Assembly (NCBI GenBank): GCA_005223125.1
Contig: NJBH01000024.1
Location: forward strand, 1 to 60,401
Length of the DNA stretch: 60,401 nucleotides
Origin: Promethearchaeota archaeon Loki_b32
GTDB taxonomy: Archaea > Asgardarchaeota > Lokiarchaeia > Sigyniarchaeales > SOKP01
Reading direction: 5' to 3'
Shown here: in pieces, positions 1-60,401 of the stretch
How the letters are laid out: each line of letters opens with the position of its first letter
Position numbering within the stretch: position 1 is the first letter of the stretch
Notes under the pieces: generated by a model
Told to the model about the DNA's origin: nothing
Databases searched by the model: none
The model's input: the letters and a program-made list of their open reading frames with translations, nothing else
Translations under genes and position numbers: made by a program

Positions 1-1
1 T

Positions 2-478
2 CTTTGGGGAATATTTCCATCAATGCAACCATTAACAGCAGAATGCTTTGCTCCCATAAATCAATATCCCGCTATATTAAATGACATTGATCAATGGGAC
101 ATGGAACATGATGAAGATATACGAAAAATATTTGAAATTACCAAAATTCGGTCTATAGCAGGAAGTGGTCCTGTTTTGCTTATAGATGGCAATAATGTGG
201 AAATAACATGTGGATTTACAAGTTTCTGGAGTTATTATAATGGAGAAGTTCATAAATTTATAGATGAAATAAATCTAAAGCTATGGGAATCATTATTAAA
301 AAGAGTTACTGAGCAGGGTGTGCAATGGTATATGATGGGAGATTTTATGTCGCGTTTAATGGTAGATTTAGGAGCATATTCAGAAGAATTTTATAATTTA
401 ATGAAATCAATAAAAAAAACTCTTGACCCAAATATGATTTTAAGTAGAGGAAAATTTAATTTTTGGGGTGAAAAATAA
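2..478 (+). CDS. FAD-linked oxidase, GlcD-like, C-terminal part (cut by window edge)
   Basis: The reading frame is open to the left edge, so this is the 3' part of a larger gene, not a small protein. Its product matches the C-terminal third of the complete FAD oxidase at 12263-13768 over its full length: shared blocks include LWG near the edge, DQWD, CGF.SF.SYYNGE, SRLMVD and ILSRGK.NF at the end. The family (vanillyl-alcohol oxidase/GlcD type) oxidises 2-hydroxy acids such as glycolate or lactate and passes electrons to an Fe-S partner. A truncated start of such a partner follows 2 bases downstream at 481. Substrate cannot be told. The visible part is intact. Confidence 0.85.
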   Translation, partial: LWGIFPSMQPLTAECFAPINQYPAILNDIDQWDMEHDEDIRKIFEITKIRSIAGSGPVLLIDGNNVEITCGFTSFWSYYNGEVHKFIDEINLKLWESLLKRVTEQGVQWYMMGDFMSRLMVDLGAYSEEFYNLMKSIKKTLDPNMILSRGKFNFWGEK

Positions 479-480
479 AA

Positions 481-576
481 GTGAGTGAATTGAAACATTT
501 AAAGGAAGAATGGGAGGCTAAATTCACCTCTATTAGGTTTAGGAAGAAAAATTTTCTCCCTTTAACCAAACAATAA
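481..576 (+). pseudogene. Truncated N-terminus of an HdrD/GlcF-like Fe-S oxidoreductase
   Basis: A GTG-started frame begins 2 bases after the FAD oxidase stop. Its first ~20 residues (MSELKHLKEEWEAKF and on to RFR) align with the start of the Fe-S protein at 10977 (MDDMKNLRKQWQAVF and on to DFR). After about position 541 the similarity ends, because the frame runs into the 3' end of the opposite-strand gene at 539-1621, and it stops at 574-576. This is best read as the stump of a partner gene whose body has been lost where the defence-like island joins. The alternative is a chance 31-codon frame, which the alignment and the position next to the FAD oxidase make unlikely. Confidence 0.6.
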
Positions 577-1621
577 ATGAATCTTCAGACTCTTCTTTTG
601 GAGGTTCTTCTTTGTCATATTTGTAATTTACAGGTCTGCAAACTACTAAAGAAACATTGTCTAATAAAACACCTGCTAAGCTAGATCCTATTGATTGAGC
701 TTTTGACCCAAATGGAGAGATTATAATATGAAATTGATCATTAAAGATTCTTTTTTTAGAATCATAAAATTCTTTTATACCTAAAAAGAATTCAAAAGGA
801 TTATTATAAGGTAAATATAACATTTTATCAAATTGAAAATATTTATTAAAAAATTCTTTATTTTTTAGGAGAATATTAGTCGATTCCTCAGGCCATTGAG
901 TTGGAAATGTAATAATGGGATATAAACTTGCATTTTTTTTAAATTGTCGTTGATCTAAAACAAGCTTTATTAAATTTGGATCATATGATAAGATAGGCAA
1001 CCAAAAAACCATAGCATCCTTTTTCAATTCTTTTTCAAATAATGGTAAATTAATACTTAGATCATAATTCTCTACATTATGGTCGAAAGTAAATCCTCCC
1101 TTATTTGTCCATATAATAAATAAATTTGCTGTATCAACTAATTCATAAAAAATTTTGATTAAAGGAATAAATATTGCTCGAGGAATCGCTGAAACATCTA
1201 AAAAAATATTTTTATAATTTTTTATTTCGATTTTATCATTTATAATATTATAAATTTCTTCATGTCCAACTATATTTTCATATTCATTTATTCTGTTGTA
1301 TGGGATGATCCTTAAATTTAACTTATACTCATCTTTCAATTTTTCTAAATTCTTTATATTCTCACTTGTTTTCTCGTCAATTTCCTTACTTTCTTCTATC
1401 CCGTAACCTTTTATTTCTTCTGATATTGAACTATGAGATTTTAAATAGAAATAAAAAAAATCAACTTTTAATTTTTCCAATTTCTTTAATTTAACTAATG
1501 ATTCTAAAGATGAGAAGGATCTTAATTCAAATCCAACATTTGCTATAAAAAGTGAGTTATCAAAATCGAAGCATTTAATGAACTCTCTCCATTCTTCAAA
1601 ATAGTACCAATTTTCAAACAT
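539..1621 (-). CDS. Third protein of the PRTase/ATPase operon, unknown function
   Basis: I do not recognise this 360-residue protein as a named family. It is the last gene of a three-gene minus-strand operon, 8 bases after the ATPase gene. It has no signal peptide or clear membrane segment. Two segments look like strand-loop cores of an alpha/beta (Rossmann-like) fold: FIANVGFELRS near residues 25-34 and FLDVSAIPR near 140-148, followed by a hydrophobic helix. A second alpha/beta half follows, with HIIISPFGSKAQ near residue 300. A sensor or effector role beside the phosphoribosyltransferase-like protein is inference from the tight operon only. Codon and base use match the neighbours. Confidence 0.75.
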   Translation of the reverse strand: MFENWYYFEEWREFIKCFDFDNSLFIANVGFELRSFSSLESLVKLKKLEKLKVDFFYFYLKSHSSISEEIKGYGIEESKEIDEKTSENIKNLEKLKDEYKLNLRIIPYNRINEYENIVGHEEIYNIINDKIEIKNYKNIFLDVSAIPRAIFIPLIKIFYELVDTANLFIIWTNKGGFTFDHNVENYDLSINLPLFEKELKKDAMVFWLPILSYDPNLIKLVLDQRQFKKNASLYPIITFPTQWPEESTNILLKNKEFFNKYFQFDKMLYLPYNNPFEFFLGIKEFYDSKKRIFNDQFHIIISPFGSKAQSIGSSLAGVLLDNVSLVVCRPVNYKYDKEEPPKEESEDSFIVWLKGENFSS

Positions 1622-1629
1622 TTTAAAAC

Positions 1630-3714
1630 CTAGATGTTGTGATTCTTAATGAAATCAAATAATGTTTCCTTTACTCTCTTTTCTGGAGGAATTTTTCCTT
1701 TAATTATATAGTTTATAATTTGATTATAATCCAATATTCTATACCCACCATATTTTATAGGTAAATTGTAATAAACGCATATTAATCTGTTGAAATAAAA
1801 TGCATATTCAGATTTCTTTTGGAATTCTCGACTATAACCCTTACTGATGTCCTTAGAAATTATATATGAATTAGCTAGTGCTTCATTAATAAAATTATTT
1901 TGTTTTAATGATAAAAAATCTTCTAGTTTAGAAAGAGCAAAACCAGTTCGTCCATTATCATATGACAAACGAATATTAAATTGATCACGTAAGAGTTTTT
2001 CGATAGTATTAATGAAGTTAAATAATAATTTCCCATATTTAGTACTTTTTATCAACTTATCTTTATACTTCAATTTAGCATATTCATGAATTGCCTCATT
2101 TTGAAGTTTGTAGTTAATTTCGGGAAATTCAAAAATAGAACCATATTGTTTTATTTGCCAGGCAAAATATTTTCTAAAAATACTGTCTAAAATCTCAAAT
2201 AAATCCTTAATGACATATGATGAAATTTTAATAATTGTATTAACTCCTGAATAAATCTTTTTTTTTTTTTCTTCTTTAGCAATTAAGAACAGACACATAT
2301 TTTTCATATTTCCAAAATTTTCAATTCTTTCACGATTGTTCTTGAGATTGCCCTTGATTTTGACCAAATTATGAATAGGGAGTTGATTTTTATATTCTCT
2401 CGCTGTAAGCCCTTCGCATATTCTTCTATCAATTGGATTTTCAATTGACATTAAAAATCGATATATATCTGATAAATAAATCAAATCTGTTATAAACTTT
2501 TTATCATTTATTAAATCAGATCCTTTAAGAATATTATTCACATTAGATTCATTCAAGGGTTCATCATAATTCATTATATTTTGAAAAGTTTCAATAGAAT
2601 CAAGTTTTTTAAGGACATTTTTTGAACATCGTTTAAAAAAACTATCGCTTTTTATCAAAGAACTATTTTCAGAATAAATTTTTGCTTCTTTTAATGGATC
2701 TAATTTAGGAAATACTTCTTCAATTTTGTTGAAATAATAATTATATTTTCTCAATCGGTAAATAATTATATCTTTCGCCATTTTTGAATAATAATTCTTT
2801 TTAGAATTAATTAGAATATAATCTAAATCGATAATAATAAGATCTCTTGTATCAAAATTATTCAATTTCTTACTTATAGAGGGTTTATCTCTACTTAATA
2901 ACTTAATTTCAAGTTTTTTGGTCCTCCTTCCAAATATTTCCAGTATAGGTTCGATTAAATTATCTGGTAGCCATGATAAATCATCCAATAACAATATTAT
3001 TCTTCTCAAGCCTAGTGGATTAGAATTTGTAATATCATTAATCACATCAGAAAAAAATTCTTCAGAATAAAATCTTAACTGATTTTTTTTTTCCTCAATT
3101 GATTTATAAGTACTTAAGAAATTACTTATTAAATCTAATTTTTCTCTGATTACTTTTTTTAGTTCATTTAATGTAGTTGTAGTTTTTATAAAATCAGGTA
3201 TATTTTCACTTTGCCATTCAAATTTGGTGTTTAAATTAAATAAACATTCAGTTTTTTTGAAAAAATTCTCTATATTTGATATAAATTGCATAATTACGAA
3301 AATTGAGAAATAAAAAATGAATAATTTTTTCCATTCATCTCCTTTGAGTCTTGATCCATAGAAATTCTTATTCAAATCTTCATGTAAATTTATATAAAAA
3401 CCAAAGAAAGGTAAAATCTCATTTTTATTAGATGATTTCAAATATTCATATAAAAAATCAAATTTTTTAAGATTTTTACTATTAACCTCTAATACTACAT
3501 CCCATACTAATAATCGGATTAAACTTGATTTTCCGGTTCCAGGAGCACCAAGCAAGATATTATCAATACTCTTAAAAATTGCTGTCAATTCCGGTATCTT
3601 GAATGGTTCAACTGATAATGAATAGATGTAATCCTTAACGTCAGTATTTAATAATTCATTTCTCCCAATTTGAAATGGATTAGGAGGTGCATCAAAATTT
3701 CGTCTTTTTATCAT
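1630..3714 (-). CDS. ORC/AAA-like P-loop ATPase of the PRTase operon
   Basis: A 694-residue ATPase. A Walker A motif GAPGTGKSS lies at residues 56-64, and a Walker B motif ILLLDD near 240-245 is followed by LSWLP. A sensor-like strand ending in SRD comes about 30 residues later. The long C-terminal half is mostly helical and may carry a winged-helix domain; I cannot assign it firmly. The layout (N-terminal ATPase, large helical C-terminus) resembles ORC/Cdc6- or STAND-type regulators. The gene lies between the phosphoribosyltransferase-like gene (10 bases upstream) and the 360-residue protein (8 bases downstream), so the three are almost surely co-transcribed. The ATPase probably acts as the switch or loader of the system. 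This last point is inference. Confidence 0.8.
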   Translation of the reverse strand: MIKRRNFDAPPNPFQIGRNELLNTDVKDYIYSLSVEPFKIPELTAIFKSIDNILLGAPGTGKSSLIRLLVWDVVLEVNSKNLKKFDFLYEYLKSSNKNEILPFFGFYINLHEDLNKNFYGSRLKGDEWKKLFIFYFSIFVIMQFISNIENFFKKTECLFNLNTKFEWQSENIPDFIKTTTTLNELKKVIREKLDLISNFLSTYKSIEEKKNQLRFYSEEFFSDVINDITNSNPLGLRRIILLLDDLSWLPDNLIEPILEIFGRRTKKLEIKLLSRDKPSISKKLNNFDTRDLIIIDLDYILINSKKNYYSKMAKDIIIYRLRKYNYYFNKIEEVFPKLDPLKEAKIYSENSSLIKSDSFFKRCSKNVLKKLDSIETFQNIMNYDEPLNESNVNNILKGSDLINDKKFITDLIYLSDIYRFLMSIENPIDRRICEGLTAREYKNQLPIHNLVKIKGNLKNNRERIENFGNMKNMCLFLIAKEEKKKKIYSGVNTIIKISSYVIKDLFEILDSIFRKYFAWQIKQYGSIFEFPEINYKLQNEAIHEYAKLKYKDKLIKSTKYGKLLFNFINTIEKLLRDQFNIRLSYDNGRTGFALSKLEDFLSLKQNNFINEALANSYIISKDISKGYSREFQKKSEYAFYFNRLICVYYNLPIKYGGYRILDYNQIINYIIKGKIPPEKRVKETLFDFIKNHNI

Positions 3715-3724
3715 GATAGAAACT

Positions 3725-4921
3725 CTATTTTTTATGTCTTTCTACTCGAGGAAATAATGGTCTCCAATTGTCTGGATACCAAATTAAATAAACTGTATTA
3801 TTTGGTACATTATTGTATCTAACTATGGATAATCCTCTATTTCCAAACCCATATTTAATTCCATCACCTAATTTATAGGGGGGCTTTAATGTAGGTTCTA
3901 TTCTTTCGTAATAATCATCACATAAATTCTTAAATCCTTTTGCATCTTCTCTTTTAATGTTTCTAAGTTCTGAATTTGAACATTCCTCTATAACTCTCAG
4001 TTCATTCGGAATAACTAACTGAGGCAAAATATGTATTTTGTCATAGTTGATAATATAATTTAAGTTTCCATAATATTTTAACATAGATTCTAATCGACAT
4101 TTGGAAAAGTATGTTATAATATAGGGGCAATATATAATTTGATAATCTTTATTAAAATCAAGTAAATGATTCCAATAACTTATAAATTTAATAAGTTGAC
4201 CTCTGAGTTCAGGTTTCTTTAATTTCTCATTTATTTTAATTTCATTAGTGTTTTGAATAGTGTCAATATTTTTCTCAGATAACCAAAATTCGATATTATT
4301 CTTATCTCTCAAGAAAGTAGTACCAGTTCCTACAAAATCTTCAAGCAGGAAAAAAAACCTATACGTTTTTTTTCTTTCTTCAAAATTTTTAAAAGCTATT
4401 TCAAATTGAGCATCAGTATGTAATTTGTAATATGATATTGTTTGATCATTATCTTCTATATTGAATCTTCGAAAATCATCAATCATAGCACCATCACTCA
4501 ATGCAATAAATAAAGATTGATTTAGATAATCCTTTAGATATTTGAAGGCTTTATCATATTCTAAGGAACCATATTCATCATTTTCTTCAATTATTTTATT
4601 CAAGAGATATTTTCTTATTTTTTCTCGAAAAATTTGATGTGAAAGTATCTTCATTTCTTCTCTAGTAAAAAATATCACACAATCTAATACTTTTAATGCC
4701 TTCATTCTATCTTCTGGTTTGAAATCTTTTAACCATAAATAGAGATGCTGAAAAAAACTTAAACCAGGGGAAAAATGTTCATAATTCTTGAATTTTACCT
4801 CATTTAGAAATATTAGATTTTCTTTAAACTCATCATCAAGTTTAAAGTCTACTAATTCATCAATTTTATTAAGTATAAAAGTATCTTCCGCCCAAAGTGA
4901 TTCCATAATTATCCTTTTCAT
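3725..4921 (-). CDS. Phosphoribosyltransferase-like conflict-system protein (PRTase-CE type)
   Basis: This is the first gene of the operon, 398 residues. The key motif is LLEDFVGTGTTFLR at about 192-205. It has the form of the PRPP/phosphate-binding loop of phosphoribosyltransferases (two acidic residues followed by a G-T/S-rich loop), preceded by a hydrophobic strand. A further core strand, SLFIALSDGAMIDDF, sits near 136-150. The C-terminus has GFGNRG (~358), PNNT (~373) and WRPLFPR (~387). This pattern, as I recall it, marks the PRTase-CE group predicted in comparative genomics of prokaryotic conflict systems, where it travels with an ORC-like ATPase. The likely substrate is a nucleotide, NAD-like compound or nucleic acid, but the reaction is unproven. 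The start is ATG at 4921, with a TATA-like element 40-50 bases upstream. Confidence 0.75.
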   Translation of the reverse strand: MKRIIMESLWAEDTFILNKIDELVDFKLDDEFKENLIFLNEVKFKNYEHFSPGLSFFQHLYLWLKDFKPEDRMKALKVLDCVIFFTREEMKILSHQIFREKIRKYLLNKIIEENDEYGSLEYDKAFKYLKDYLNQSLFIALSDGAMIDDFRRFNIEDNDQTISYYKLHTDAQFEIAFKNFEERKKTYRFFFLLEDFVGTGTTFLRDKNNIEFWLSEKNIDTIQNTNEIKINEKLKKPELRGQLIKFISYWNHLLDFNKDYQIIYCPYIITYFSKCRLESMLKYYGNLNYIINYDKIHILPQLVIPNELRVIEECSNSELRNIKREDAKGFKNLCDDYYERIEPTLKPPYKLGDGIKYGFGNRGLSIVRYNNVPNNTVYLIWYPDNWRPLFPRVERHKK

Positions 4922-4960
4922 CCAAAATAGTTAAAATTTTAAATTTTTTAATTATTTCAT

Positions 4961-5010
4961 AATTTATAACAATTTATTTAAATATCTGTCTCTTAATTTT
5001 TATATAAATA
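4961..5010. promoter_or_regulatory. Divergent promoter region between the PRTase operon and the PfkB-SIS gene
   Basis: The 126-base gap between two start codons holds a TATA-like element for each direction. For the minus-strand operon it is the complement of 4961-4970 (reads GTTATAAATT), about 40 bases before its ATG. For the plus-strand gene it is TATATAAATA at 5001-5010, about 38 bases before its ATG. Both would give very short leaders. The shared control region is the main argument for linking the two transcription units. Confidence 0.55.
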
Positions 5011-5047
5011 TAATAATTTAAAAATCTTAACGAATTGGATATTTTTT

Positions 5048-7180
5048 ATGGTGTCTAAAGAGATTTTTATTACTGGTTTAATAACTACTGATCATATTGT
5101 AATCGAGAACGGAGGATATAAGAGTTATTTGGGTTCTATTGGAGGGGGTTCTGCTGCAAATGTATATTTTACCTTGAAAACTTTTAATACTCCGGCTAAA
5201 TTGATTGGGGCAGTAGGCGAAAAAAAGCCTTACTTATCCAAAGTTGCGATAAAAGATTTTATTAATGATTTAGATGAAAATATAATCTACCATAGTAAAA
5301 ATTCCGAAACTAGGGAATATTATCATATAATAGAAAGAAAAAATGGTACATGGAGACATAAATTTAGTTCTGCTTCACCTTTTTCAAATTCTAAGCAATC
5401 TTTCTCAGTGCAATTAAGGAAATCATACTTCTTCAAGAAATTCAATGATTCAATAATGAGTTGTGCTATTTTTTACTTAGATCGGCTTTCTAAAGGATTG
5501 CTTGAATTAGCAGAAATTGCTAAAAAACGACAGATACCTATAATTTTTGATTTTGGTACTATTTCTACAAGATACTTAAAGACTAATCTAATCTTAAAAG
5601 CTATTAAAATGGCAAATATTATACAAATTCCTAAAAATATTCATGAGTTTTTAAGAAGTCAATTAGAATTTAAAAAACTCCAAGATATTAATCCCAATAT
5701 TGATATATGGGTACTTACTGATGGATCTAACCCATTAAAGGCATATCATTCAAAAATTGGGGAGATTGTCATGGATATTCCTCACTTGGATAATACTATT
5801 GATAGTGGTGGGGCTGGTGATGCTTTTATGGCAATTATGATTAGACAAATATATTTTCTAAGAAAAGATAATAAAAAAATAATTGATATGGATAGAGGTC
5901 AATTTGAGGTATTTATTAAAAATTGTATCGAAAATGCTAAAAAAGCATGTATGTTTATTGGATCAAGAACCTATTTATACGAATATATAGAGAGTAGAAA
6001 TAAATTTCGTAGTTTAAATGATTATTTTAGTAATTATGAATATAATGGAAATAATATTGAAAAATCCAAAGCATTAATAGAAAATTATGGAAAGAGGATT
6101 CAAGAAATAAATGATAGTATGAATCAGAGAATAAATAAAGAAAATTTAAAATTAAAAAAAGGCCTAAATCAATTTGAGAGTAATCTTTTAAATATTTCTA
6201 AATTTATTCCTTACGTTTTAGAAAAAACTGTAGAGTCTTTGAATATTAAAGATTTAGGAGGTTCCTTAATATTAATAGGCTCTGGAGCTTCTTTTAGTGT
6301 CGCTAAAGCAATACAGCAAATTTTCTCCCCACCAAATAATGTTCTATCAACTTATTCTTTCACACCTTATCAATACATATTAAAAATTAATGAGAATTAT
6401 CCAATTTGTATTATAAGTTACAGCGGTACTAATAATGATGTTAAAAGTTGTTTTAAAAAGGCTAAATTAAATAAAAGCAAAAAAATTTATCTTTTAACCA
6501 GTAATCGTGATTCAGTTTTATCCAAACAAGTTGAAAAGCATACAGGTGGAAAGGTTTTCTATATTAATACCTACAAAAGTGAAAAGGGATTTGTTGGAGT
6601 ATATTCGATGATTGGTAATATTTGTGTATTGGCAAAAATATTACTAAGCAATAATTGGAAATCAGAATATTCAGAATACCTTTCTGAAAAAAACTTACAT
6701 AAATTAATAAATAGTTATATTGTAAAAATGAGTAAGAAGATTCAATTAATTAAAAATAAAAACCCATCAATAAAAAACCATATCGTAGCTCTGGGTACAA
6801 ATTGGGCTGAACCAGTATTATACGATCTAGAATCAAAGATAGTTGAATCAAATTTGGGAACAATTGAAATTTCAGAATTAAAAAATTTTACACATGGAAG
6901 ATATGTCAATCTTTATAAAAATCCTGAGAATAGACTTGTGTTAATTTTCAAAACACCTGAGACTGAAAATTTAACGGATTTTCTTACTGAAAAATTATCA
7001 AAAATTGCACCAACCATAGTTTTAGAGACTAAAAAAGAGAGTTTTTTAGGAATGATCGATTTATTCATACAAATGTTAGTTTTCATTAATGAATTAGGTA
7101 AAATATATCATCAAGATCCATCAAAACCCGGTTTCCCTGAAGCAGCAAAGGGTTTATACAATTGGAATGGTTTATTGTGA
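5048..7180 (+). CDS. PfkB-family sugar kinase fused to a SIS (sugar isomerase) domain
   Basis: A 710-residue two-domain protein. Residues 1-310 are a ribokinase/PfkB fold, with the glycine-rich GSIGGGSAANV segment near 29-39 and the anion-hole/catalytic motif DSGGAGDAF near 253-261. Residues ~380-710 form a SIS module like the isomerase part of GlmS. It has LIGSGASFSVAKA near 407, ISYSGTNND near 457, a second half with ALGTNWAEPVLYDLESKIVE near 582, and ELKNFTHGRY near 615. The fusion suggests phosphorylation and isomerisation or binding of one sugar phosphate. The gene overlaps the HAD phosphatase gene downstream by 14 bases and diverges from the PRTase operon. The exact sugar is unknown. 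Confidence 0.85.
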   Translation: MVSKEIFITGLITTDHIVIENGGYKSYLGSIGGGSAANVYFTLKTFNTPAKLIGAVGEKKPYLSKVAIKDFINDLDENIIYHSKNSETREYYHIIERKNGTWRHKFSSASPFSNSKQSFSVQLRKSYFFKKFNDSIMSCAIFYLDRLSKGLLELAEIAKKRQIPIIFDFGTISTRYLKTNLILKAIKMANIIQIPKNIHEFLRSQLEFKKLQDINPNIDIWVLTDGSNPLKAYHSKIGEIVMDIPHLDNTIDSGGAGDAFMAIMIRQIYFLRKDNKKIIDMDRGQFEVFIKNCIENAKKACMFIGSRTYLYEYIESRNKFRSLNDYFSNYEYNGNNIEKSKALIENYGKRIQEINDSMNQRINKENLKLKKGLNQFESNLLNISKFIPYVLEKTVESLNIKDLGGSLILIGSGASFSVAKAIQQIFSPPNNVLSTYSFTPYQYILKINENYPICIISYSGTNNDVKSCFKKAKLNKSKKIYLLTSNRDSVLSKQVEKHTGGKVFYINTYKSEKGFVGVYSMIGNICVLAKILLSNNWKSEYSEYLSEKNLHKLINSYIVKMSKKIQLIKNKNPSIKNHIVALGTNWAEPVLYDLESKIVESNLGTIEISELKNFTHGRYVNLYKNPENRLVLIFKTPETENLTDFLTEKLSKIAPTIVLETKKESFLGMIDLFIQMLVFINELGKIYHQDPSKPGFPEAAKGLYNWNGLL

Positions 7181-8042
7181 TTATGTTATGGTAGAATCTT
7201 TTTTCAAGCTAAGAACCTTTCCTAAAAATTCTATTTATAATATAATCAATGCTAAACTAAGAAAGATCGATAAGTTTAAACCCTTTTTGTTAAAAACTTT
7301 AGATAAAAATCTTAAATCGATCTTTAAAACCCATTTTAGAGGCTTAGCCTTAGATTTTGATGGAACTCTAATTCCTTTAAAGGATAGATATCAGATTGTT
7401 GAATCCAGCATTTTAAGAATATTACTTTTATTAAATCGCAAAAAATTTCCGATATTTATATTAACTGGAAGAGGTAAGTCCATATTCCAACAAATTCCCT
7501 TTAATGAGTTCATACATATTAATCATATTATTATTGTTCAATATAATGGAGGACGACTAAGATATGGTAATCAAGATTTAATTAAAGAGGAAAATATGAA
7601 AACAATTAAAAATTATTGTGAAGTAAAGATGATTTTAGATAAAAATGAAATTCAATATGCAGAAAAAGTCTCTGGATTCTTCTGTCAAACGACTTTTGGG
7701 AGTGATCAGATTTTTAATGCAATTCAAGAAAAATATAAAAATTGGAATGTTTTGAATACAAAATATAGTTTTGATATAGTGCCTTCTCATATATCTAAAG
7801 GTTTAGCTTTAAAATATTCATCAAAATTATTTTGCAAATTAAAAAATAGCTTAATATTGAAAATTGGAGATTCGGGAGATATTAATGGAAATGATTACAG
7901 CTTTCTTAAAATGAAAAACAGTTTTTCTGTTGGTGATTATTCTTCAGATCTGAACACAAATTTTCCAGTAGTTGATGAAAATAATATTCATTTAAAAGGT
8001 CCTGACGGTTTAAGATATCTTTTTTCTTATTTTTCTATTTAA
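7167..8042 (+). CDS. HAD-family phosphatase (Cof/sucrose-phosphatase-like)
   Basis: A 291-residue protein with the HAD signature. Motif I is ALDFDGTLIP at 61-70 (nucleophile Asp63, acid/base Asp65). Motif II is FILTGRGKS near 96-104. Motif IV is GDSGDINGNDYSFL near 232, which fits the class IIB cap found in sugar-phosphate phosphatases (sucrose-6-phosphatase, trehalose-6-phosphatase, Cof). The gene overlaps the end of the PfkB-SIS gene, so translation is probably coupled. ATG at 7167 or the in-frame ATG at 7188 could be the start. With its partner it would form a sugar-phosphate kinase/isomerase/phosphatase set. Confidence 0.85.
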   Translation: MVYCDYVMVESFFKLRTFPKNSIYNIINAKLRKIDKFKPFLLKTLDKNLKSIFKTHFRGLALDFDGTLIPLKDRYQIVESSILRILLLLNRKKFPIFILTGRGKSIFQQIPFNEFIHINHIIIVQYNGGRLRYGNQDLIKEENMKTIKNYCEVKMILDKNEIQYAEKVSGFFCQTTFGSDQIFNAIQEKYKNWNVLNTKYSFDIVPSHISKGLALKYSSKLFCKLKNSLILKIGDSGDINGNDYSFLKMKNSFSVGDYSSDLNTNFPVVDENNIHLKGPDGLRYLFSYFSI

Positions 8043-8078
8043 TAATATATTTGAAAAAATGGAGAATAATTTACACCC

Positions 8079-8085
8079 TTTTTTT
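8079..8085 (+). terminator. Oligo-T terminator after the HAD gene
   Basis: A run of seven T bases lies 37-43 bases after the HAD stop codon, the usual form of an archaeal terminator. It is followed at once by the AT-rich promoter region of the HNH gene. Confidence 0.35.
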
Positions 8086-8118
8086 ATTTATATACTTTTT
8101 TAATAATAATAAATATTA

Positions 8119-9570
8119 ATGGAAATATCTAAGATAAGAAATGCATTAAGAAATATTGATTGGTCTAAAATTTGCAATTGTTGGAGTGTGGAAGTTCGGA
8201 AAAATCAGTATTCTCAATATCAAAAAATCACTTTAAATCCATATCAAGAATGTTCTGATAATAATCCTTTATATAAGCATAAAGATTGGCTAAAATATCT
8301 TTATTATAGTGAAGATTTTCAAATGACTGATGAAAAACTTGCTAAATTATGTAATATTACAAAGGATGCAGTATATTACTGGAGAAAAAAGATACATGAT
8401 CTTAAAGGAAAGGATGAATGGGGTGAAGGTCGCTGGATTGATAATAGGAGTAAAAGAATATACATCAGAGTTCCAAAAGATTATAATCATCCCCAATTGA
8501 CTTTAGAAAAGGGAAGAAAGCGGTTATATAGACCTGAACACACATATCTTATGGAAAAGTTCTTATCTGACCGTCCAGAATTGGAAATCTCTCATAAATA
8601 TCTAATTGATGGAAAATATTTAAAAAAACAATGTGAAGTACATCATATTAATTTTAATCCCCAAGATAACCGAATTGAAAACCTATGGGTATATGAAAAC
8701 AAGAATTCACATGCTAAAGGAGAGAAATCGATAAGAAAAGTATTTTCAATTCTAATAAAATCAAATTGTATTGTTTTTATAAAAGGTAAATATTACTTTA
8801 ACCAAAACCTTGATATTAATTGTGTATCTCGTCCAGAAATAATCAATTTAGAAAGAAATCAATCCAAAAATAATCCAATTAATAATATGTGTTTAAACGA
8901 AATTCAAGAAGCAATAAAAACGATAAATTGGAATAATATTTCTAGAAATTGGAAAGTAATTAAACATTATAATCAATTTAAAGAAGAAATAATCAACCTA
9001 AATCCATATAAAAATTGCTCCGATGAGAATCCTCTTTACATGCATAAAGAATAGTTTAAGAGGATATATACTGATCCCCGTTTTAACCTTTCCGATTCAA
9101 AACTAGGAAAAATCTGTAGTATTTCTAAAGATAAAGCAAGATATTGGAGAAAAAAAGTACACAGAATTGAAGGAAAAAAGGAGTGGGGAATTGAACGGAT
9201 AATTGATAAATCTGATGGTCGTGTCTGGGTACGTGTACCTAAAACCTATTACAATCCCGTTGTAGATAAAGGAAAATATCATAGAAGAATTATGATTGAA
9301 CATCGTTATATTATGGAGAAATACTTATCAAAACATCCTGAATGGGGTATTTCGAGAAGATGTCTTATTGATGGAAAATATTTAAAATCAGAATGTGAAG
9401 TACACCACATTAATCTTGATTATCAAGATAACAGAATTGAGAATCTTTGGGTTTTTGAAACAAATGAAGCACATCAAGAAGCAAGAAGATCCTTATATGC
9501 ATTAGTAGAAACTTTATTGAATAGACGAATTATAAAATTTGAAGGTGGATTTTACAGATTAGAAAATTAA
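8119..9570 (+). pseudogene. Tandem HTH-HNH endonuclease-like gene interrupted by an amber codon
   Basis: One frame (483 codons) with a single TAG at 9052-9054. The product has two copies of a ~230-residue unit. Each unit has an N-terminal segment (INW...W.V, NPY..CSD.NPLY.HK), a helix-turn-helix-like stretch (LAKLCNITKDAVYYWRKK in copy 1, near residue 78) and an HNH core (CEVHHIN.N.QDNRIENLWV, near 172 and again near 422). In copy 1 the position of the TAG is Trp (HKDWLKYLY against HKE-stop-FKRIY), so TGG to TAG explains it. As it stands, the upstream part makes 311 residues with one full unit plus the start of the second. A restart at ATG 9292 would make an HNH-only piece of 92 residues. Pyrrolysine readthrough is possible in principle but not supported. 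Confidence 0.75.
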
Positions 9571-9687
9571 TTTAAAATAAAGATGTGGATCAAAAAGCAA
9601 AAAATATCATTATATGGATGAAAATCACATTTTCAAAAAAAGGCAATATTATTTTTTAATCTTGTTGATCTATTACTTTTTTAAGTT

Positions 9688-10803
9688 TCATAAAGAGCTT
9701 ACCCAATCTCTAAATTTTAATTCTTCAAAATCTATTGTACCTTCCTTCCCACCGAATAATTTCTTAAATTTTAGATCTAATCCTTCTTCTTTTATATTAG
9801 GATTTATTAATATTATATTTACATTTTTTTCTATATCTACTCGATTTAATCCTTTGATGAAATAATACTTTGATATAAAATCTGCATCAGGAAGAGAATA
9901 TCCTATAAGATATATGAAATCTGCTTTAGATAATTTCTGAATGATATTCAACCAAATTATATTAAATATTGGATTTTTGAAGTTTTTCAAATGAGTTAAT
10001 GGAATTATATTTTCTAATAATCTAACTCTTCTTAATGGATTTTCTCCAAATGAGTTAGGACATTCATAAAAATAAGAGGGATAGAATATGAGATTAATTC
10101 CAGGTAAGTAATAGTAATTATAACATTTAGGACAATATAACCAATTTAAAGAACTATGAGGTTTAAGGAGTAGTGGGACCTCATCAGAGTTAAAACTTAA
10201 GTTAATGTCAGAGTTCTTACATCTACACTCTTATACAACATCTTTCCAACTATATCCTGTTGATTCAATAAAATCTTTCATCGGAATAAAATCAAATCCA
10301 TAATTTAAGTCTTGGAAAATGGCTTTAACAGCATTATCTATTAAAGTATCATAATTAAATGAGATGATTGTGTCATTTTTATTTAATTTTTTAACAAAAC
10401 TTAGATAAGGTTCTGTCGTTCCGTCATCATTTAAAGATTTTTCTATGGACTTACAAATGGTCTCTCTGATAAGGAAAATAAAGTCCTCACGACGAATAAT
10501 TGTACGATCCCCTTCTGATTCATAAAGAAGAGATTCCTCTTTTTCGTAAGCAATATCGAATAATGTAAAGATATCTTCTATATTTGGTAAATTTGAATTT
10601 TGAATTTCCAGAAGGGAGTCTCCTACATAATATCTTGGATTTGGCTGAATCTCTAGAATTCTTGATAGTATATCTTCTGTATATAAAATATCTTTTTTCC
10701 GCTTAGATTTTAATATTTCAACATATTTATTTAAAAAATTATTTCCTAAAGGAGCACCAGCATGTAAGGATGCTCCAGCTCCAAATACAAAAATTCTATT
10801 CAT
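9688..10803 (-). pseudogene. SIR2-like NAD-binding protein interrupted by an ochre codon
   Basis: Reading from ATG 10803 the frame is open except for one TAA at 10231-10233. Before the stop come the nucleotide-binding start VFGAGASLHAGAPLG (residues 5-19) and SFNYDTLIDNAV near 147-158. After the stop the same frame continues with LLKPHSSLNWLYCP, a Cys-rich loop and GYSLPDADF near residue 300, ending at 9688. All of these are SIR2_2-type features. SIR2 proteins of this kind often serve as NAD-consuming effectors in prokaryotic immunity. Together with the PRTase operon and the HNH gene this supports a decayed defence island. The upstream 190-residue piece lacks half of the fold and is unlikely to be active. 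Confidence 0.75.
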
Positions 10804-10871
10804 AATTTTTAAATTGATTATAACTTATTAAATTTCAATCAGATTCTTAATCTCATATTTAGATATGAAAT

Positions 10872-10925
10872 AAAATATTTATATTTCAATGGTTCAATAT
10901 ATATCCATTAAAATATAAATATTTT
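10872..10925. promoter_or_regulatory. 21-base near-perfect palindrome with TATA boxes facing both ways
   Basis: Arms at 10872-10892 and 10905-10925 are inverted copies with 20 of 21 positions matching, separated by 12 bases. Each arm contains the complement or direct form of AAATATAAATATTTT, a good archaeal TATA element. One would serve the SIR2 gene (start 10803) and the other the Fe-S protein gene (start near 10977). It looks like a symmetrical bidirectional promoter or operator. A structured RNA or mobile-element end is less likely. Confidence 0.5.
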
Positions 10926-10976
10926 AATAGATGTTGAATACTCAAAATTTTAAGAAATAGATTATTTTTGAGAGAT

Positions 10977-12243
10977 ATGGATGACATGAAAAATTTGCGT
11001 AAACAATGGCAAGCCGTATTTTCCTGTATAGATTTTAGATATATCATCTAAAACGCAGAAGGGATGCGGCGATTGTGGGTATGCTATTAGACCTGCAGTT
11101 GGAAGATACTTAACATGTCCTGTATTGGAAGCTAAAGGAGATGAAGGATTTGAAATATATTTTTCAAGAGGACGTATGAATGTTTTAAAGAGTATTTTAG
11201 AAGGCCAAATCCCATTGAGTAAAGAACTCGCAGAATGGGTATATCAATGTTCTGAATGTGGAAATTGCACTGAAGTTTGTCATATGTCTCAGAATCCAAA
11301 TATTGTTCTCCCCACGTGTAATTGGATAGATCATGTGAAAGTATGGGAAGCATTAAGAAAAGATTTGGTTGAAGCTGGTTTTGCTCCACTTGATAGACAT
11401 AGTAATCTAATTGAATATATGGATAATGATAAAATTAAAAATCCATATGGAGAGGAGAGAAATAAAAAATTAGAATGGATAGAAGAATTTCCTGAAATTA
11501 AGGATCGGGGTGAATTCATGTTTTTCGGTGGCTGTACCATGCCTTTAAGACAAGTAGATACTCTAAGAAGTATGATGAAGATTTTAAAAGTCGCAGGTAA
11601 AGAAATCGCAATGACCAAAGAAGAATGGTGCTGTGGGTCTATTGCATTACGTATTGGTGATGAAAAATCTTTAATTGACATTGTTAAGCATAATATTACA
11701 GAATTTGAAAAAAAAGGTACTAAAACATTGTTTACAGCATGTGCTGGATGTTATAGAACTTGGAAGAAAGATTATCCTGAATTATTAGGTGAAGAATTAC
11801 CATTTGAAGTAAAACATATTACAGAAATATTAGTAGATTTACTTAATAATAACCAAATCCCTTTTAAAGAGAAAGAACAAGAAGAAGTAAAAGTAACTTA
11901 CCATGATCCTTGCCATCTAGGACGGCATATGGACCTTTATGATATCCCTCGTGAAATAATTTCTAAAATTCCAGGAATTAATCTAATAGAAATGAAAAGA
12001 ACTAAGAACAATGCTTGGTGTTGCGGAGCAGGTGGTGGAGTAAAGAGTCAATTTCCAGATTTAGCGCTCAAAATCTCAGAAGAACGAATAAAAGAAGCAA
12101 TTGAAACCGGTGCTCAAATATTGACGACAAGTTGTCCATTTTGTATAGGGAATCTGGGGGATGCATATGAGGAAATAGATGCTTCTATTAAAGACAAAAT
12201 CAAGGTTGTTGATATAATTGATCTTATTGCTTCTAAACTATAG
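10977..12243 (+). CDS. HdrD/GlcF-like Fe-S oxidoreductase (CCG domains), N-terminal frameshift
   Basis: The main frame runs to 12243 and carries two Fe-S ligand sets (GCGDCGY with LTCP, then CSECGNCTEVC). Two CCG (DUF224) repeats follow: WCCG plus ACAGCYRTW in the first, DPCHLGRHM, WCCGAGGG and SCPFCIGNL in the second. Such proteins hand electrons between an FAD oxidase (the next gene) and a membrane or heterodisulfide-type partner. The natural start seems to be ATG 10977 (MDDMKNLRKQWQ), matching the stump at 481. That frame stops at 11049-11051, and the Fe-S frame is open only from 11032, offset by +1. So either the gene is frameshifted, the assembly has an error, or translation starts late (first TTG at 11125, which would lose the first Cys set). 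Confidence 0.75.
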
Positions 12244-12262
12244 CTTATTGTAGAGATTCAAA

Positions 12263-13768
12263 ATGTCAAAATTATACCAAAAATTAGAAAGAATTGTATC
12301 TGAAAAAAGAATATCTAATAACTTATATATTCGACACGCTTATTCTAGGAATGTTTCTTCTAATCTCCAAGGTGTCCCTGATCTTGTTATACGACCAAAA
12401 AGTACAGAAGAAATTTCTGAAGTTTTAAAAATCGCTAATGAAGAAAATATCCCTGTTATTCCTCGAGGTGGAGGAGATTGCGAATTTGGAGGGAGTAAAC
12501 CTATAGGAGATACTGGTATTGTTTTGGATACTAAAAGCATGAATAGTATCTTGAATTTGGATGAGGAAAATTTAATCGTTACTGTCGAAGCTGGAATTTC
12601 TTGGGGTAAATTAAATGAATATTTATGTCATTACGGGCTTTACACTGGATGTTTGGGTCCAGGATCTGGAATGACTTCATCAATAGGAGGAGGAATCTCG
12701 CATCATTCAGTAGGGGGCGGTGGATGTGCCAAATATGGGGCTTGTACTAATCAATTGGTTTCATTAGAAGTTGTTTTACCAACTGGAGAGATCATTGAAA
12801 CAGGATCACAAGCAAATCGATATTCAAAAATTCCATTCAACAGATTTGGAAACGGTCCAGACTTAGCTGGACTATTTTGTGGTGATAATGGACTATATGG
12901 GATCAAAGCTAAGGTTTCATTACAAGTGTTTCCAAAACCAGAATTCGCAAACTATAAAACATTTTTAATGCCTAGAAAATCACTTGAAATTTCAGCTCAA
13001 ATAATGAATGAAATCAGACAGAAAGGGATTGATATTTATGATGCAATGTATTTCATGGATTTAGTTGTATCTTTAGGAATCCAGTATGGCTTGTTCCCTA
13101 TGTGGGAACATTTAAAGAGAAAAAGAGGTATAATATTTTATACAATTGAAGCGAATTCAGAGGTAGAATTAGATGAGAAAACTAAACAATTAGATAATAT
13201 CTTTTTAAATAAAAAAGCTGAAGAATTTGGATCCGAAATTTCGGAGGGGAATATTGCTAAATGGCATTATGAAGAACAAGGCCATTGGTTAATCGCACAT
13301 AATTTATGGGGGCTAGTACCTGGATTTGATCCTGTAGATGCTGAGTGTAAAGTCCCCATTAACGCGTATCCTAAGATTATGAGAGACCTAGATCAATGGG
13401 ATTTGGAACACTCTGAAGATATGCAAAAAATTCTGGAGATTACTGGCATGAGACCAGTTACTGGTAGTGGTCCAATTATAATGGTTAAGGACAACAATGT
13501 GGAGTTAACATGTGGATTTTCTAGCTTTACAAGCTATTATAACGGTGAAAAGCATACTATAATTGATGAAATTAATATTAAATTATGGAAATCTCTTTTA
13601 GAAAGGTTAGTCAAACATGGAGCCATGTTTTATATGCAAGGGGACATACTTAGTAGACTTATGGTCGATATTGGAGGTTATCAAAAAGAGTTCTATGAGC
13701 TGATGAAAGCCATTAAAAATGTAATTGATCCTAATCATATTTTAAGCCGGGGAAAATACAATTTTTGA
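12263..13768 (+). CDS. FAD-linked oxidase, GlcD-like (complete)
   Basis: A complete 501-residue flavoprotein of the PCMH/VAO family. The N-terminal FAD-binding half contains RGGGDCEFGGSKP near 69-81 and the long glycine-rich stretch SSIGGGISHHSVGGGG near 135-150. The C-terminal half is the substrate/cap domain ending in HILSRGKYNF. It probably oxidises a 2-hydroxy acid (glycolate or lactate type) and feeds electrons to the Fe-S protein 20 bases upstream, forming a two-subunit dehydrogenase. The left-edge fragment at 2-478 is a paralogue of its C-terminal third. The start is ATG 12263; no membrane anchor is visible. Confidence 0.9.
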   Translation: MSKLYQKLERIVSEKRISNNLYIRHAYSRNVSSNLQGVPDLVIRPKSTEEISEVLKIANEENIPVIPRGGGDCEFGGSKPIGDTGIVLDTKSMNSILNLDEENLIVTVEAGISWGKLNEYLCHYGLYTGCLGPGSGMTSSIGGGISHHSVGGGGCAKYGACTNQLVSLEVVLPTGEIIETGSQANRYSKIPFNRFGNGPDLAGLFCGDNGLYGIKAKVSLQVFPKPEFANYKTFLMPRKSLEISAQIMNEIRQKGIDIYDAMYFMDLVVSLGIQYGLFPMWEHLKRKRGIIFYTIEANSEVELDEKTKQLDNIFLNKKAEEFGSEISEGNIAKWHYEEQGHWLIAHNLWGLVPGFDPVDAECKVPINAYPKIMRDLDQWDLEHSEDMQKILEITGMRPVTGSGPIIMVKDNNVELTCGFSSFTSYYNGEKHTIIDEINIKLWKSLLERLVKHGAMFYMQGDILSRLMVDIGGYQKEFYELMKAIKNVIDPNHILSRGKYNF

Positions 13769-13917
13769 GGGGATGATACTGATAACTAAATTATATTTGA
13801 TATATACCCGAAATTCTTAATCAAATAATTTAAAAACTAAATATAGAAATCTGTTTTAAGATATTAAAAATAAAGAGTTTATTCGATTTAGCTAAAAGCT
13901 TAATAGTTTGCTTTTAA

Positions 13918-13958
13918 TCAAGTTTAAATATATCTATTTTTATTTGTTTATAAAAAAT
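13918..13958 (+). promoter_or_regulatory. Promoter of the first Rag-like GTPase (duplicated block)
   Basis: The block starts TCAAGTTTAAATA and ends with the TATA-like TTTATAAAAAAT at 13947-13958, 44 bases before the ATG at 14002. A near copy stands before the second GTPase at 15014-15053, in the same order and spacing, so the promoter was duplicated with the gene. Confidence 0.55.
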
Positions 13959-14001
13959 CGTTACTATTGTTTTATTAAAATAAGATTGGGGTTTTAACCT
14001 A

Positions 14002-14904
14002 ATGACAACAAAACTTACATTTATAGGTAAACCAGAAGTAGGAAAGACAACAATAAAGAAGGTTATCTTTGAAGGAGAAGACCCAAATAAGTTAATTCTC
14101 TTTCCACTTGAAGCTTCAGTGCGGATTGATTATTCTGTTCACGAATTTATGGATTCTAAAATTGTTTTAATAGATACGCCAGGACAATCTTTATCAGATT
14201 TATTAGAAGATGAAGAAAAGCAAAGAAGGTCTTTTGAAAATGCTAATGCAATAGTATATATTTTCGATTATCCAACTTATATAGAAAATTCTGAATATAT
14301 AATTAATGACATTAGGAGGGTCTATAACATTAATAAGAAACTTGATTTTGATGCTAAAATCATTTTGTTTTTACATAAAATTGATCTTATAATCGCCAAA
14401 AAAATTGGTTTTAAACTCGCCATTGTCAAAAAACAAATTAACAAATTATTAAGTTTACCTGAAGATTTACCGATTCATTTCACCAGTTTACATCCTAACT
14501 TGATATACACGATTTATAATGCTTTATCTGATACAATTGGGAATTTTTCAGAGGACATTTCAAATTTAAAGGGTTTAATCAGTAATTTAACTAAGGATTT
14601 ATCTAAAACTATTAGTTTTGTTTCTAATAAAGAAGATAACCTAATTATCCAAGTAATTTCAGATGATTTTGATACATCTATCCTTTTTTCTCTCTATGAA
14701 AAAATTTATAAACTAAGTAGTTCACCAGATGATCTCTTATCTAAGAGCAATTTAATTACATTAGATTCCAAGATATTACATACTGTGAGTGCAAATATCT
14801 CAACTTTTAATACAAATTTTAAAAACATAATATTCTTATCTGAGACATTAGAAAGTAATGAATTAAATAACCTAATTGGAGAACTTAAAGAAAAGTCAAG
14901 TTGA
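14002..14904 (+). CDS. Rag/Gtr-like small GTPase, copy 1
   Basis: A 300-residue protein. The G domain spans ~1-180. G1 is GKPEVGKTT (9-17), G3 is DTPGQS (58-63), and G4 is HKID (125-128), with His in place of Asn, as in eukaryotic RagA/Gtr1 (HKMD). The segment YIFDYPTY near 87-94 also parallels Rag (YVFDVES). The C-terminal ~100 residues (NKEDNLIIQVISDDFDTS onward) look like a roadblock-type alpha/beta domain, the same order as in Rag proteins. Rag GTPases regulate growth signalling in eukaryotes; the archaeal role is unknown. It is about half identical to the copy at 15105. The SLHP segment near 163 may replace the usual G5. Confidence 0.8.
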   Translation: MTTKLTFIGKPEVGKTTIKKVIFEGEDPNKLILFPLEASVRIDYSVHEFMDSKIVLIDTPGQSLSDLLEDEEKQRRSFENANAIVYIFDYPTYIENSEYIINDIRRVYNINKKLDFDAKIILFLHKIDLIIAKKIGFKLAIVKKQINKLLSLPEDLPIHFTSLHPNLIYTIYNALSDTIGNFSEDISNLKGLISNLTKDLSKTISFVSNKEDNLIIQVISDDFDTSILFSLYEKIYKLSSSPDDLLSKSNLITLDSKILHTVSANISTFNTNFKNIIFLSETLESNELNNLIGELKEKSS

Positions 14905-14920
14905 ATCGGAGATTATAGAT

Positions 14921-14938
14921 ATGTTACGGCAAGTATGA
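14921..14938 (+). pseudogene. Remnant start of a longin-GTPase gene (MLRQV-stop)
   Basis: Sixteen bases after GTPase copy 1 a five-codon frame MLRQV ends in TGA. GTPase copy 2 is followed, 25 bases on, by the longin-GTPase gene starting MLRQI. The match in position and sequence suggests that copy 1 once had the same partner, which has been deleted down to its first codons. Confidence 0.45.
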
Positions 14939-15013
14939 ATTTCCTTAAATTTCTTTTATTGCAAGTCATATTGGAATTGAATAAGAATCTCTTAATGGAA
15001 TCTATCGTTTTAC

Positions 15014-15053
15014 TCAAGTTTAAATAAATTCATTTTTATTTGATTATAAAAAA
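15014..15053 (+). promoter_or_regulatory. Promoter of the second Rag-like GTPase (duplicated block)
   Basis: It shares TCAAGTTTAAATA, a central TTTTTATTTG and the final TATAAAAAAT with the block at 13918-13958. It lies 51 bases before the ATG at 15105 and probably drives both this GTPase and the longin-GTPase gene behind it. Confidence 0.55.
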
Positions 15054-15104
15054 TACTTATTATTCTTATTAAAAAATAAATTTATAGAAATAAGATGGAG
15101 AACT

Positions 15105-16022
15105 ATGATAACTAAACGTGTTGCCTTGGTTGGTAAACCAGAAGTAGGTAAAACTACAATTAAGAAAGTAATCTTTGAGGGAGAAGATCCTAATGAATTA
15201 GTTCTTTTCCCTCTTGAAGCAACAATAGGAATAAAATATTCTGTACATGAATTTATGGATATGAAAATAAGTTTATTAGATACTCCCGGCCAATCTTTAC
15301 CTATACTATTACAAGATGAAGAAAAACAAATTGCTTCATTTGAAAACACTGGTGCAATAATCTACATTTTTGATTATCCAACTTGGATTACAGATTCTCA
15401 AGATATTATCGATGATATTCAAACTCTTTATAAAATTAACAAAAAACATGATTTTGGATCCAAAATTGTTCTGTTTTTACACAAAGTTGATCTCTTAATA
15501 GATAAAAAGATTGGGAGTAGGCTTGATCTTATTGGAAAACAAATAAATAAACAATTAGATTTACCAGAAGATTTTCCGATATATTTCACTAGCTTACACC
15601 CAAATTTAATCTACACCATTTATAATGCGATATCAGATACATTTAGTAATTTTTCAGAAGATTCTTCAAAATTGAAAGAAATTATAAAGAAAACAATAAA
15701 ACATTCATCTAAAACAATTTGCTTTGTTTCTAATCGAGAAGGTAACCTAATTATTCAGTCTTCTAGTCCAGATTTTGACACAACTACTCTTTACTATTTA
15801 TATGAGAAGATCTATCAATTTAGTAAAACCCCAGAGCAACCTCTTTCAAACAACAAGTTTATAAACGCAGGATCTAAATTATTATGTATGATAATTGAGG
15901 ATATTGGTAAATTTCATCCTTCCTTTAAGAATTTATTATTTTTCTCCGAAACATTGAAAGAAAATGACTTAAATGAATTTATCAATGAAATTGAGAAAGA
16001 ATTAGGCCAAATCTATAATTGA
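15105..16022 (+). CDS. Rag/Gtr-like small GTPase, copy 2
   Basis: A 305-residue paralogue of the preceding GTPase, with the same landmarks: G1 GKPEVGKTT (9-17), G3 DTPGQS (58-63), Rag-like YIFDYPTW near 87, G4 HKVD near 125-128, SLHP near 163, then a ~100-residue roadblock-like C-terminal domain starting at NREGNLIIQ. Eukaryotic Rag proteins act as heterodimers, and two adjacent paralogues with shared promoter sequence would suit a heterodimer. That is inference. The following longin-GTPase gene starts 25 bases downstream and is probably in the same transcript. Confidence 0.8.
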   Translation: MITKRVALVGKPEVGKTTIKKVIFEGEDPNELVLFPLEATIGIKYSVHEFMDMKISLLDTPGQSLPILLQDEEKQIASFENTGAIIYIFDYPTWITDSQDIIDDIQTLYKINKKHDFGSKIVLFLHKVDLLIDKKIGSRLDLIGKQINKQLDLPEDFPIYFTSLHPNLIYTIYNAISDTFSNFSEDSSKLKEIIKKTIKHSSKTICFVSNREGNLIIQSSSPDFDTTTLYYLYEKIYQFSKTPEQPLSNNKFINAGSKLLCMIIEDIGKFHPSFKNLLFFSETLKENDLNEFINEIEKELGQIYN

Positions 16023-16047
16023 TTGAAAAATAATTGAGAAACTAGAC

Positions 16048-17085
16048 ATGTTACGACAAATTTATATAATTTTAAATGATAACATAATATATCAAAGGAA
16101 TTATGCTAAAGGTTTAGATGATTCTCTCTTTACAAATGTTTATTTAAATATTAAAAAAGCCGCTTTTGCTAAATTTGCTGATGTAATTAGATCATATGAA
16201 TTTTTTGAATTTAAACTCTCATATATAGTAGAAAAAAGTTTGAATTTAATATTTCTTTTCGTAACTGGATTAGGAGATGAATTTAAAAATATAAAGCCTC
16301 AATTAAGTGACTTTAGGAAAGAATTTTTAGATTTTTATCATGATAATATTAAAGAGAATAACCTTAAAATTGTAACAGAGATTTTAGACCCAATTGTTGA
16401 TAATATTCATAGAAATTTAAAACCAAAAATATCGATTGTGGGATTTTCTGGAGTTGGAAAGACTACAACTACCAAATTGATAAAATCAGAAGAAATTCCT
16501 ATGCAACATATTCCTACGATCACAGGTGAAGTCGCAACAATAAAAATTGGGAAATTACACTTCTTTTTATGGGATTTTGCTGGCCAAGATCAATTTGATT
16601 TTTTATGGGAGAAATTTATAAGAGGAAGTGATGCAGTTTTATTAATGACAGATTCAACACTGGAGAACCTCGAAAAGAGCAAATACTTTTTCTTATTAGT
16701 AAATAAAGAAGTCCCATATGCGCGTTTAGCAGTTATCGCAAACAAACAAGATTTACCAGAAGCGATGAAGGTGGAAGATATTGAGAGATTAATGGGAACA
16801 AAAACTTATTCTTTCATAGCTATTGACCCAAACAATCGACCAAAAATGATCCGTATTATAGCAGATCTTTTAGATATGGATGCGAAGGTATCACCTTTGC
16901 TAAAACCAATATTTGAGCGAGATACACTTATGGATAAAGCACAAAAAGCTTTAGAATTAGGTGAATTTAATGAAACAGTAGAAATCTTTGAAAAAATAAG
17001 TAATATTTGCCTAGAACTTGGAGATGATTCTCTTGCAATTGAACTTCAAGAGAAAGCCGACAAATTAAGAAGCTTTTTAGGATAG
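16048..17085 (+). CDS. Longin-like domain fused to an Arf-like GTPase with helical tail
   Basis: A 345-residue fusion. Residues 1-~120 look like a longin/roadblock sensor fold (MLRQIYIILNDNIIYQRNY start, typical of longin strand 1-2). Residues ~125-270 are an Arf/Ras-like G domain: G1 GFSGVGKTT (132-140), a switch Thr in IPTITGE, G3 WDFAGQ (175-180), G4 NKQD (232-235). Residues ~285-345 form two helices like a TPR pair (KALELGEFNETVEIFEK). Longin domains partner with GTPases in eukaryotic trafficking; here both sit in one chain. Co-transcribed with the Rag-like GTPase upstream. There is no lipidation motif at the C-terminus. It ends exactly where the convergent sensor gene ends. Confidence 0.8.
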   Translation: MLRQIYIILNDNIIYQRNYAKGLDDSLFTNVYLNIKKAAFAKFADVIRSYEFFEFKLSYIVEKSLNLIFLFVTGLGDEFKNIKPQLSDFRKEFLDFYHDNIKENNLKIVTEILDPIVDNIHRNLKPKISIVGFSGVGKTTTTKLIKSEEIPMQHIPTITGEVATIKIGKLHFFLWDFAGQDQFDFLWEKFIRGSDAVLLMTDSTLENLEKSKYFFLLVNKEVPYARLAVIANKQDLPEAMKVEDIERLMGTKTYSFIAIDPNNRPKMIRIIADLLDMDAKVSPLLKPIFERDTLMDKAQKALELGEFNETVEIFEKISNICLELGDDSLAIELQEKADKLRSFLG

Positions 17086-18744
17086 TTACCATGTTCTTGT
17101 AAGATTTTGGAGAAATACCAAAACTTCATTCTTTCCTATAGGTACAATATCAGAACGAAAAATTACTTGAGTCTCTTTATATGGAATTCTAAACTTCATT
17201 TCAACAGATTCTCTTGTTTCTAAGGATTTTTCTATATTAGCTAAAGCTTCCTCAGCAATATCATTAGGTAATATTTCATACAAACTTTTCCCTATGAAAT
17301 TACTAGTAGACGAAGCGAATTCACATATTTTTTCTATTTTTTTTTCTAATTGGACATCAAGAAAAATACCATCTAAAGATATTCGAAAAATTGAGAATGG
17401 AATGTGTTTAAGTAGAATTGAATTCTTAGCTTCACTTTGTTTTAACTCTTCTTGATTTTTGAGTTTATCTATTGCTGTTCCTATCTCCAAAGCAATTGAA
17501 ATAATTAGTTCCATATCTTCATTAGATATATTTGTGTGATCATATAAAATTATATTAATTGAACCAATAATCTTAAATTTCGAAAATAATGGGATTACTG
17601 CACAAGAAATAGATTCATATCCTTTAAAAAACTGTTTTATAAAACCTGGAAAATTCTCATTGAAAAGAGCTACTCCTTGGGAAAAAACAATTTTGTACGG
17701 ATTTTCGTTGATATCAATATTATTATTGTTTTCAAAAAAGAATTGTGGAAGTCCTTTATGAGCTTTGATTGAAGCGATATTTTGGATTTTATCTACCAAG
17801 TAAATACAACAACCTTTAAGATTTAAAAAATCTATGATTGAATTTATTGTCTTATTAAGTAATTCAGTCAAGTTAGTTGCTTGATTTGCAATGCTTATAA
17901 ATTCATTCAGGGTATCTATTTTCTTAGCATGTCCCTTAAGTTTTTCCTCAATCGAATATACATCTGTAAAATCATGAAAAATATATTGAATATAAAATTC
18001 TTCCCCTAATTTAATCTCATTAACACTAACTTCTAGATATAACAGTGTACCAGTAGATTCTTTTATTCTTGAAATTATTGGTGGTGGTTGATCTATTAAA
18101 TGTTTAATCATATTTGGATCAACTAACCCCTCATCGAATAAGTTAAGTTCCAAGGCTTCGATTCCTATAATTTCTTCTCTTGTTTTTTCGACTAGTCTCT
18201 CTGCTTCTCGGTTAACATCGATAATGACACCTGTATCGCGATTGATAATGAAAATTGCATCCCTAGCGGCCTGGAATAAAGCTTGATATCGATGTTCTGC
18301 CATTTCTAGAGTTTTAATTGCGGGTTTTATTGACTCAAAATAAGAAAAAAAGAAATTTTGAATTTCTTTTAGTTTATTCAGATCTGCCTTATGATCTTTT
18401 GGTTCATAATCGAATGCTAGGTAAGCATCTTCAAGGTTGATAATATAGTTAGCAAAGCCTTCAAGCAGTTTATTTGCAAGCATTAGGCTTATCTGAGTCT
18501 TAATATCTGTTATTAATGTGATTAAAAAGCTTTCATATCCTCCTCGTGCAAACTTGTTAGGTTGTTTGAAGAATAAATTAGCCGTCTTAATCTCTTTAAA
18601 TATGTGAATAAATACTCCTTTTGTGGGGAGCTCTATTAATGAAGGAATATCTTGTATATGTTCATCATCTAAGGATTTTGGTGCTTTCAAAAAAATGCTA
18701 GGTCCAAAAAGAGGATCAAAACGTACAAGCAGTAATCCAATCAA
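17086..18744 (-). CDS. PAS-GAF-PAS sensor protein with longin-like N-terminus, no kinase domain
   Basis: A 552-residue cytosolic protein. Residues 1-~150 start MIGLLLVRFDPLFGPSIF, a pattern common in longin/roadblock-like Asgard sensor domains. A PAS domain follows at ~157-270 (YQALFQAARDAIFIINRDTG, then VNREAERL), a GAF domain at ~275-410 (containing LKGCCIYLVDK) and a second PAS-like domain at ~420-545. No histidine kinase, GGDEF or HTH output domain is present, so the signal probably passes by protein contact. It converges with the GTPase operon without any gap, hinting at (but not proving) a link to the GTPase module. Confidence 0.7.
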   Translation of the reverse strand: MIGLLLVRFDPLFGPSIFLKAPKSLDDEHIQDIPSLIELPTKGVFIHIFKEIKTANLFFKQPNKFARGGYESFLITLITDIKTQISLMLANKLLEGFANYIINLEDAYLAFDYEPKDHKADLNKLKEIQNFFFSYFESIKPAIKTLEMAEHRYQALFQAARDAIFIINRDTGVIIDVNREAERLVEKTREEIIGIEALELNLFDEGLVDPNMIKHLIDQPPPIISRIKESTGTLLYLEVSVNEIKLGEEFYIQYIFHDFTDVYSIEEKLKGHAKKIDTLNEFISIANQATNLTELLNKTINSIIDFLNLKGCCIYLVDKIQNIASIKAHKGLPQFFFENNNNIDINENPYKIVFSQGVALFNENFPGFIKQFFKGYESISCAVIPLFSKFKIIGSINIILYDHTNISNEDMELIISIALEIGTAIDKLKNQEELKQSEAKNSILLKHIPFSIFRISLDGIFLDVQLEKKIEKICEFASSTSNFIGKSLYEILPNDIAEEALANIEKSLETRESVEMKFRIPYKETQVIFRSDIVPIGKNEVLVFLQNLTRTW

Positions 18745-18880
18745 GAAGTTTCACGAATTTAATGCTAATTATCTCAAATTTAGATTAATAATTGAATTAT
18801 ATAAATTCTCCGTAATAAATATATTTTTAAAAATAATCATTTAGAAAAATCTTTAAGAATTCTCCTTTTTTTTACAATAT

Positions 18881-19564
18881 ATGGAGGATATTAGTATTTA
18901 TCTACAACCAACTGAGTTTTTTGATTTTAATAAAAAATCTGTTAGTAAAAAAGCAGTGGAAATTACTAGCGGTTTAAAAACGGAAAAAGAAAAGGCTATT
19001 GCTCTATTTTATTGGGTAAGAGATGAAATTAAATATAATGCATTTTCATATTATCCAAAAATTAAAGCAAATCTCAAAGCCTCAGTTACAATGCGGAGAG
19101 AATATGGATTTTGTATGTCTAAAGCTACATTATTATCAACTTTAGCAAGAGCAGTAGGAATTCCAGCCCGTATTCATATGGTTGACATTATTAATCATAA
19201 AATTTCTAAAAGGCTTGTTGCTCTAATGGGTACAAATGTTTTTCATTGCCATGCATATAGTGAGCTATGGTTAAACGGTAAATGGATAAAAGCTGCACCC
19301 ATTTTTGATAAAAAAACTTGTATAAAGGGTGATTTTTTTCCTATGATCGAGTTCGATGGAGAAAATGATGCTTTATTTGCCCCTTATGATACAGAAGGGA
19401 ATAAATTTGTAGAATATATAGGAGATTGGGGTACTTACGCAGATGTACCACAAAAGAAGATTGATCAAATATTTACAGAAAAATATCCAAAATGGTATAA
19501 TAATAATTTGTCATTTCTTCCCAAAAAACCAATTAAAAAAGAACCCTTATCTCTTGATAAGTAA
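18881..19564 (+). CDS. Transglutaminase-like cysteine protease family protein
   Basis: A 227-residue protein with the transglutaminase/protease core triad in order: Cys78 in REYGFCMSKA, His124 in FHCHAYSELW (His122 is also near) and Asp143 in APIFDK. The surrounding blocks FYWVRDEIKY and ARAVGIPARIH are typical of the family. It has no signal peptide or membrane segment, so it should act in the cytosol as a protease, peptidase or amidase; the substrate is unknown. The start ATG lies just after an oligo-T/TATA-rich stretch. It is read alone, with the Ftr gene converging from the other side. Confidence 0.8.
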   Translation: MEDISIYLQPTEFFDFNKKSVSKKAVEITSGLKTEKEKAIALFYWVRDEIKYNAFSYYPKIKANLKASVTMRREYGFCMSKATLLSTLARAVGIPARIHMVDIINHKISKRLVALMGTNVFHCHAYSELWLNGKWIKAAPIFDKKTCIKGDFFPMIEFDGENDALFAPYDTEGNKFVEYIGDWGTYADVPQKKIDQIFTEKYPKWYNNNLSFLPKKPIKKEPLSLDK

Positions 19565-19591
19565 AACCCGTAAAAAACTAATATAAAGGAT

Positions 19592-20518
19592 TCAATTAAA
19601 ATATTTTTCTTTTAATCCTAATTCTCTTAAAAAGATTTTATATTTACCTAATTTTCCGCTATAATTTCCCGCAGAAATTCTAATTAAACCATCCATGTTT
19701 ATAATCCCCTCAATTACGTTTAACATTGTTTTTTCAATAGTACCAAGATCTAAAGCATTAAATACAATTTCAGGAATCGAATAAACATCATCTGGTACCT
19801 TAAATTCTTCAGATGGTATTGTATTCTTTAATGTTGGGCAATATGGATGATTTGTCGAAGGACCAATTTCTGGAAAATTTGTATCTGTTTTAGACCCAGC
19901 TGAACATACATCAAATATAGTGCATATATTATCAATTTCAGCTATAATTTTAACACCTTCACGCCCTACTTTTATACCTGAGTCAACTGAATCACAAAAT
20001 AAATATAGATTTCCTCCCATAACACCTTTAGTATAAGTAATTTCTTCTTCAATTAAGAAATCATACCCCATCATCAGTGGAATAGAAATCATATTTCTAT
20101 CAAATTTTTTTATAATTTCCTCATAACCATCTCCACAATGACCCACATTATTCATCATATTAAATTTCACTTCAGCTTTATATGGATAATAATTAAAAAC
20201 AGCTGTAGTTGGGATTACTAAAATACCTTGTCTCATTCGCCTTCCTAATTGGTCATAAAACTTAGCTGTAGCCTTTTTACCAGTGCCAGTAACCCATAAT
20301 TGTACTATTGCCCCCAATCTACCATCAATAGTCTCCCTTTCAGAAAGCCACCTAACAATCCCTCCTTCAGCGTCCCCAAATACTGTTGATGGTAACGCAG
20401 TAAATGCATAAGCCGCTCTATTTAAAAATTCAGCATCTTGAGCAGTTACCATTAATTGACAACATATACCCTCAAAAGCTTCACAATAAGTATCTTCTAC
20501 AATCGCCACACTCATCAC
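19592..20518 (-). CDS. ftr: Formylmethanofuran:tetrahydromethanopterin formyltransferase
   Basis: About 308 residues, close to the usual ~297. Recognised family blocks include VEDTYCEAFEG near the start, IVQLWVTG, PTTAVFNYYP, GDGYEEIIKKF, TYTKGVMGGNLY, STNHPYCPTL and the C-terminal RISAGNYSGKLGKYK. The enzyme moves a formyl group between formylmethanofuran and tetrahydromethanopterin in the archaeal (H4MPT) Wood-Ljungdahl or C1 pathway in the cytosol. No other gene of that pathway is adjacent. The first codon is GTG 20518 or, more naturally, the ATG at 20515. Its presence supports an H4MPT-using archaeon. Confidence 0.88.
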   Translation of the reverse strand: MMSVAIVEDTYCEAFEGICCQLMVTAQDAEFLNRAAYAFTALPSTVFGDAEGGIVRWLSERETIDGRLGAIVQLWVTGTGKKATAKFYDQLGRRMRQGILVIPTTAVFNYYPYKAEVKFNMMNNVGHCGDGYEEIIKKFDRNMISIPLMMGYDFLIEEEITYTKGVMGGNLYLFCDSVDSGIKVGREGVKIIAEIDNICTIFDVCSAGSKTDTNFPEIGPSTNHPYCPTLKNTIPSEEFKVPDDVYSIPEIVFNALDLGTIEKTMLNVIEGIINMDGLIRISAGNYSGKLGKYKIFLRELGLKEKYFN

Positions 20519-20625
20519 ACATAATTTATTACTTAAAAGATAAATACTTAATATTATCCTATTTACTTATTAAGTCTAAAAAATTTAATAAATTATTAAT
20601 ATAAAATTATCAGAGATTTAATAAA

Positions 20626-21549
20626 ATGCCAAAAGTAATAATACTGTACGAGATCGATACTTCTTTTGGACCGAATATTTTAGCTGAATATTATTTGAAG
20701 CAAGATGATAAAATACCTCCTGCAATTTTAAAGGAATTTTCCGAGAAACATGTTAAAAAAGAATTATCTGAGGTAACAATCCTTAAAGAAGATGATCGAT
20801 ATTTTTCAAAAAAAATTAATGCTGAATCAATAAACAAAGATAATCTTTATCTTAGCTTTATTTTACAAGAAGGAGAAGATATAGTCTCGTTAAAAAGCAT
20901 TTTTGAAAATTTAGAGGCAAAAACGGTTCAGAATTATAGTAATGATAAAAAAAAGATGAATGAATTTCTACAGAATGCATTTAATTCAATTCTCAGCCTT
21001 GTACAGAAACTGCAAGAACCAAAAATTGTAAAAGAGACTATTAATGAGAGAACTAAAAAATTGCTTGATGATGGAAAATTATCAGAAGCACGTGAGTTGA
21101 TAGACCTTGGAGAAGAAATACCTGAAAAATTAGCTGCTGAAGTAAAACTTGCAGAACAATTCTTAAATGATAAATTTTATAGAAAAGCAAAGAAAAGTTT
21201 TTTAAAAGCAGCCGAAATAGCTGGACTCATACAAGAGGAAGAAATTGTCTCATTCTTAGAAAATAAAGGAGAACAAGTAGGATTGTTTCCTGATTTAATA
21301 AAAGAACGTGAAAATCTCAATAAACAATTAGTAAAAATTTCTAATGACTTAGATATAACTCAATTATACGTATATAATAATTTTATCGAACCGTTAGATA
21401 GATTAATCGAAATCTCACATACATTTGAAGATCATGAGTTAATTAAAAACTTAACAAATTTAAAAAACAATTCTCAAAGAGCATCGCGTTTAGTGAAAGA
21501 ACTAAATGATTCAGATAAAAAGATAAGAGAACTTATAAAAAAGATTTAA
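20626..21549 (+). CDS. Longin-like N-terminal domain with helical/coiled-coil tail, unknown function
   Basis: A 307-residue protein without a recognised family name. The first ~110 residues start MPKVIILYEIDTSFGPNIL, which reads like a longin-type strand pair. From ~145 the protein is helical, with TPR-like spacing (LDDGKLSEARELIDLGEEI, KFYRKAKKSFLKAAEIAGL) and a long C-terminal coiled coil from ~215. Such proteins are frequent beside GTPases in Asgard genomes, so a role as regulator or scaffold is plausible but not shown. It converges with the ATPase gene behind it. Confidence 0.65.
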   Translation: MPKVIILYEIDTSFGPNILAEYYLKQDDKIPPAILKEFSEKHVKKELSEVTILKEDDRYFSKKINAESINKDNLYLSFILQEGEDIVSLKSIFENLEAKTVQNYSNDKKKMNEFLQNAFNSILSLVQKLQEPKIVKETINERTKKLLDDGKLSEARELIDLGEEIPEKLAAEVKLAEQFLNDKFYRKAKKSFLKAAEIAGLIQEEEIVSFLENKGEQVGLFPDLIKERENLNKQLVKISNDLDITQLYVYNNFIEPLDRLIEISHTFEDHELIKNLTNLKNNSQRASRLVKELNDSDKKIRELIKKI

Positions 21550-21559
21550 ATCTTTAAAT

Positions 21560-23350
21560 TTATTCAATTGATTCTTCATCAGATTGAGTTTCTTCGACTT
21601 TTGGCACATATTCACCAATATCTTTGAAAATTATTTTACAAATGTTCCAACCTTCTTCTGTTGGATATTTTAATGCATTTGCAATTAATCTTTCTCCAAT
21701 TTCATTATTTAACTCTACTCTGTGAATATTGGGATTACTTTTTAAGATTAGATTGAATTTGTCACCTTTCGTCTTTTCAGGTACGATTAAGATTCCAAAA
21801 TCAATTGCTTTTACACTGATAGCATCTTTTAATCGTTTAGCGGCATAATATCCTGCTACTCCTGCACTTCTATCAAATGTTTTAATTGAAGGAATCTCCA
21901 TACCCCATTTTTTACCTTTAGATTCAATTAATGCAGCTAAAGTTTGTCCTCTTTTTCCAAGCATGAATTTGTATTCCATTTGTGTTTTGAAATCTTTTCC
22001 TTTTTCTTCTCCTACCATATTTATGTATTTCAAAGTAGCACCCGCAACAGATTGAGGATTTACATCGATTGAATATTCTTCTTCAGCTAATATATCTTCA
22101 ATTGTTTTCTTAATAACTTCTCTTGGTTTAGAAAAATCGATCACTTCTTCTTCCTCAATTTCTGCCTTTGGTCTAGCGGTTGCAACAATTTCTGCTCCAA
22201 CTTCTAATAATTCGTCAACAGTCATTTCTTCCATTACTACTTTATCAATAAATCTTCTGCAAAGTTTAATAGAATTTCTTGGATTTCCTTTCGTTTTCTC
22301 ATATATCATTTCAATTAATTTTTCATTCAAAGGAAATAATGGATATAGTGGAGGATTTAGATTATTATCCTCCCAGAACGCTTCCATAGATTTTGAGAAG
22401 AAAATTTTTAAATCATTTAAGCTAAATGGCTTTAATTCTTGTTCAGGCTCCATTCTTGATCTTAATGGAGCATCAGCAATTTCAATAATACGTGGCCAAA
22501 TTTCTTTTAAGACTGCTATAGTAATTACTAATCCTTTAACTTCATTATATAATCTTTTAATAATTTCTAGAAACTTCCTCTCAGCAACTTCACCCAACAT
22601 TCGATATGGTGATTCTATTTCATCAAAATAAAGGATGAGTACTCGGTCTAGATTTTCTGTGATAATTTTAATCAGACTTAAGCAAACGTCATCTTCCTCT
22701 ACAACACTATTAATTCCTAATTCACGTAATTCTTCATCCTCTAAATCTTCGCCAAGAAGCCATCTTTCAGCGAGATTTTTTTTGTTTTTATCTAATTGAT
22801 AAGTCACTAAAGCCTTAACACAATCAGCAAAGACACCAGGGAATTCTCTAATCCCCATTTGAATTACTTCATCCAGTTTAGGCTTTTGGAAAATCCCCTT
22901 TTTGCTTCCTCCCCATTTTTTAACTAACTTTTCAGATACAATATCAAGCAATTCAGCGCCAAGTTCCTCAATTATACAAGTATAAACATGAAGTAAAACT
23001 CGAATACTTGCTGGAGGGCTTGGAACATATACAATTGTCCAATCAACAGAACTAGCAAATTTACCAGCATCAATTTCTTCTACATCTTCAGCTCTCTCTA
23101 ATCTTTTTTTATTTTCTCTTTCTTTGTCTTTAAAAGAATGGTACGCATGTGTTTTTCCAGTTCCAGCTGATCCTAAAATAGGGATTAGTCGGCTTGCTTT
23201 ATCTCTATAAGTTTGTTGTACGAGTCTATAAACTTCTCGATCAATATAACTTCTTGGTCGAGCAATATCAACTTTATCGGGAATATCCCCTCGTGAAACG
23301 AAATTTGAAAATGGTAAAATCGGTGCGTCCCTCAAAACGTCCAAATACAT
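21560..23350 (-). CDS. AAA/ORC-like ATPase, unknown role
   Basis: A 596-residue P-loop ATPase. Walker A is GSAGTGKTHAY near 61-71; Walker B is ILYFDEIES near 245-253; the conserved GNPRNSIKLCRRF near 355 resembles the lid/sensor-2 of ORC/Cdc6-type ATPases. The region after ~410 is acidic, and from ~430 a separate alpha/beta domain follows (YKFMLGKRGQTLAALIESKG, then DFGILIVPEKTKG). The start is not certain: the frame is open further upstream to 23400 but has no ATG/GTG/TTG, and a good GAGGAG-like site lies ~35 bases before ATG 23350. It could take part in DNA maintenance or defence; no neighbour helps to decide. Confidence 0.65.
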   Translation of the reverse strand: MYLDVLRDAPILPFSNFVSRGDIPDKVDIARPRSYIDREVYRLVQQTYRDKASRLIPILGSAGTGKTHAYHSFKDKERENKKRLERAEDVEEIDAGKFASSVDWTIVYVPSPPASIRVLLHVYTCIIEELGAELLDIVSEKLVKKWGGSKKGIFQKPKLDEVIQMGIREFPGVFADCVKALVTYQLDKNKKNLAERWLLGEDLEDEELRELGINSVVEEDDVCLSLIKIITENLDRVLILYFDEIESPYRMLGEVAERKFLEIIKRLYNEVKGLVITIAVLKEIWPRIIEIADAPLRSRMEPEQELKPFSLNDLKIFFSKSMEAFWEDNNLNPPLYPLFPLNEKLIEMIYEKTKGNPRNSIKLCRRFIDKVVMEEMTVDELLEVGAEIVATARPKAEIEEEEVIDFSKPREVIKKTIEDILAEEEYSIDVNPQSVAGATLKYINMVGEEKGKDFKTQMEYKFMLGKRGQTLAALIESKGKKWGMEIPSIKTFDRSAGVAGYYAAKRLKDAISVKAIDFGILIVPEKTKGDKFNLILKSNPNIHRVELNNEIGERLIANALKYPTEEGWNICKIIFKDIGEYVPKVEETQSDEESIE

Positions 23351-23573
23351 ATCTTTGTCGTCATCGCTTAGTTCAGAATATATTTTAATCTCCTCTCGAG
23401 TTTTTAATTTTTAATAACTTAGTTTTTATGTAGAATAAATTTATTAATCCAAACAATTTTTTCTAGATTATAAGCTATTTAGTTTTTAGCTATTATAATA
23501 TTTAATTAAAAATATTGCCTATTAAATTTAATTGATATTGTAAGATTCATTTGTATATCAGAGAGGAATGCAT

Positions 23574-24236
23574 ATGCCGAAAAAAAATAGGGATGAAGAT
23601 GAAGATAAGGATGAAGAAAAAAAAGATCCCTTTGATTTTTTTAAATTCTTCGAGGATCCTAACAAGTTTTTCAGTGATCCAAATAAATTTTTACTAGATC
23701 CAAACAAAATATTTCAATCCAAGCAGTTTCGACACATGTTTAAGGACATTTTTAAAAGAATCATGAATAACTTACCTTCTGAATTTCAAAATCTCTCTCC
23801 AGAAGAAATTATGAGGGAATTTACTAAGAATAAGTCTAAGTTCGGCTTTCCAATAACGTATGGATTTAATATTAATATCGGTCCTGATGGGCCAACTATA
23901 GATTCATTTGGTAATATTAAGGCAAAACCATATTCAGGAGAACCAGAAGTTAAAAAAGTGAGAGAACCGTTAACAGAAGTAACTGAACAGGATGAGTATA
24001 TAATAGTAATTTGCGAAATGCCTGGTGTGACGAGAGATGAAATAGAGTTAAAAGCTACTACACGATCTTTAACAATATCTACGGAATCTAAAGATGAAGG
24101 TCGAAACTATTATAAAGAAGTGGGGCTACCTTCCCCAATCAATTCAGATTATGCGAAAGCTAGGTATACTAATGGAATTTTGGAAGTAAAATTAAAAAAA
24201 ATTGACGAAAAACAAACAGATATTAAAATTGATTAA
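23574..24236 (+). CDS. Small heat-shock protein, Hsp20 family
   Basis: The alpha-crystallin domain fills the C-terminal ~90 residues: EPLTEVTEQDEYIIVICEMPG, then GVTRDEIELKA and the final GILEVKLKK. It binds unfolding proteins in the cytosol. The N-terminal ~60 residues are highly charged and contain a threefold repeat of DPNKFF/DPNKFL/DPNKIF, which is unusual. Two ATGs occur: 23568 lies only 1 base after the GAGAGG ribosome site, while 23574 lies 7 bases after it, so 23574 is chosen. It is about 220 residues, longer than a typical 140-160-residue Hsp20 because of the N-terminal extension. Confidence 0.85.
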   Translation: MPKKNRDEDEDKDEEKKDPFDFFKFFEDPNKFFSDPNKFLLDPNKIFQSKQFRHMFKDIFKRIMNNLPSEFQNLSPEEIMREFTKNKSKFGFPITYGFNINIGPDGPTIDSFGNIKAKPYSGEPEVKKVREPLTEVTEQDEYIIVICEMPGVTRDEIELKATTRSLTISTESKDEGRNYYKEVGLPSPINSDYAKARYTNGILEVKLKKIDEKQTDIKID

Positions 24237-24372
24237 GTACAACTCCTTTCTCATAGCCTACTTTAATTTTTCTAGCCCCATATTCATAAATTAACTTAAT
24301 CAATTTTAGTAATTTTGTACAAAAACTTTATAAATTTCTTTAACAAATAAGATTTTAATCAATTTTAATTGG

Positions 24373-25413
24373 TTGAAAAAAATGTCTGAAAAAAATGAAT
24401 TTTTATCTAAAAAAGCTTTAATGATAATTGGAATTACATGGATAGCCATACTAATAGTTGGTTTGATCTCTTTAATTCCTGAAGTAAACGAAGCTTTCGC
24501 TAGCGACAGCTCTGTTATCCGAGCTATATTCAATGCTATAACATACCTTGGTGACCCTGTTGTTTTTATAATAATTGTAGCTGTTTTGTATATAGCTTAC
24601 AATAAGAAATTTGCCAAAAATTTAACTTTGAGTCTATTATTTTCATACTATCTAAATGGAATATTCAAGGAAATTATTCAAGATCCAAGACCCGATACTA
24701 ATTTAGATGCTACAGAAGATTTAGGTGTTATTGAATCATCTTATGGATTTCCATCTGGCCATTCTTAAAACGCAGTTGCTTTTTGGGGGTATGCTTCTTA
24801 TGAATTTAAAGATAGAAACAAATACAACGAAATTCCAATCATTCCAGTTATTCTTTCGGTTATAGTCTTACTTGTCGCAATTTCACGGATAATAATCGGT
24901 GTACACGATCTCCAAGATATGATTGGTGCATTATTGTTAGGTATCTGTTTTTTATTAGCCTTCATTTATTTAGAGCCAATATTTACTCCACATTTTAATA
25001 AACTTAGCTTAATTGCGAAACTTGTGTTGACGGTAGTTGTGTCTTTAGCATTATTCCTAATTGGAACATTTATGTTTCCTAGAGCATATGTTCAGTTAGC
25101 AACTCAAAATATTCCCCCCGATTATCCAGATGCAGGAGCCTTTGGTCTGGTTGGAGGTGTATTATTAGGTTTTGGTATTGGATATCTATTAGAAGAGGAA
25201 TACGTCAAGTATGATCCCTCTCAACTTTCAAATAAAAAGAAAATCATTAATATTGTTGTTGGTTTAGTAATTATCTTTGTTTTATTTTTACCATTTGAAT
25301 ATCTAATAGAGATCGACAGTGCCTTTTATAGATTCTTTAAGTACGCTCTAACAGCTTTCGCATTAACTTATGTCGTTCCACTGATTTGCACAAAAATCGA
25401 TTCGAAATTATAA
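24373..25413 (+). pseudogene. PAP2-family membrane phosphatase with in-frame ochre codon
   Basis: The frame is open from ATG 24373 to 25413 except for TAA at 24766-24768. The three phosphatase motifs are all present in order: KEIIQDPRPD, PSGHS (the last residues before the stop), then SRIIIGVHDLQD after it. Several membrane helices surround them. The stop sits directly after PSGHS and before NAVAFWG, where relatives usually have Gln, so CAA to TAA is the simplest cause. The N-terminal piece (131 residues) lacks the catalytic His of motif 3 and should be inactive. The full product would dephosphorylate a lipid or undecaprenyl/dolichyl-type phosphate at the membrane. Confidence 0.8.
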
Positions 25414-25425
25414 TTAAAATATATC

Positions 25426-25436
25426 TTTTTTTTTTT
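25426..25436 (+). terminator. Oligo-T terminator after the PAP2 gene
   Basis: A run of eleven T bases starts 13 bases after the PAP2 stop codon, an archaeal-type terminator. Confidence 0.45.
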
Positions 25437-25449
25437 AGGAAAACAAGAA

Positions 25450-25608
25450 TTAATTAGCGATTTTTGCTGTTCTTCTAGCAATTTCTTTTAATAGAATTCG
25501 CTTTACTAAGGTTTTGTCGCTATCTTTTATCTGATTATGGGGAGTTACAATTTGATTTATATAAATATCATCTCTATTAGGATGTGGTATAACTTCCTCC
25601 AATATCAT
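25450..25608 (-). CDS. Possible 52-residue protein
   Basis: The 284-base gap between the PAP2 and DHH genes holds a minus-strand frame from ATG 25608 to TAA 25450. The product starts MILEEVIPHPNRDD and ends in a basic helix KEIARRTAKIAN. The frame stays open ~9 codons further upstream. Composition looks protein-like, but there is no clear ribosome site and no recognised family. It could be a small protein or the tail of a lost gene. Confidence 0.35.
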   Translation of the reverse strand: MILEEVIPHPNRDDIYINQIVTPHNQIKDSDKTLVKRILLKEIARRTAKIAN

Positions 25609-25697
25609 CTTAAATTTGTGAAAAGTTAGTGATATTTAAAATTTCCTATTTTTCATATGACAAAAAGGAATTTTCAATTTTTCATTGAATAAATCTT

Positions 25698-26651
25698 TTA
25701 AGTTCGATATAATAGAATTTTATCCTTAATTTTTCGAATAAAAATCTGGTCAATTTTATTCTCTTGCATAAATATTTTTTCATATCTAAACCCAGCTCTA
25801 TCTTTATGACCTCCACCATAAAAAGATCTTGCCAATTCCCTACAATTAATATAATCGCTTCGTAGAGTTATTTCATTAAAGCGTAAATCAATGCCAATGA
25901 AAACTTTTGCTACAGGATAATTTTCTTTAAGTAAAGTACATAATCTTCCTCCTCCAATTTTACCGAATGAAATCACTAATTTTCCAAACCCTTCTATTTT
26001 TATTAATTGTGTGTGTTTTAAAGGAAAATCGGATTGTCTTTCTTCCCAATTCTTTACAATTCTTAACTGTTCCGTATACCAATCATTTTCAAAAATTCCA
26101 TTGGACATTAAATAAACAATTCTTTTCTTAACTTCATCCAATTCATATCCCCTGTTGTATGCAATAATTGATTGAAGATTTGATGCAATGTTATACTTTT
26201 TTGTGTGGAAATCAATGTCTCTAGAAAATTTTGCTATTTTTATAGCAATAAGATCTTCTGGTAAATAATAATCTTTGATAATTTCTGCAGCACATAGATT
26301 GAGATCATTTAGATATAAATCAAGGCTCCTTTTCAATTCATTTTCATGATTAATGTCTATTATATGATGGTCAAACCAAAATATTTTGCAGCCTCTTTCT
26401 CTAGATTTTTTAAAAAATGAATAAAGTTCTTTAAAATCATCATTGAATCCCATATCTGAGATTATTAATCTCTCTGGAAGAATTTTTGCCTCTAAAATAA
26501 TCTTTATTTTGTCTATGAAATTAGTATAATGAGAATAATGAAGAATCAACTCACTCTTGTTTTTTTTTAGATAGTGAGTATAATATCTTTGAATTATTGC
26601 TTGAGAACCCAATCCATCAAGATCTAATTCATGAGTAATAGAAACATTCAT
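25698..26651 (-). CDS. DHH-family phosphoesterase (DHH-DHHA1)
   Basis: A 317-residue protein with the metal-binding motifs of the RecJ/NrnA superfamily: HELDLDG at 7-13 (variant of the first motif), ISDMGF near 64, the DHH motif FDHH near 94-97 and the C-terminal substrate motif GGGHKDRAGF near 280-289. Members cleave phosphodiester bonds in short oligonucleotides, pAp or cyclic dinucleotides. The small size, without extra domains, suggests a nanoRNase or oligonucleotide phosphatase. It lies 57 bases behind a cysteine-rich gene on the same strand and may share its transcript. Confidence 0.85.
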   Translation of the reverse strand: MNVSITHELDLDGLGSQAIIQRYYTHYLKKNKSELILHYSHYTNFIDKIKIILEAKILPERLIISDMGFNDDFKELYSFFKKSRERGCKIFWFDHHIIDINHENELKRSLDLYLNDLNLCAAEIIKDYYLPEDLIAIKIAKFSRDIDFHTKKYNIASNLQSIIAYNRGYELDEVKKRIVYLMSNGIFENDWYTEQLRIVKNWEERQSDFPLKHTQLIKIEGFGKLVISFGKIGGGRLCTLLKENYPVAKVFIGIDLRFNEITLRSDYINCRELARSFYGGGHKDRAGFRYEKIFMQENKIDQIFIRKIKDKILLYRT

Positions 26652-26708
26652 TTTCTACACTTTCTTTTGAATTATAAGAGATAAAATAATCTTAGAGATA
26701 AGTAGTTT

Positions 26709-27161
26709 TCAGAACAAATCTAAAAATGGTTCAATTTTCTTTTTTCCATCAACACTTGTTATGCATTCTAAAATTCTTTTTGAAAGTTCTTTTTTTTTAT
26801 TAAAATATATTTTCATTATTTCTTCTAAAGATTTATTTGGATATCTTTCAACAAGAGCAAGATCTCTCCTAGGACAACCATTACGGCGCATACAACAGTA
26901 GGAGAGTGATCCAAAGCATACTACCTCAGAATCCCAATTATTTTCATTCGAGAATTCCACCTTAATTTGGATAAATTCCTCAGGAGTCAAGCCAATCTCG
27001 GTTAATATTTTATCTCTTTTACAAATAAAAGCATGTGTTAACGAATAACCAGGCTTGCAACAAAAAGTCAATCCTCGGTAATCAGCACCCATACAAATAT
27101 GTATTGGAGCACCTTTCCACCCTGGAACGTCTCTAAGCTTTTCAGGATCTAAATCTACCAT
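26709..27161 (-). CDS. Cysteine-rich protein resembling methanogenesis marker 9
   Basis: A 150-residue cytosolic protein with a cysteine pattern suggestive of metal or Fe-S binding: HICMGADYRGLTFCCKPGY near residues 22-40, a Cys in FICKRD near 48, and SYCCMRRNGCPRRD near 87-100. The MGADYRGLTFCC block is what I remember of the methanogenesis marker 9 family, found in methanogens and other archaea with related C1 metabolism. The function is unknown. It is upstream of the DHH gene on the same strand. Confidence 0.55.
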   Translation of the reverse strand: MVDLDPEKLRDVPGWKGAPIHICMGADYRGLTFCCKPGYSLTHAFICKRDKILTEIGLTPEEFIQIKVEFSNENNWDSEVVCFGSLSYCCMRRNGCPRRDLALVERYPNKSLEEIMKIYFNKKKELSKRILECITSVDGKKKIEPFLDLF

Positions 27162-27312
27162 GTTTTTTTAGGAATTTTTTCTTATAATATATATGAAAAT
27201 CCACAAGATAATTTTAAATTTCTATTTTTAGAATAAAACCCTAATATTTTAAAAAAAATGGAATTTAAACTATGAATATTGATGATCATTAGATTCTTTA
27301 AAAAGAAAGGAG

Positions 27313-27445
27313 GGCTCGGTACGGGAATTGTCCCGAAAAGAATAAGTTTCTTTCCGTTTGAACCCGTCTTTCCCCAGTAGTAAGAATTTTCTTACTCTTC
27401 TAGGGATTCACAGTCCCCAATACTAACCACTATACAAACCGAGCC
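27313..27445 (-). tRNA. tRNA-His (anticodon GTG) with two apparent introns
   Basis: On the minus strand G-1 is at 27445 and C73 at 27313. The acceptor stem is GCTCGGT/ACCGAGC, the D arm GTAT..GTAT with loop AGTGGTTA, and the anticodon arm GGGGA-CTGTGAA-TCCCT (anticodon GTG). The T stem is ACGGG/CCCGT. The encoded G-1 opposite C73 is the tRNA-His identity mark. The gene is ~60 bases too long. One extra hairpin lies in the variable region (about 27399-27370, arms AGTAAGAA/TTCTTACT), the other in the T loop (about 27357-27328, arms CGGAAAGAA/TTCTTTTCG). For the second, a bulge-helix-bulge can be drawn: bulge AAA, 4-bp GTTC/GGAC, bulge AAT. It yields loop TTCAATT after removal of 30 bases. Exact borders of the first are less sure. 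Confidence 0.85.
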
Positions 27446-27497
27446 ATTGTTTTTTTCTTACATTAAGTTTTAATGTTTAATTCTAAAAAAATTTTAT

Positions 27498-28082
27498 TTA
27501 AATTTTCTCTTCTTCCTTCTCATTTATAACTTTTAATATATAATTTAAAACCTCATTAATAGCATAATCTAAATCTCCTGAATTATCTATAATGTAATCT
27601 GCTTCTGGGAATTTTTGCATTTTTCTTGCCCTTACGATTCTTTCTTCTAATAAGCCCTCATTTTCTCTTTTTCTGTTTTTTATTCTTTGTAGAGTAATTT
27701 CAAAGGGAACTTCAATAGAAATTACTTTAATATTTTTATATCTTTCTCTTGCTTCATTTACTATTGTACGACTAACATTTATTATTACGGGGTGTCCATT
27801 CTTTAGGTAATTCTCAATTTCTAATGGAATTCCATAATCTAAATCATAAATGTGCCATTTTAGCGTAAAATTTCCTTTCTTATCCATTTTTTTGAACTCT
27901 TCTGAAGTTATTGAAATGTTTTTTTCAAATTCAGATGGGTGTCTCGTAATAAATCTTTTAGGAATGTAAATTTGCTTCAAATGAGAAGGATAATTTTGGG
28001 CAAGTCCTGAAATTATGGAATCTTTCCCAGAGCCAGAATTCCCAACAACCAAGAATAAAGTACCATGGAAGTTTTTTTTCAT
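27498..28082 (-). CDS. PhnN-like ribose 1,5-bisphosphokinase
   Basis: A 194-residue P-loop kinase of the guanylate-kinase/PhnN group. Walker A is GNSGSGKDS at 14-22 (Asp after the Lys, as in PhnN); RFITRHPS near 43-50, TLKWHIYDLDYGIP near 76-89 and QRIKNRKREN near 130 parallel PhnN blocks. PhnN phosphorylates ribose 1,5-bisphosphate to PRPP in phosphonate or AMP/ribose salvage. No phosphonate genes are adjacent, so here it may serve nucleotide salvage. It lies next to the tRNA-His gene and is divergent from the DtxR regulator. A general nucleoside monophosphate kinase is the alternative. Confidence 0.7.
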   Translation of the reverse strand: MKKNFHGTLFLVVGNSGSGKDSIISGLAQNYPSHLKQIYIPKRFITRHPSEFEKNISITSEEFKKMDKKGNFTLKWHIYDLDYGIPLEIENYLKNGHPVIINVSRTIVNEARERYKNIKVISIEVPFEITLQRIKNRKRENEGLLEERIVRARKMQKFPEADYIIDNSGDLDYAINEVLNYILKVINEKEEEKI

Positions 28083-28285
28083 TCTCCTTTACTATTATCA
28101 ATTTTAATTTATAATCAAGATTCTTACAGAAAATAAAATCTATATATTAATTAATTCTGATTTGGTTAAAAAGTATATAAATTGAATAATTATAACAAAA
28201 ATGAAAAAGATTAAAGAATGAAAAATGTTATAAGTCTTACTAGACCAATTTATTTTACAGCTATATTTGAAATTTTCCTTAAAAA

Positions 28286-28708
28286 ATGGCGAAAAAAAGC
28301 ATTAATGAAATTTCAAAAATTTCTGATATACCCGAGAGTTATCAAAGATATTTAGACGAAATTCACTCAATATCAAGAAATAAGAAAGGGGGTTGGGTTA
28401 GCAATAAGGAGATTGCAGAAAAACTTCAAGTCGAACCAGCTTCTGTATCAGGAATGCTAGAAAAATTGAAAAAAAAGGGTTTAATTAAATGGGAACCTAG
28501 AAAAGCTATAAGGTTAACAGAAAAAGGGAAAAAGATTGCTAAACAATTAGATGAAACACACACTTTACTTCACCTCTTCTTTTCGAAAGTATTGAAAATC
28601 GAAGATCAAGATGCTATTGAAAATCTCTCTTGTGATATAGAACATCATATTACTCAAAATGTCAAGAAATCGTTAGAAGAATTCCTTTCAAAATATTTAG
28701 ATGATTAG
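28286..28708 (+). CDS. DtxR/MntR-family metal-dependent regulator
   Basis: A 140-residue protein with the DtxR layout. An N-terminal winged helix (NKEIAEKLQVEPASVSGMLEKL, residues ~41-62) is followed by the wing KWEPRKAIRLTEKG. A dimerisation/metal-binding helix pair carries the ligands typical of the family (Asp/Glu and His in DETHTLLHLFF, then CDIEHHI near 113-119). There is no SH3 domain, as in MntR. It probably represses genes in response to Fe(II) or Mn(II); its targets are not evident. A TATA-like AAGTATATAAATT lies ~110 bases upstream. Confidence 0.8.
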   Translation: MAKKSINEISKISDIPESYQRYLDEIHSISRNKKGGWVSNKEIAEKLQVEPASVSGMLEKLKKKGLIKWEPRKAIRLTEKGKKIAKQLDETHTLLHLFFSKVLKIEDQDAIENLSCDIEHHITQNVKKSLEEFLSKYLDD

Positions 28709-28773
28709 ATTTAATTATAATATTTAATTCAATGATGCAACAAACCTAAATTATTTTCTTAAATGTAATAAAA

Positions 28774-29529
28774 ATGTCTGAGGAATTAAAACAAAAAATT
28801 GGTACTGTCCAAAAAATCTTCGAAAATTTTTCTAACTTTATTGAATTGAGTGATTTTAGATCATATTTATTATTTACTTTAACTAGCCAAGTCCCTACAA
28901 ATATTATGGCTCAATTAGGGTTAGGATCCAATAAGGAAATAATAAACTTACCTTATAATCCTATTTTTAATATATATTATCAAAAGATCAACCTAATTTC
29001 AGCAGGATCGTTGATAGTTTATACTAAAAATGCCCCTATTACTGACAAATTTATATTGGATAAAGATGATCCCATTATTAAAAAGTACCTTAACATTAAT
29101 GAGATGAGTCTTGCTTTTCGTGGTAAAGAAAAATTTATCCTCCCTAAGATTAGTGATTGTAGTGCTTTTAATGTTGATGGAAAGTTGATCATAAAAGTTG
29201 ACGATTTATTTCACTCATTAGAAAGTTTTTTAGCTATTACTGAACCAAATTTACTCTTTGTTATCGATGCTAATGAAGAATCAGAACCTGACCTAGTCTT
29301 CACATTTAACATGATACCAGAGATGCCAAGCCGTATGGATCAAAAGGTCTTAAAAATTGATGTATTTTTTGACAAAGAGCATAAAACAAGAGATAAGGTT
29401 TATTTAGAACGAGAAGAAAATTATAATATCAAATATCTGAAAGATATTAAAGAAGTTAGCCATGCTGATTTATATAAATCCGCCTTTTCATTAATAATCC
29501 ATGTAAAATCATTTTCAAAACCATATTAA
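28774..29529 (+). CDS. Hypothetical protein, 251 residues
   Basis: I do not recognise a family. It has no signal peptide or membrane helices, and the composition suggests a soluble alpha/beta protein. An N-terminal helix (MSEELKQKIGTVQKIFENF) is followed by alternating strands such as LIVYTKN near 86, KLIIKVDDLF near 134 and LLFVIDANEE near 156. It follows the DtxR-like regulator by 65 bases and may be on the same transcript. Confidence 0.6.
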   Translation: MSEELKQKIGTVQKIFENFSNFIELSDFRSYLLFTLTSQVPTNIMAQLGLGSNKEIINLPYNPIFNIYYQKINLISAGSLIVYTKNAPITDKFILDKDDPIIKKYLNINEMSLAFRGKEKFILPKISDCSAFNVDGKLIIKVDDLFHSLESFLAITEPNLLFVIDANEESEPDLVFTFNMIPEMPSRMDQKVLKIDVFFDKEHKTRDKVYLEREENYNIKYLKDIKEVSHADLYKSAFSLIIHVKSFSKPY

Positions 29530-29549
29530 ACCTTACTCTACTTTTCTTT

Positions 29550-29614
29550 ACCTAATAAACTTATAAATTAGAATTGAAGAAATGTATATTATCGCGTTAA
29601 TACATTTATTAGGT
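29550..29614. repeat. Nested inverted repeats upstream of the RHH regulator
   Basis: Outer arms ACCTAATAAA at 29550-29559 and TTTATTAGGT at 29605-29614 are perfect 10-base inverted copies. Inside them AATGTAT (29581-29587) and ATACATT (29600-29606) form a second pair centred near a CGCG. Either could form a cruciform, RNA hairpin or regulator site. They lie after the hypothetical gene and ~150 bases before the RHH gene. Confidence 0.4.
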
Positions 29615-29647
29615 TATTGATAGATTTATATTCGTTAGCAATTAAGC

Positions 29648-29676
29648 GATTAATATCATTAAAGGATTAATATGAT
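29648..29676. promoter_or_regulatory. Direct-repeat operator before the RHH regulator
   Basis: GATTAATATCAT at 29648-29659 is repeated as GATTAATATGAT at 29665-29676, a 17-base period with 11 of 12 bases equal. A TATA-like TTTATAAAAC follows directly at 29680-29689. Ribbon-helix-helix proteins often bind such tandem half-sites, so autoregulation of the next gene is a reasonable inference. Confidence 0.45.
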
Positions 29677-29765
29677 CAATTTATAAAACATCCGACAAAA
29701 TATATAAAGTATAAGATTCACTACTCAGTTTAATTCTAAACAATTTACAAAAAGGGTTGCTTAAA

Positions 29766-29969
29766 TTGAAAATTATTACAATTAATTTACCAGAAAAGTA
29801 TTTACAAGCGATTCAAATTCTTAATGATATGGGTGTCTATCCTTCCCGTAGTGAAGCTATAAGAATAGCATTGCGCCAATTTTTATCAAAAGAGCTAAAA
29901 ATGTATAACGATCTTGACGATGATAGTTTTAGAATGCTTATCAGAAGCAAACCAAACATTAAGAATTAA
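29766..29969 (+). CDS. Ribbon-helix-helix (CopG/NikR-like) regulator
   Basis: A 67-residue protein. The N-terminal strand KIITINLPEKYL is followed by two helices (LQAIQILNDMG, then SRSEAIRIALRQFL), the classic ribbon-helix-helix fold that binds DNA as a dimer. The YPSRSEAIRIAL block is typical of archaeal RHH regulators. TTG at 29766 is preferred over TTG at 29757 because AAAGGG ends at 29754, giving 11 bases of spacing instead of 2, and because the family begins right at the strand. A tandem repeat lies just upstream of its TATA box. Confidence 0.75.
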   Translation: MKIITINLPEKYLQAIQILNDMGVYPSRSEAIRIALRQFLSKELKMYNDLDDDSFRMLIRSKPNIKN

Positions 29970-29973
29970 TATC

Positions 29974-29981
29974 TTTTTTTT
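29974..29981 (+). terminator. Oligo-T terminator after the RHH gene
   Basis: Eight T bases start 5 bases after the stop codon of the RHH gene, a short archaeal-type terminator. Confidence 0.4.
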
Positions 29982-30113
29982 CCTCATTCTAATTTTTTTA
30001 AAACATTGACATAGCTCAAGACATAAATACCAAACTGTTATATTTTCATTTAGACCCAAGCGATTCTGAATTTAAATTTATTTATTAGAATTCAATTTAG
30101 AGGAAAAACTTTG

Positions 30114-30752
30114 ATGAAAATTGGGATAATTGGTACTGGAAATATGGGAAAAGGTTTAGGACAAATTTTAGTAGAAAAAAACTATGAGATCATGTTTGGC
30201 TCGCGTGATCCTGTCAATGTACTAAAATTAGCTAATTCATTTGGTCCTAATGTATCAGGAGGTACGTATGCTGATGCCGTTCAATTCGGTGATATAATAA
30301 TCCTTGCAATTCCTTGGTCGTCAGTAAAAGAATCTATTGAAGCTGCGGGTGATCTGAATGGAAAAATACTTATTGATTGTACAAATGCAGTGGCTCCACA
30401 TTTAGGAGGTTTGTTAGTTGGGCACACAACATCTGCAGCAGAAAAAATTGCAAAATGGGCTGAGGGGGCAAAAGTGGTAAAAGCTTTTAATTCACTTGGA
30501 TCTGAAAACCTTGCGAAATTACAATTTGGTACACAAAATGCAAGCACATTCATCTGCGGAGATGATTTAGAAGCAAAATCGGTTGTGCGTCGTTTAGGAG
30601 AAGAAATTGGTTTTGACGTTGTAGACGCGGGACCACTCACAAATGCTAGATTGATTGAACCTCTCGCAATGCTTTGGATTGAGTTAGCTTATAAGCAAGG
30701 AATGGGAACTGATATCGCTTTTAAATTATTACGGCGTAGAAAAGCAAAATAA
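30114..30752 (+). CDS. NADPH:F420 oxidoreductase-type dehydrogenase
   Basis: About 212 residues with an N-terminal Rossmann fold: IGIIGTGNMGKGLG at 3-16, GSRDP near 31-35 (the Ser-Arg pair favours NADPH) and ILAIPWSSV near 65. The C-terminal part has KVVKAFNSLG near 121 and DAGPLTNARLIEPLAMLWI near 181-199. This matches the F420-dependent NADP reductase family, which transfers hydride between F420H2 and NADP+. The start is ATG 30114, behind an AGAGG site; a TTG just before it is less likely. It stands alone between an RHH regulator and an alcohol dehydrogenase. Confidence 0.8.
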   Translation: MKIGIIGTGNMGKGLGQILVEKNYEIMFGSRDPVNVLKLANSFGPNVSGGTYADAVQFGDIIILAIPWSSVKESIEAAGDLNGKILIDCTNAVAPHLGGLLVGHTTSAAEKIAKWAEGAKVVKAFNSLGSENLAKLQFGTQNASTFICGDDLEAKSVVRRLGEEIGFDVVDAGPLTNARLIEPLAMLWIELAYKQGMGTDIAFKLLRRRKAK

Positions 30753-30918
30753 ATTATTAAATTATATTATTTTTCTCCTTTCTATTATGTTTTTATATAT
30801 TGAAATGAATTGTTTTTCACTTCAACTAATACATAAATCTATAAAACAGATTTAATTTAAAAGTTATAAATAATCACATCAATATTTTTTTTGAATAACT
30901 ACCTTTAATGAATGAATT

Positions 30919-31968
30919 ATGAGAGTTGCTCGATATTTTAGTAATGATATTATAAAAACTGATGAAATACCGAAACCAATTATAGGACCGGGAGAATTCC
31001 TAGTTAAGGTTAAAAAGTCTGGAATTTGCGGGTCGGACATTCTAGAATATTATCGAAAAACAAAAATGAAAAAATTAGGAGTAAATTCTTTAATTTTAGG
31101 TCACGAAATCGCAGGAGATATCGTTGAGATTGGCGAATCAGTTAAACACCTTAAACTAGGAGATCGTGTATTTGTATCACATCACGTTCCATGCTTTGAA
31201 TGCAATGAGTGTCAACAAGGACATCACACTGCCTGTACTCTACTCCACAATACAAATTTTGATCCCGGAGGTTTTGCTGAATATGTTAGAATACCGGAAA
31301 TCAATATAGAAAAAAAGGGTGTTTATGTTTTAGATAAAAACGTTTCTTATGAAGAAGGCGTTTTTATCGAACCATTAGGCTGTGTATGTCGTGCTCAAAG
31401 ATTAGCAAATGTTAAAAAAGGATTCACTGTTCTAATTTTAGGATGCGGTGCATCTGGATTATTACATATACAATTAGCAAAACTCAGAGGAGCTAAAAAA
31501 GTTATAGCGACTGATATAAATGAATATAGATTACAAAAAGCAAAGGATTTTGGAGTCGATGAAGTCTTTAACGCAAAAGTTGATTTACCTGATGAAATAA
31601 AAAAGATAAATAACTATAGGTTAGCCGATATTGTCATAGTATGTACTGGAGCCGTATCAGCAGCAAACCAAGCTCTAGAATGCGCAGCACCTGGAGGTAA
31701 AATTATTTTTTTTGCGGTTCCAGAACCATGGGTTTACCTTAATGTTCCTATAAATAAATATTGGAGAAATGAAATTACAATAATGACTTCTTATGGTGCA
31801 GCTCCAGAAGATCTTGACGAAGCATATAACTGGATACTTTCTAAAAGAATCAATGTTGTAGATTTAATTACTCATAGATTCCCACTCAGTAAAACAAGTG
31901 AAGCTTTCAAAGTAGTTTGTGAAGCGGGTGAATCTATGAAAGTTATTTTAGATCCAGAGGAAGAATAA
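30919..31968 (+). CDS. Zinc-dependent MDR alcohol/polyol dehydrogenase
   Basis: A 349-residue medium-chain dehydrogenase. Catalytic zinc ligands are visible: Cys in GICGSD near 37 and GHEIAGDIVEIG near 62-73. The structural zinc loop has CFECNECQQGHHTAC near 94-108. The NAD(P)-binding motif is LILGCGASGLLHIQ near 174-187, with Asp in TDINEYR pointing to NAD. It resembles threonine/sorbitol-type dehydrogenases; the substrate is not certain. The neighbours (F420 reductase, MBL hydrolase) do not define a pathway. Confidence 0.85.
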   Translation: MRVARYFSNDIIKTDEIPKPIIGPGEFLVKVKKSGICGSDILEYYRKTKMKKLGVNSLILGHEIAGDIVEIGESVKHLKLGDRVFVSHHVPCFECNECQQGHHTACTLLHNTNFDPGGFAEYVRIPEINIEKKGVYVLDKNVSYEEGVFIEPLGCVCRAQRLANVKKGFTVLILGCGASGLLHIQLAKLRGAKKVIATDINEYRLQKAKDFGVDEVFNAKVDLPDEIKKINNYRLADIVIVCTGAVSAANQALECAAPGGKIIFFAVPEPWVYLNVPINKYWRNEITIMTSYGAAPEDLDEAYNWILSKRINVVDLITHRFPLSKTSEAFKVVCEAGESMKVILDPEEE

Positions 31969-31980
31969 CATTTATTCAAT

Positions 31981-32937
31981 TTATCTAAGATATTTACTCC
32001 TCTCTATATGTTTGCTTATTATTCCAGATTCCCAAAAATTATAGATGTCTAACAAAAATCCTTTCATCTTCTTTTTAGGAAAGAATAAATCTAATTTAAG
32101 GAAATCATCAATAGAAAATTCATTTTTAGATGGTTTAAGAGATAAAATTGCTTGATCTACAATAATTTGATTTTTTGCTATTTTTTCTCGCATATATGTA
32201 AATGGAATTATATCAGGACTTTTAACAATATACGAATGACTTGAAGTTAGAAAATCAGCTCGTTCAAGAAAAATGGATTCAGTTAAATCGATATCCTTCA
32301 AATATTGACTAATAGAACACCCCTCAAATCCATACCATGGACCAAATCCATCCTCTCCTGGTTCATGCTGATCAAATCCTAAACAACTGATATGAACAAT
32401 TCTTTCTCTTGGTAGTAAAAAACCAACATGTGCTTTAGAATGTCCTATTAATGGAATAGTTTCAATAATAAAATCTCCAAACTCTAATATATCACCTGGA
32501 TTAAAAGGATTTACATGATTACATTTTTGATAACCATTTAGTTCGCCAAATTTCTTTATTAATGAGAAATCCATCACATCACTAAATCCAAATCCTTCAT
32601 AGAAATTATAGAGATCTAATAAATATTTATGTTCTGGAATTGGGGCATAAATTTTAGCACCTAAAGTTTCCCAATGGTGTACATGTGCCATATGATCCAT
32701 GTGTCCATGAGTACAAACATAAAAGGAGATAGGACCATAAAAATCATTAATTTGATTTATTAAATTAGGTTCAATATTTAAATCTAAGACAATAGTAAGG
32801 GTAGTTCTTCCTTTCTTTGGTAAGATAATTAATCCATCACAACAAGAAAAGTAATAAGGCGGTTTTTTTTGATGGATTAGCAGAACATCTTCTGTAACTT
32901 TTATAATTTCAAGGTTATCGATTTTTGGTAAAGCCAT
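31981..32937 (-). CDS. MBL-fold metallo-hydrolase
   Basis: A 318-residue protein with the metallo-beta-lactamase signature CTHGHMDHMAHVHHW near 84-98 (HxHxDH). A further His is in IGHSKAHVGFL near 162-172, and an Asp follows in SCLGFDQHE near 188. The C-terminal ~80 residues are helical. Such proteins hydrolyse esters or thioesters such as acylhomoserine lactones, S-lactoylglutathione or sulfatase-like substrates; the substrate is unknown here. Convergent with the alcohol dehydrogenase. Confidence 0.8.
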   Translation of the reverse strand: MALPKIDNLEIIKVTEDVLLIHQKKPPYYFSCCDGLIILPKKGRTTLTIVLDLNIEPNLINQINDFYGPISFYVCTHGHMDHMAHVHHWETLGAKIYAPIPEHKYLLDLYNFYEGFGFSDVMDFSLIKKFGELNGYQKCNHVNPFNPGDILEFGDFIIETIPLIGHSKAHVGFLLPRERIVHISCLGFDQHEPGEDGFGPWYGFEGCSISQYLKDIDLTESIFLERADFLTSSHSYIVKSPDIIPFTYMREKIAKNQIIVDQAILSLKPSKNEFSIDDFLKLDLFFPKKKMKGFLLDIYNFWESGIISKHIERSKYLR

Positions 32938-33136
32938 ATAAGTAAGTCATTGAAAATAATTCATTTTGCTTGCGATTTAAAATAAATTAGGATTTAATAA
33001 ATTAACCTTGAAGAAATTTCTTTTATTTTTGGAATTCATCATCAATTAAAAGAAAAAGATTGCAGAAATCGTAATAATATTTGGTATGATATGAAAAATA
33101 ATTGAATATATTAAAAAAAAGATAATAAAAAGAAAA

Positions 33137-33961
33137 TTATAGACCTTTGGGACCCTGTTTATAAATTTCAAAAGCTTCATCTACTGAGGCATCCTCATGA
33201 ACGATAGCTCTTACAGCTTTAATCATGCCTAATGGGCTGTCACTTTGAAAGATATTTCGCCCCATATCAACGCCAACAGCACCATTCGCGATAGCATTCT
33301 TTGACATTTGTAATGCCTCTTTTTCTCTAATTTTCTTACCTCCTGCGATCACAACTGGCACTGGACAAATACTAGTTACCTCTTCAAAGTTCTCACAATA
33401 ATAGGTTTTTACGAAAGTAGCCCCCAATTCTGCAGCCATCCTACTCGCCATCCCTAAATACCGTGCATCTCTGACCATCTCTCTTCCAACTGCAGTGACC
33501 GCTAGAACTGGCACTCCGTAAGTTTGCCCAAAATTCACGAGTTTGGAGAGATTCATTAAAGTTTGCTTCTCATACTCACCGCCAACAAAAATAGAACAGG
33601 TAATAGCAGAAACATTTAATCTTATCGCATCCTCAATAGAAACATTAATTTCTTCATTTGAGAGTTCCTTAAGCATACTTGCACCAGCAGAAACTCTTAA
33701 GACAATTGGTACATCCAGTTCTGAAGGCACACAGTTTCTAAGCATTCCACGTGTAAGCATTAAAGCGTCAGCATATTCAAATAATGGGCTCATATCACTG
33801 AAACATTTTAATTGACCCGGAATATTTCCAAAATATCCATGATCAATAGCCAACATAACACATCGTCCAGATTTGGGCTTAATAATTCTATTTAATCTAT
33901 TTAATCGATCTGCTTAAATAATTAATCTGTTTTGAAAGCCCCAATCACCTACTACAACCAC
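33137..33961 (-). pseudogene. DhnA/LsrF-type class I aldolase with disrupted N-terminus
   Basis: From ATG 33856 the product begins MLAIDHGYF, which is already beta-strand 1 of the barrel. The Schiff-base lysine is in FVKTYYCEN near 146, and the phosphate-binding strands VVIAGGKK and GAVGVDMGRNIFQ follow. Upstream in the same frame VGDWGFQNRL and ADRLNRLNRIIKPKSGRCV are clear family sequence, starting at GTG 33961 behind an AGAAGGTG site. A TAA at 33914-33916 interrupts it, inside a stretch that looks locally duplicated. The gene thus lacks a usable N-terminal helix region and is probably inactive. Relatives are aldolases/thiolases acting on sugar-phosphate-like substrates. Confidence 0.6.
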
Positions 33962-34024
33962 TTTTAGTTCACACCTTCTATATTAGATTATATTTTTAAT
34001 TAACTTCTTTAAAATAATTAATCA

Positions 34025-34192
34025 TCTTTATTTTATTTTTTCTATAAAACAAAAATAGATAGAGCATCTTGGAAATAATTAAATAACACTTAAGAATTCT
34101 TCAACTCTATTCTTTATTTTTGAAACGATCTTTTTTGAAATGTTTCGCCTTATAAGCTCTTTAATCAAATTCAAATGATAATTACTAATCTT
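34025..34192. repeat. Partial copy of the 3' end of the zinc-ribbon gene at 37079
   Basis: About 170 bases match 37022-37192 closely, at an almost constant offset of 3000 bases, and include the last ~40 codons (KISNYHLNLIKEL and SKIKNRVEEFLSVI), the stop codon and the AT-rich tail after it. It is joined in frame to the broken monooxygenase gene upstream. A segmental duplication is the simplest explanation. Confidence 0.75.
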
Positions 34193-34200
34193 GTGCATTG

Positions 34201-34633
34201 TAATCAACTCCGTAAACATTTTCTTGTATATCATCAAAGATTCTTCAAGTTCGTCAACTCTTCTTTTTGGTGTAGGAAAATGATACTCATACGCTTTATA
34301 TTCTTCCTCATACCACCCAGCACCTAGCTACAATAAAGCTCGACCATTAGAAATATTATCCAATGTTGATATCATTTTAGCCAAATAAGTAGGATTACGG
34401 AAAGAGTTACAGAGAACAATATGGCCTAATTTTACTTTTTGTGTTTCCGTCGCTAAAGTAGCTAAGAGCATAACAGATTCCAGATAAGTTTCTTTTTTAT
34501 CTCTTGTTGCATCAAAACCAATTAAATGATCATTTACATGAACAGAATCGAATCCTAATTTTTCTACGCGTAATGTTAAATCTCTAATATCTGGATAATT
34601 CAACGGACTTCTCATATAATAACCATATTTCAG
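34201..34633 (-). pseudogene. Luciferase-like (LLM class) monooxygenase fragment
   Basis: The frame reads KYGYYMRSP, then DLTLRVEKLGFDSVHVNDHL and GHIVLCNSFRNPTYLAKM, the N-terminal barrel of F420/flavin-dependent luciferase-like monooxygenases. It ends NGRALL and hits TAG at 34328-34330. The same frame resumes with LGAGWYEEEYKAYEYHF, the expected continuation of the family, runs ~40 residues and then passes without a break into a copied 3' end of the gene at 37079. The probable original start is CTG at 34633 (first ATG 34615). With an internal stop and about two thirds of the barrel missing, it is a pseudogene. Confidence 0.8.
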
Positions 34634-34743
34634 AGATTTAAAAAAATTAGTCTTCTTATTAAGTTTGGGTAAAGGATTAGTATTTAAAAATTAAGTTAGG
34701 AAAGAATAAGTAAATCGTTTTAATCCATTTAAGTATAAATCTG

Positions 34744-35829
34744 TTATTTCACGTATTTCTTCTTGTAAAACACATATTTTCCAAGGAGATCAAGTATTTT
34801 TTTTATATCTTTTATAGGAAATCCTGTTTTTATTGATACTTCCTCCAGCGATAATTCACCATCACATACATTTTCCAAGGAATAAGCTAATACAAGATCT
34901 TCTGTTAATAATTTTTCTAAAAAATCTTCACTTATGTTTATAATTTGCGGATACAACTCAATTTTTTCGAAATATGATCCTTTTGAAAGATATAATGAAA
35001 GGATATTGCTAATGTCATACATTGATAAATTTCTAAATTCTTCTGATATGTTATAGACTGTTTTTAATCCATCTACAGCTGCTAATACGTTGTGTACTTT
35101 TGCTTCTTCTTGCGAAGATTCTAGAAATTGTTTTTCAGGACCTAAATCTTTAGTTCGTATTAAATAGAATAAATCTCTTTTTGGTTCAAAAACATCATCT
35201 TCATAAACTTTTTCACTTAATGTTATTAATTCACTCCATAATAGGTTTGAAATCATAGTTTTTATATCATCCACGGTTTTATTCATTTTTTGTGCTATTT
35301 CTTTAATGCTCTTTTTCCCATCAATTTCATTGATAACCACCAGATAATTTTTATTAAAAACATTTTTACTTACAGAAATCTCTTTCAGTTTTGGGATTTG
35401 GAACGAAAATAATTCCATTTTTTTAAAAATTTTCTCGATTTCCTCTTTAAACGTTCCAAACAAGGTAACTTCGCCATCCCAATTTTCTAAATTATGGCTA
35501 AATTTTAACAAAAATGTCTTTAAGGTTTCATTTAGAAAATCTTTCATATCTTGATCTATATCTTTTTTCTCTACAACTATAACTCCAACTAAAGGATTAA
35601 TATACGCAATCATAATTTCAAAGATTATATTTAAAGGAATTGCTGGTAATCGTCCAAACTGCCCAGAATAACCTAGCTTTTCATTTAATTCCGAAGAAAA
35701 TAAAGAAATAGCAGTTATAAAACCACTAAAAAGTTCACTTTGAAACATTTCAATATCCTTTTTAAAATTATATGAAAATAAGCATACTCCTCCAGAATCT
35801 ATGATATAAAAAAAATAAGGTTTCTTCAT
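34744..35829 (-). CDS. Longin-like sensor with winged-helix repeats
   Basis: A 361-residue protein. The first ~130 residues (YFFYIIDSGGVCLFSYNF start) look like a longin/roadblock-type sensor. The rest is helical, with two or three winged-helix-like units: GKKSIKEIAQKMNKTVDDIK near 172-191 and LSLEEVSIKTGFPIKDIKKIL near 328-348. It is the last gene of a minus-strand run with a Rab-like GTPase (gap 68 bases) and a second longin-type protein, so it may be an effector or regulator of that GTPase. This is an inference from order and fold type. Confidence 0.65.
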   Translation of the reverse strand: MKKPYFFYIIDSGGVCLFSYNFKKDIEMFQSELFSGFITAISLFSSELNEKLGYSGQFGRLPAIPLNIIFEIMIAYINPLVGVIVVEKKDIDQDMKDFLNETLKTFLLKFSHNLENWDGEVTLFGTFKEEIEKIFKKMELFSFQIPKLKEISVSKNVFNKNYLVVINEIDGKKSIKEIAQKMNKTVDDIKTMISNLLWSELITLSEKVYEDDVFEPKRDLFYLIRTKDLGPEKQFLESSQEEAKVHNVLAAVDGLKTVYNISEEFRNLSMYDISNILSLYLSKGSYFEKIELYPQIINISEDFLEKLLTEDLVLAYSLENVCDGELSLEEVSIKTGFPIKDIKKILDLLGKYVFYKKKYVK

Positions 35830-35897
35830 ATTTACCTCATAATTATATTCTATTATGATAATTTTCTAAAGAAAATTTTAATTTATCCAAAATTGTG

Positions 35898-36434
35898 TTA
35901 AAAAGCATTTGATTGATTATATTTTTGCATTAGTGTTTTTACTAGAAAGTGAAAAGCTTCTTCTATTTTCACACCTTCTTTTGCTGAAGTTTCTAATTTT
36001 AATCTAACTTTTATATTATTTTCTTCCAAGATTCTAGTTAAATCATCGTCAGTTACTTCTCTTTTATCTACTAAATCAATTTTATTTCCAATCAATATGA
36101 TAGGAACGGGTTTAGTATATTTAGAAACCTCAGCGTACCATTTTTTAATGTGTTCTAGTGAAGACATTCTGGTAATGTCATACAACATAAGAATACCTTC
36201 GGTATCAGAATAAAATCTCTGTCGAACCATTGCATATCTATCCTGTCCAGCAAGGTCCCATATCAGCAAATCTATATTATTTTCTTCTATTATAATTGAT
36301 TTTTTTGTAATTTGAACCCCCAATGTGGGAACATAATTCGCTCTAAATTTATTTTCTACAAATCTATGAATTGAAGTCGATTTTCCAACTCCGTAATCCC
36401 CAACTAAGATTATTTTGAAGACAAATGAGCCCAA
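35898..36434 (-). CDS. Rab/Ras-like small GTPase
   Basis: A 178-residue stand-alone GTPase with a full motif set: G1 GDYGVGKST (12-20), switch-I Thr37 in VPTLG, G3 WDLAGQ (59-64, the catalytic Gln is present), G4 NKID (117-120) and G5 ETSAK (148-152). The pattern is that of eukaryotic Rab/Ras GTPases. The C-terminus ends NQSNAF, without Cys, so there is no prenylation site and any membrane contact must be indirect. Neighbouring longin-type genes at 34744 and 36583 suggest a GTPase/longin module. The start is ATG 36434. Confidence 0.92.
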   Translation of the reverse strand: MGSFVFKIILVGDYGVGKSTSIHRFVENKFRANYVPTLGVQITKKSIIIEENNIDLLIWDLAGQDRYAMVRQRFYSDTEGILMLYDITRMSSLEHIKKWYAEVSKYTKPVPIILIGNKIDLVDKREVTDDDLTRILEENNIKVRLKLETSAKEGVKIEEAFHFLVKTLMQKYNQSNAF

Positions 36435-36582
36435 ATTTATTATCCCATTCTGTTGTTAATGGTAACAAAATTTAAAAAGAATATGAAATATGATAAATCT
36501 CCTTTCTGATTGTGTTATAGTGTAATTATTTATATATCTATTTTTTACCAAAAGATGAGTATAAAAATTAAAAATAAGTGTG

Positions 36583-36975
36583 TTATCGAACTTTTAAATA
36601 GGCTTTAATATCCTCTTCAAAATCAGAAAAATAATCTGTATTTCGATCCCAATTATCCCAGTCGGCTAAAATATCTTCATATTTTGTAAAGAATATTTTA
36701 GAAATCTTATTTAATCCAGCTTTAACTTTTTTTACATTATCTTGAACATCAGAAGTTGCAACGAAATCTAGCGGTTCTTTTTTTAAAATGGTGAACTTGT
36801 ATGAACTTGATTGAAAATTTGTTAGACCTGTGTTAGAAATTTCTTTTGAAAATGAAGTTAAAGCGCTTAAAAGGGCTCCAAAAAGTTGAGCATGCATTTT
36901 TACATTAAAAACTCGCTGGTATAAAACTTTTCCCGCTTGAGATAAAATCCAAAGGTCCTGTACTAATTTAACCAT
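36583..36975 (-). CDS. Longin-type single-domain protein
   Basis: A 130-residue protein filling a single longin-like domain: strand LVQDLWILSQAGKVLYQRVF, a long helix AQLFGALLSALTSFSKEI, strands YKFTILKKEPLDFVATS and a last long helix. Longin and roadblock domains bind or regulate GTPases. It lies 149 bases upstream of the Rab-like GTPase gene on the same strand. There is no membrane segment. The exact partner is unknown. Confidence 0.7.
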   Translation of the reverse strand: MVKLVQDLWILSQAGKVLYQRVFNVKMHAQLFGALLSALTSFSKEISNTGLTNFQSSSYKFTILKKEPLDFVATSDVQDNVKKVKAGLNKISKIFFTKYEDILADWDNWDRNTDYFSDFEEDIKAYLKVR

Positions 36976-37078
36976 AAGATTACCTATTATTAAGAAGGTT
37001 TTTTTTTTAATATAAATTAATAATCGTTATTTTATTTTTTCTAAAAAATATCAAATAGCAAAATCAGAACAAAAATAA

Positions 37079-37927
37079 TTAAATAACACTTAAGAATTCT
37101 CCAACTCGATTTTTTATTTTTGAAGCGAGTTTTCGTGAAACATTTTGCGTTATAAACTCTTTAATTAAATTTAATCGATAATTACTTATTTTTTTTATGC
37201 TAAGAGCTTTAGATACTTTTATAATTAAATCAATATCATATATTTCATAAACTACTTCGAGAATTGATATTGCGTAATTTACCTCTTTTATAAAATTAAT
37301 GATATCTTGTTGTAATAATTTAAGCTGTTCCTCCTCATCAATAATTTCTATGGCTCGTTTAATAATTTCTTCCTCAAATTTTAGCTTTGTTGTCCATGGT
37401 GTTTGAAATATATGCTGGTGTGTATCCATTATAAGAGCATTTTTATCTTTGACCTTTATTTTAGTAATATCAGATTCTTCAAGTAAAAATATTGTTTTAT
37501 TTCCTCTATATGTCTCTGGTAATATATTATCTCCTATTACGTTTAATAAATCTTCACTATATTCAAAATTATCTTCTTTTAAAATGTAAGAAGGATAATT
37601 AAAAATCTTTGCATGTATTAAACTAAAAATCCCGTAGACTCCAAAAATACGGATTAAACTTCTGAGATTTATACTTCTTGTAACCTCCGATTCAGTTTCA
37701 TGTGAAAGAGAGACTATTTGAACATCGATTTTCTCATAACCTCTTATGATTCCTTTAGTATCTACAAAAACAATGAACTGATGTCTAGGACACACAGCAT
37801 TGATTGGTATTTGAATCTTGATTGTACCAAACTTTTTTTGGATAAAAATTGCTTCTGGAATTCTAATAACCTTAATTTCTCCACAATTAGGACAAGTAAC
37901 TTCAATATGTTTAAATGATTGCGCCAT
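37079..37927 (-). CDS. Zinc-ribbon protein of the GTPase cluster
   Basis: A 282-residue protein. The N-terminus has a zinc-ribbon-like pair, CPNCGE near 12-17 and CPRHQ near 47-51 (three Cys and a His). It is followed by a strand-rich region resembling the ligand domain IVFVDTKGIIRGYE and a helical C-terminal half. I do not recognise the family. It is the first gene of the minus-strand longin/GTPase run. A copy of its last ~40 codons and 3' flank lies 3 kb away at 34025-34192. Confidence 0.65.
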   Translation of the reverse strand: MAQSFKHIEVTCPNCGEIKVIRIPEAIFIQKKFGTIKIQIPINAVCPRHQFIVFVDTKGIIRGYEKIDVQIVSLSHETESEVTRSINLRSLIRIFGVYGIFSLIHAKIFNYPSYILKEDNFEYSEDLLNVIGDNILPETYRGNKTIFLLEESDITKIKVKDKNALIMDTHQHIFQTPWTTKLKFEEEIIKRAIEIIDEEEQLKLLQQDIINFIKEVNYAISILEVVYEIYDIDLIIKVSKALSIKKISNYRLNLIKEFITQNVSRKLASKIKNRVGEFLSVI

Positions 37928-38019
37928 AGTACAGATAGACTAATTTATAGGTATAATAATAATTAATACTATATTTCTAAATATAAATTTTAATAAATTT
38001 TTAAAAATGAATGAAAAAT

Positions 38020-38736
38020 TTATTTATGAAAAAGTTTGAGAAATCTATCTTCCCAAGTTTGAAAATCCATAACATAGTTAAAACCACATACTTTTTCAAT
38101 TTCTCTATTTTTAATAAATTTTATTAGCATCCTTACTCCTCTCTCTGTTGATTGTTTCGGACCATAAGGATTTAGGATGAAACTTTGATCCGATTGTATT
38201 AGATAATCACAGATGAAAAGGACATTTTCAAAAATATATAATGTAAATCCTGGTGTATGTCCATCGATATGAAATGCTTCTATTCCAGACAACTTAAAAT
38301 TTTGATTAAATTTTTTATCAAAAGGATGGTTCCTCACAATAGAATGTTCTGAATCATTTTCATGAATCCAAATAAATGACGTATAATATCCTCTATAAAG
38401 ATTTGATGCACCAAGAAAGTGATGGTGGGTAAACAATATTTTATCCATTGGATCTAAATCTTTAGTAAAGGTGGAAGGACAATCAATCCAAATTTTTTTA
38501 TTCTCTATCTTAATACAATAAGCAGAATGTTCAAGTCCTAAAGGAGGATATGAATTTAAACGGCTTATACTGTTATTTACTTTAGAACTCACAATTTTAT
38601 ATTTTTGAGAACACTCGTCACTGGTAATAAAATTTTCATTAGATACACCACAGAAAGGACATACTTTAGGGTAATACTTTACTATGTTATAACCACATCT
38701 AAGGCAGACATATTGTTCTTCTTCTGAGGATATCAT
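38020..38736 (-). CDS. Zinc-ribbon plus MBL-fold protein with an altered metal motif
   Basis: A 238-residue protein. Residues ~11-30 form a rubredoxin-like zinc ribbon (CLRCGY, then CPFCG). The rest is an MBL-type fold with the strand KIWIDCPS, THHHFLGASN near 118-127 in the place of the metal motif, HIDGHTPGFTLY near 171 and an Asp in LFICDY near 190. The usual HxHxDH is changed (the Asp is lost), so it may bind a single metal or none. The role is unknown; a binding or redox function is possible. It diverges from the M28 peptidase gene. Confidence 0.65.
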   Translation of the reverse strand: MISSEEEQYVCLRCGYNIVKYYPKVCPFCGVSNENFITSDECSQKYKIVSSKVNNSISRLNSYPPLGLEHSAYCIKIENKKIWIDCPSTFTKDLDPMDKILFTHHHFLGASNLYRGYYTSFIWIHENDSEHSIVRNHPFDKKFNQNFKLSGIEAFHIDGHTPGFTLYIFENVLFICDYLIQSDQSFILNPYGPKQSTERGVRMLIKFIKNREIEKVCGFNYVMDFQTWEDRFLKLFHK

Positions 38737-38841
38737 TTTACTTTATTTGTTTATGGTTAACTAAATATTAATAAAACTTCTTGTGGATTAGTTCTTATTG
38801 AATATATTAAAAATTTTATTATGAATTTAATGAGTTAAATT

Positions 38842-40128
38842 ATGAATATTGAAATTTCTGAAGAAGAATCTAAATATATGTATGATTTTGTTCAAAAGAT
38901 TATTGATGAAATCGGACCAAGAATGTCATGTAGCTCACAAGAAGCGAAAGCATCAGAAATTATCAAAACTGAGCTTGAAAAATCTTGTGACGGGGTTTCA
39001 GTGGAAAAGTTTACATGTCATCCAAAAGCATTTTTAGGTTGGATTAAATTAGATATGATTATGATTGTGATTTCGATTCTCCTTTATTTTATAAGTCAAA
39101 TATTTACAGAGCAATTCTGGTTATTTATTATAGCTATAATATCCTTTTTGTTTGTGTTATTACCAATTCTCATTATGTGGGAAGAATTTTTTAATTACAG
39201 AGAGTTTATTGACCCATTATTCCGTAAAAAAACCTCACAAAATATAATTGGTAAATTTAAATCAGAAGGGGAGTTAAAAAGAATTATAATTTTTTCTAGC
39301 CATATGGATACCGCCATTGAATTTAAATTAATGAAACTGTTAGGGTGGAAATTTATACCTATTGCATTTGGAGTAATTTTCATTATGTTTATGTGGTTGA
39401 TTCTATCATTTTTACATTTAACCTTTATTTTGATAGGTTTTATTAGCCTAAAAGCAATTTTTTTGAATATAATGATTTGGACTCTTATTGTTGGAAGTCC
39501 ATTTATGGGGCTCTTATATTTTTTTGTACCATTGGGAGATAAGGGAAACGTTGTTCCCGGTGCTGCAGATAATCTGAGTAGCTGTTCAGTTAATCAAGCA
39601 TTGGGAAGATATTTAAAAAACAATAGAGAAATAATCCCTCCTAACACTGAAATAAGATTAATTAGCTTTGGATGCGAAGAAGTTGGTCTAAGAGGATCGT
39701 ATCGGTATGTAGAAGCACATTATGAAGAACTAAAAAAATATAATACGCTTGTTGTAAATATGGATGGTCTTGAAAAGCCTGATCATATTTATATAATAGA
39801 ATTCGAGCCTACCACTAGAACTTGGCATTCTGAGGAAATTATTCAAAAACTATCAAAAGCAGCAGAATTAGTAAATATTAAAGCAAAAAAGAAAGGTGCA
39901 GGAAGATTAGAGAAAACTTTAGGACGTTTAACTGGAGGTTCTGACGCAGCAGTCTTTTCAAAGGCAGGTATTAAAGCAGGATTTATAAATGCTGCAGATT
40001 GGAAAAACCGTTCTAGTTATTACCATCAATCTGGAGATACACTTGACAAAATAGAAAAAGGAACTTTAGAAAGCATATTAAAAATCTGTCTTGCGTTCTT
40101 AGTAAATGAATCAAAATCTGGAGAATAA
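38842..40128 (+). CDS. Membrane-associated M28-family zinc peptidase, copy 1
   Basis: A 428-residue protein of the M28 (aminopeptidase Y/S type) group. Metal ligands are His154 and Asp156 (FSSHMDT), Asp243 (PGAADNLSS), Glu279-280 (FGCEEVG), an Asp near 311 (VNMDG) and the last His near 407 (YYHQSGDT). Hydrophobic pairs at ~71-111 and ~172-232 interrupt the catalytic domain, an unusual insertion suggesting membrane anchoring. It probably trims N-terminal amino acids from peptides. The next gene is a close tandem copy. Confidence 0.8.
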   Translation: MNIEISEEESKYMYDFVQKIIDEIGPRMSCSSQEAKASEIIKTELEKSCDGVSVEKFTCHPKAFLGWIKLDMIMIVISILLYFISQIFTEQFWLFIIAIISFLFVLLPILIMWEEFFNYREFIDPLFRKKTSQNIIGKFKSEGELKRIIIFSSHMDTAIEFKLMKLLGWKFIPIAFGVIFIMFMWLILSFLHLTFILIGFISLKAIFLNIMIWTLIVGSPFMGLLYFFVPLGDKGNVVPGAADNLSSCSVNQALGRYLKNNREIIPPNTEIRLISFGCEEVGLRGSYRYVEAHYEELKKYNTLVVNMDGLEKPDHIYIIEFEPTTRTWHSEEIIQKLSKAAELVNIKAKKKGAGRLEKTLGRLTGGSDAAVFSKAGIKAGFINAADWKNRSSYYHQSGDTLDKIEKGTLESILKICLAFLVNESKSGE

Positions 40129-40193
40129 GTTTTTATTATATTAAATTTTTTAAGTTTTAATTTACATTGAGAATATAAAAAAAGGGGATTTTT

Positions 40194-41498
40194 ATAGAGA
40201 TCAAAATTTCTACAGATGATTCTGATTATATGTATAATATCATTCAGAAGATTATTGATGAATGTGGTCCACGAATGCCTTGTAGTCCTCAAGAAGCTAA
40301 AGGCGCTGAGATTATTAAAAAAGAACTCGAGGAGACTTGCGATGAAGTACAAATAGAACCTTTCAAATGTCACCCAAGAGCTGCTCTTGGTTGGATAAGA
40401 ATAGTAATTTTGCTTGTTATAACATCATTTTGCTTATTTTTCTTAATCCAGTTATTATTGGAATTATTTTGGGCTTATTTTTTATCGTTATTATCATCAA
40501 TACTCATGTTTTTAGCAATACTAATTGCTTGGGAGGAATTTTTTAGTTATAAAGAGTTTATTGATCCTTTATTTAAAGAAAAAGATTCTCAAAACGTTAT
40601 AGGTAAGATAAAACCTTCTGGTGAAATTAATAAAATAATTATTTTTTCTGGACATCATGATAGTGCTTTACAATTTAACCTCTTAAAGTATTTAAAGCAT
40701 GGCTATGTAATAATAATTTTTTTAGGGCTTGGAACTTTTTTTATTTGGTTTCTAGGCTCTTTAATTTTCGGTATATTAACTATATTTGCATTTTTATTGA
40801 ACTTTGCCCTAATTTATGATTTTTTTCTAAACGTTGCACTATGGTTATTAATAATTGGGGCTTTACCGATGCTTTTCTTATTTTTCTTTGTAACTCCAGG
40901 GAAAAAGGCCAACAAAGTCCCTGGTGCAGTAGATAATTTAAGTGCTATCGCAATTATATTAGGTGTAGGAAGATATCTAAAAAACCACATGGAGTTAATA
41001 CCTGCAAACACAGAAATACGGCTGATTTCATTTGGATGTGAGGAAGCTTTTTTAAGGGGTGCCTACCGTTATGTAGAAGTTCACTTGGAAGAATTGAAAA
41101 ATTATGACGCAGAATGCGTTAATCTTGATGCAATCCAAAGTATAGACTATCTTGCATTTTCAGATAAAGAACCAACAACTAGAACGATTCATAGTGAAGA
41201 AGTTGTTCAAAAACTTATCAAAGCAGCTGAACTAGTTGGCGTTAAAGTAAAAGTTGCTAGTTTAGGAGGAGGAAGCGTTCTTGAAAAAATAGTAGGGCAA
41301 ATAGGTGGAGGTACTGATGCTGCTGCTTTTTCAAAATCAAAAATAAAAGCCAGTACTATTACAGGTTTAAACTTACTAAAGTTAGTTCGTTTTTATCATC
41401 AAGAAACAGATACTCTTGATAAAATTGAAAAAGGAGCGTTGGAAAATGTTTTAAAGATTTGTCTTGGATATTTGATAAACGAATCTAACAATAAATAG
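40194..41498 (+). CDS. Membrane-associated M28-family zinc peptidase, copy 2
   Basis: A paralogue of the preceding gene with the same layout: SGHHDSALQF for the first ligands, PGAVDNLSA, FGCEEAFLRGAYRY, an Asp in VNLDA and FYHQETDTL near the end, again with inserted hydrophobic pairs. Alignment of the starts (MNIEISEEES against IEIKISTDDS) places the natural first codon at ATA 40194, 5 bases after a GGGGA ribosome site. The first in-frame ATG, at 40230, would drop 12 conserved residues. Tandem duplication is clear; sequence has diverged. Confidence 0.8.
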   Translation: MEIKISTDDSDYMYNIIQKIIDECGPRMPCSPQEAKGAEIIKKELEETCDEVQIEPFKCHPRAALGWIRIVILLVITSFCLFFLIQLLLELFWAYFLSLLSSILMFLAILIAWEEFFSYKEFIDPLFKEKDSQNVIGKIKPSGEINKIIIFSGHHDSALQFNLLKYLKHGYVIIIFLGLGTFFIWFLGSLIFGILTIFAFLLNFALIYDFFLNVALWLLIIGALPMLFLFFFVTPGKKANKVPGAVDNLSAIAIILGVGRYLKNHMELIPANTEIRLISFGCEEAFLRGAYRYVEVHLEELKNYDAECVNLDAIQSIDYLAFSDKEPTTRTIHSEEVVQKLIKAAELVGVKVKVASLGGGSVLEKIVGQIGGGTDAAAFSKSKIKASTITGLNLLKLVRFYHQETDTLDKIEKGALENVLKICLGYLINESNNK

Positions 41499-41615
41499 TT
41501 AGATTTCCACTTAGTTTCCATTGAAATTCAATTATTAAAAATATTGTCATAAAGAAGTTTTATAATAAAAATAGGATGATAAAAATCAAAAGAAAATATA
41601 AATCTAGGATTTTAC

Positions 41616-44189
41616 TTATTCTTTAACAACCAATTTTACAAGAATCATAGTAAGGATCATTGGAACAACTCCAATGCCAAATATTAAGAATAACGATGCG
41701 TTAATATAATTAGTAAACCCAACCGTTAAGAATATTTGACCTACTGAATCTATTAAATAATGTGTTATCATACAAGGAAGCAAACTTTTAGTTTTAATAT
41801 ACATATAGGAAAAAGCAAATCCCAAACAACTTGCAAATATGACTTGCATATAAGTGATATAATATCCTTGACCACTTAATAAATTCAATAAATGGAATAA
41901 ACCAAAGAGTAACCCATTAAGAATTATTGAAATATTTTGAGAATATTTCTTTAACTGTAGATTTAAAATAACTCCTCTAAAAGCAACCTCTTCCCATATA
42001 CCAGGTCTGAGCATAAAAAAGAATATGAACCATCCTAAACCTGTATATATACTAGGCTGTCTAACTAAAAGACCAGGATCAAATACATAAGTTCCAAGAA
42101 GTATAGCAAAAAATACGCTAGATAACCCAAATACTACAAGACTTCCCACACCAAGTAAGAGATTTCGCCATATAGGTTTAATAGAACTAAGTCCTATAGT
42201 TTGTGTATAATTTTTGAAAGATTCTTTTTTCGGAAGTTTTAATCCTAACGGAACTACTACAAACCATAAAAGTGATAATAATCCAAGATTCACAATGAAA
42301 TCAATAATAAGAATACCTAAAAACGACAGATTTACTAAAAGAGGCAGTAAAAGCAGTTCTACAGGAGCTACTAAAAACATAAATACAAAATACAAAATCA
42401 TAAGAGATACCGTTCCAATATTTACATGTTCTCTTAAAAAACCTCCAGTTTTATACTCTGAGATCTTTTCTACTTTTGGAAACATTCGGGTAAAAATGAA
42501 TATCATTAATGTTAATCCAAGAAGACCGATTATTCCCAGAACTATTAACGAGATGGTAATCCCGAAGAAATATATCAGAATACTCCCAGTTATTAGAATT
42601 ACGAAATAAAGTCCAAATTCAGATAAGATCATGAGGATCCATTTTAAAGTCTTATTTTCCTTATGTAATTCTTCAATAATGTACTTGTACTTCATTCTTC
42701 CAAAGAATTTAATTTTCAATACAAACATGAAAAAAAGCAAAGTCCATGCTATCGGTAATGTTATTAGAAGTAATCCTATAACAATAAATGAATTTAATAA
42801 AAACGTTAAAACTATAGAAGTTAGTATGAGTGATATTCCTTGAATTGAAAGCATCAATATAATTTTAGCTTTTGCTTGATCTCTTGGAATAATTGGTAAT
42901 GATGCTAATGTTGAACTACCTGATTCTTCAATATTCAGAAATCCTATGATTAACATTATCGGTATAACCATATAAACTATAAGGATTATTGACCATATTA
43001 TCAGAATTGCCTGAGTTGACGTTACCAACTCTACAAAAGCAACTTGCATTGTAAAAACCATTATTAAGGGATAAAAAATCGGGAAGAATATGAACATAAA
43101 TGATTGGATATCTCTAGTTGATGATACTATATCTTTACGTAAATATGCCTTAATTGGTGAAACTGCTTTCAAATCGAACTGAACATCTCTTTTTTTTACT
43201 TTTTCTATTTTAATCTCACTTGATATAGCACTACGTAAAGCATTTTGAGCAGTTTTGAATAACAACCATGTCACTACAATGCTTAAAGCAAACCCTGTAA
43301 GAGTAGTAAGTATTAAAATTGGATCTGCTTGAAATTGAATATTAGTTAATGACATCAAAAACGCAGGGGCACTTAGGAATGGAATTAAGCTTATAATAAT
43401 AATTAAAAGAAAAGAAGGTTCAGTAGTAGTAAAAATGTTAAAAAGACCGTCAACAGCATTTATTCCCAAACTGAATATAAAACTTGTACCAAACATGATG
43501 ATAAAATACCCTAACATCGTAATAAGTCTAACTAAATTCGCTCTTTTTGATTGTGCCTTTGATTCTGAAAAAAGATGACTCATTTTTTCTCCAATAAGTA
43601 CTAGAATACTAAAGCTGAACATAACATTCACAATAGATATAACAACAGAAATTAAAAAGATAATAATGTCTTGTGAAACAATAAGCATAATTATTGGAAA
43701 TCCAGCAATTAATATTATTAAAGGGATATCTAAAGTGCGAAATATAGTCATAAACCCTATCTTCTTCAGACTTTTCTTGGAAAAAGGAAGAGTCTGCAAC
43801 CACTTGAAAGCATTACCTGACATAAAAGAACTAGTTGAGATCAGACCAAACATTAACATATATAAAGTTATCATCCCAGAAAATATCATAAAAACTAGAG
43901 AAGACACAAAGACGATTGAATTCATTGAATAGATCCCCGAATCAACAGAATCTTGAATTTGGAAATAAGTAACTAATGGTAATATGGGTAAAAATACAAA
44001 AAGAAAACCAAAGACACATTTAAGAGCTAAAAATTGATGTTTAATGTAATTTTTGTTCTTTTTAAATTTCTCAATAAGTTTCGCTTGATGAGCTCCTGCA
44101 CTAGCAATCTGGCCTTCCATTAAATTTTCATAGGTGGGGTATTTGGCCAAAGCGTAGAAAGACTTTTGCTTTTTTTCTTCCAGGATCAA
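41616..44189 (-). CDS. ABC-2-type permease fused to a CPBP intramembrane protease
   Basis: An 857-residue integral membrane protein. The first ~600 residues are an ABC-2/NatB-like permease with ~12 hydrophobic segments. The C-terminal ~180 residues are a CPBP (CAAX protease/bacteriocin-processing) domain with EEVAFRG near 738-744, FGLFHLLN near 760 and a final HYLID near 813, the expected Glu, Arg, His and Asp/Asn set. It lies 5 bases behind the ABC ATPase gene, so the two form one exporter. The protease part could process or protect against a peptide that the exporter handles; this is inference. Confidence 0.85.
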   Translation of the reverse strand: MILEEKKQKSFYALAKYPTYENLMEGQIASAGAHQAKLIEKFKKNKNYIKHQFLALKCVFGFLFVFLPILPLVTYFQIQDSVDSGIYSMNSIVFVSSLVFMIFSGMITLYMLMFGLISTSSFMSGNAFKWLQTLPFSKKSLKKIGFMTIFRTLDIPLIILIAGFPIIMLIVSQDIIIFLISVVISIVNVMFSFSILVLIGEKMSHLFSESKAQSKRANLVRLITMLGYFIIMFGTSFIFSLGINAVDGLFNIFTTTEPSFLLIIIISLIPFLSAPAFLMSLTNIQFQADPILILTTLTGFALSIVVTWLLFKTAQNALRSAISSEIKIEKVKKRDVQFDLKAVSPIKAYLRKDIVSSTRDIQSFMFIFFPIFYPLIMVFTMQVAFVELVTSTQAILIIWSIILIVYMVIPIMLIIGFLNIEESGSSTLASLPIIPRDQAKAKIILMLSIQGISLILTSIVLTFLLNSFIVIGLLLITLPIAWTLLFFMFVLKIKFFGRMKYKYIIEELHKENKTLKWILMILSEFGLYFVILITGSILIYFFGITISLIVLGIIGLLGLTLMIFIFTRMFPKVEKISEYKTGGFLREHVNIGTVSLMILYFVFMFLVAPVELLLLPLLVNLSFLGILIIDFIVNLGLLSLLWFVVVPLGLKLPKKESFKNYTQTIGLSSIKPIWRNLLLGVGSLVVFGLSSVFFAILLGTYVFDPGLLVRQPSIYTGLGWFIFFFMLRPGIWEEVAFRGVILNLQLKKYSQNISIILNGLLFGLFHLLNLLSGQGYYITYMQVIFASCLGFAFSYMYIKTKSLLPCMITHYLIDSVGQIFLTVGFTNYINASLFLIFGIGVVPMILTMILVKLVVKE

Positions 44190-44194
44190 ACACC

Positions 44195-44995
44195 CTAATT
44201 TTTCATTTTAAAAGATGCTCGTAATTTCTTAACAATTTCATTAACTGAAGTATCTTGTTCAGTTAAGCGTAAGAACACATCTTCTAAACTTGCGCCAAGT
44301 TTGTCCGCTTGCTGACGTAGTTCTTCTAACGTCCCAATTCCGACTATTTTTCCTTTATGTATGATTCCTATTCTGTCACATAAATCTTGAGCAATCTCCA
44401 TTATATGAGTTGAAAAAAGAACTGAACCACCACTCTGTGTATGAAGTTCTAATATAGATTTAACAACTCTTACGGATTTAGCATCCAAACCAGAAATTGG
44501 TTCATCTAAAATAAGTAAATCTGGTTCATGAAGTATAGCAGCAATAATCTGTAATTTTTGTTTATTACCATGAGATAGTGTAGCAATCAATTGATCATAA
44601 TATTCAATTGCTTCTAAACTCTCTAAATACTCTCTTGCTAGTTCTGTTGTTCTAATCTCCTCTAATTGCCGTACAGATGCTATGAAGTTAAATAAGTCCT
44701 TTGGTGTTAAAGATTTAAAAATTAAAGGTTCTTCTGAAACATATCCAATACGACGTTTTATTTCAACTTCATCACGTTCAGGGTTCATTCCAAAAACACT
44801 CATTTCTCCTTCATTTGGTTCAAGAAGGCCCAATAGAAGTTTTATTGTGGTAGTTTTTCCAGCACCATTCGGTCCAAGAAGACCAAAAACTTCACCCTGT
44901 TTAACATTAAAAGAAATTCCATTCACTGCTTTAACTTCACCAAAAAATTTCTTTAATTCTTTAACAATAATAATATCTTTATTTGACATTTTCAT
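44195..44995 (-). CDS. ABC transporter ATP-binding protein
   Basis: A 266-residue ATPase. Walker A is GPNGAGKTTT near 39-48, the signature is LSHGNKQKLQI near 141-151, Walker B is LLILDEP near 160-166 and the H-loop is FSTHIME near 194-200. It belongs to the DrrA/NatA/CcmA group that pairs with ABC-2 permeases. It is 5 bases upstream of the permease-protease fusion, and so powers that exporter. The ORF starts MKMSNKD; the second ATG (MSNKD) fits the family start equally well. An AT-rich gap of ~200 bases upstream holds its promoter. Confidence 0.9.
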   Translation of the reverse strand: MKMSNKDIIIVKELKKFFGEVKAVNGISFNVKQGEVFGLLGPNGAGKTTTIKLLLGLLEPNEGEMSVFGMNPERDEVEIKRRIGYVSEEPLIFKSLTPKDLFNFIASVRQLEEIRTTELAREYLESLEAIEYYDQLIATLSHGNKQKLQIIAAILHEPDLLILDEPISGLDAKSVRVVKSILELHTQSGGSVLFSTHIMEIAQDLCDRIGIIHKGKIVGIGTLEELRQQADKLGASLEDVFLRLTEQDTSVNEIVKKLRASFKMKN

Positions 44996-45204
44996 TCAGT
45001 AAAATTGATAATTTTACATAAGTTTTTTGATAAAAAACCTATATATTTCTTTATATATCTACATATAATACTATATTTAAATGTTCTGAATAATATAATA
45101 ATATGGGTGTTTAAGGCTATTTCTACTAAAATTCAATAATTTAATAATATATATAGATATATATATCAAGAATAAATAATTGATAATGCTTAGAAAAGTA
45201 TTGT

Positions 45205-46152
45205 TTAATCTCTTTTCTGGTTTACAATTATTACTATAGAGATTATAATTAAGAGAGTACCAAATAAATGAGCAATTGTAAACGTCTCTCCCAGAATAAA
45301 TGTAGCAAATATAGCCGAAGCAATTGGAGTTGGAGCAAGTATGGTTGTAGCTTTTGATACATCTAAGTAAGATAGCGTTAAATACCAACAAATTAATCCA
45401 GATCCATAAACAGCACCCATTGTTAAAAAAAACAATGAATTGGCAGGCTCAATGAAAAGATTTAATTCTGGAGTGAAAAAGATCAAGTAGGTAGATATTA
45501 GTATCACTCCAGATATAATATTCCTAATAAACACCATTTGTATTGGTGTTGCTTCATTTCTACTAAATATTGGTTTTGTTAAAGTATGTCCTACCATCCA
45601 TAAAAAAGTAATTAATAGCAAAATTCCCACTCCAACCAAAATAGTGTTATTAATATCAAGTAAAGTAAAAAATTGAGTAATACTTATTGTCAATCCAAGG
45701 AATAATACAACTGAAAAAATAATTTGTAACTTTGTTATTCTTTCTTTTAAAATAAGATAGCCTAAAATAATTCCAAAGAAAACTGTGGTTTTTTGTGTTA
45801 AAGAGCCATTGATAGCTCCAGTCAAAGAATAACCAATAAAAAATAGCACTTGGTTCAATCCAAAAAGTAAACCAATAAAAATTAATAACCAAATATTTTT
45901 TTTCCAACCCTTTAAATAATGGAATCTTTCATTATCATTTCCATTTTTAATTTTTTGCTTATTAGATTTCATTAGTTTAAATTCAATTAGCACTATTGGA
46001 AAAAAAATCATTACCTCAACTAAGCAAGTCATTGCTCCTGAGAGATATGCATCAATAGCACTTGGTCTTAAAAGAGCAACTATTGGCTGTAGCCCTACAA
46101 AAATAACTCCTATACAACCTGTTATTAAACCTTTTTTAGTGTTATTATCCAA
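45205..46152 (-). CDS. EamA/DMT-family membrane transporter
   Basis: A 315-residue protein with ten hydrophobic segments in two repeated halves of five, the usual drug/metabolite transporter layout. The first half has GLITGCIGVIFVGLQPIVALL and AINGSLTQKTTVFFGIILGYL; the second has YLDVSKATTILAPTPIASAIFA near 260-280, the EamA hallmark region. It probably exports or imports a small metabolite or amino acid. It stands between two ABC exporter units but has no clear link to them. The 258 bases before the next gene hold AT-rich promoter-like sequence only. Confidence 0.85.
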   Translation of the reverse strand: MDNNTKKGLITGCIGVIFVGLQPIVALLRPSAIDAYLSGAMTCLVEVMIFFPIVLIEFKLMKSNKQKIKNGNDNERFHYLKGWKKNIWLLIFIGLLFGLNQVLFFIGYSLTGAINGSLTQKTTVFFGIILGYLILKERITKLQIIFSVVLFLGLTISITQFFTLLDINNTILVGVGILLLITFLWMVGHTLTKPIFSRNEATPIQMVFIRNIISGVILISTYLIFFTPELNLFIEPANSLFFLTMGAVYGSGLICWYLTLSYLDVSKATTILAPTPIASAIFATFILGETFTIAHLFGTLLIIISIVIIVNQKRD

Positions 46153-46410
46153 GGTATTTATGAATAATTATTGGCGGTAATAAAGTTTTATTTTGATATT
46201 AGTGTTTTTTTTTTAGGTTTGAGTTATTTTACTTAGATATAATAAATAAGGATTTCAAAAATGGAACAGATCACAAATCATTATGATTATAAAAATTAGA
46301 TTCTCGATTATTTTTATTATTCAATCAAGATTCGATTTTATTAAGAAACATTTAATTGATTAGTAAAATTTAAAAAAAGAACTTATTTAGATAATTGGAA
46401 GTGAATTGAA

Positions 46411-47223
46411 ATTTCTGACAAGAATGCGATTATAACTAAGGATCTTACTAAAAAGTTTGGTAATGTTGTAGCTGTAAATAAATTAAATTTAAAAATTCCT
46501 TATGGTATTACTTATGGGTTATTGGGACCGAATGGAGCAGGCAAAACCACAACCGTAAGAATGTTAAACGCGATTATTTCACCTACTGCAGGGACAGCAG
46601 AAGTTGTGGGATACGATATCATTAAACAAAGTAAACAAGTTAAAATTAATTGTGGTTTTTTACCAGAATCTCCTGGATTATATCAGAAACTTACAGCAAA
46701 GGAATTCCTAGAATTTGTGGGTGAGTTGTATTATTTACCTAAGGAATTAATATCATCGCGAATTGAAGAATTAATAGAGATTTTTAATTTAGAAGGACGT
46801 GAAAATGATTTATTAGAAGGTTATTCAAGAGGTATGAAGCAAAAAGTTTGTTTATGTGCCGCTTTAATACAGGATCCTAAAATGATCTTTTTAGATGAAC
46901 CTACTTCTAATTTGGACCCTGCAGCCGCGAGAATGGTAAAAGATTTACTATCTGATCTTACTAAAAAGGCGGATAAAACTATTTTTATCTGTACTCATCT
47001 TCTCGATGCTGCCGAAGAATTATGCGACTTTATTGGGATTATTGATAAAGGAGAATTAAAAGTTGAAGGAACCCCAAAGGATATAATAGACTCAGTTGAT
47101 GCAAAGGATTTAGAAGATGCATATTTGAAAATAATGGGAGTTTCTAAAATCGAAGATTTATTGGCCTGGAGAGAAGAAGTACCAAATAATATGGAAAAAG
47201 AAAGAAAAAAGAAAAAAAAATAA
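46411..47223 (+). CDS. ABC transporter ATP-binding protein, apparently ATT-started
   Basis: About 270 residues. Walker A is GPNGAGKTTT, the signature YSRGMKQKVCL, Walker B MIFLDEP, and the H-loop FICTHLLD. The first ATG/GTG/TTG in frame is TTG 46522, inside Walker A, which would destroy the protein. The coding frame continues upstream with SDKNAIITKDLTKKFGN, matching the N-terminus of the other ATPase (MSNKDIIIVKELKKFFGE). ATT 46411 stands 6 bases after GGAAGTGA and is the best start. It drives the permease encoded 10 bases downstream. Confidence 0.82.
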   Translation: MSDKNAIITKDLTKKFGNVVAVNKLNLKIPYGITYGLLGPNGAGKTTTVRMLNAIISPTAGTAEVVGYDIIKQSKQVKINCGFLPESPGLYQKLTAKEFLEFVGELYYLPKELISSRIEELIEIFNLEGRENDLLEGYSRGMKQKVCLCAALIQDPKMIFLDEPTSNLDPAAARMVKDLLSDLTKKADKTIFICTHLLDAAEELCDFIGIIDKGELKVEGTPKDIIDSVDAKDLEDAYLKIMGVSKIEDLLAWREEVPNNMEKERKKKKK

Positions 47224-47233
47224 TCCCATAAAA

Positions 47234-48829
47234 ATGAGTCTTTGGACAAAAATCGCTAAAAACGAGATTAAACTTAGAACCAATAAATTTCGAAATCATA
47301 GAGTATTATTTTTCATAATCTTGTACTCTTTTTTATTAGTTTGGGCTTTTTTATTAGCTCCACTACTTTTTGATTTGTTTATGCCTACGTTTGTAGAAGC
47401 AATCGAACAAATTGATAGAGCAGTAGCCTTAATTATTGAATATGTGTTGATGGCTGTGTTTTTATCAGTTTTTATTTACCCTTTAAATAGCATTTACAGA
47501 AGAACTGAAATTGGGTTTAAAGAAATTATATTAGCCTCACCAGCTACCGCTGGTGATATATTTGTTGGTGAATTCATAGGAAGATTGCCTATTTATTTAG
47601 GAGGAATTTTGTTATTTACTCCAATTATTATAGGAATGCTTAACCCTATTTTTAATTTAAATATTGTACAATCCATAATTATTTATGGGTGTATTTCTGG
47701 ATTGATTATTTTTGCTGCTTTATTAGGTTCTATTGTTGCTGCGTGGTTAGAACATAAAATAGCTAAAAGTGAACGCGCAAGAGATTTAGGGAAAATACTA
47801 ATATTCCTACTTTCTATTGCTATGGTGGCGATAATTTATTCTTTACAATTTCTTTTTGATTTTCTTATAAATAATCCACAGTTAAGAAATTGGTTAATTT
47901 TTTATCCTTCTTTATGGTTTTCTAATATAATATTATATTTTATTGCCCCAAGCTTGTTAGGTAGATATATTTTAAATATTTGGTCTAGTACTACTCTTGT
48001 TATTGCTGTTCCTCTAATTATTTTTCTAATAGCATATAAAATGGCGGATCGATTTTTTACTGTAGAGGGGGGTATTGAAAAAATATCTACAACCATAAAA
48101 AGAGAAAACAAATTCTATTTTTTAATAAGGAAATCAACAGGGCATAAATGGGAAGGGTTGATAATTACTCAAATAAAGGATTTTTTGAGAAGAAGAGAGA
48201 GCATTATGAAGATTGTGTATTTACTAGGTTTAGTAGGAATTTTGGGAGTAATATTTTCAAATCTAGGGATAACCCATGTAATAGTAGAATCGATAGTAGT
48301 AGTTATGCTCATTATGATAGGGGGAATAATGTATGGATTATTATTTGGGAGCTATATCTTTGTTGGTTCTAAGGATATAATATGGTTGTACAAGAGGAGT
48401 CCTCGAAATATCTATGCGTTAGTTTTTTCATATCTTTTAGCTATGTTAATATTTAACATATTAATGACCTTAGGATTAACTATTTTCTTCGCTTACTTTT
48501 TTAATTTTGATCTATTTACTATTATATTTTTCTTTTGTTTCTATTTGATAAATAGTGAAGTTGTAATTTCTCAGGCTGTAGGAATTCAATGCTTAAGCCC
48601 TTCTTTTGAGGAAAAAGGAAGCACTATGACAACAAATAATCTTCTTTTAATGGTGTTTCAATTTATACCTTTTCAATTTGTATTTTTAATAGTTCTAATT
48701 GCATTTCCTATACCATCTTCTCCAGAATTAGCAAAATTCCACTTTCTTATGCCATTATTACTCATTTCTATAGGAATTGCACTACCGCTTTTATTTCTTG
48801 GGCTAAAAAAATTAAGTAAAATTGAGTAG
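47234..48829 (+). CDS. ABC-2-type permease
   Basis: A 531-residue membrane protein with about 11-12 hydrophobic segments. The first is near 24-45 and the last near 500-522, with polar loops such as RRTEIGFKEIILASPATAGD near 89-108, which resembles the cytosolic coupling loop of ABC-2 exporters (often written as a multidrug or Na+ exporter subunit). It partners with the ATPase 10 bases upstream. The substrate is unknown. No protease or extra domain is fused here, unlike the other exporter. Confidence 0.8.
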   Translation: MSLWTKIAKNEIKLRTNKFRNHRVLFFIILYSFLLVWAFLLAPLLFDLFMPTFVEAIEQIDRAVALIIEYVLMAVFLSVFIYPLNSIYRRTEIGFKEIILASPATAGDIFVGEFIGRLPIYLGGILLFTPIIIGMLNPIFNLNIVQSIIIYGCISGLIIFAALLGSIVAAWLEHKIAKSERARDLGKILIFLLSIAMVAIIYSLQFLFDFLINNPQLRNWLIFYPSLWFSNIILYFIAPSLLGRYILNIWSSTTLVIAVPLIIFLIAYKMADRFFTVEGGIEKISTTIKRENKFYFLIRKSTGHKWEGLIITQIKDFLRRRESIMKIVYLLGLVGILGVIFSNLGITHVIVESIVVVMLIMIGGIMYGLLFGSYIFVGSKDIIWLYKRSPRNIYALVFSYLLAMLIFNILMTLGLTIFFAYFFNFDLFTIIFFFCFYLINSEVVISQAVGIQCLSPSFEEKGSTMTTNNLLLMVFQFIPFQFVFLIVLIAFPIPSSPELAKFHFLMPLLLISIGIALPLLFLGLKKLSKIE

Positions 48830-48883
48830 ATTATCAATAAAGAAGAATATAGTAAATATATAGTTAGAAATTTTTAATTATAG

Positions 48884-50311
48884 TTATTTTAAAGCCTTCT
48901 CTGTTATTTTATTTAACTCTTTAGCTAATTTGTCATCAATTGGTTTTACTGAAGGCTTTTCTAATAATTTCTTAGATAAGTCTTTTGCTCTCTTTCTTGT
49001 TGATTTCGACCCTTTATCCTTCCATGAATCTCGTGTCATCCGATCTATTATGGAACTAGGAAAAAATAATTCTTTTCTAAAGTATTTTAAAGTTGATGGG
49101 TGGGATAGTAATTCTTCTTTATCTCCATAATCATTTAAAATCTCTGATGCAAAAGGAGCACCATAATCCTCAATTCCTTGAATAAATCTCTTCACCATCC
49201 CTATAATTTCATTATCAATTATTAATTTCTCGATACTCTGAGTAGATTCAAAATCCAACATTCCCGGGCCTGAAGTCATATTGTTTCCCGCTAAAGCAGC
49301 CAATAATGCCCCCATACCCGCTTCAAAACCTGCTTGACTATCAGGAATCTTTGAATCACTTAAACCCATGTATGCATGAGTTGGCATTTTTAAGAATTTT
49401 CCAATCTCAATATCTCCTAAATTGATCATCATAGTTTCAATTGCACCCATAGGAGTTGTTCCATGTTTCATATCAAACACAGCTGGAGAACCACCCCATA
49501 TTAATGGAGCCCCAGGTTTTGTCAATTGGACAATAACTACTCCCGCAAGACATTCAGCACAATGTTGAGTAATGGAGCCTATTAGTGTGATAGGAGCACT
49601 AGCTCCAGCTAAAGGCATTGATACGAATTCAGAAGGTATCATGCTTTTCGCAGCGTCAATTAATGATTGAGTTGTAAGATCGGACCATTTAAGCGGGGGA
49701 CTTGGACATGCATCAAATATAGCTAGTGGTTTTTTTGCTAGATCATCTTCAGATAATCTACATGCTAAAAGTATTTCTCGCATGATTGAAAAGCTTTCTT
49801 TACGAAATGTTCCTGTTACAACGGGTTTGTAGCAATTAGATAATGCAATATACAATCGATGCCAATCTTGAGCTTCTTTTGGGACATCCTGATAGACCAA
49901 GGCTGTACTTTGTGCTGCTATATATTCTAATTGCTCAACAATTTTAGAAAATCTAATGAAATCATTAGATAAAGCCTCCCTAATTTCTCCAGTATCCTCA
50001 TCAAGAATAAAAATTGCTGCTGATCCTGGATTAAAATGAGAATTATCATCTTTTAATGTAATATGTTCATTACCATCACGGTCAAATAAAGTAATCTCAG
50101 GAGGAACCGTTTTTAAACATTTATCAATTAAATCAGGTGGAATAAAATATCGTAAACCCTCATGAATTAATCCATTTTTATCAAATAAATTGAGGGCTTC
50201 TTGGTTTTCAATGAAAACACCTTGAACTTCAAGAATAGATTTAGCTTCTTCTAAGATCATTTCTTTATGATCATCATCTAAAATCTTAATCTTTGGTCTA
50301 ATAATTGGCAT
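48884..50311 (-). CDS. MttB-family trimethylamine/betaine corrinoid methyltransferase (non-pyrrolysine)
   Basis: A 475-residue TIM-barrel methyltransferase of the MttB superfamily. Visible blocks are PIIRPKIKILDD at the start, HFNPGSAAIFILDEDTGEIRE near 92-112, IWGGSPAVFDMKHGT near 269-283 and NMTSGPGMLDFES near 340-352. True TMA methyltransferases have an in-frame amber (pyrrolysine) codon; this frame has none, so it belongs with the glycine-betaine-type relatives. It demethylates a quaternary or tertiary amine and methylates the corrinoid protein encoded two genes upstream. It is the last gene of a three-gene operon. Confidence 0.85.
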   Translation of the reverse strand: MPIIRPKIKILDDDHKEMILEEAKSILEVQGVFIENQEALNLFDKNGLIHEGLRYFIPPDLIDKCLKTVPPEITLFDRDGNEHITLKDDNSHFNPGSAAIFILDEDTGEIREALSNDFIRFSKIVEQLEYIAAQSTALVYQDVPKEAQDWHRLYIALSNCYKPVVTGTFRKESFSIMREILLACRLSEDDLAKKPLAIFDACPSPPLKWSDLTTQSLIDAAKSMIPSEFVSMPLAGASAPITLIGSITQHCAECLAGVVIVQLTKPGAPLIWGGSPAVFDMKHGTTPMGAIETMMINLGDIEIGKFLKMPTHAYMGLSDSKIPDSQAGFEAGMGALLAALAGNNMTSGPGMLDFESTQSIEKLIIDNEIIGMVKRFIQGIEDYGAPFASEILNDYGDKEELLSHPSTLKYFRKELFFPSSIIDRMTRDSWKDKGSKSTRKRAKDLSKKLLEKPSVKPIDDKLAKELNKITEKALK

Positions 50312-50337
50312 TTAGATAATCTCCTTCATTTTAATTC

Positions 50338-51216
50338 TTAAAGGGAATCAATAATTTTCCGGATTGCATTAATAGTCTTTGGAGAAGTACCACAACATCC
50401 TCCTACTATTTTTGCTCCTACTCCTATCATTTCTTTAATGTCATTAACAAATTCATTTATAGGTTGTTCATAATACGTTTGGTCTCCCTTTATTACGGGT
50501 TGACCCGCATTAGGCTTTACTGAAAGTGGTTTATCAGTAAATTCAATAGCATTTTTCAATAAATCAAGCATATCATTGGATCCAAGAGTACAATTTGCTC
50601 CAATCACATCTACGTCTTCATTATTCAGAGTTTCAACACATTTTTCCAAGGAATCTCCCATAATTGTAAAGAAACCTTTTTTAGTCCTTTTATAAGTGAT
50701 TGAAGCAATTAATGGTTTTTTAGACACGTCTCTAACTGCCCTAATCGCTGTTAGCATTTCTTCTAAGTCGGAAATAGTTTCTATATGCCAAAGATCAACA
50801 CCCGTTTCTAATAATTTTACTTGAATTGAAAAACTAGAATACCATTCATCACTCGATGCATTTCCTACTGGAGGTCTAAATTCTCCAGTAGGACCAATAT
50901 CACCAACAATTAAACATCCAGAAAGGCGAACCTTTTTGATGTTTTCTAATGCATTCTCAATAATCTCTTCAATTCGAATTTCAAGATTATAATGACTTAA
51001 GTTTAGGGGTGTTGACCCAAAAGTATTTGTTTGGCACATATCTGAGCCAGCATCATAATAAGATTTATGTATTTCAGATATTATTTCTGATTGTTCAATG
51101 TTTAAGATATCCGGAATTTTCCCAGATGTTAATCCTCTTTTAATTAATTCACTTCCTAAACCTCCATCAAAAAGTATGGTCTTAGAATCGTCCTCCAACC
51201 AATCATGAAACGACAT
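50338..51216 (-). CDS. Homocysteine S-methyltransferase family protein
   Basis: A 292-residue barrel with the zinc thiolate ligands of the MetH-N/BHMT family: Cys in IGANCTLGS near 204 and the pair in GGCCGTSP near 274-275. Other family blocks are LFDGGLGSELI near 15-25 and CQTNTFGSTP near 60-69. It transfers a methyl group to homocysteine, giving methionine. It sits between the corrinoid protein gene (27 bases) and the MttB-like gene (26 bases), so the likely donor is methyl-cobalamin on that protein. Size fits the catalytic domain alone, with no fused B12 or folate domain. Confidence 0.88.
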   Translation of the reverse strand: MSFHDWLEDDSKTILFDGGLGSELIKRGLTSGKIPDILNIEQSEIISEIHKSYYDAGSDMCQTNTFGSTPLNLSHYNLEIRIEEIIENALENIKKVRLSGCLIVGDIGPTGEFRPPVGNASSDEWYSSFSIQVKLLETGVDLWHIETISDLEEMLTAIRAVRDVSKKPLIASITYKRTKKGFFTIMGDSLEKCVETLNNEDVDVIGANCTLGSNDMLDLLKNAIEFTDKPLSVKPNAGQPVIKGDQTYYEQPINEFVNDIKEMIGVGAKIVGGCCGTSPKTINAIRKIIDSL

Positions 51217-51243
51217 TTCATAATCCTCTTTAAGGTATAATAA

Positions 51244-51900
51244 TTATTTATTTAAAAGAGATTTAACTAATTTAACGGCTTCAATAGCATTTTCAGCAGA
51301 ACCATGGGCATTACATTCCTCCACCCAGGCACTTGTTACAGGAGCACCGCCTAAAATTACTTTGAATTTATTCATAAGATTTTTCTCCCTCAAGATTTCA
51401 ATAATCTTTTTCTGACCAGTCATAGTGGTTGTTAATAGAGCAGAAACACCAATAATATCTGCTTTCTTTTCAACAGCTTCTTGTATAATTTTTTCAGCAG
51501 GCACATCCGCTCCTAAATCATAAACCTCGAATCCATATGCTCTCAACATGGTTGCGACAATAGTTTTTCCAATTGAATGAATATCTCCTTCAATGGTAGC
51601 TATTACAACTTTACCATGTGAAATCTCTTCTGATCCCTTTTGAAGATGTGGAATTAAAATATCCAAACATTTTTGCATTATTTGTGCTCCTCTCATTAAC
51701 TCAGGTAAGAAGAATTCACCATCTTCCCATAATTCTCCAACTTTACGAATTCCCGCAGAAAATCCCTTTTCCACCACTTCAAGTAAATTTATCTTCTTTT
51801 TTAGTGCTTCGTTTGCTAATTCAACAGCTTTATCCTCCTCTAAATTGACGATCGAATCTACTATATTCTTAAATATTTCCTCTCCAGTCAATATAATCAT
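51244..51900 (-). CDS. Corrinoid (B12-binding) methyl-carrier protein, MttC/MtbC-like
   Basis: A 218-residue protein. The N-terminal helical cap (VEKGFSAGIRKVGELWEDGEFFLPELM near 43-69) is followed by the Rossmann-like B12 domain with EGDIHSIG at 104-111. This gives the DxHxxG cobalt-ligand motif, with His108. Then GFEVYDLGADVP and IGVSALLTTTM follow. It carries the methyl group on cobalt between the MttB-like enzyme and the homocysteine methyltransferase of the same operon. It is the first gene, with the promoter in the 255-base gap upstream; I see nothing else in that gap. Confidence 0.9.
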   Translation of the reverse strand: MIILTGEEIFKNIVDSIVNLEEDKAVELANEALKKKINLLEVVEKGFSAGIRKVGELWEDGEFFLPELMRGAQIMQKCLDILIPHLQKGSEEISHGKVVIATIEGDIHSIGKTIVATMLRAYGFEVYDLGADVPAEKIIQEAVEKKADIIGVSALLTTTMTGQKKIIEILREKNLMNKFKVILGGAPVTSAWVEECNAHGSAENAIEAVKLVKSLLNK

Positions 51901-52155
51901 TCCTCAAATGTAGCTAAATCAATAATTAAAACTTTGTTTTATGAATTAAAAATAATATTAGATAACATAAATGAAATAAGAAAAAATTTATCATTATACC
52001 TTTTCAAATAGTAACATCTCTTTTATTCATTTATTAGTATTGATAATTATAAAATAAAGTTGTAATTAAGTTTAATGCTGAATGAAGATCGTAAAAAATA
52101 TTTGGTAATGTTCTTTTTTTAGTTTAATTCAAATAAACTAGATTCGAGTGATTGG

Positions 52156-53520
52156 ATGTCTAAGAAATTTTCAAAAGAACCGCTCAGAGGAATGAAAGAT
52201 TTTTATCCTCCAGCTTTAAGAGAATCCAATTGGATTATTGAGATAATAAAAGATGTTGCAGAGAGATATGGTTATGAAGAATATAAAACTCCACAATTGG
52301 AACCTATTGAAATTTTCGCTGCTAAATCTTCTGATGAATTGGTTAATGAGCAATCATTTATTGTGGAAAAGAAAAAAGGAGAAAGATTAATTTTAATTCC
52401 TGAATTAACACCCAGCTTGGCAAGAATGATAGCTCGAAAGAGCCAAGAACTAAAAAAACCTATTAGATGGTTTTCGATACCAACCTGTTATAGATATGAA
52501 AGACCTCAGAAAGGTCGCCGAAGAGAGTTTCAACAACCCAATGTCGATATTTTAGGTGAAGAAAGCCTTTATGCTGATCTCGAAATATTTAATATTATTG
52601 TTGATATATTCATGGAATTTGGAGCAACTGCAGAACAATTTCAAATTTATTATAATAGCCGCCGATTCATGGATGCAGTAAGTAATTTAATACTTAGAAT
52701 AGAAAAAGATAAAACACCTTTAGTATATAAGGCGTTAGATAAATCTGATAAGATGAACGAGGAAGAATATGAAAAATATTTAATTGATACATTTCAAGAT
52801 GAAGTAATCATCCAAAGTATATTTAAATTAAAAGATGCTAAGAGTGTAGATGAGTTATTAGGGAAACTTGATGATATTCCAGAAGAGTTTTATCAATCTG
52901 ATGGGTATGTTGAGTTAACAAAATTTGAACGATTAATAAAAGAAGTAGATATTTCTAATTATTGTACATTCTCTTCTGGAACAGTAAGAGGTCTTGATTA
53001 TTATACTGGAATTATATATGAAGTATTTGATACTGGAAAAGAAAATATTAGAAGTATTTTCGGAGGAGGACGATATGATGATTTATTATCAATATTTTCC
53101 GATGAAAAAATTACAGGTACAGGATTTGGAATGGGACTCTACATGCTTTCTTTATTCTTAAAGACGTATAATTTAATTCCAGATGAAATTAAAGAAAAAG
53201 ATTATAGTGACACAATTTATATAGCATCTATAAATGAAGATATGTCAACATATGCTTTTGAACTTGCAAGAATTATCCGAGATGAAGACTTTCCCTGTAT
53301 TATAGATTATAGATTTAAAAATTTAAAAAATCAACTTAAAAAAGCTAATGAATTGGGAGTTGTAATAGTGTTAATCATTGGATCTGAAGAATTGACAGAT
53401 AGAACAGTAACCATTAGGAATATGGTATCTGAGGAACAAAAAACCGTTGATTTAGATGAATTGATAAATGAAATTTACGATATCATAGATCAATTCGGCG
53501 ATAATAAATTTGACCAATAA
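52156..53520 (+). CDS. hisS: Histidyl-tRNA synthetase
   Basis: A 454-residue class II synthetase. Motif 1 lies in GMKDFYPPALRE near 12-23. Motif 2 is CYRYERPQKGRRREFQQ near 112-128. The histidine-specific HisA loops are GLDYYTGIIYE near 278-288 and GGGRYDDL near 302-309. The C-terminal ~110 residues form the anticodon-binding domain (IYIASINEDMSTYAFELAR onward). It charges tRNA-His in the cytosol. Its substrate tRNA gene is in the same window at 27313-27445, but unlinked. The start is ATG 52156; no operon partner is evident. Confidence 0.93.
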   Translation: MSKKFSKEPLRGMKDFYPPALRESNWIIEIIKDVAERYGYEEYKTPQLEPIEIFAAKSSDELVNEQSFIVEKKKGERLILIPELTPSLARMIARKSQELKKPIRWFSIPTCYRYERPQKGRRREFQQPNVDILGEESLYADLEIFNIIVDIFMEFGATAEQFQIYYNSRRFMDAVSNLILRIEKDKTPLVYKALDKSDKMNEEEYEKYLIDTFQDEVIIQSIFKLKDAKSVDELLGKLDDIPEEFYQSDGYVELTKFERLIKEVDISNYCTFSSGTVRGLDYYTGIIYEVFDTGKENIRSIFGGGRYDDLLSIFSDEKITGTGFGMGLYMLSLFLKTYNLIPDEIKEKDYSDTIYIASINEDMSTYAFELARIIRDEDFPCIIDYRFKNLKNQLKKANELGVVIVLIIGSEELTDRTVTIRNMVSEEQKTVDLDELINEIYDIIDQFGDNKFDQ

Positions 53521-53650
53521 AAATTTTATTTTATGCTACTAAATTTTATATTAAAAAGTTAATTTAACTGTAGTAATTGTTAAATTTATTAAAATCAGTT
53601 CATGGCTACAAAAAATATTTGCTATTATATTAATTTGGATAGGAAGATAT

Positions 53651-54066
53651 AATTCGAGCTGCTGTAGCAAGAGCTTCTGTATTAGAAAAGTAAAATGGAT
53701 TATCGAGTTGTCCCTCATGCTATATTTACCAACCCCCAAGTTGGAAGCGTTGGTTTTACCGATCTTCAAGCAAATCAGTTACGTTTTGATTGCAGATGTA
53801 ATACGATTCCAATTGGGTTCGTAGCTAAATCCAAAATCCTTAATGATGATAGAGGATTACTAAAAATCGTTATTAATAGAAAGACAGAAGAAATTTTAGG
53901 CATTCACATTTTATCTACTAATGCTGCAAATCTAATTCATGAAGGGGTTATGATTATTAAGAATCATATGACTCTTGATGATGTTATTAATACATTGCAC
54001 GTTTTCCCTACTTTATCAGAAGCTATTAAACTCACAGCACAATCCTTCAAACGAGAATATCTGTAA
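53651..54066 (+). pseudogene. C-terminal remnant of a MerA/dihydrolipoamide-dehydrogenase-like flavoenzyme
   Basis: Residues from 53695 on (DYRVVPHAIFTNPQVGSVGFTD through HVFPTLSEAIKLTAQSF) are the C-terminal dimerisation domain of the mercuric reductase/dihydrolipoamide dehydrogenase family. The FAD and NAD domains are missing. Just before it, in another frame, AAVARASVLEK (about 53651-53691) looks like the preceding helix, offset by a frameshift. So it is a truncated and frameshifted remnant. The ATG at 53695 is internal to the family and may be spurious. It lies next to ArsR genes, as merA-like genes often do. Confidence 0.75.
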
Positions 54067-54172
54067 TAAGCTGTTGCATTGAATGAGTTATTTTATGTAA
54101 AATTAAAATAAAAATGAATATAATTTTGTTTTTCTCTATAAAGTAGTTTTAAATTAATTCTCAAATTAGTTC

Positions 54173-54538
54173 TTAAATTAAATAACTTCTCTTTAAATTT
54201 TTATTTATTTCATAAGAGGTGAATTTTCCTTTCTTAACACCATAAATTAATCCTGCTTGATCTAATATTTTTATATGGTGAGAGATAGCAGGTTGAGATA
54301 AATTTAAAATTGCTGTCAGTTCGCAGACACACATTTCTTTTTTTCCTATCAAGTTATAAATTAAAAATCTAACTCTATCTCCTAGTGCTTTAAAATAATT
54401 AACTTTTTCAATAAAATTTTTTTTAGTTAAAATTTCATCTTTATTTCTCTCTAAAGATTCAATGTATTCGAGAATATCCCTATCTATTTTAAAATACTTA
54501 ATTAATTTTTCTATTTCTTCTTTACTCTTTAAATCCAT
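54173..54538 (-). CDS. ArsR-family transcriptional regulator
   Basis: A 121-residue winged-helix regulator. The DNA-binding core is RVRFLIYNLIG..., then LNLSQPAISHHIKILDQAGLI near 79-99 and the wing GVKKGKFTSYEI. The motif EMCVCELTA near 66-74 contains the paired Cys of the ArsR/SmtB metal sensor site. It probably represses metal or arsenic genes and is released by As(III) or a similar thiophilic ion. A second ArsR gene lies upstream on the same strand. It runs toward the MerA/Lpd-like remnant. Confidence 0.85.
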   Translation of the reverse strand: MDLKSKEEIEKLIKYFKIDRDILEYIESLERNKDEILTKKNFIEKVNYFKALGDRVRFLIYNLIGKKEMCVCELTAILNLSQPAISHHIKILDQAGLIYGVKKGKFTSYEINKNLKRSYLI

Positions 54539-54577
54539 ATTAAAATATCAAAAATATTTTTTAAATGCTTGAAATAT

Positions 54578-54617
54578 ATAGATTGCATAAATATTATCGA
54601 TTTTATTTACAATCTAT
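54578..54617. repeat. Inverted repeat upstream of the ArsR gene
   Basis: ATAGATTG at 54578-54585 and CAATCTAT at 54610-54617 are perfect inverted copies 24 bases apart, 40-80 bases upstream of the ArsR start codon at 54538. It could be the operator, though the spacing is wide for a single ArsR dimer. Confidence 0.3.
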
Positions 54618-54696
54618 TATTAAATTTTTACCAAATCTCTTTATAAATCTACAATTTTTTTTATTTTGAATTGTGTTATTTCTTAATTACAATTTA

Positions 54697-55119
54697 TCAT
54701 ACAAAATTAAATAATTCAAAAAATTTTCTAGAATTCTCTATATACTTCTGAAATTGTTCTTTTACTAATTCATAATGTGTAAAATAGCCTCTTTTTATAC
54801 CTCTTATTATTCTCATACCTTCAAGTATTTTTAAATGATGAGAAATCGAGGATTGTGCTTTATCTAAAATTGCTTCCAATTCACAGACACAATAATCTTT
54901 ATCATTCAACAATTCTACAATTTTAAGGCGAGTTTCATTTCCTAAAACATTGGAAAATTTGCTAAAATTTGTTATACTTTTGTTTTTATTCAATTTAATA
55001 CCAATTTCTCTTAAGGTACTAAAATAAGGTTCTATATCTTTATCTTGAAGATCAAAACATAGTTTTAGACTATTAATTAATTCAGCTTTCCTTTCACTTT
55101 TAATTTGTATCACTTTCAT
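54697..55119 (-). CDS. ArsR-family transcriptional regulator, divergent to acr3
   Basis: A 140-residue regulator. A ~45-residue N-terminal helical extension precedes the winged helix: NVLGNETRLKIVELL, then LDKAQSSISHHLKILEGM and IKRGYFTHYEL. DYCVCELEA near 88-96 carries the metal-binding Cys pair, here next to the DNA-binding helix. It diverges from the ACR3-type exporter gene across a 175-base region and most likely controls it in response to arsenite. It is related to the ArsR at 54173 and to that at 59977. Confidence 0.88.
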   Translation of the reverse strand: MKVIQIKSERKAELINSLKLCFDLQDKDIEPYFSTLREIGIKLNKNKSITNFSKFSNVLGNETRLKIVELLNDKDYCVCELEAILDKAQSSISHHLKILEGMRIIRGIKRGYFTHYELVKEQFQKYIENSRKFFELFNFV

Positions 55120-55294
55120 TGTTTATATTGTCTTCAATATTTATAATGAACAAATCTATAAAAATATATTTAAATTGAATTTGATCAAAGTAAATCGAAT
55201 TATTTAAATTTAAATCATTCTTTTAATTGCATAACATATAACTTAAAAAAATATAACTTCAAATATAAAAAATTGATATAATTAGTTGATTATC

Positions 55295-56467
55295 ATGAAT
55301 GATCAAACTGAAACAGAACATGAACATCGTGATTTTGAGAGTAGTCGATATGAACCTGAACATGAAGGTTTAGGAATATTTGATAAATTACTCCCATTAT
55401 GGGTTGTAATTTGTATAGCAATAGGAATTTTATTCTCTCTATATGTACCAGGACTTAGTGAAACTATTGAATCTATTCAGATAGCGGGCATGTCTATTCC
55501 CATAGCGATATGCTTGATTGTAATGATGTATCCGGCAATGCTTAATATAGAGGGTTCGGAGTTGGTGAAGGCTGGAAAAAATCCTAAACCAATAATTTTA
55601 ACGCTCTTTTCAAATTGGGTTGTTGCAACTTTTGTTGGTTTAGCTGTGGCTCTCATTTTTGTACCAGACAACGAACAATTAGTTCTGGCCATAATCTTAC
55701 TCCATGCAAGCCCTTGTACGGCGATGGTTTTGGTTTGGGGATGGTTGGCACGAGGAAATCAAGCACAAAATGTAATTATAACTAGTATAAACACAATAAC
55801 AATAATCATCTTATATGTTCCGGTCGTAATGCTTCTTGTCTTCATTGCTAATATTACATTAACTAAGCCAATTCCTTTAGACACATTAACGTTATTAATT
55901 GCTTTGCTTATTTTTATCGGATTACCATTAATAGCGGGAGTGTTAAGCAAAAGAATTTTGATAAAACGGAGAGGTGAAGAATGGTTTAACAAAAAGTACC
56001 GCCCAGCTGTAGGTAAAGTAGCAATCATAGCATTATTAATGACGTTAATTGTTATTTTTGCCTTAAATGGCCAAGTTCTAATACAATACCCAAATATTCT
56101 GATTAGAGTTTCTATTCCCATTTTAGTTGGGCTTTTAACTGTCCTAATTTATAATGTAATAGTTACTAAATTAGTCAAATTAAGGTATCAAGATGCGGTT
56201 ATTACGATAGTTGTTGGTTCTTCTAGTCATTTCGAAATCGCGATTGCTGTTGCCGTTGCCATGTACGGAATAGGATCATATACCGCTTTGGGAACCACAA
56301 TGGGATTATTTTGGGAGGTCCCTTTAATGCTTTCCGTGGTATATATCTCTAAATATCTTGGAAAACATGGATTCTGGGAAGGTTATCCGTGCATGGTATG
56401 CTATAAGTACCCTTGTATCTGTGGCGAAAAAAAATACCCTACAATAAAAAAAAAAGTTAAAAAATAG
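55295..56467 (+). CDS. acr3: ACR3-family arsenite efflux permease
   Basis: About 390 residues with ten hydrophobic segments and the conserved ACR3 region SPCTAMVLVWGWLARGN near 145-161, containing the essential Cys, plus GSSSHFEIAIAVAVAMYG near 310. It exports arsenite (and possibly antimonite) through the membrane by proton antiport. Start ATG 55295 is preferred to TTG 55286. The N-terminus is rich in Glu/His, and the C-terminus ends YPCMVCYKYPCICGEKK, a Cys-rich tail that may bind the metalloid before export. Controlled most likely by the divergent ArsR. Confidence 0.9.
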   Translation: MNDQTETEHEHRDFESSRYEPEHEGLGIFDKLLPLWVVICIAIGILFSLYVPGLSETIESIQIAGMSIPIAICLIVMMYPAMLNIEGSELVKAGKNPKPIILTLFSNWVVATFVGLAVALIFVPDNEQLVLAIILLHASPCTAMVLVWGWLARGNQAQNVIITSINTITIIILYVPVVMLLVFIANITLTKPIPLDTLTLLIALLIFIGLPLIAGVLSKRILIKRRGEEWFNKKYRPAVGKVAIIALLMTLIVIFALNGQVLIQYPNILIRVSIPILVGLLTVLIYNVIVTKLVKLRYQDAVITIVVGSSSHFEIAIAVAVAMYGIGSYTALGTTMGLFWEVPLMLSVVYISKYLGKHGFWEGYPCMVCYKYPCICGEKKYPTIKKKVKK

Positions 56468-56534
56468 ATTTAACTTTCTCATTTTTTATATTTATTTTAT
56501 ATTTTTTATAGTTAACAACTGGGAGGTGATAGTT

Positions 56535-56891
56535 TTTAAGAGAATTACTCTCCAAATAAGCATTCCCTTGACTGGGTTATCGGAAGGCAAAAGTTTTACT
56601 ATTGATCTTGATGATGAAGCTAACTTTGTACAAGCATTAGCAAAGGTTGACAAGTATGTATCTGAACATCCAAAAAAATCGATCTTTCCAATATTTAACA
56701 ATTATATCCATAATTATCTGCAACTTGTGTGGAATCCTGAGACGAATGAAATTTATGAAGACATCGGATTATATGCCTATGGCCCCGATGAGCAGGGTAA
56801 CCTCCGAAAATTTATGCCTTTACGGGAAGATATTGAGTTTAACCTATATCCCAATAGCGTAATTGATATACAACCCGATTCTGGATGTTGA
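56535..56891 (+). CDS. Duplicated small protein A1 (beta-grasp-like?), non-standard start
   Basis: I do not recognise a family. About 118 residues, strand-rich: FKRITLQISIPLTG, FTIDLDDEANFVQALAKVD, then KSIFPIFNNYIHNYLQLVW, NEIYEDIGLYAYGP, FMPLRE and a last strand YPNSVIDIQPD. The strand-helix-strand order is compatible with a ubiquitin-like beta-grasp fold, but the C-terminus is DSGC, not diglycine. GTG at 56526 overlaps the GGGAGG ribosome site, so the true start is probably further on. The paralogue at 57016 aligns its first residue with TTT 56535, 8 bases after the site. A 32-residue microprotein gene follows 9 bases later. Confidence 0.6.
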   Translation, partial: FKRITLQISIPLTGLSEGKSFTIDLDDEANFVQALAKVDKYVSEHPKKSIFPIFNNYIHNYLQLVWNPETNEIYEDIGLYAYGPDEQGNLRKFMPLREDIEFNLYPNSVIDIQPDSGC

Positions 56892-56900
56892 TGAGAAAAA

Positions 56901-56999
56901 GTGAGAAATAGACTAGATATAGGGGAGTTTAAGACGGTTATACGAAAAAAATTTGGTAAAAATAATGAAATTTTTGCACATTATTTCAAAAATAAATAA
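56901..56999 (+). CDS. Duplicated microprotein B1, 32 residues
   Basis: GTG 56901 to TAA 56999. The product (starting MRNRLDIGEFKT and ending FAHYFKNK) aligns along its whole length with microprotein B2 at 57373: shared RLD.G.F, KK.GK.NE and FAHYFK. Conservation between the two copies and the identical position behind the A-type gene show that this is a real gene despite its size. No family is known to me. It is basic, helical and has one conserved His. Confidence 0.6.
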   Translation: MRNRLDIGEFKTVIRKKFGKNNEIFAHYFKNK

Positions 57000-57015
57000 G
57001 AATGGGTGATTTTAG

Positions 57016-57360
57016 ATTAAAAAGATAAATTTAACGATATTTGCACCTGACCCGGAGAAAGTCCTTTCAAAGGGTCTAAATTATACTGTTGACATCCAAG
57101 ACAACGGCACATTTATTGATGCCATAAGTAATATTGATAAGCAAGTGATAATTAATCCCGAAAAATCAATTTTCCCATTATTTAAAGGATTAATCAATAG
57201 TTATCTTCAATTGATATGGGATGCAGAGGAAAATAAAATTTATGAAGATTGTGGTGTGGATGCGTATGGACCAAACAAAGAATTCATACCATTAAGGGAA
57301 AATATCGAGTCCAATTTATATCCAAATAGTACTATAACAATAATTGCACATGCTGATTGA
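57016..57360 (+). CDS. Duplicated small protein A2 (beta-grasp-like?), apparently ATT-started
   Basis: A 114-residue paralogue of A1 (KKINLTIFAPDPEKVLSKGL, KSIFPLFKGLINSYLQLIW, KIYEDCGVDAYGP, FIPLRENIESNLYPNSTITI). The frame opens right after TAG 57013-57015 and contains no ATG, GTG or TTG until codon 44 (GTG 57145). ATT 57016, 6 bases after a GGGTGA site, is therefore the only sensible start. A start at 57145 would cut off the conserved first third. The C-terminus is AHAD, without diglycine. The B2 microprotein gene starts 12 bases after it. Confidence 0.6.
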   Translation: MKKINLTIFAPDPEKVLSKGLNYTVDIQDNGTFIDAISNIDKQVIINPEKSIFPLFKGLINSYLQLIWDAEENKIYEDCGVDAYGPNKEFIPLRENIESNLYPNSTITIIAHAD

Positions 57361-57372
57361 TGAGCTGATAAT

Positions 57373-57480
57373 ATGAAAGAAAGATTAGATTACGGTACTT
57401 TTAGAAGGACAATTATGAAGAAATACGGAAAAGAGAATGAAACTTTTGCACATTATTTTAAATTTAAAAGGGGCAAATAA
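57373..57480 (+). CDS. Duplicated microprotein B2, 35 residues
   Basis: ATG 57373 to TAA 57480. The product starts MKERLDYGTFRRT and ends FAHYFKFKRGK; 17-18 of 31 aligned residues equal those of B1. It is located 12 bases behind gene A2, as B1 is behind A1. It looks like a small helical basic partner of the A protein. Too short for routine gene calls, but supported by the duplication. Confidence 0.6.
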   Translation: MKERLDYGTFRRTIMKKYGKENETFAHYFKFKRGK

Positions 57481-57591
57481 AAGAATGAATGATATCTTTT
57501 AAAGAAATTATAGTAAAAGATTGACAATAGGATTGCGTCCTATTTACCCTTATAGTTTTTAAAACTACTAAAAGTATTAAAATGTTATATT

Positions 57592-58635
57592 TTGACGAAA
57601 GAAACCTTAAACAAGTTTTTAATCGATATTATAGAAAATAGTAGTGATGAAAAAAAGAGATACGACTCATTAGAAGCACTACAAAAGAATTTTTATAATT
57701 TGGCTAAATATTTTACCTTTTTAGAAAATTTATTAATCTCAGATTTAAATCCGAAAATCCGTATAAAAGCAGCAGAGCTTCTAGTTCATTACTTTTTACC
57801 AAAATCATTAAATCCAATTAAATGGGCATTACAAAATGATAATTCTATAGAATGCGTAATAAAATATACAGAAATAATAAAAGAATATAATGAAAAATTT
57901 TTATTTCAAATTTTAATCTCTGAAATTGAACAATATTTTAATAAATATAAGCAATTTCATTCAAAGCTAGAAAATTTTGTATTTTATAATCAAGATTTAG
58001 ATGATTTGATTGAAATTTTGTTGAATTATAAAATATTGAATAAAATGATAACTATTTTTCCAAATCTAAAGAAAGAGAACAATTTTGTTAAAATTTACGG
58101 AGGAAAAATCAGACACCTTGAGTTAACAAATAAAAATATAAAGAAAATCATAGATATTGAAGGGTTAGATTTACTAACAAACCTAGAGGATTTAAATCTA
58201 AGTTATAATGATATCTCTGAAATTATTGGGCTTAATAATTTAACAAAATTACAGAATTTAAATTTGTCCCATAATAAGATCTCAAAAATTGAAAATCTTG
58301 AAAATCTTACTGAGTTACACTCACTTAATTTAGGTTTTAATAAAATTGAAAAATTAACAGGCATAAAAGATATGAAAAAGTTAATAAACCTGAACCTTAT
58401 GCATAATAAGATTAAAAATTTCGATGATTTAACTCAATTGCAATCATTGGAGACAATTAATTTATCAAAAAATTTAATTTACAAGATAAACGGTTTGGAT
58501 AACTTAATGAAATTAAAAGCTCTTGATTTAACTTTTAATAATATAAAAGATATAAGTAAACCCGACAAATATAAAAATAAAATCAAACTCTTACTCTATG
58601 GAAATCCCTTTAACACATACGATCCAGGCTTATAA
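57592..58635 (+). CDS. Leucine-rich repeat protein
   Basis: A 347-residue protein. Residues 1-~165 are helical, HEAT-like in places (NPKIRIKAAELLVHYFL near 44-60). From ~180 to 335 there are about seven 22-residue leucine-rich repeats of the SDS22/internalin type, such as LTKLQNLNLSHNKISKIENL near 218-237. LRR arrays form a binding surface for proteins. No signal peptide or anchor is seen, so it is cytosolic. Start TTG 57592. Not linked to the A/B micro-operon in a clear way, though it follows it by 111 bases on the same strand. Confidence 0.82.
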   Translation: MTKETLNKFLIDIIENSSDEKKRYDSLEALQKNFYNLAKYFTFLENLLISDLNPKIRIKAAELLVHYFLPKSLNPIKWALQNDNSIECVIKYTEIIKEYNEKFLFQILISEIEQYFNKYKQFHSKLENFVFYNQDLDDLIEILLNYKILNKMITIFPNLKKENNFVKIYGGKIRHLELTNKNIKKIIDIEGLDLLTNLEDLNLSYNDISEIIGLNNLTKLQNLNLSHNKISKIENLENLTELHSLNLGFNKIEKLTGIKDMKKLINLNLMHNKIKNFDDLTQLQSLETINLSKNLIYKINGLDNLMKLKALDLTFNNIKDISKPDKYKNKIKLLLYGNPFNTYDPGL

Positions 58636-58758
58636 AAAAATTTTTGTTAGAATTTATTATTCCCACCATTTAGTAATATAAGTAATTTAACTCAAGGTTT
58701 ATATTTAGAAAAAGTATATTTTAATTTAGTAGAGCCATTAAATAAACTTGAATTTAAA

Positions 58759-59097
58759 ATGAATTCATTCAAAAAGCGGGATTATTACGAGGTACTTGGC
58801 ATTGATCGAAATGCTTCTAAAACCCAGATAAAATTAGCATATCGACGATTGGCAAAAAAGTATCATCCTGATAAGAATAAAAAGGATCTCAACGCAAAAG
58901 AAAAATTTATTGAGATTCATGAAGCATATAAAATCCTGAATGATCCAAAACGAAGAAGTCAATATGACCATATAGGTTTGTCCGAACCATTTTTTGGAAA
59001 AGATTTTGAATCGATTCTCTCAACACCAGATTTTAATGATTATGATTTTGGAAACAATTTTGTGTACACGGTTCTAAAATATTTTAGACGCAAGTAA
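58759..59097 (+). CDS. J-domain-only DnaJ-like protein
   Basis: A 112-residue protein. The J domain occupies ~6-75: [34 protein letters not shown] with the HPD motif near 35-37, and [14 protein letters not shown]. The remaining ~37 residues are acidic and Phe-rich ([11 protein letters not shown]). There is no Gly/Phe linker, zinc domain or peptide-binding domain, so it is a type III J-protein that stimulates an Hsp70 ATPase. Full DnaJ is ~370 residues. No dnaK gene is in the window. Confidence 0.88.
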
Positions 59098-59189
59098 ATA
59101 TCTTGGTAGTTTTTAGTTTTAAATTAATCGTGTTATTTTTTTCTTCTTTTCGTAAAAATTGTTTTAAAAAATAGTTTTAAAAATAATAA

Positions 59190-59666
59190 TTAATTTTCAT
59201 TGAATTTATTAATTCTCGGGCCTTTGTTCTTTAATTCTTGAAGAACAAACTCAATCACTTTAGTTATTCCCTCCTCTTTAATTTCGCTTAATTTAGGTAG
59301 GTTTTTGAAAGTATTAAGATCATTTAAATTCATTCGTTGCTTAGGAATGATATCTTGGACTGAAATAATCAAATCTGGTACAACATCAAGATGTTTATAA
59401 ATTACACTTGCACAAGCTATATTACATCCGTTAATAACAATAATAAAGGAATGCTTGAGATGATTTTTTGTAATTTCAACTAATTGTTCTTTTTCTAATA
59501 ATATGTTTTTAAGAAAAATAGTGGAGCATGTCATTGAACTAATAGAAGCTATTTTACTTTTCTCTGCCAAGTGTATTGCAACCTGTCGTGCTAACTCACC
59601 ATGATGTTCTGAACCTGAGCATGGTATTAAGACAATGTTTTTTTCGTTGATATCTTTTTCACTCAA
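59190..59666 (-). CDS. DGC-type putative zinc-binding protein
   Basis: A 158-residue protein. Blocks: LIPCSGSEHHGELARQVAIHL near 14-34, ISSMTCS near 42 and VINGCNIACASVIYKHL near 77-93. These match the DGC-domain family (the family's D-G-C reads N-G-C here), often annotated as putative zinc-binding and found in metal and selenium/arsenic operons. It is the last gene of an ArsR-led operon, 1 base after the thioredoxin-like gene. It may bind a metal or metalloid through Cys; no reaction is known. Confidence 0.65.
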   Translation of the reverse strand: MSEKDINEKNIVLIPCSGSEHHGELARQVAIHLAEKSKIASISSMTCSTIFLKNILLEKEQLVEITKNHLKHSFIIVINGCNIACASVIYKHLDVVPDLIISVQDIIPKQRMNLNDLNTFKNLPKLSEIKEEGITKVIEFVLQELKNKGPRINKFNEN

Positions 59667-59667
59667 A

Positions 59668-59961
59668 TTAAATCAAACCTTTTGCCTTCAATAAGTCTGG
59701 GAGTTTTTTCTTCAAAGCAAATGATGTTGTAACGATTTCTTTTCCATCAATAACTACACTATTACCATGCAAATTCAATCTTCTTGCTTCTTCAGAATCT
59801 AAATTTTTTGTATCGAATGATATATACTTATTATAAGGTGTAATTACCTGAAAAACGAGATTCATAAATCTTTCCCATTGGCAAGCGCATACATTTAAAG
59901 GCACATAAATTTCTACTTTAAGTTTATTTTCTTTTTGAAGTTCACTCTCTTGTTGAACCAT
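59668..59961 (-). CDS. Thioredoxin-fold-like protein of the ArsR operon
   Basis: A 97-residue protein with a thioredoxin-like outline: strand KVEIYVPLNVCACQWERFM with CAC near 25-27 in the active-site position, a middle strand KYISFDTKNLDSEEARRLN, and the strand pair GNSVVIDGKEIV near 66-77. Such small proteins accompany ArsR and DGC genes and may deliver a metal(loid) or act as a redox partner. It starts 15 bases after the ArsR gene and ends 1 base before the DGC gene. Confidence 0.6.
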   Translation of the reverse strand: MVQQESELQKENKLKVEIYVPLNVCACQWERFMNLVFQVITPYNKYISFDTKNLDSEEARRLNLHGNSVVIDGKEIVTTSFALKKKLPDLLKAKGLI

Positions 59962-59976
59962 TTTAACACATCCATT

Positions 59977-60297
59977 TTATATTTTTTGCTGGAGTTCTAC
60001 AATTTTTTTAAATTTTTCATTTCTTTTAATTAAATTATCTACTATTGCCAATAACTTGAAAATTTGGGTATCTTTTACTTTAAACAATTTTTTATTTCCT
60101 TCCCTTCTACTTTCAAGGATATCCGCTTCAGTAAGAGTTTTTAAATGTCTAGATAATGTAGATTGAGTTTTATCAAACACTTTTTCAATGTCGCAAACAC
60201 AAATCTCATTTCCATGCCTTAGAAACTCTAAAAGTTTTAATCTAGTTTCATCGGAGAGAGCTCTTAATAAATCCAATCTTAAATTTTCAAGTTTCAT
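59977..60297 (-). CDS. ArsR-family transcriptional regulator (operon leader)
   Basis: A 106-residue regulator. The winged helix includes LRALSDETRLKLLEFLRHG near 11-29, FDKTQSTLSRHLKTLTEADIL near 45-65 and SRREGNKKLFKVK. ICVCDIEKV near 33-41 holds the conserved Cys pair of the As/Sb sensing site. It leads an operon with the thioredoxin-like and DGC genes. A perfect inverted repeat just before its start codon suggests autoregulation. Confidence 0.88.
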   Translation of the reverse strand: MKLENLRLDLLRALSDETRLKLLEFLRHGNEICVCDIEKVFDKTQSTLSRHLKTLTEADILESRREGNKKLFKVKDTQIFKLLAIVDNLIKRNEKFKKIVELQQKI

Positions 60298-60305
60298 ATT
60301 TATTT

Positions 60306-60331
60306 TATGTGTTTATGCGTATTAACACATA
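60306..60331. promoter_or_regulatory. ArsR operator: inverted repeat between TATA box and start codon
   Basis: TATGTGTT at 60306-60313 and AACACATA at 60324-60331 are perfect inverted copies 10 bases apart, a 26-base site typical in size for ArsR dimers. It lies 9 bases before the ArsR ATG. A minus-strand TATA-like TTTATAAATA sits just behind it (about 60332-60341), so a bound repressor would cover the transcription start. Confidence 0.6.
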
Positions 60332-60401
60332 TATTTATAAACGATTTTTCTATTTAAATTTTGTGTTAACAATAATTATTTAATTAAATTAAAATTGAGA
60401 T

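Follow-up and report, generated by a model that had tools for sequence, protein, structure and literature searches.

A predicted selenoprotein family with two adjacent selenocysteines in the arsenic gene neighbourhoods of Lokiarchaeia

The window, i.e., the whole stretch of 60,401 nt analysed from Promethearchaeota archaeon Loki_b32 (contig NJBH01000024.1), carries two tandem genes behind an ACR3 arsenite efflux transporter gene, with a SECIS element following them (Table 1). An earlier note had described two tandem units after ACR3, each composed of an A gene and a separate gene for a microprotein partner B, with A1 resembling A2 and B1 resembling B2. The units, both resemblances, and the place after ACR3 are all present. 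The division into A and B genes is wrong, as B is the C-terminal domain of the A polypeptide and is reached through two UGA codons encoding selenocysteine (Sec, U).

Table 1. Coordinates of the genes and elements discussed for the window.
Feature	Position	Strand	Remarks
Second ArsR-family repressor	54173–54538	−	Same neighbour cluster
ArsR/SmtB-family repressor	54697–55119	−	Divergent from ACR3
ACR3 arsenite efflux transporter	55286–56467	+	Directly upstream of A1, same strand; E 1.9e-80
Selenoprotein 1 (A1-UU-B1)	56526–56999	+	β-grasp domain (predicted), Cys-Sec-Sec (CUU) motif, C-terminal helical domain
UGA UGA pair of protein 1, decoded as Sec-Sec	56889–56894	+	
C-terminal domain of protein 1 (formerly B1)	56895–56996	+	Continuous with A1
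Selenoprotein 2 (A2-UU-B2)	57022–57480	+	Asp-Sec-Sec subfamily with conserved Cys on strand 3
UGA UGA pair of protein 2, decoded as Sec-Sec	57358–57363	+	
C-terminal domain of protein 2 (formerly B2)	57364–57477	+	
SECIS	57489–57524	+	AUGA core 57489–57492; stem 57494–57500 with 57515–57521; A-rich apical loop; GA core 57523–57524
Second hairpin (conserved), behind the SECIS arm	57526–57544	+	Loop around UUGCG

A1 and B1 form a single reading frame, and so do A2 and B2, with each A part closing with TGA TGA and B continuing in frame. Specifically, A1 ends with TGT TGA TGA GAA AAA GTG and A2 with GAT TGA TGA GCT GAT AAT ATG, and B1 and B2 run onward in the same frames to TAA stops at 56997–56999 and 57478–57480, respectively. 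TGATGA terminates an open frame of at least 90 codons only at these two sites in the 60-kb window. The A-UU-B unit has a size of about 150 residues, and the segment after UU has about 32. The codon-position values are 0.226/0.156/0.414 for B and 0.252/0.141/0.484 for A, with a third-position excess as in coding sequence. A1 and A2 are 51% identical, and their subfamilies (CUU and DUU) are also apart in other genomes. Hence, the two genes did not arise by a recent tandem duplication.

The GTG at 56526 overlaps the Shine-Dalgarno sequence of protein 1, and the true start may be a few codons further 3′. For A2, no ATG, GTG, or TTG start is possible. The listed GTG at 57145 would cost A2 about one third of the A domain, including the first two strands and the helix. 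The sole start near a Shine-Dalgarno sequence is the ATT at 57022 (GGGTGAT, 5 nt upstream; region 57004–57030), and A2 probably starts at this ATT or at some later non-standard codon. From the nearest upstream stop to the first strand, 31 of 73 family members have no ATG, GTG, or TTG; judging from the sequences, a non-canonical (AUU-like) start seems common across the family. Annotation software stops at the UGA pair, truncating and overlooking the A-UU-B genes.

A read-through profile search over 227 genomes of the phylum retrieved 77 full-length members in 59 genomes, all of which belong to the class of the window and which represent seven families of that class. The named relatives are Candidatus Lokiarchaeota/Lokiarchaeia genomes. 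A scan of genome contigs with the A3 profile gave 21 named Lokiarchaeota loci, and a single-protein query gave no match. The genome of the window has two further full copies (contig C24), which keep TGA TGA and the in-frame B, and one more copy (contig C28) that is broken by the contig end. Both in-frame TGAs are kept in all of the 77 full-length members, a few members have three TGAs, and none of the 77 has Cys, TAA, or TAG at the UU site. Three subtypes are found, which are referred to as CUU (the A1 type), DUU (the A2 type), and UGUU. Conservation in the alignment is unbroken through UU, with invariant positions on either side. No ATG, GTG, or TTG is present within seven codons after UU in 14 of 73 members, or within 20 codons in ten of them, and in these 10–14 members B cannot be a separate gene.

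These relatives bear out the view of the earlier note that the A and B parts are real and conserved, as the homologue search it had suggested in related genomes found both parts in every one of the 77. By the note's own criterion, its view would fail if further copies of the A gene had lost the B frame; every full-length copy has B in the frame of A. It had also known no family for either part, and indeed no credible Pfam or NCBIfam match was found for the 59 members tested. A few members matched PqqD (E 0.003–0.2), which we judged to be chance, and a PDB sequence search returned no match. A weak match in G084 is an ordinary MoaD-like protein ending with GGG and not a family member. A degenerate DUU copy (L071; G025:C90) has an extra TGA, lacks the conserved Cys, and is probably a pseudogene.

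The genome encodes SepSecS (E 5.8e-146) and SelB, and contains two selD genes, each with an in-frame TGA. The tRNA-Sec gene adjoins SepSecS (G000, C57:28551–28609; L119). Compared with the uninterrupted gene of G010, it is broken by one insertion in the region of the D-arm and another in that of the T-arm. Odd insertions in some Lokiarchaeal tRNA-Sec genes are on record (PMC9723677). Another candidate for tRNA-Sec, C29:46414–46514, was rejected, as we read its folded sequence as that of an ordinary tRNA whose anticodon is TCC and which contains an intron-like insert. A general reassignment of UGA was ruled out, since five out of the 40 long ORFs of the window have TGA as their stop.

The element behind the second gene has a SECIS model score of 74.6 bits. 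Across the family, the SECIS layout is AUGA, a 7-bp stem, an A-rich (AAA) loop, and GA, located about 107–139 nt past the first UGA in most members. Asgard SECIS elements are reported to have such an AUGA...GA core with an A-rich loop (PMC11227280). Across the 62 elements of our alignment, each of the seven pairs of the upper stem covaries with two-sided changes, and 95.4% of the cells are paired. The whole structure beats all 500 shuffles (uncorrected for relatedness) and all slid controls (corrected). Taken by itself, the window's SECIS hairpin shows no unusual stability (z −0.24 and −1.57). The second hairpin after the SECIS often has a UGC-containing loop, and its core pairs reach 91.9%. 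This hairpin, the SECIS arm, and the weakly paired flanks may constitute a three-way junction. An Rfam search of the locus returned no relevant match. Hairpins resembling the second one, as judged by eye, are also seen behind hdrA (L256) and selD (L118).

Counted from the first UGA, the SECIS of the window follows at 131 nt for protein 2 and at 600 nt for protein 1. As no other SECIS was found near A1 in the window, the element is probably common to both genes. Likewise, hdrA-frhD of Asgard archaea has one SECIS for neighbouring genes (PMC11227280). The locus of the closest relative (G017, L156) has the order ACR3, A1, SECIS, and an LRR gene, with A1's own SECIS directly behind it. Hence, A2 has probably come to separate A1 from A1's SECIS in the window. 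A covariance-model scan of the genome returned three family elements, followed by an element behind a small TGA-containing ORF, and then by hdrA. Known as a selenoprotein gene, hdrA contains an in-frame TGA, and the match directly behind it has an E of 0.048. The element behind the small ORF is located at G000:C70:14679–14719 (L255; E 3.3e-5; ORF at about 1234–1489). This ORF has an in-frame TGA (EGGUACLMFGDP), its product is probably membrane-anchored, and it is a candidate for a further selenoprotein. As to the family itself, we conclude that A-UU-B is almost certainly a new selenoprotein family with adjacent selenocysteines and not a micro-operon.

We modelled the read-through proteins with UU entered as Cys-Cys. 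The models are confident, with pLDDT values of 91.1 (A1) and 89.1 (A2). The best nine PDB fold matches of the A2 model are SAMP1, CysO, Urm1, and MoaD-related chains, each being a weak match (E 0.025–0.26), and the fold search with the A1 model was diffuse and uninformative. Profile comparison with MoaD/ThiS of related genomes gave a probability of 19.8% over 98 columns with the deeper template and 60.6% with the shallow one, and the 14 controls all gave 1.3% or less. In the profile alignment, the GC of the family's GCUU falls on the GG of MoaD. No PF02597 match was found for the family. On the strength of the predicted structures, the A domain very probably has a β-grasp fold, which lends support to an earlier guess of a ubiquitin-like fold; the absence of a diglycine end from A, stated along with that guess, was confirmed. 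The family is probably a β-grasp protein descended from, or convergent on, the sulfur carriers, but it is not one of them, since it lacks the diglycine and continues into a helical domain.

The neighbourhoods of 37 loci were compared. ACR3 is present in 25/37, ArsR in 26/37, and a small CAC-motif protein in 21/37. ArsC and ArsM are also among the neighbours, with ArsC (cluster 13) in 6/37. ACR3 lies within 5 kb in 23 of the 30 loci from the window's taxonomic family and in one of the seven loci from other families. Among these seven, three have a cation-efflux transporter without ACR3, and two have aldehyde ferredoxin oxidoreductase genes. In the genome of the window, both copies of ACR3 adjoin family members. 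One or more genera have a CpaM-HgcA-like fusion and an HgcB-like ferredoxin within the cluster, which are a possible metal(loid)-methylation system. We consider it likely that the family is involved in arsenic or related metal(loid) handling.

Three side observations concern these neighbours. The CAC-motif protein of the window (59668–59961, minus strand) appears as the C-terminal domain of the arsenite methyltransferase ArsM in L165, L166, and L169, and on C24 and C28 a CAC-motif protein is preceded by a Cys-rich ORF like the ArsM N-terminus. The fusion of a CpaM-like methyltransferase and an HgcA-like corrinoid protein is found beside the HgcB-like ferredoxin in L167–L169, L177, L178, L180, L181, L189, and L190. 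An ORF at 53695–54066 of the window has only the dimerisation domain of pyridine nucleotide-disulphide oxidoreductases (E 1.3e-28), and the catalytic part is absent.

Aside from UU, a third S/Se residue is present in all of the 73 aligned members at one of three places. It is a Cys at −1 in 53/73, a Cys at position 80 in 17/17 DUU members, and a Sec at −2 in 3/3 UGUU members. The degenerate DUU copy L071 lacks Cys 80. The pattern is phylogenetically clustered and may reflect only a few evolutionary events. Position 80 should be near UU, because it starts strand 3, which pairs with the last strand in the β-grasp. The residue pattern suggests that UU and the third Cys or Sec constitute a putative three-chalcogen metalloid site. 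As three chalcogens suit As(III), we propose a carrier role. Both UGAs are recoded via the Asgard eukaryote-like 3′ UTR SECIS and the genome's own archaeal Sec machinery, as the sequences, the covariation, and the machinery genes support. In the proposed role, the vicinal selenols and the further Cys/Sec would bind As(III) and perhaps Sb(III) or Hg(II) as well. The bound As(III) would be handed to the ACR3 exporter or to ArsM/HgcA-like methylation proteins, with ArsR controlling the operon. Such binding and hand-over for efflux or methylation, derived from the neighbourhood and the residue pattern, has an even chance of being the mechanism. As a whole, a UU selenoprotein with a shared SECIS and an As(III)-carrier function is the best explanation, and we lean slightly towards it. 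With more reserve, we suggest that a sulfur-carrier fold may have turned into an obligate vicinal-diselenol metalloid chaperone, specific to Lokiarchaeia, having adjacent Sec-Sec and no Cys form, with one SECIS directing four Sec insertions in the window.

The main rival to the As(III) carrier is a redox partner of ArsC or ArsM. The same selenoprotein would use Sec-Sec as a redox centre (diselenide/selenylsulfide), either supplying electrons to ArsC or reducing As(V)/disulfide intermediates of ArsM. An adjacent C-U-U could cycle, an ArsC of the thioredoxin/glutaredoxin-coupled type is beside several members, and most characterised selenoproteins are redox enzymes, as is generally known (see also PMC13188914). 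We regard this role as unlikely, for the predicted fold is β-grasp rather than thioredoxin-like, ArsC is found in a minority of the loci while ACR3 is found in most, and the third S/Se residue is kept in three differing places. Moreover, a Cys-for-Sec swap is seen in 0/77 copies, whereas Cys forms are usual in redox selenoprotein families.

An improbable role for the same selenoprotein is that of a selenium/sulfur carrier like MoaD, SAMP, or CysO, whose UU tail would bear an activated chalcogen or a metal for cofactor assembly, e.g., of tungsto-enzymes. Sulfur carriers are the closest fold matches, and UU occupies the position of their GG tail; aldehyde ferredoxin oxidoreductase genes are present in a few loci, and an ordinary ThiS-like gene is near L163 and L170. 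However, UU is internal with a conserved C-terminal domain beyond it, and there is no diglycine end. The conserved neighbours include no recognisable E1-like activating enzyme, and the main neighbourhood is arsenic detoxification. Finally, it is hardly credible that translation really stops at UGA UGA and that B is a separate, translationally coupled microprotein partnering A: although an early GTG, ATG, or TTG (at most seven codons into B) is present in 59/73 members and tandem stops followed by re-initiation occur in nature, B is always in the frame of A, 10 to 14 members lack a start codon, conserved residues flank UU, a SECIS is behind the genes, the genome has the Sec machinery, and the UGUU architecture is homologous.

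The family connects Sec with the way archaea deal with arsenic, and it lends itself to testing why selenium would be indispensable for metalloid handling. Its Sec residues, which are immediate neighbours in all full-length members, provide a test case for successive Sec insertions that depend on a eukaryote-like SECIS, in the closest archaeal relatives of eukaryotes. In Asgard genomes, genes that end with TGA-TGA and have a 'microprotein' behind them may be mis-annotated selenoproteins.

Among known systems, MoaD, ThiS, SAMP1, CysO, and Urm1 have the predicted β-grasp in common with the family, whose UU sits where their GG tail lies. Different from them, the family has GC-UU or AD-UU instead of a Gly-Gly end, an extra C-terminal helical domain, and a large loop insert (about residues 48–80). 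Seven selenoprotein families are described for Asgard archaea, i.e., SelD, FrhA/VhuU, HdrA, FrhD/VhuD, Prx-like, AhpF-N, and DsbA-like (Huang et al. 2024, PMC11227280). Asgard/Lokiarchaeal selenoproteins share with A-UU-B the AUGA_GA eukaryote-like 3′ UTR SECIS, the A-rich loop, and the same machinery, but A-UU-B matches none of the seven families, having tandem Sec-Sec and no Cys homologue. The Asgard survey was queried with previously reported families only (PMC11227280). A search of that design was unable to detect A-UU-B, which adds an archaeal selenoprotein family beyond the reach of that survey and is not among the 11 archaeal families listed in PMC13188914. In the literature covered, which was partial so that an earlier mention is possible, we found no relevant report of adjacent, consecutive, or tandem selenocysteine.

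The closest parallel in logic is the bacterial arsenic/organometal proteins with multiple Sec. These metal(loid)-linked selenoproteins comprise ArsM/DUF2284 (NF041536), ArsM/AhpD (NF041537), UXPK-star (NF047649), MbdU (NF045648), and the SAO system (PMC13188914). They resemble the family in having several Sec per protein or operon, an arsenic or organometal context, and Sec as a proposed metal ligand, and differ from it in domains, in lineages, and in motifs, which are UxxG, CxxU, and CU instead of UU. Their NCBIfam models gave no match to the family, and neither did ArsD in Pfam/NCBIfam. The likeness to the metallochaperone ArsD is in the proposed mode, in which As(III) would be bound at a vicinal Cys/Sec site on a small protein of the ars operon. 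ArsD, which is thioredoxin-like in fold, serves ArsA. In contrast, the A-UU-B family is predicted to be β-grasp with Sec ligands, and its partner would be ACR3 or ArsM.
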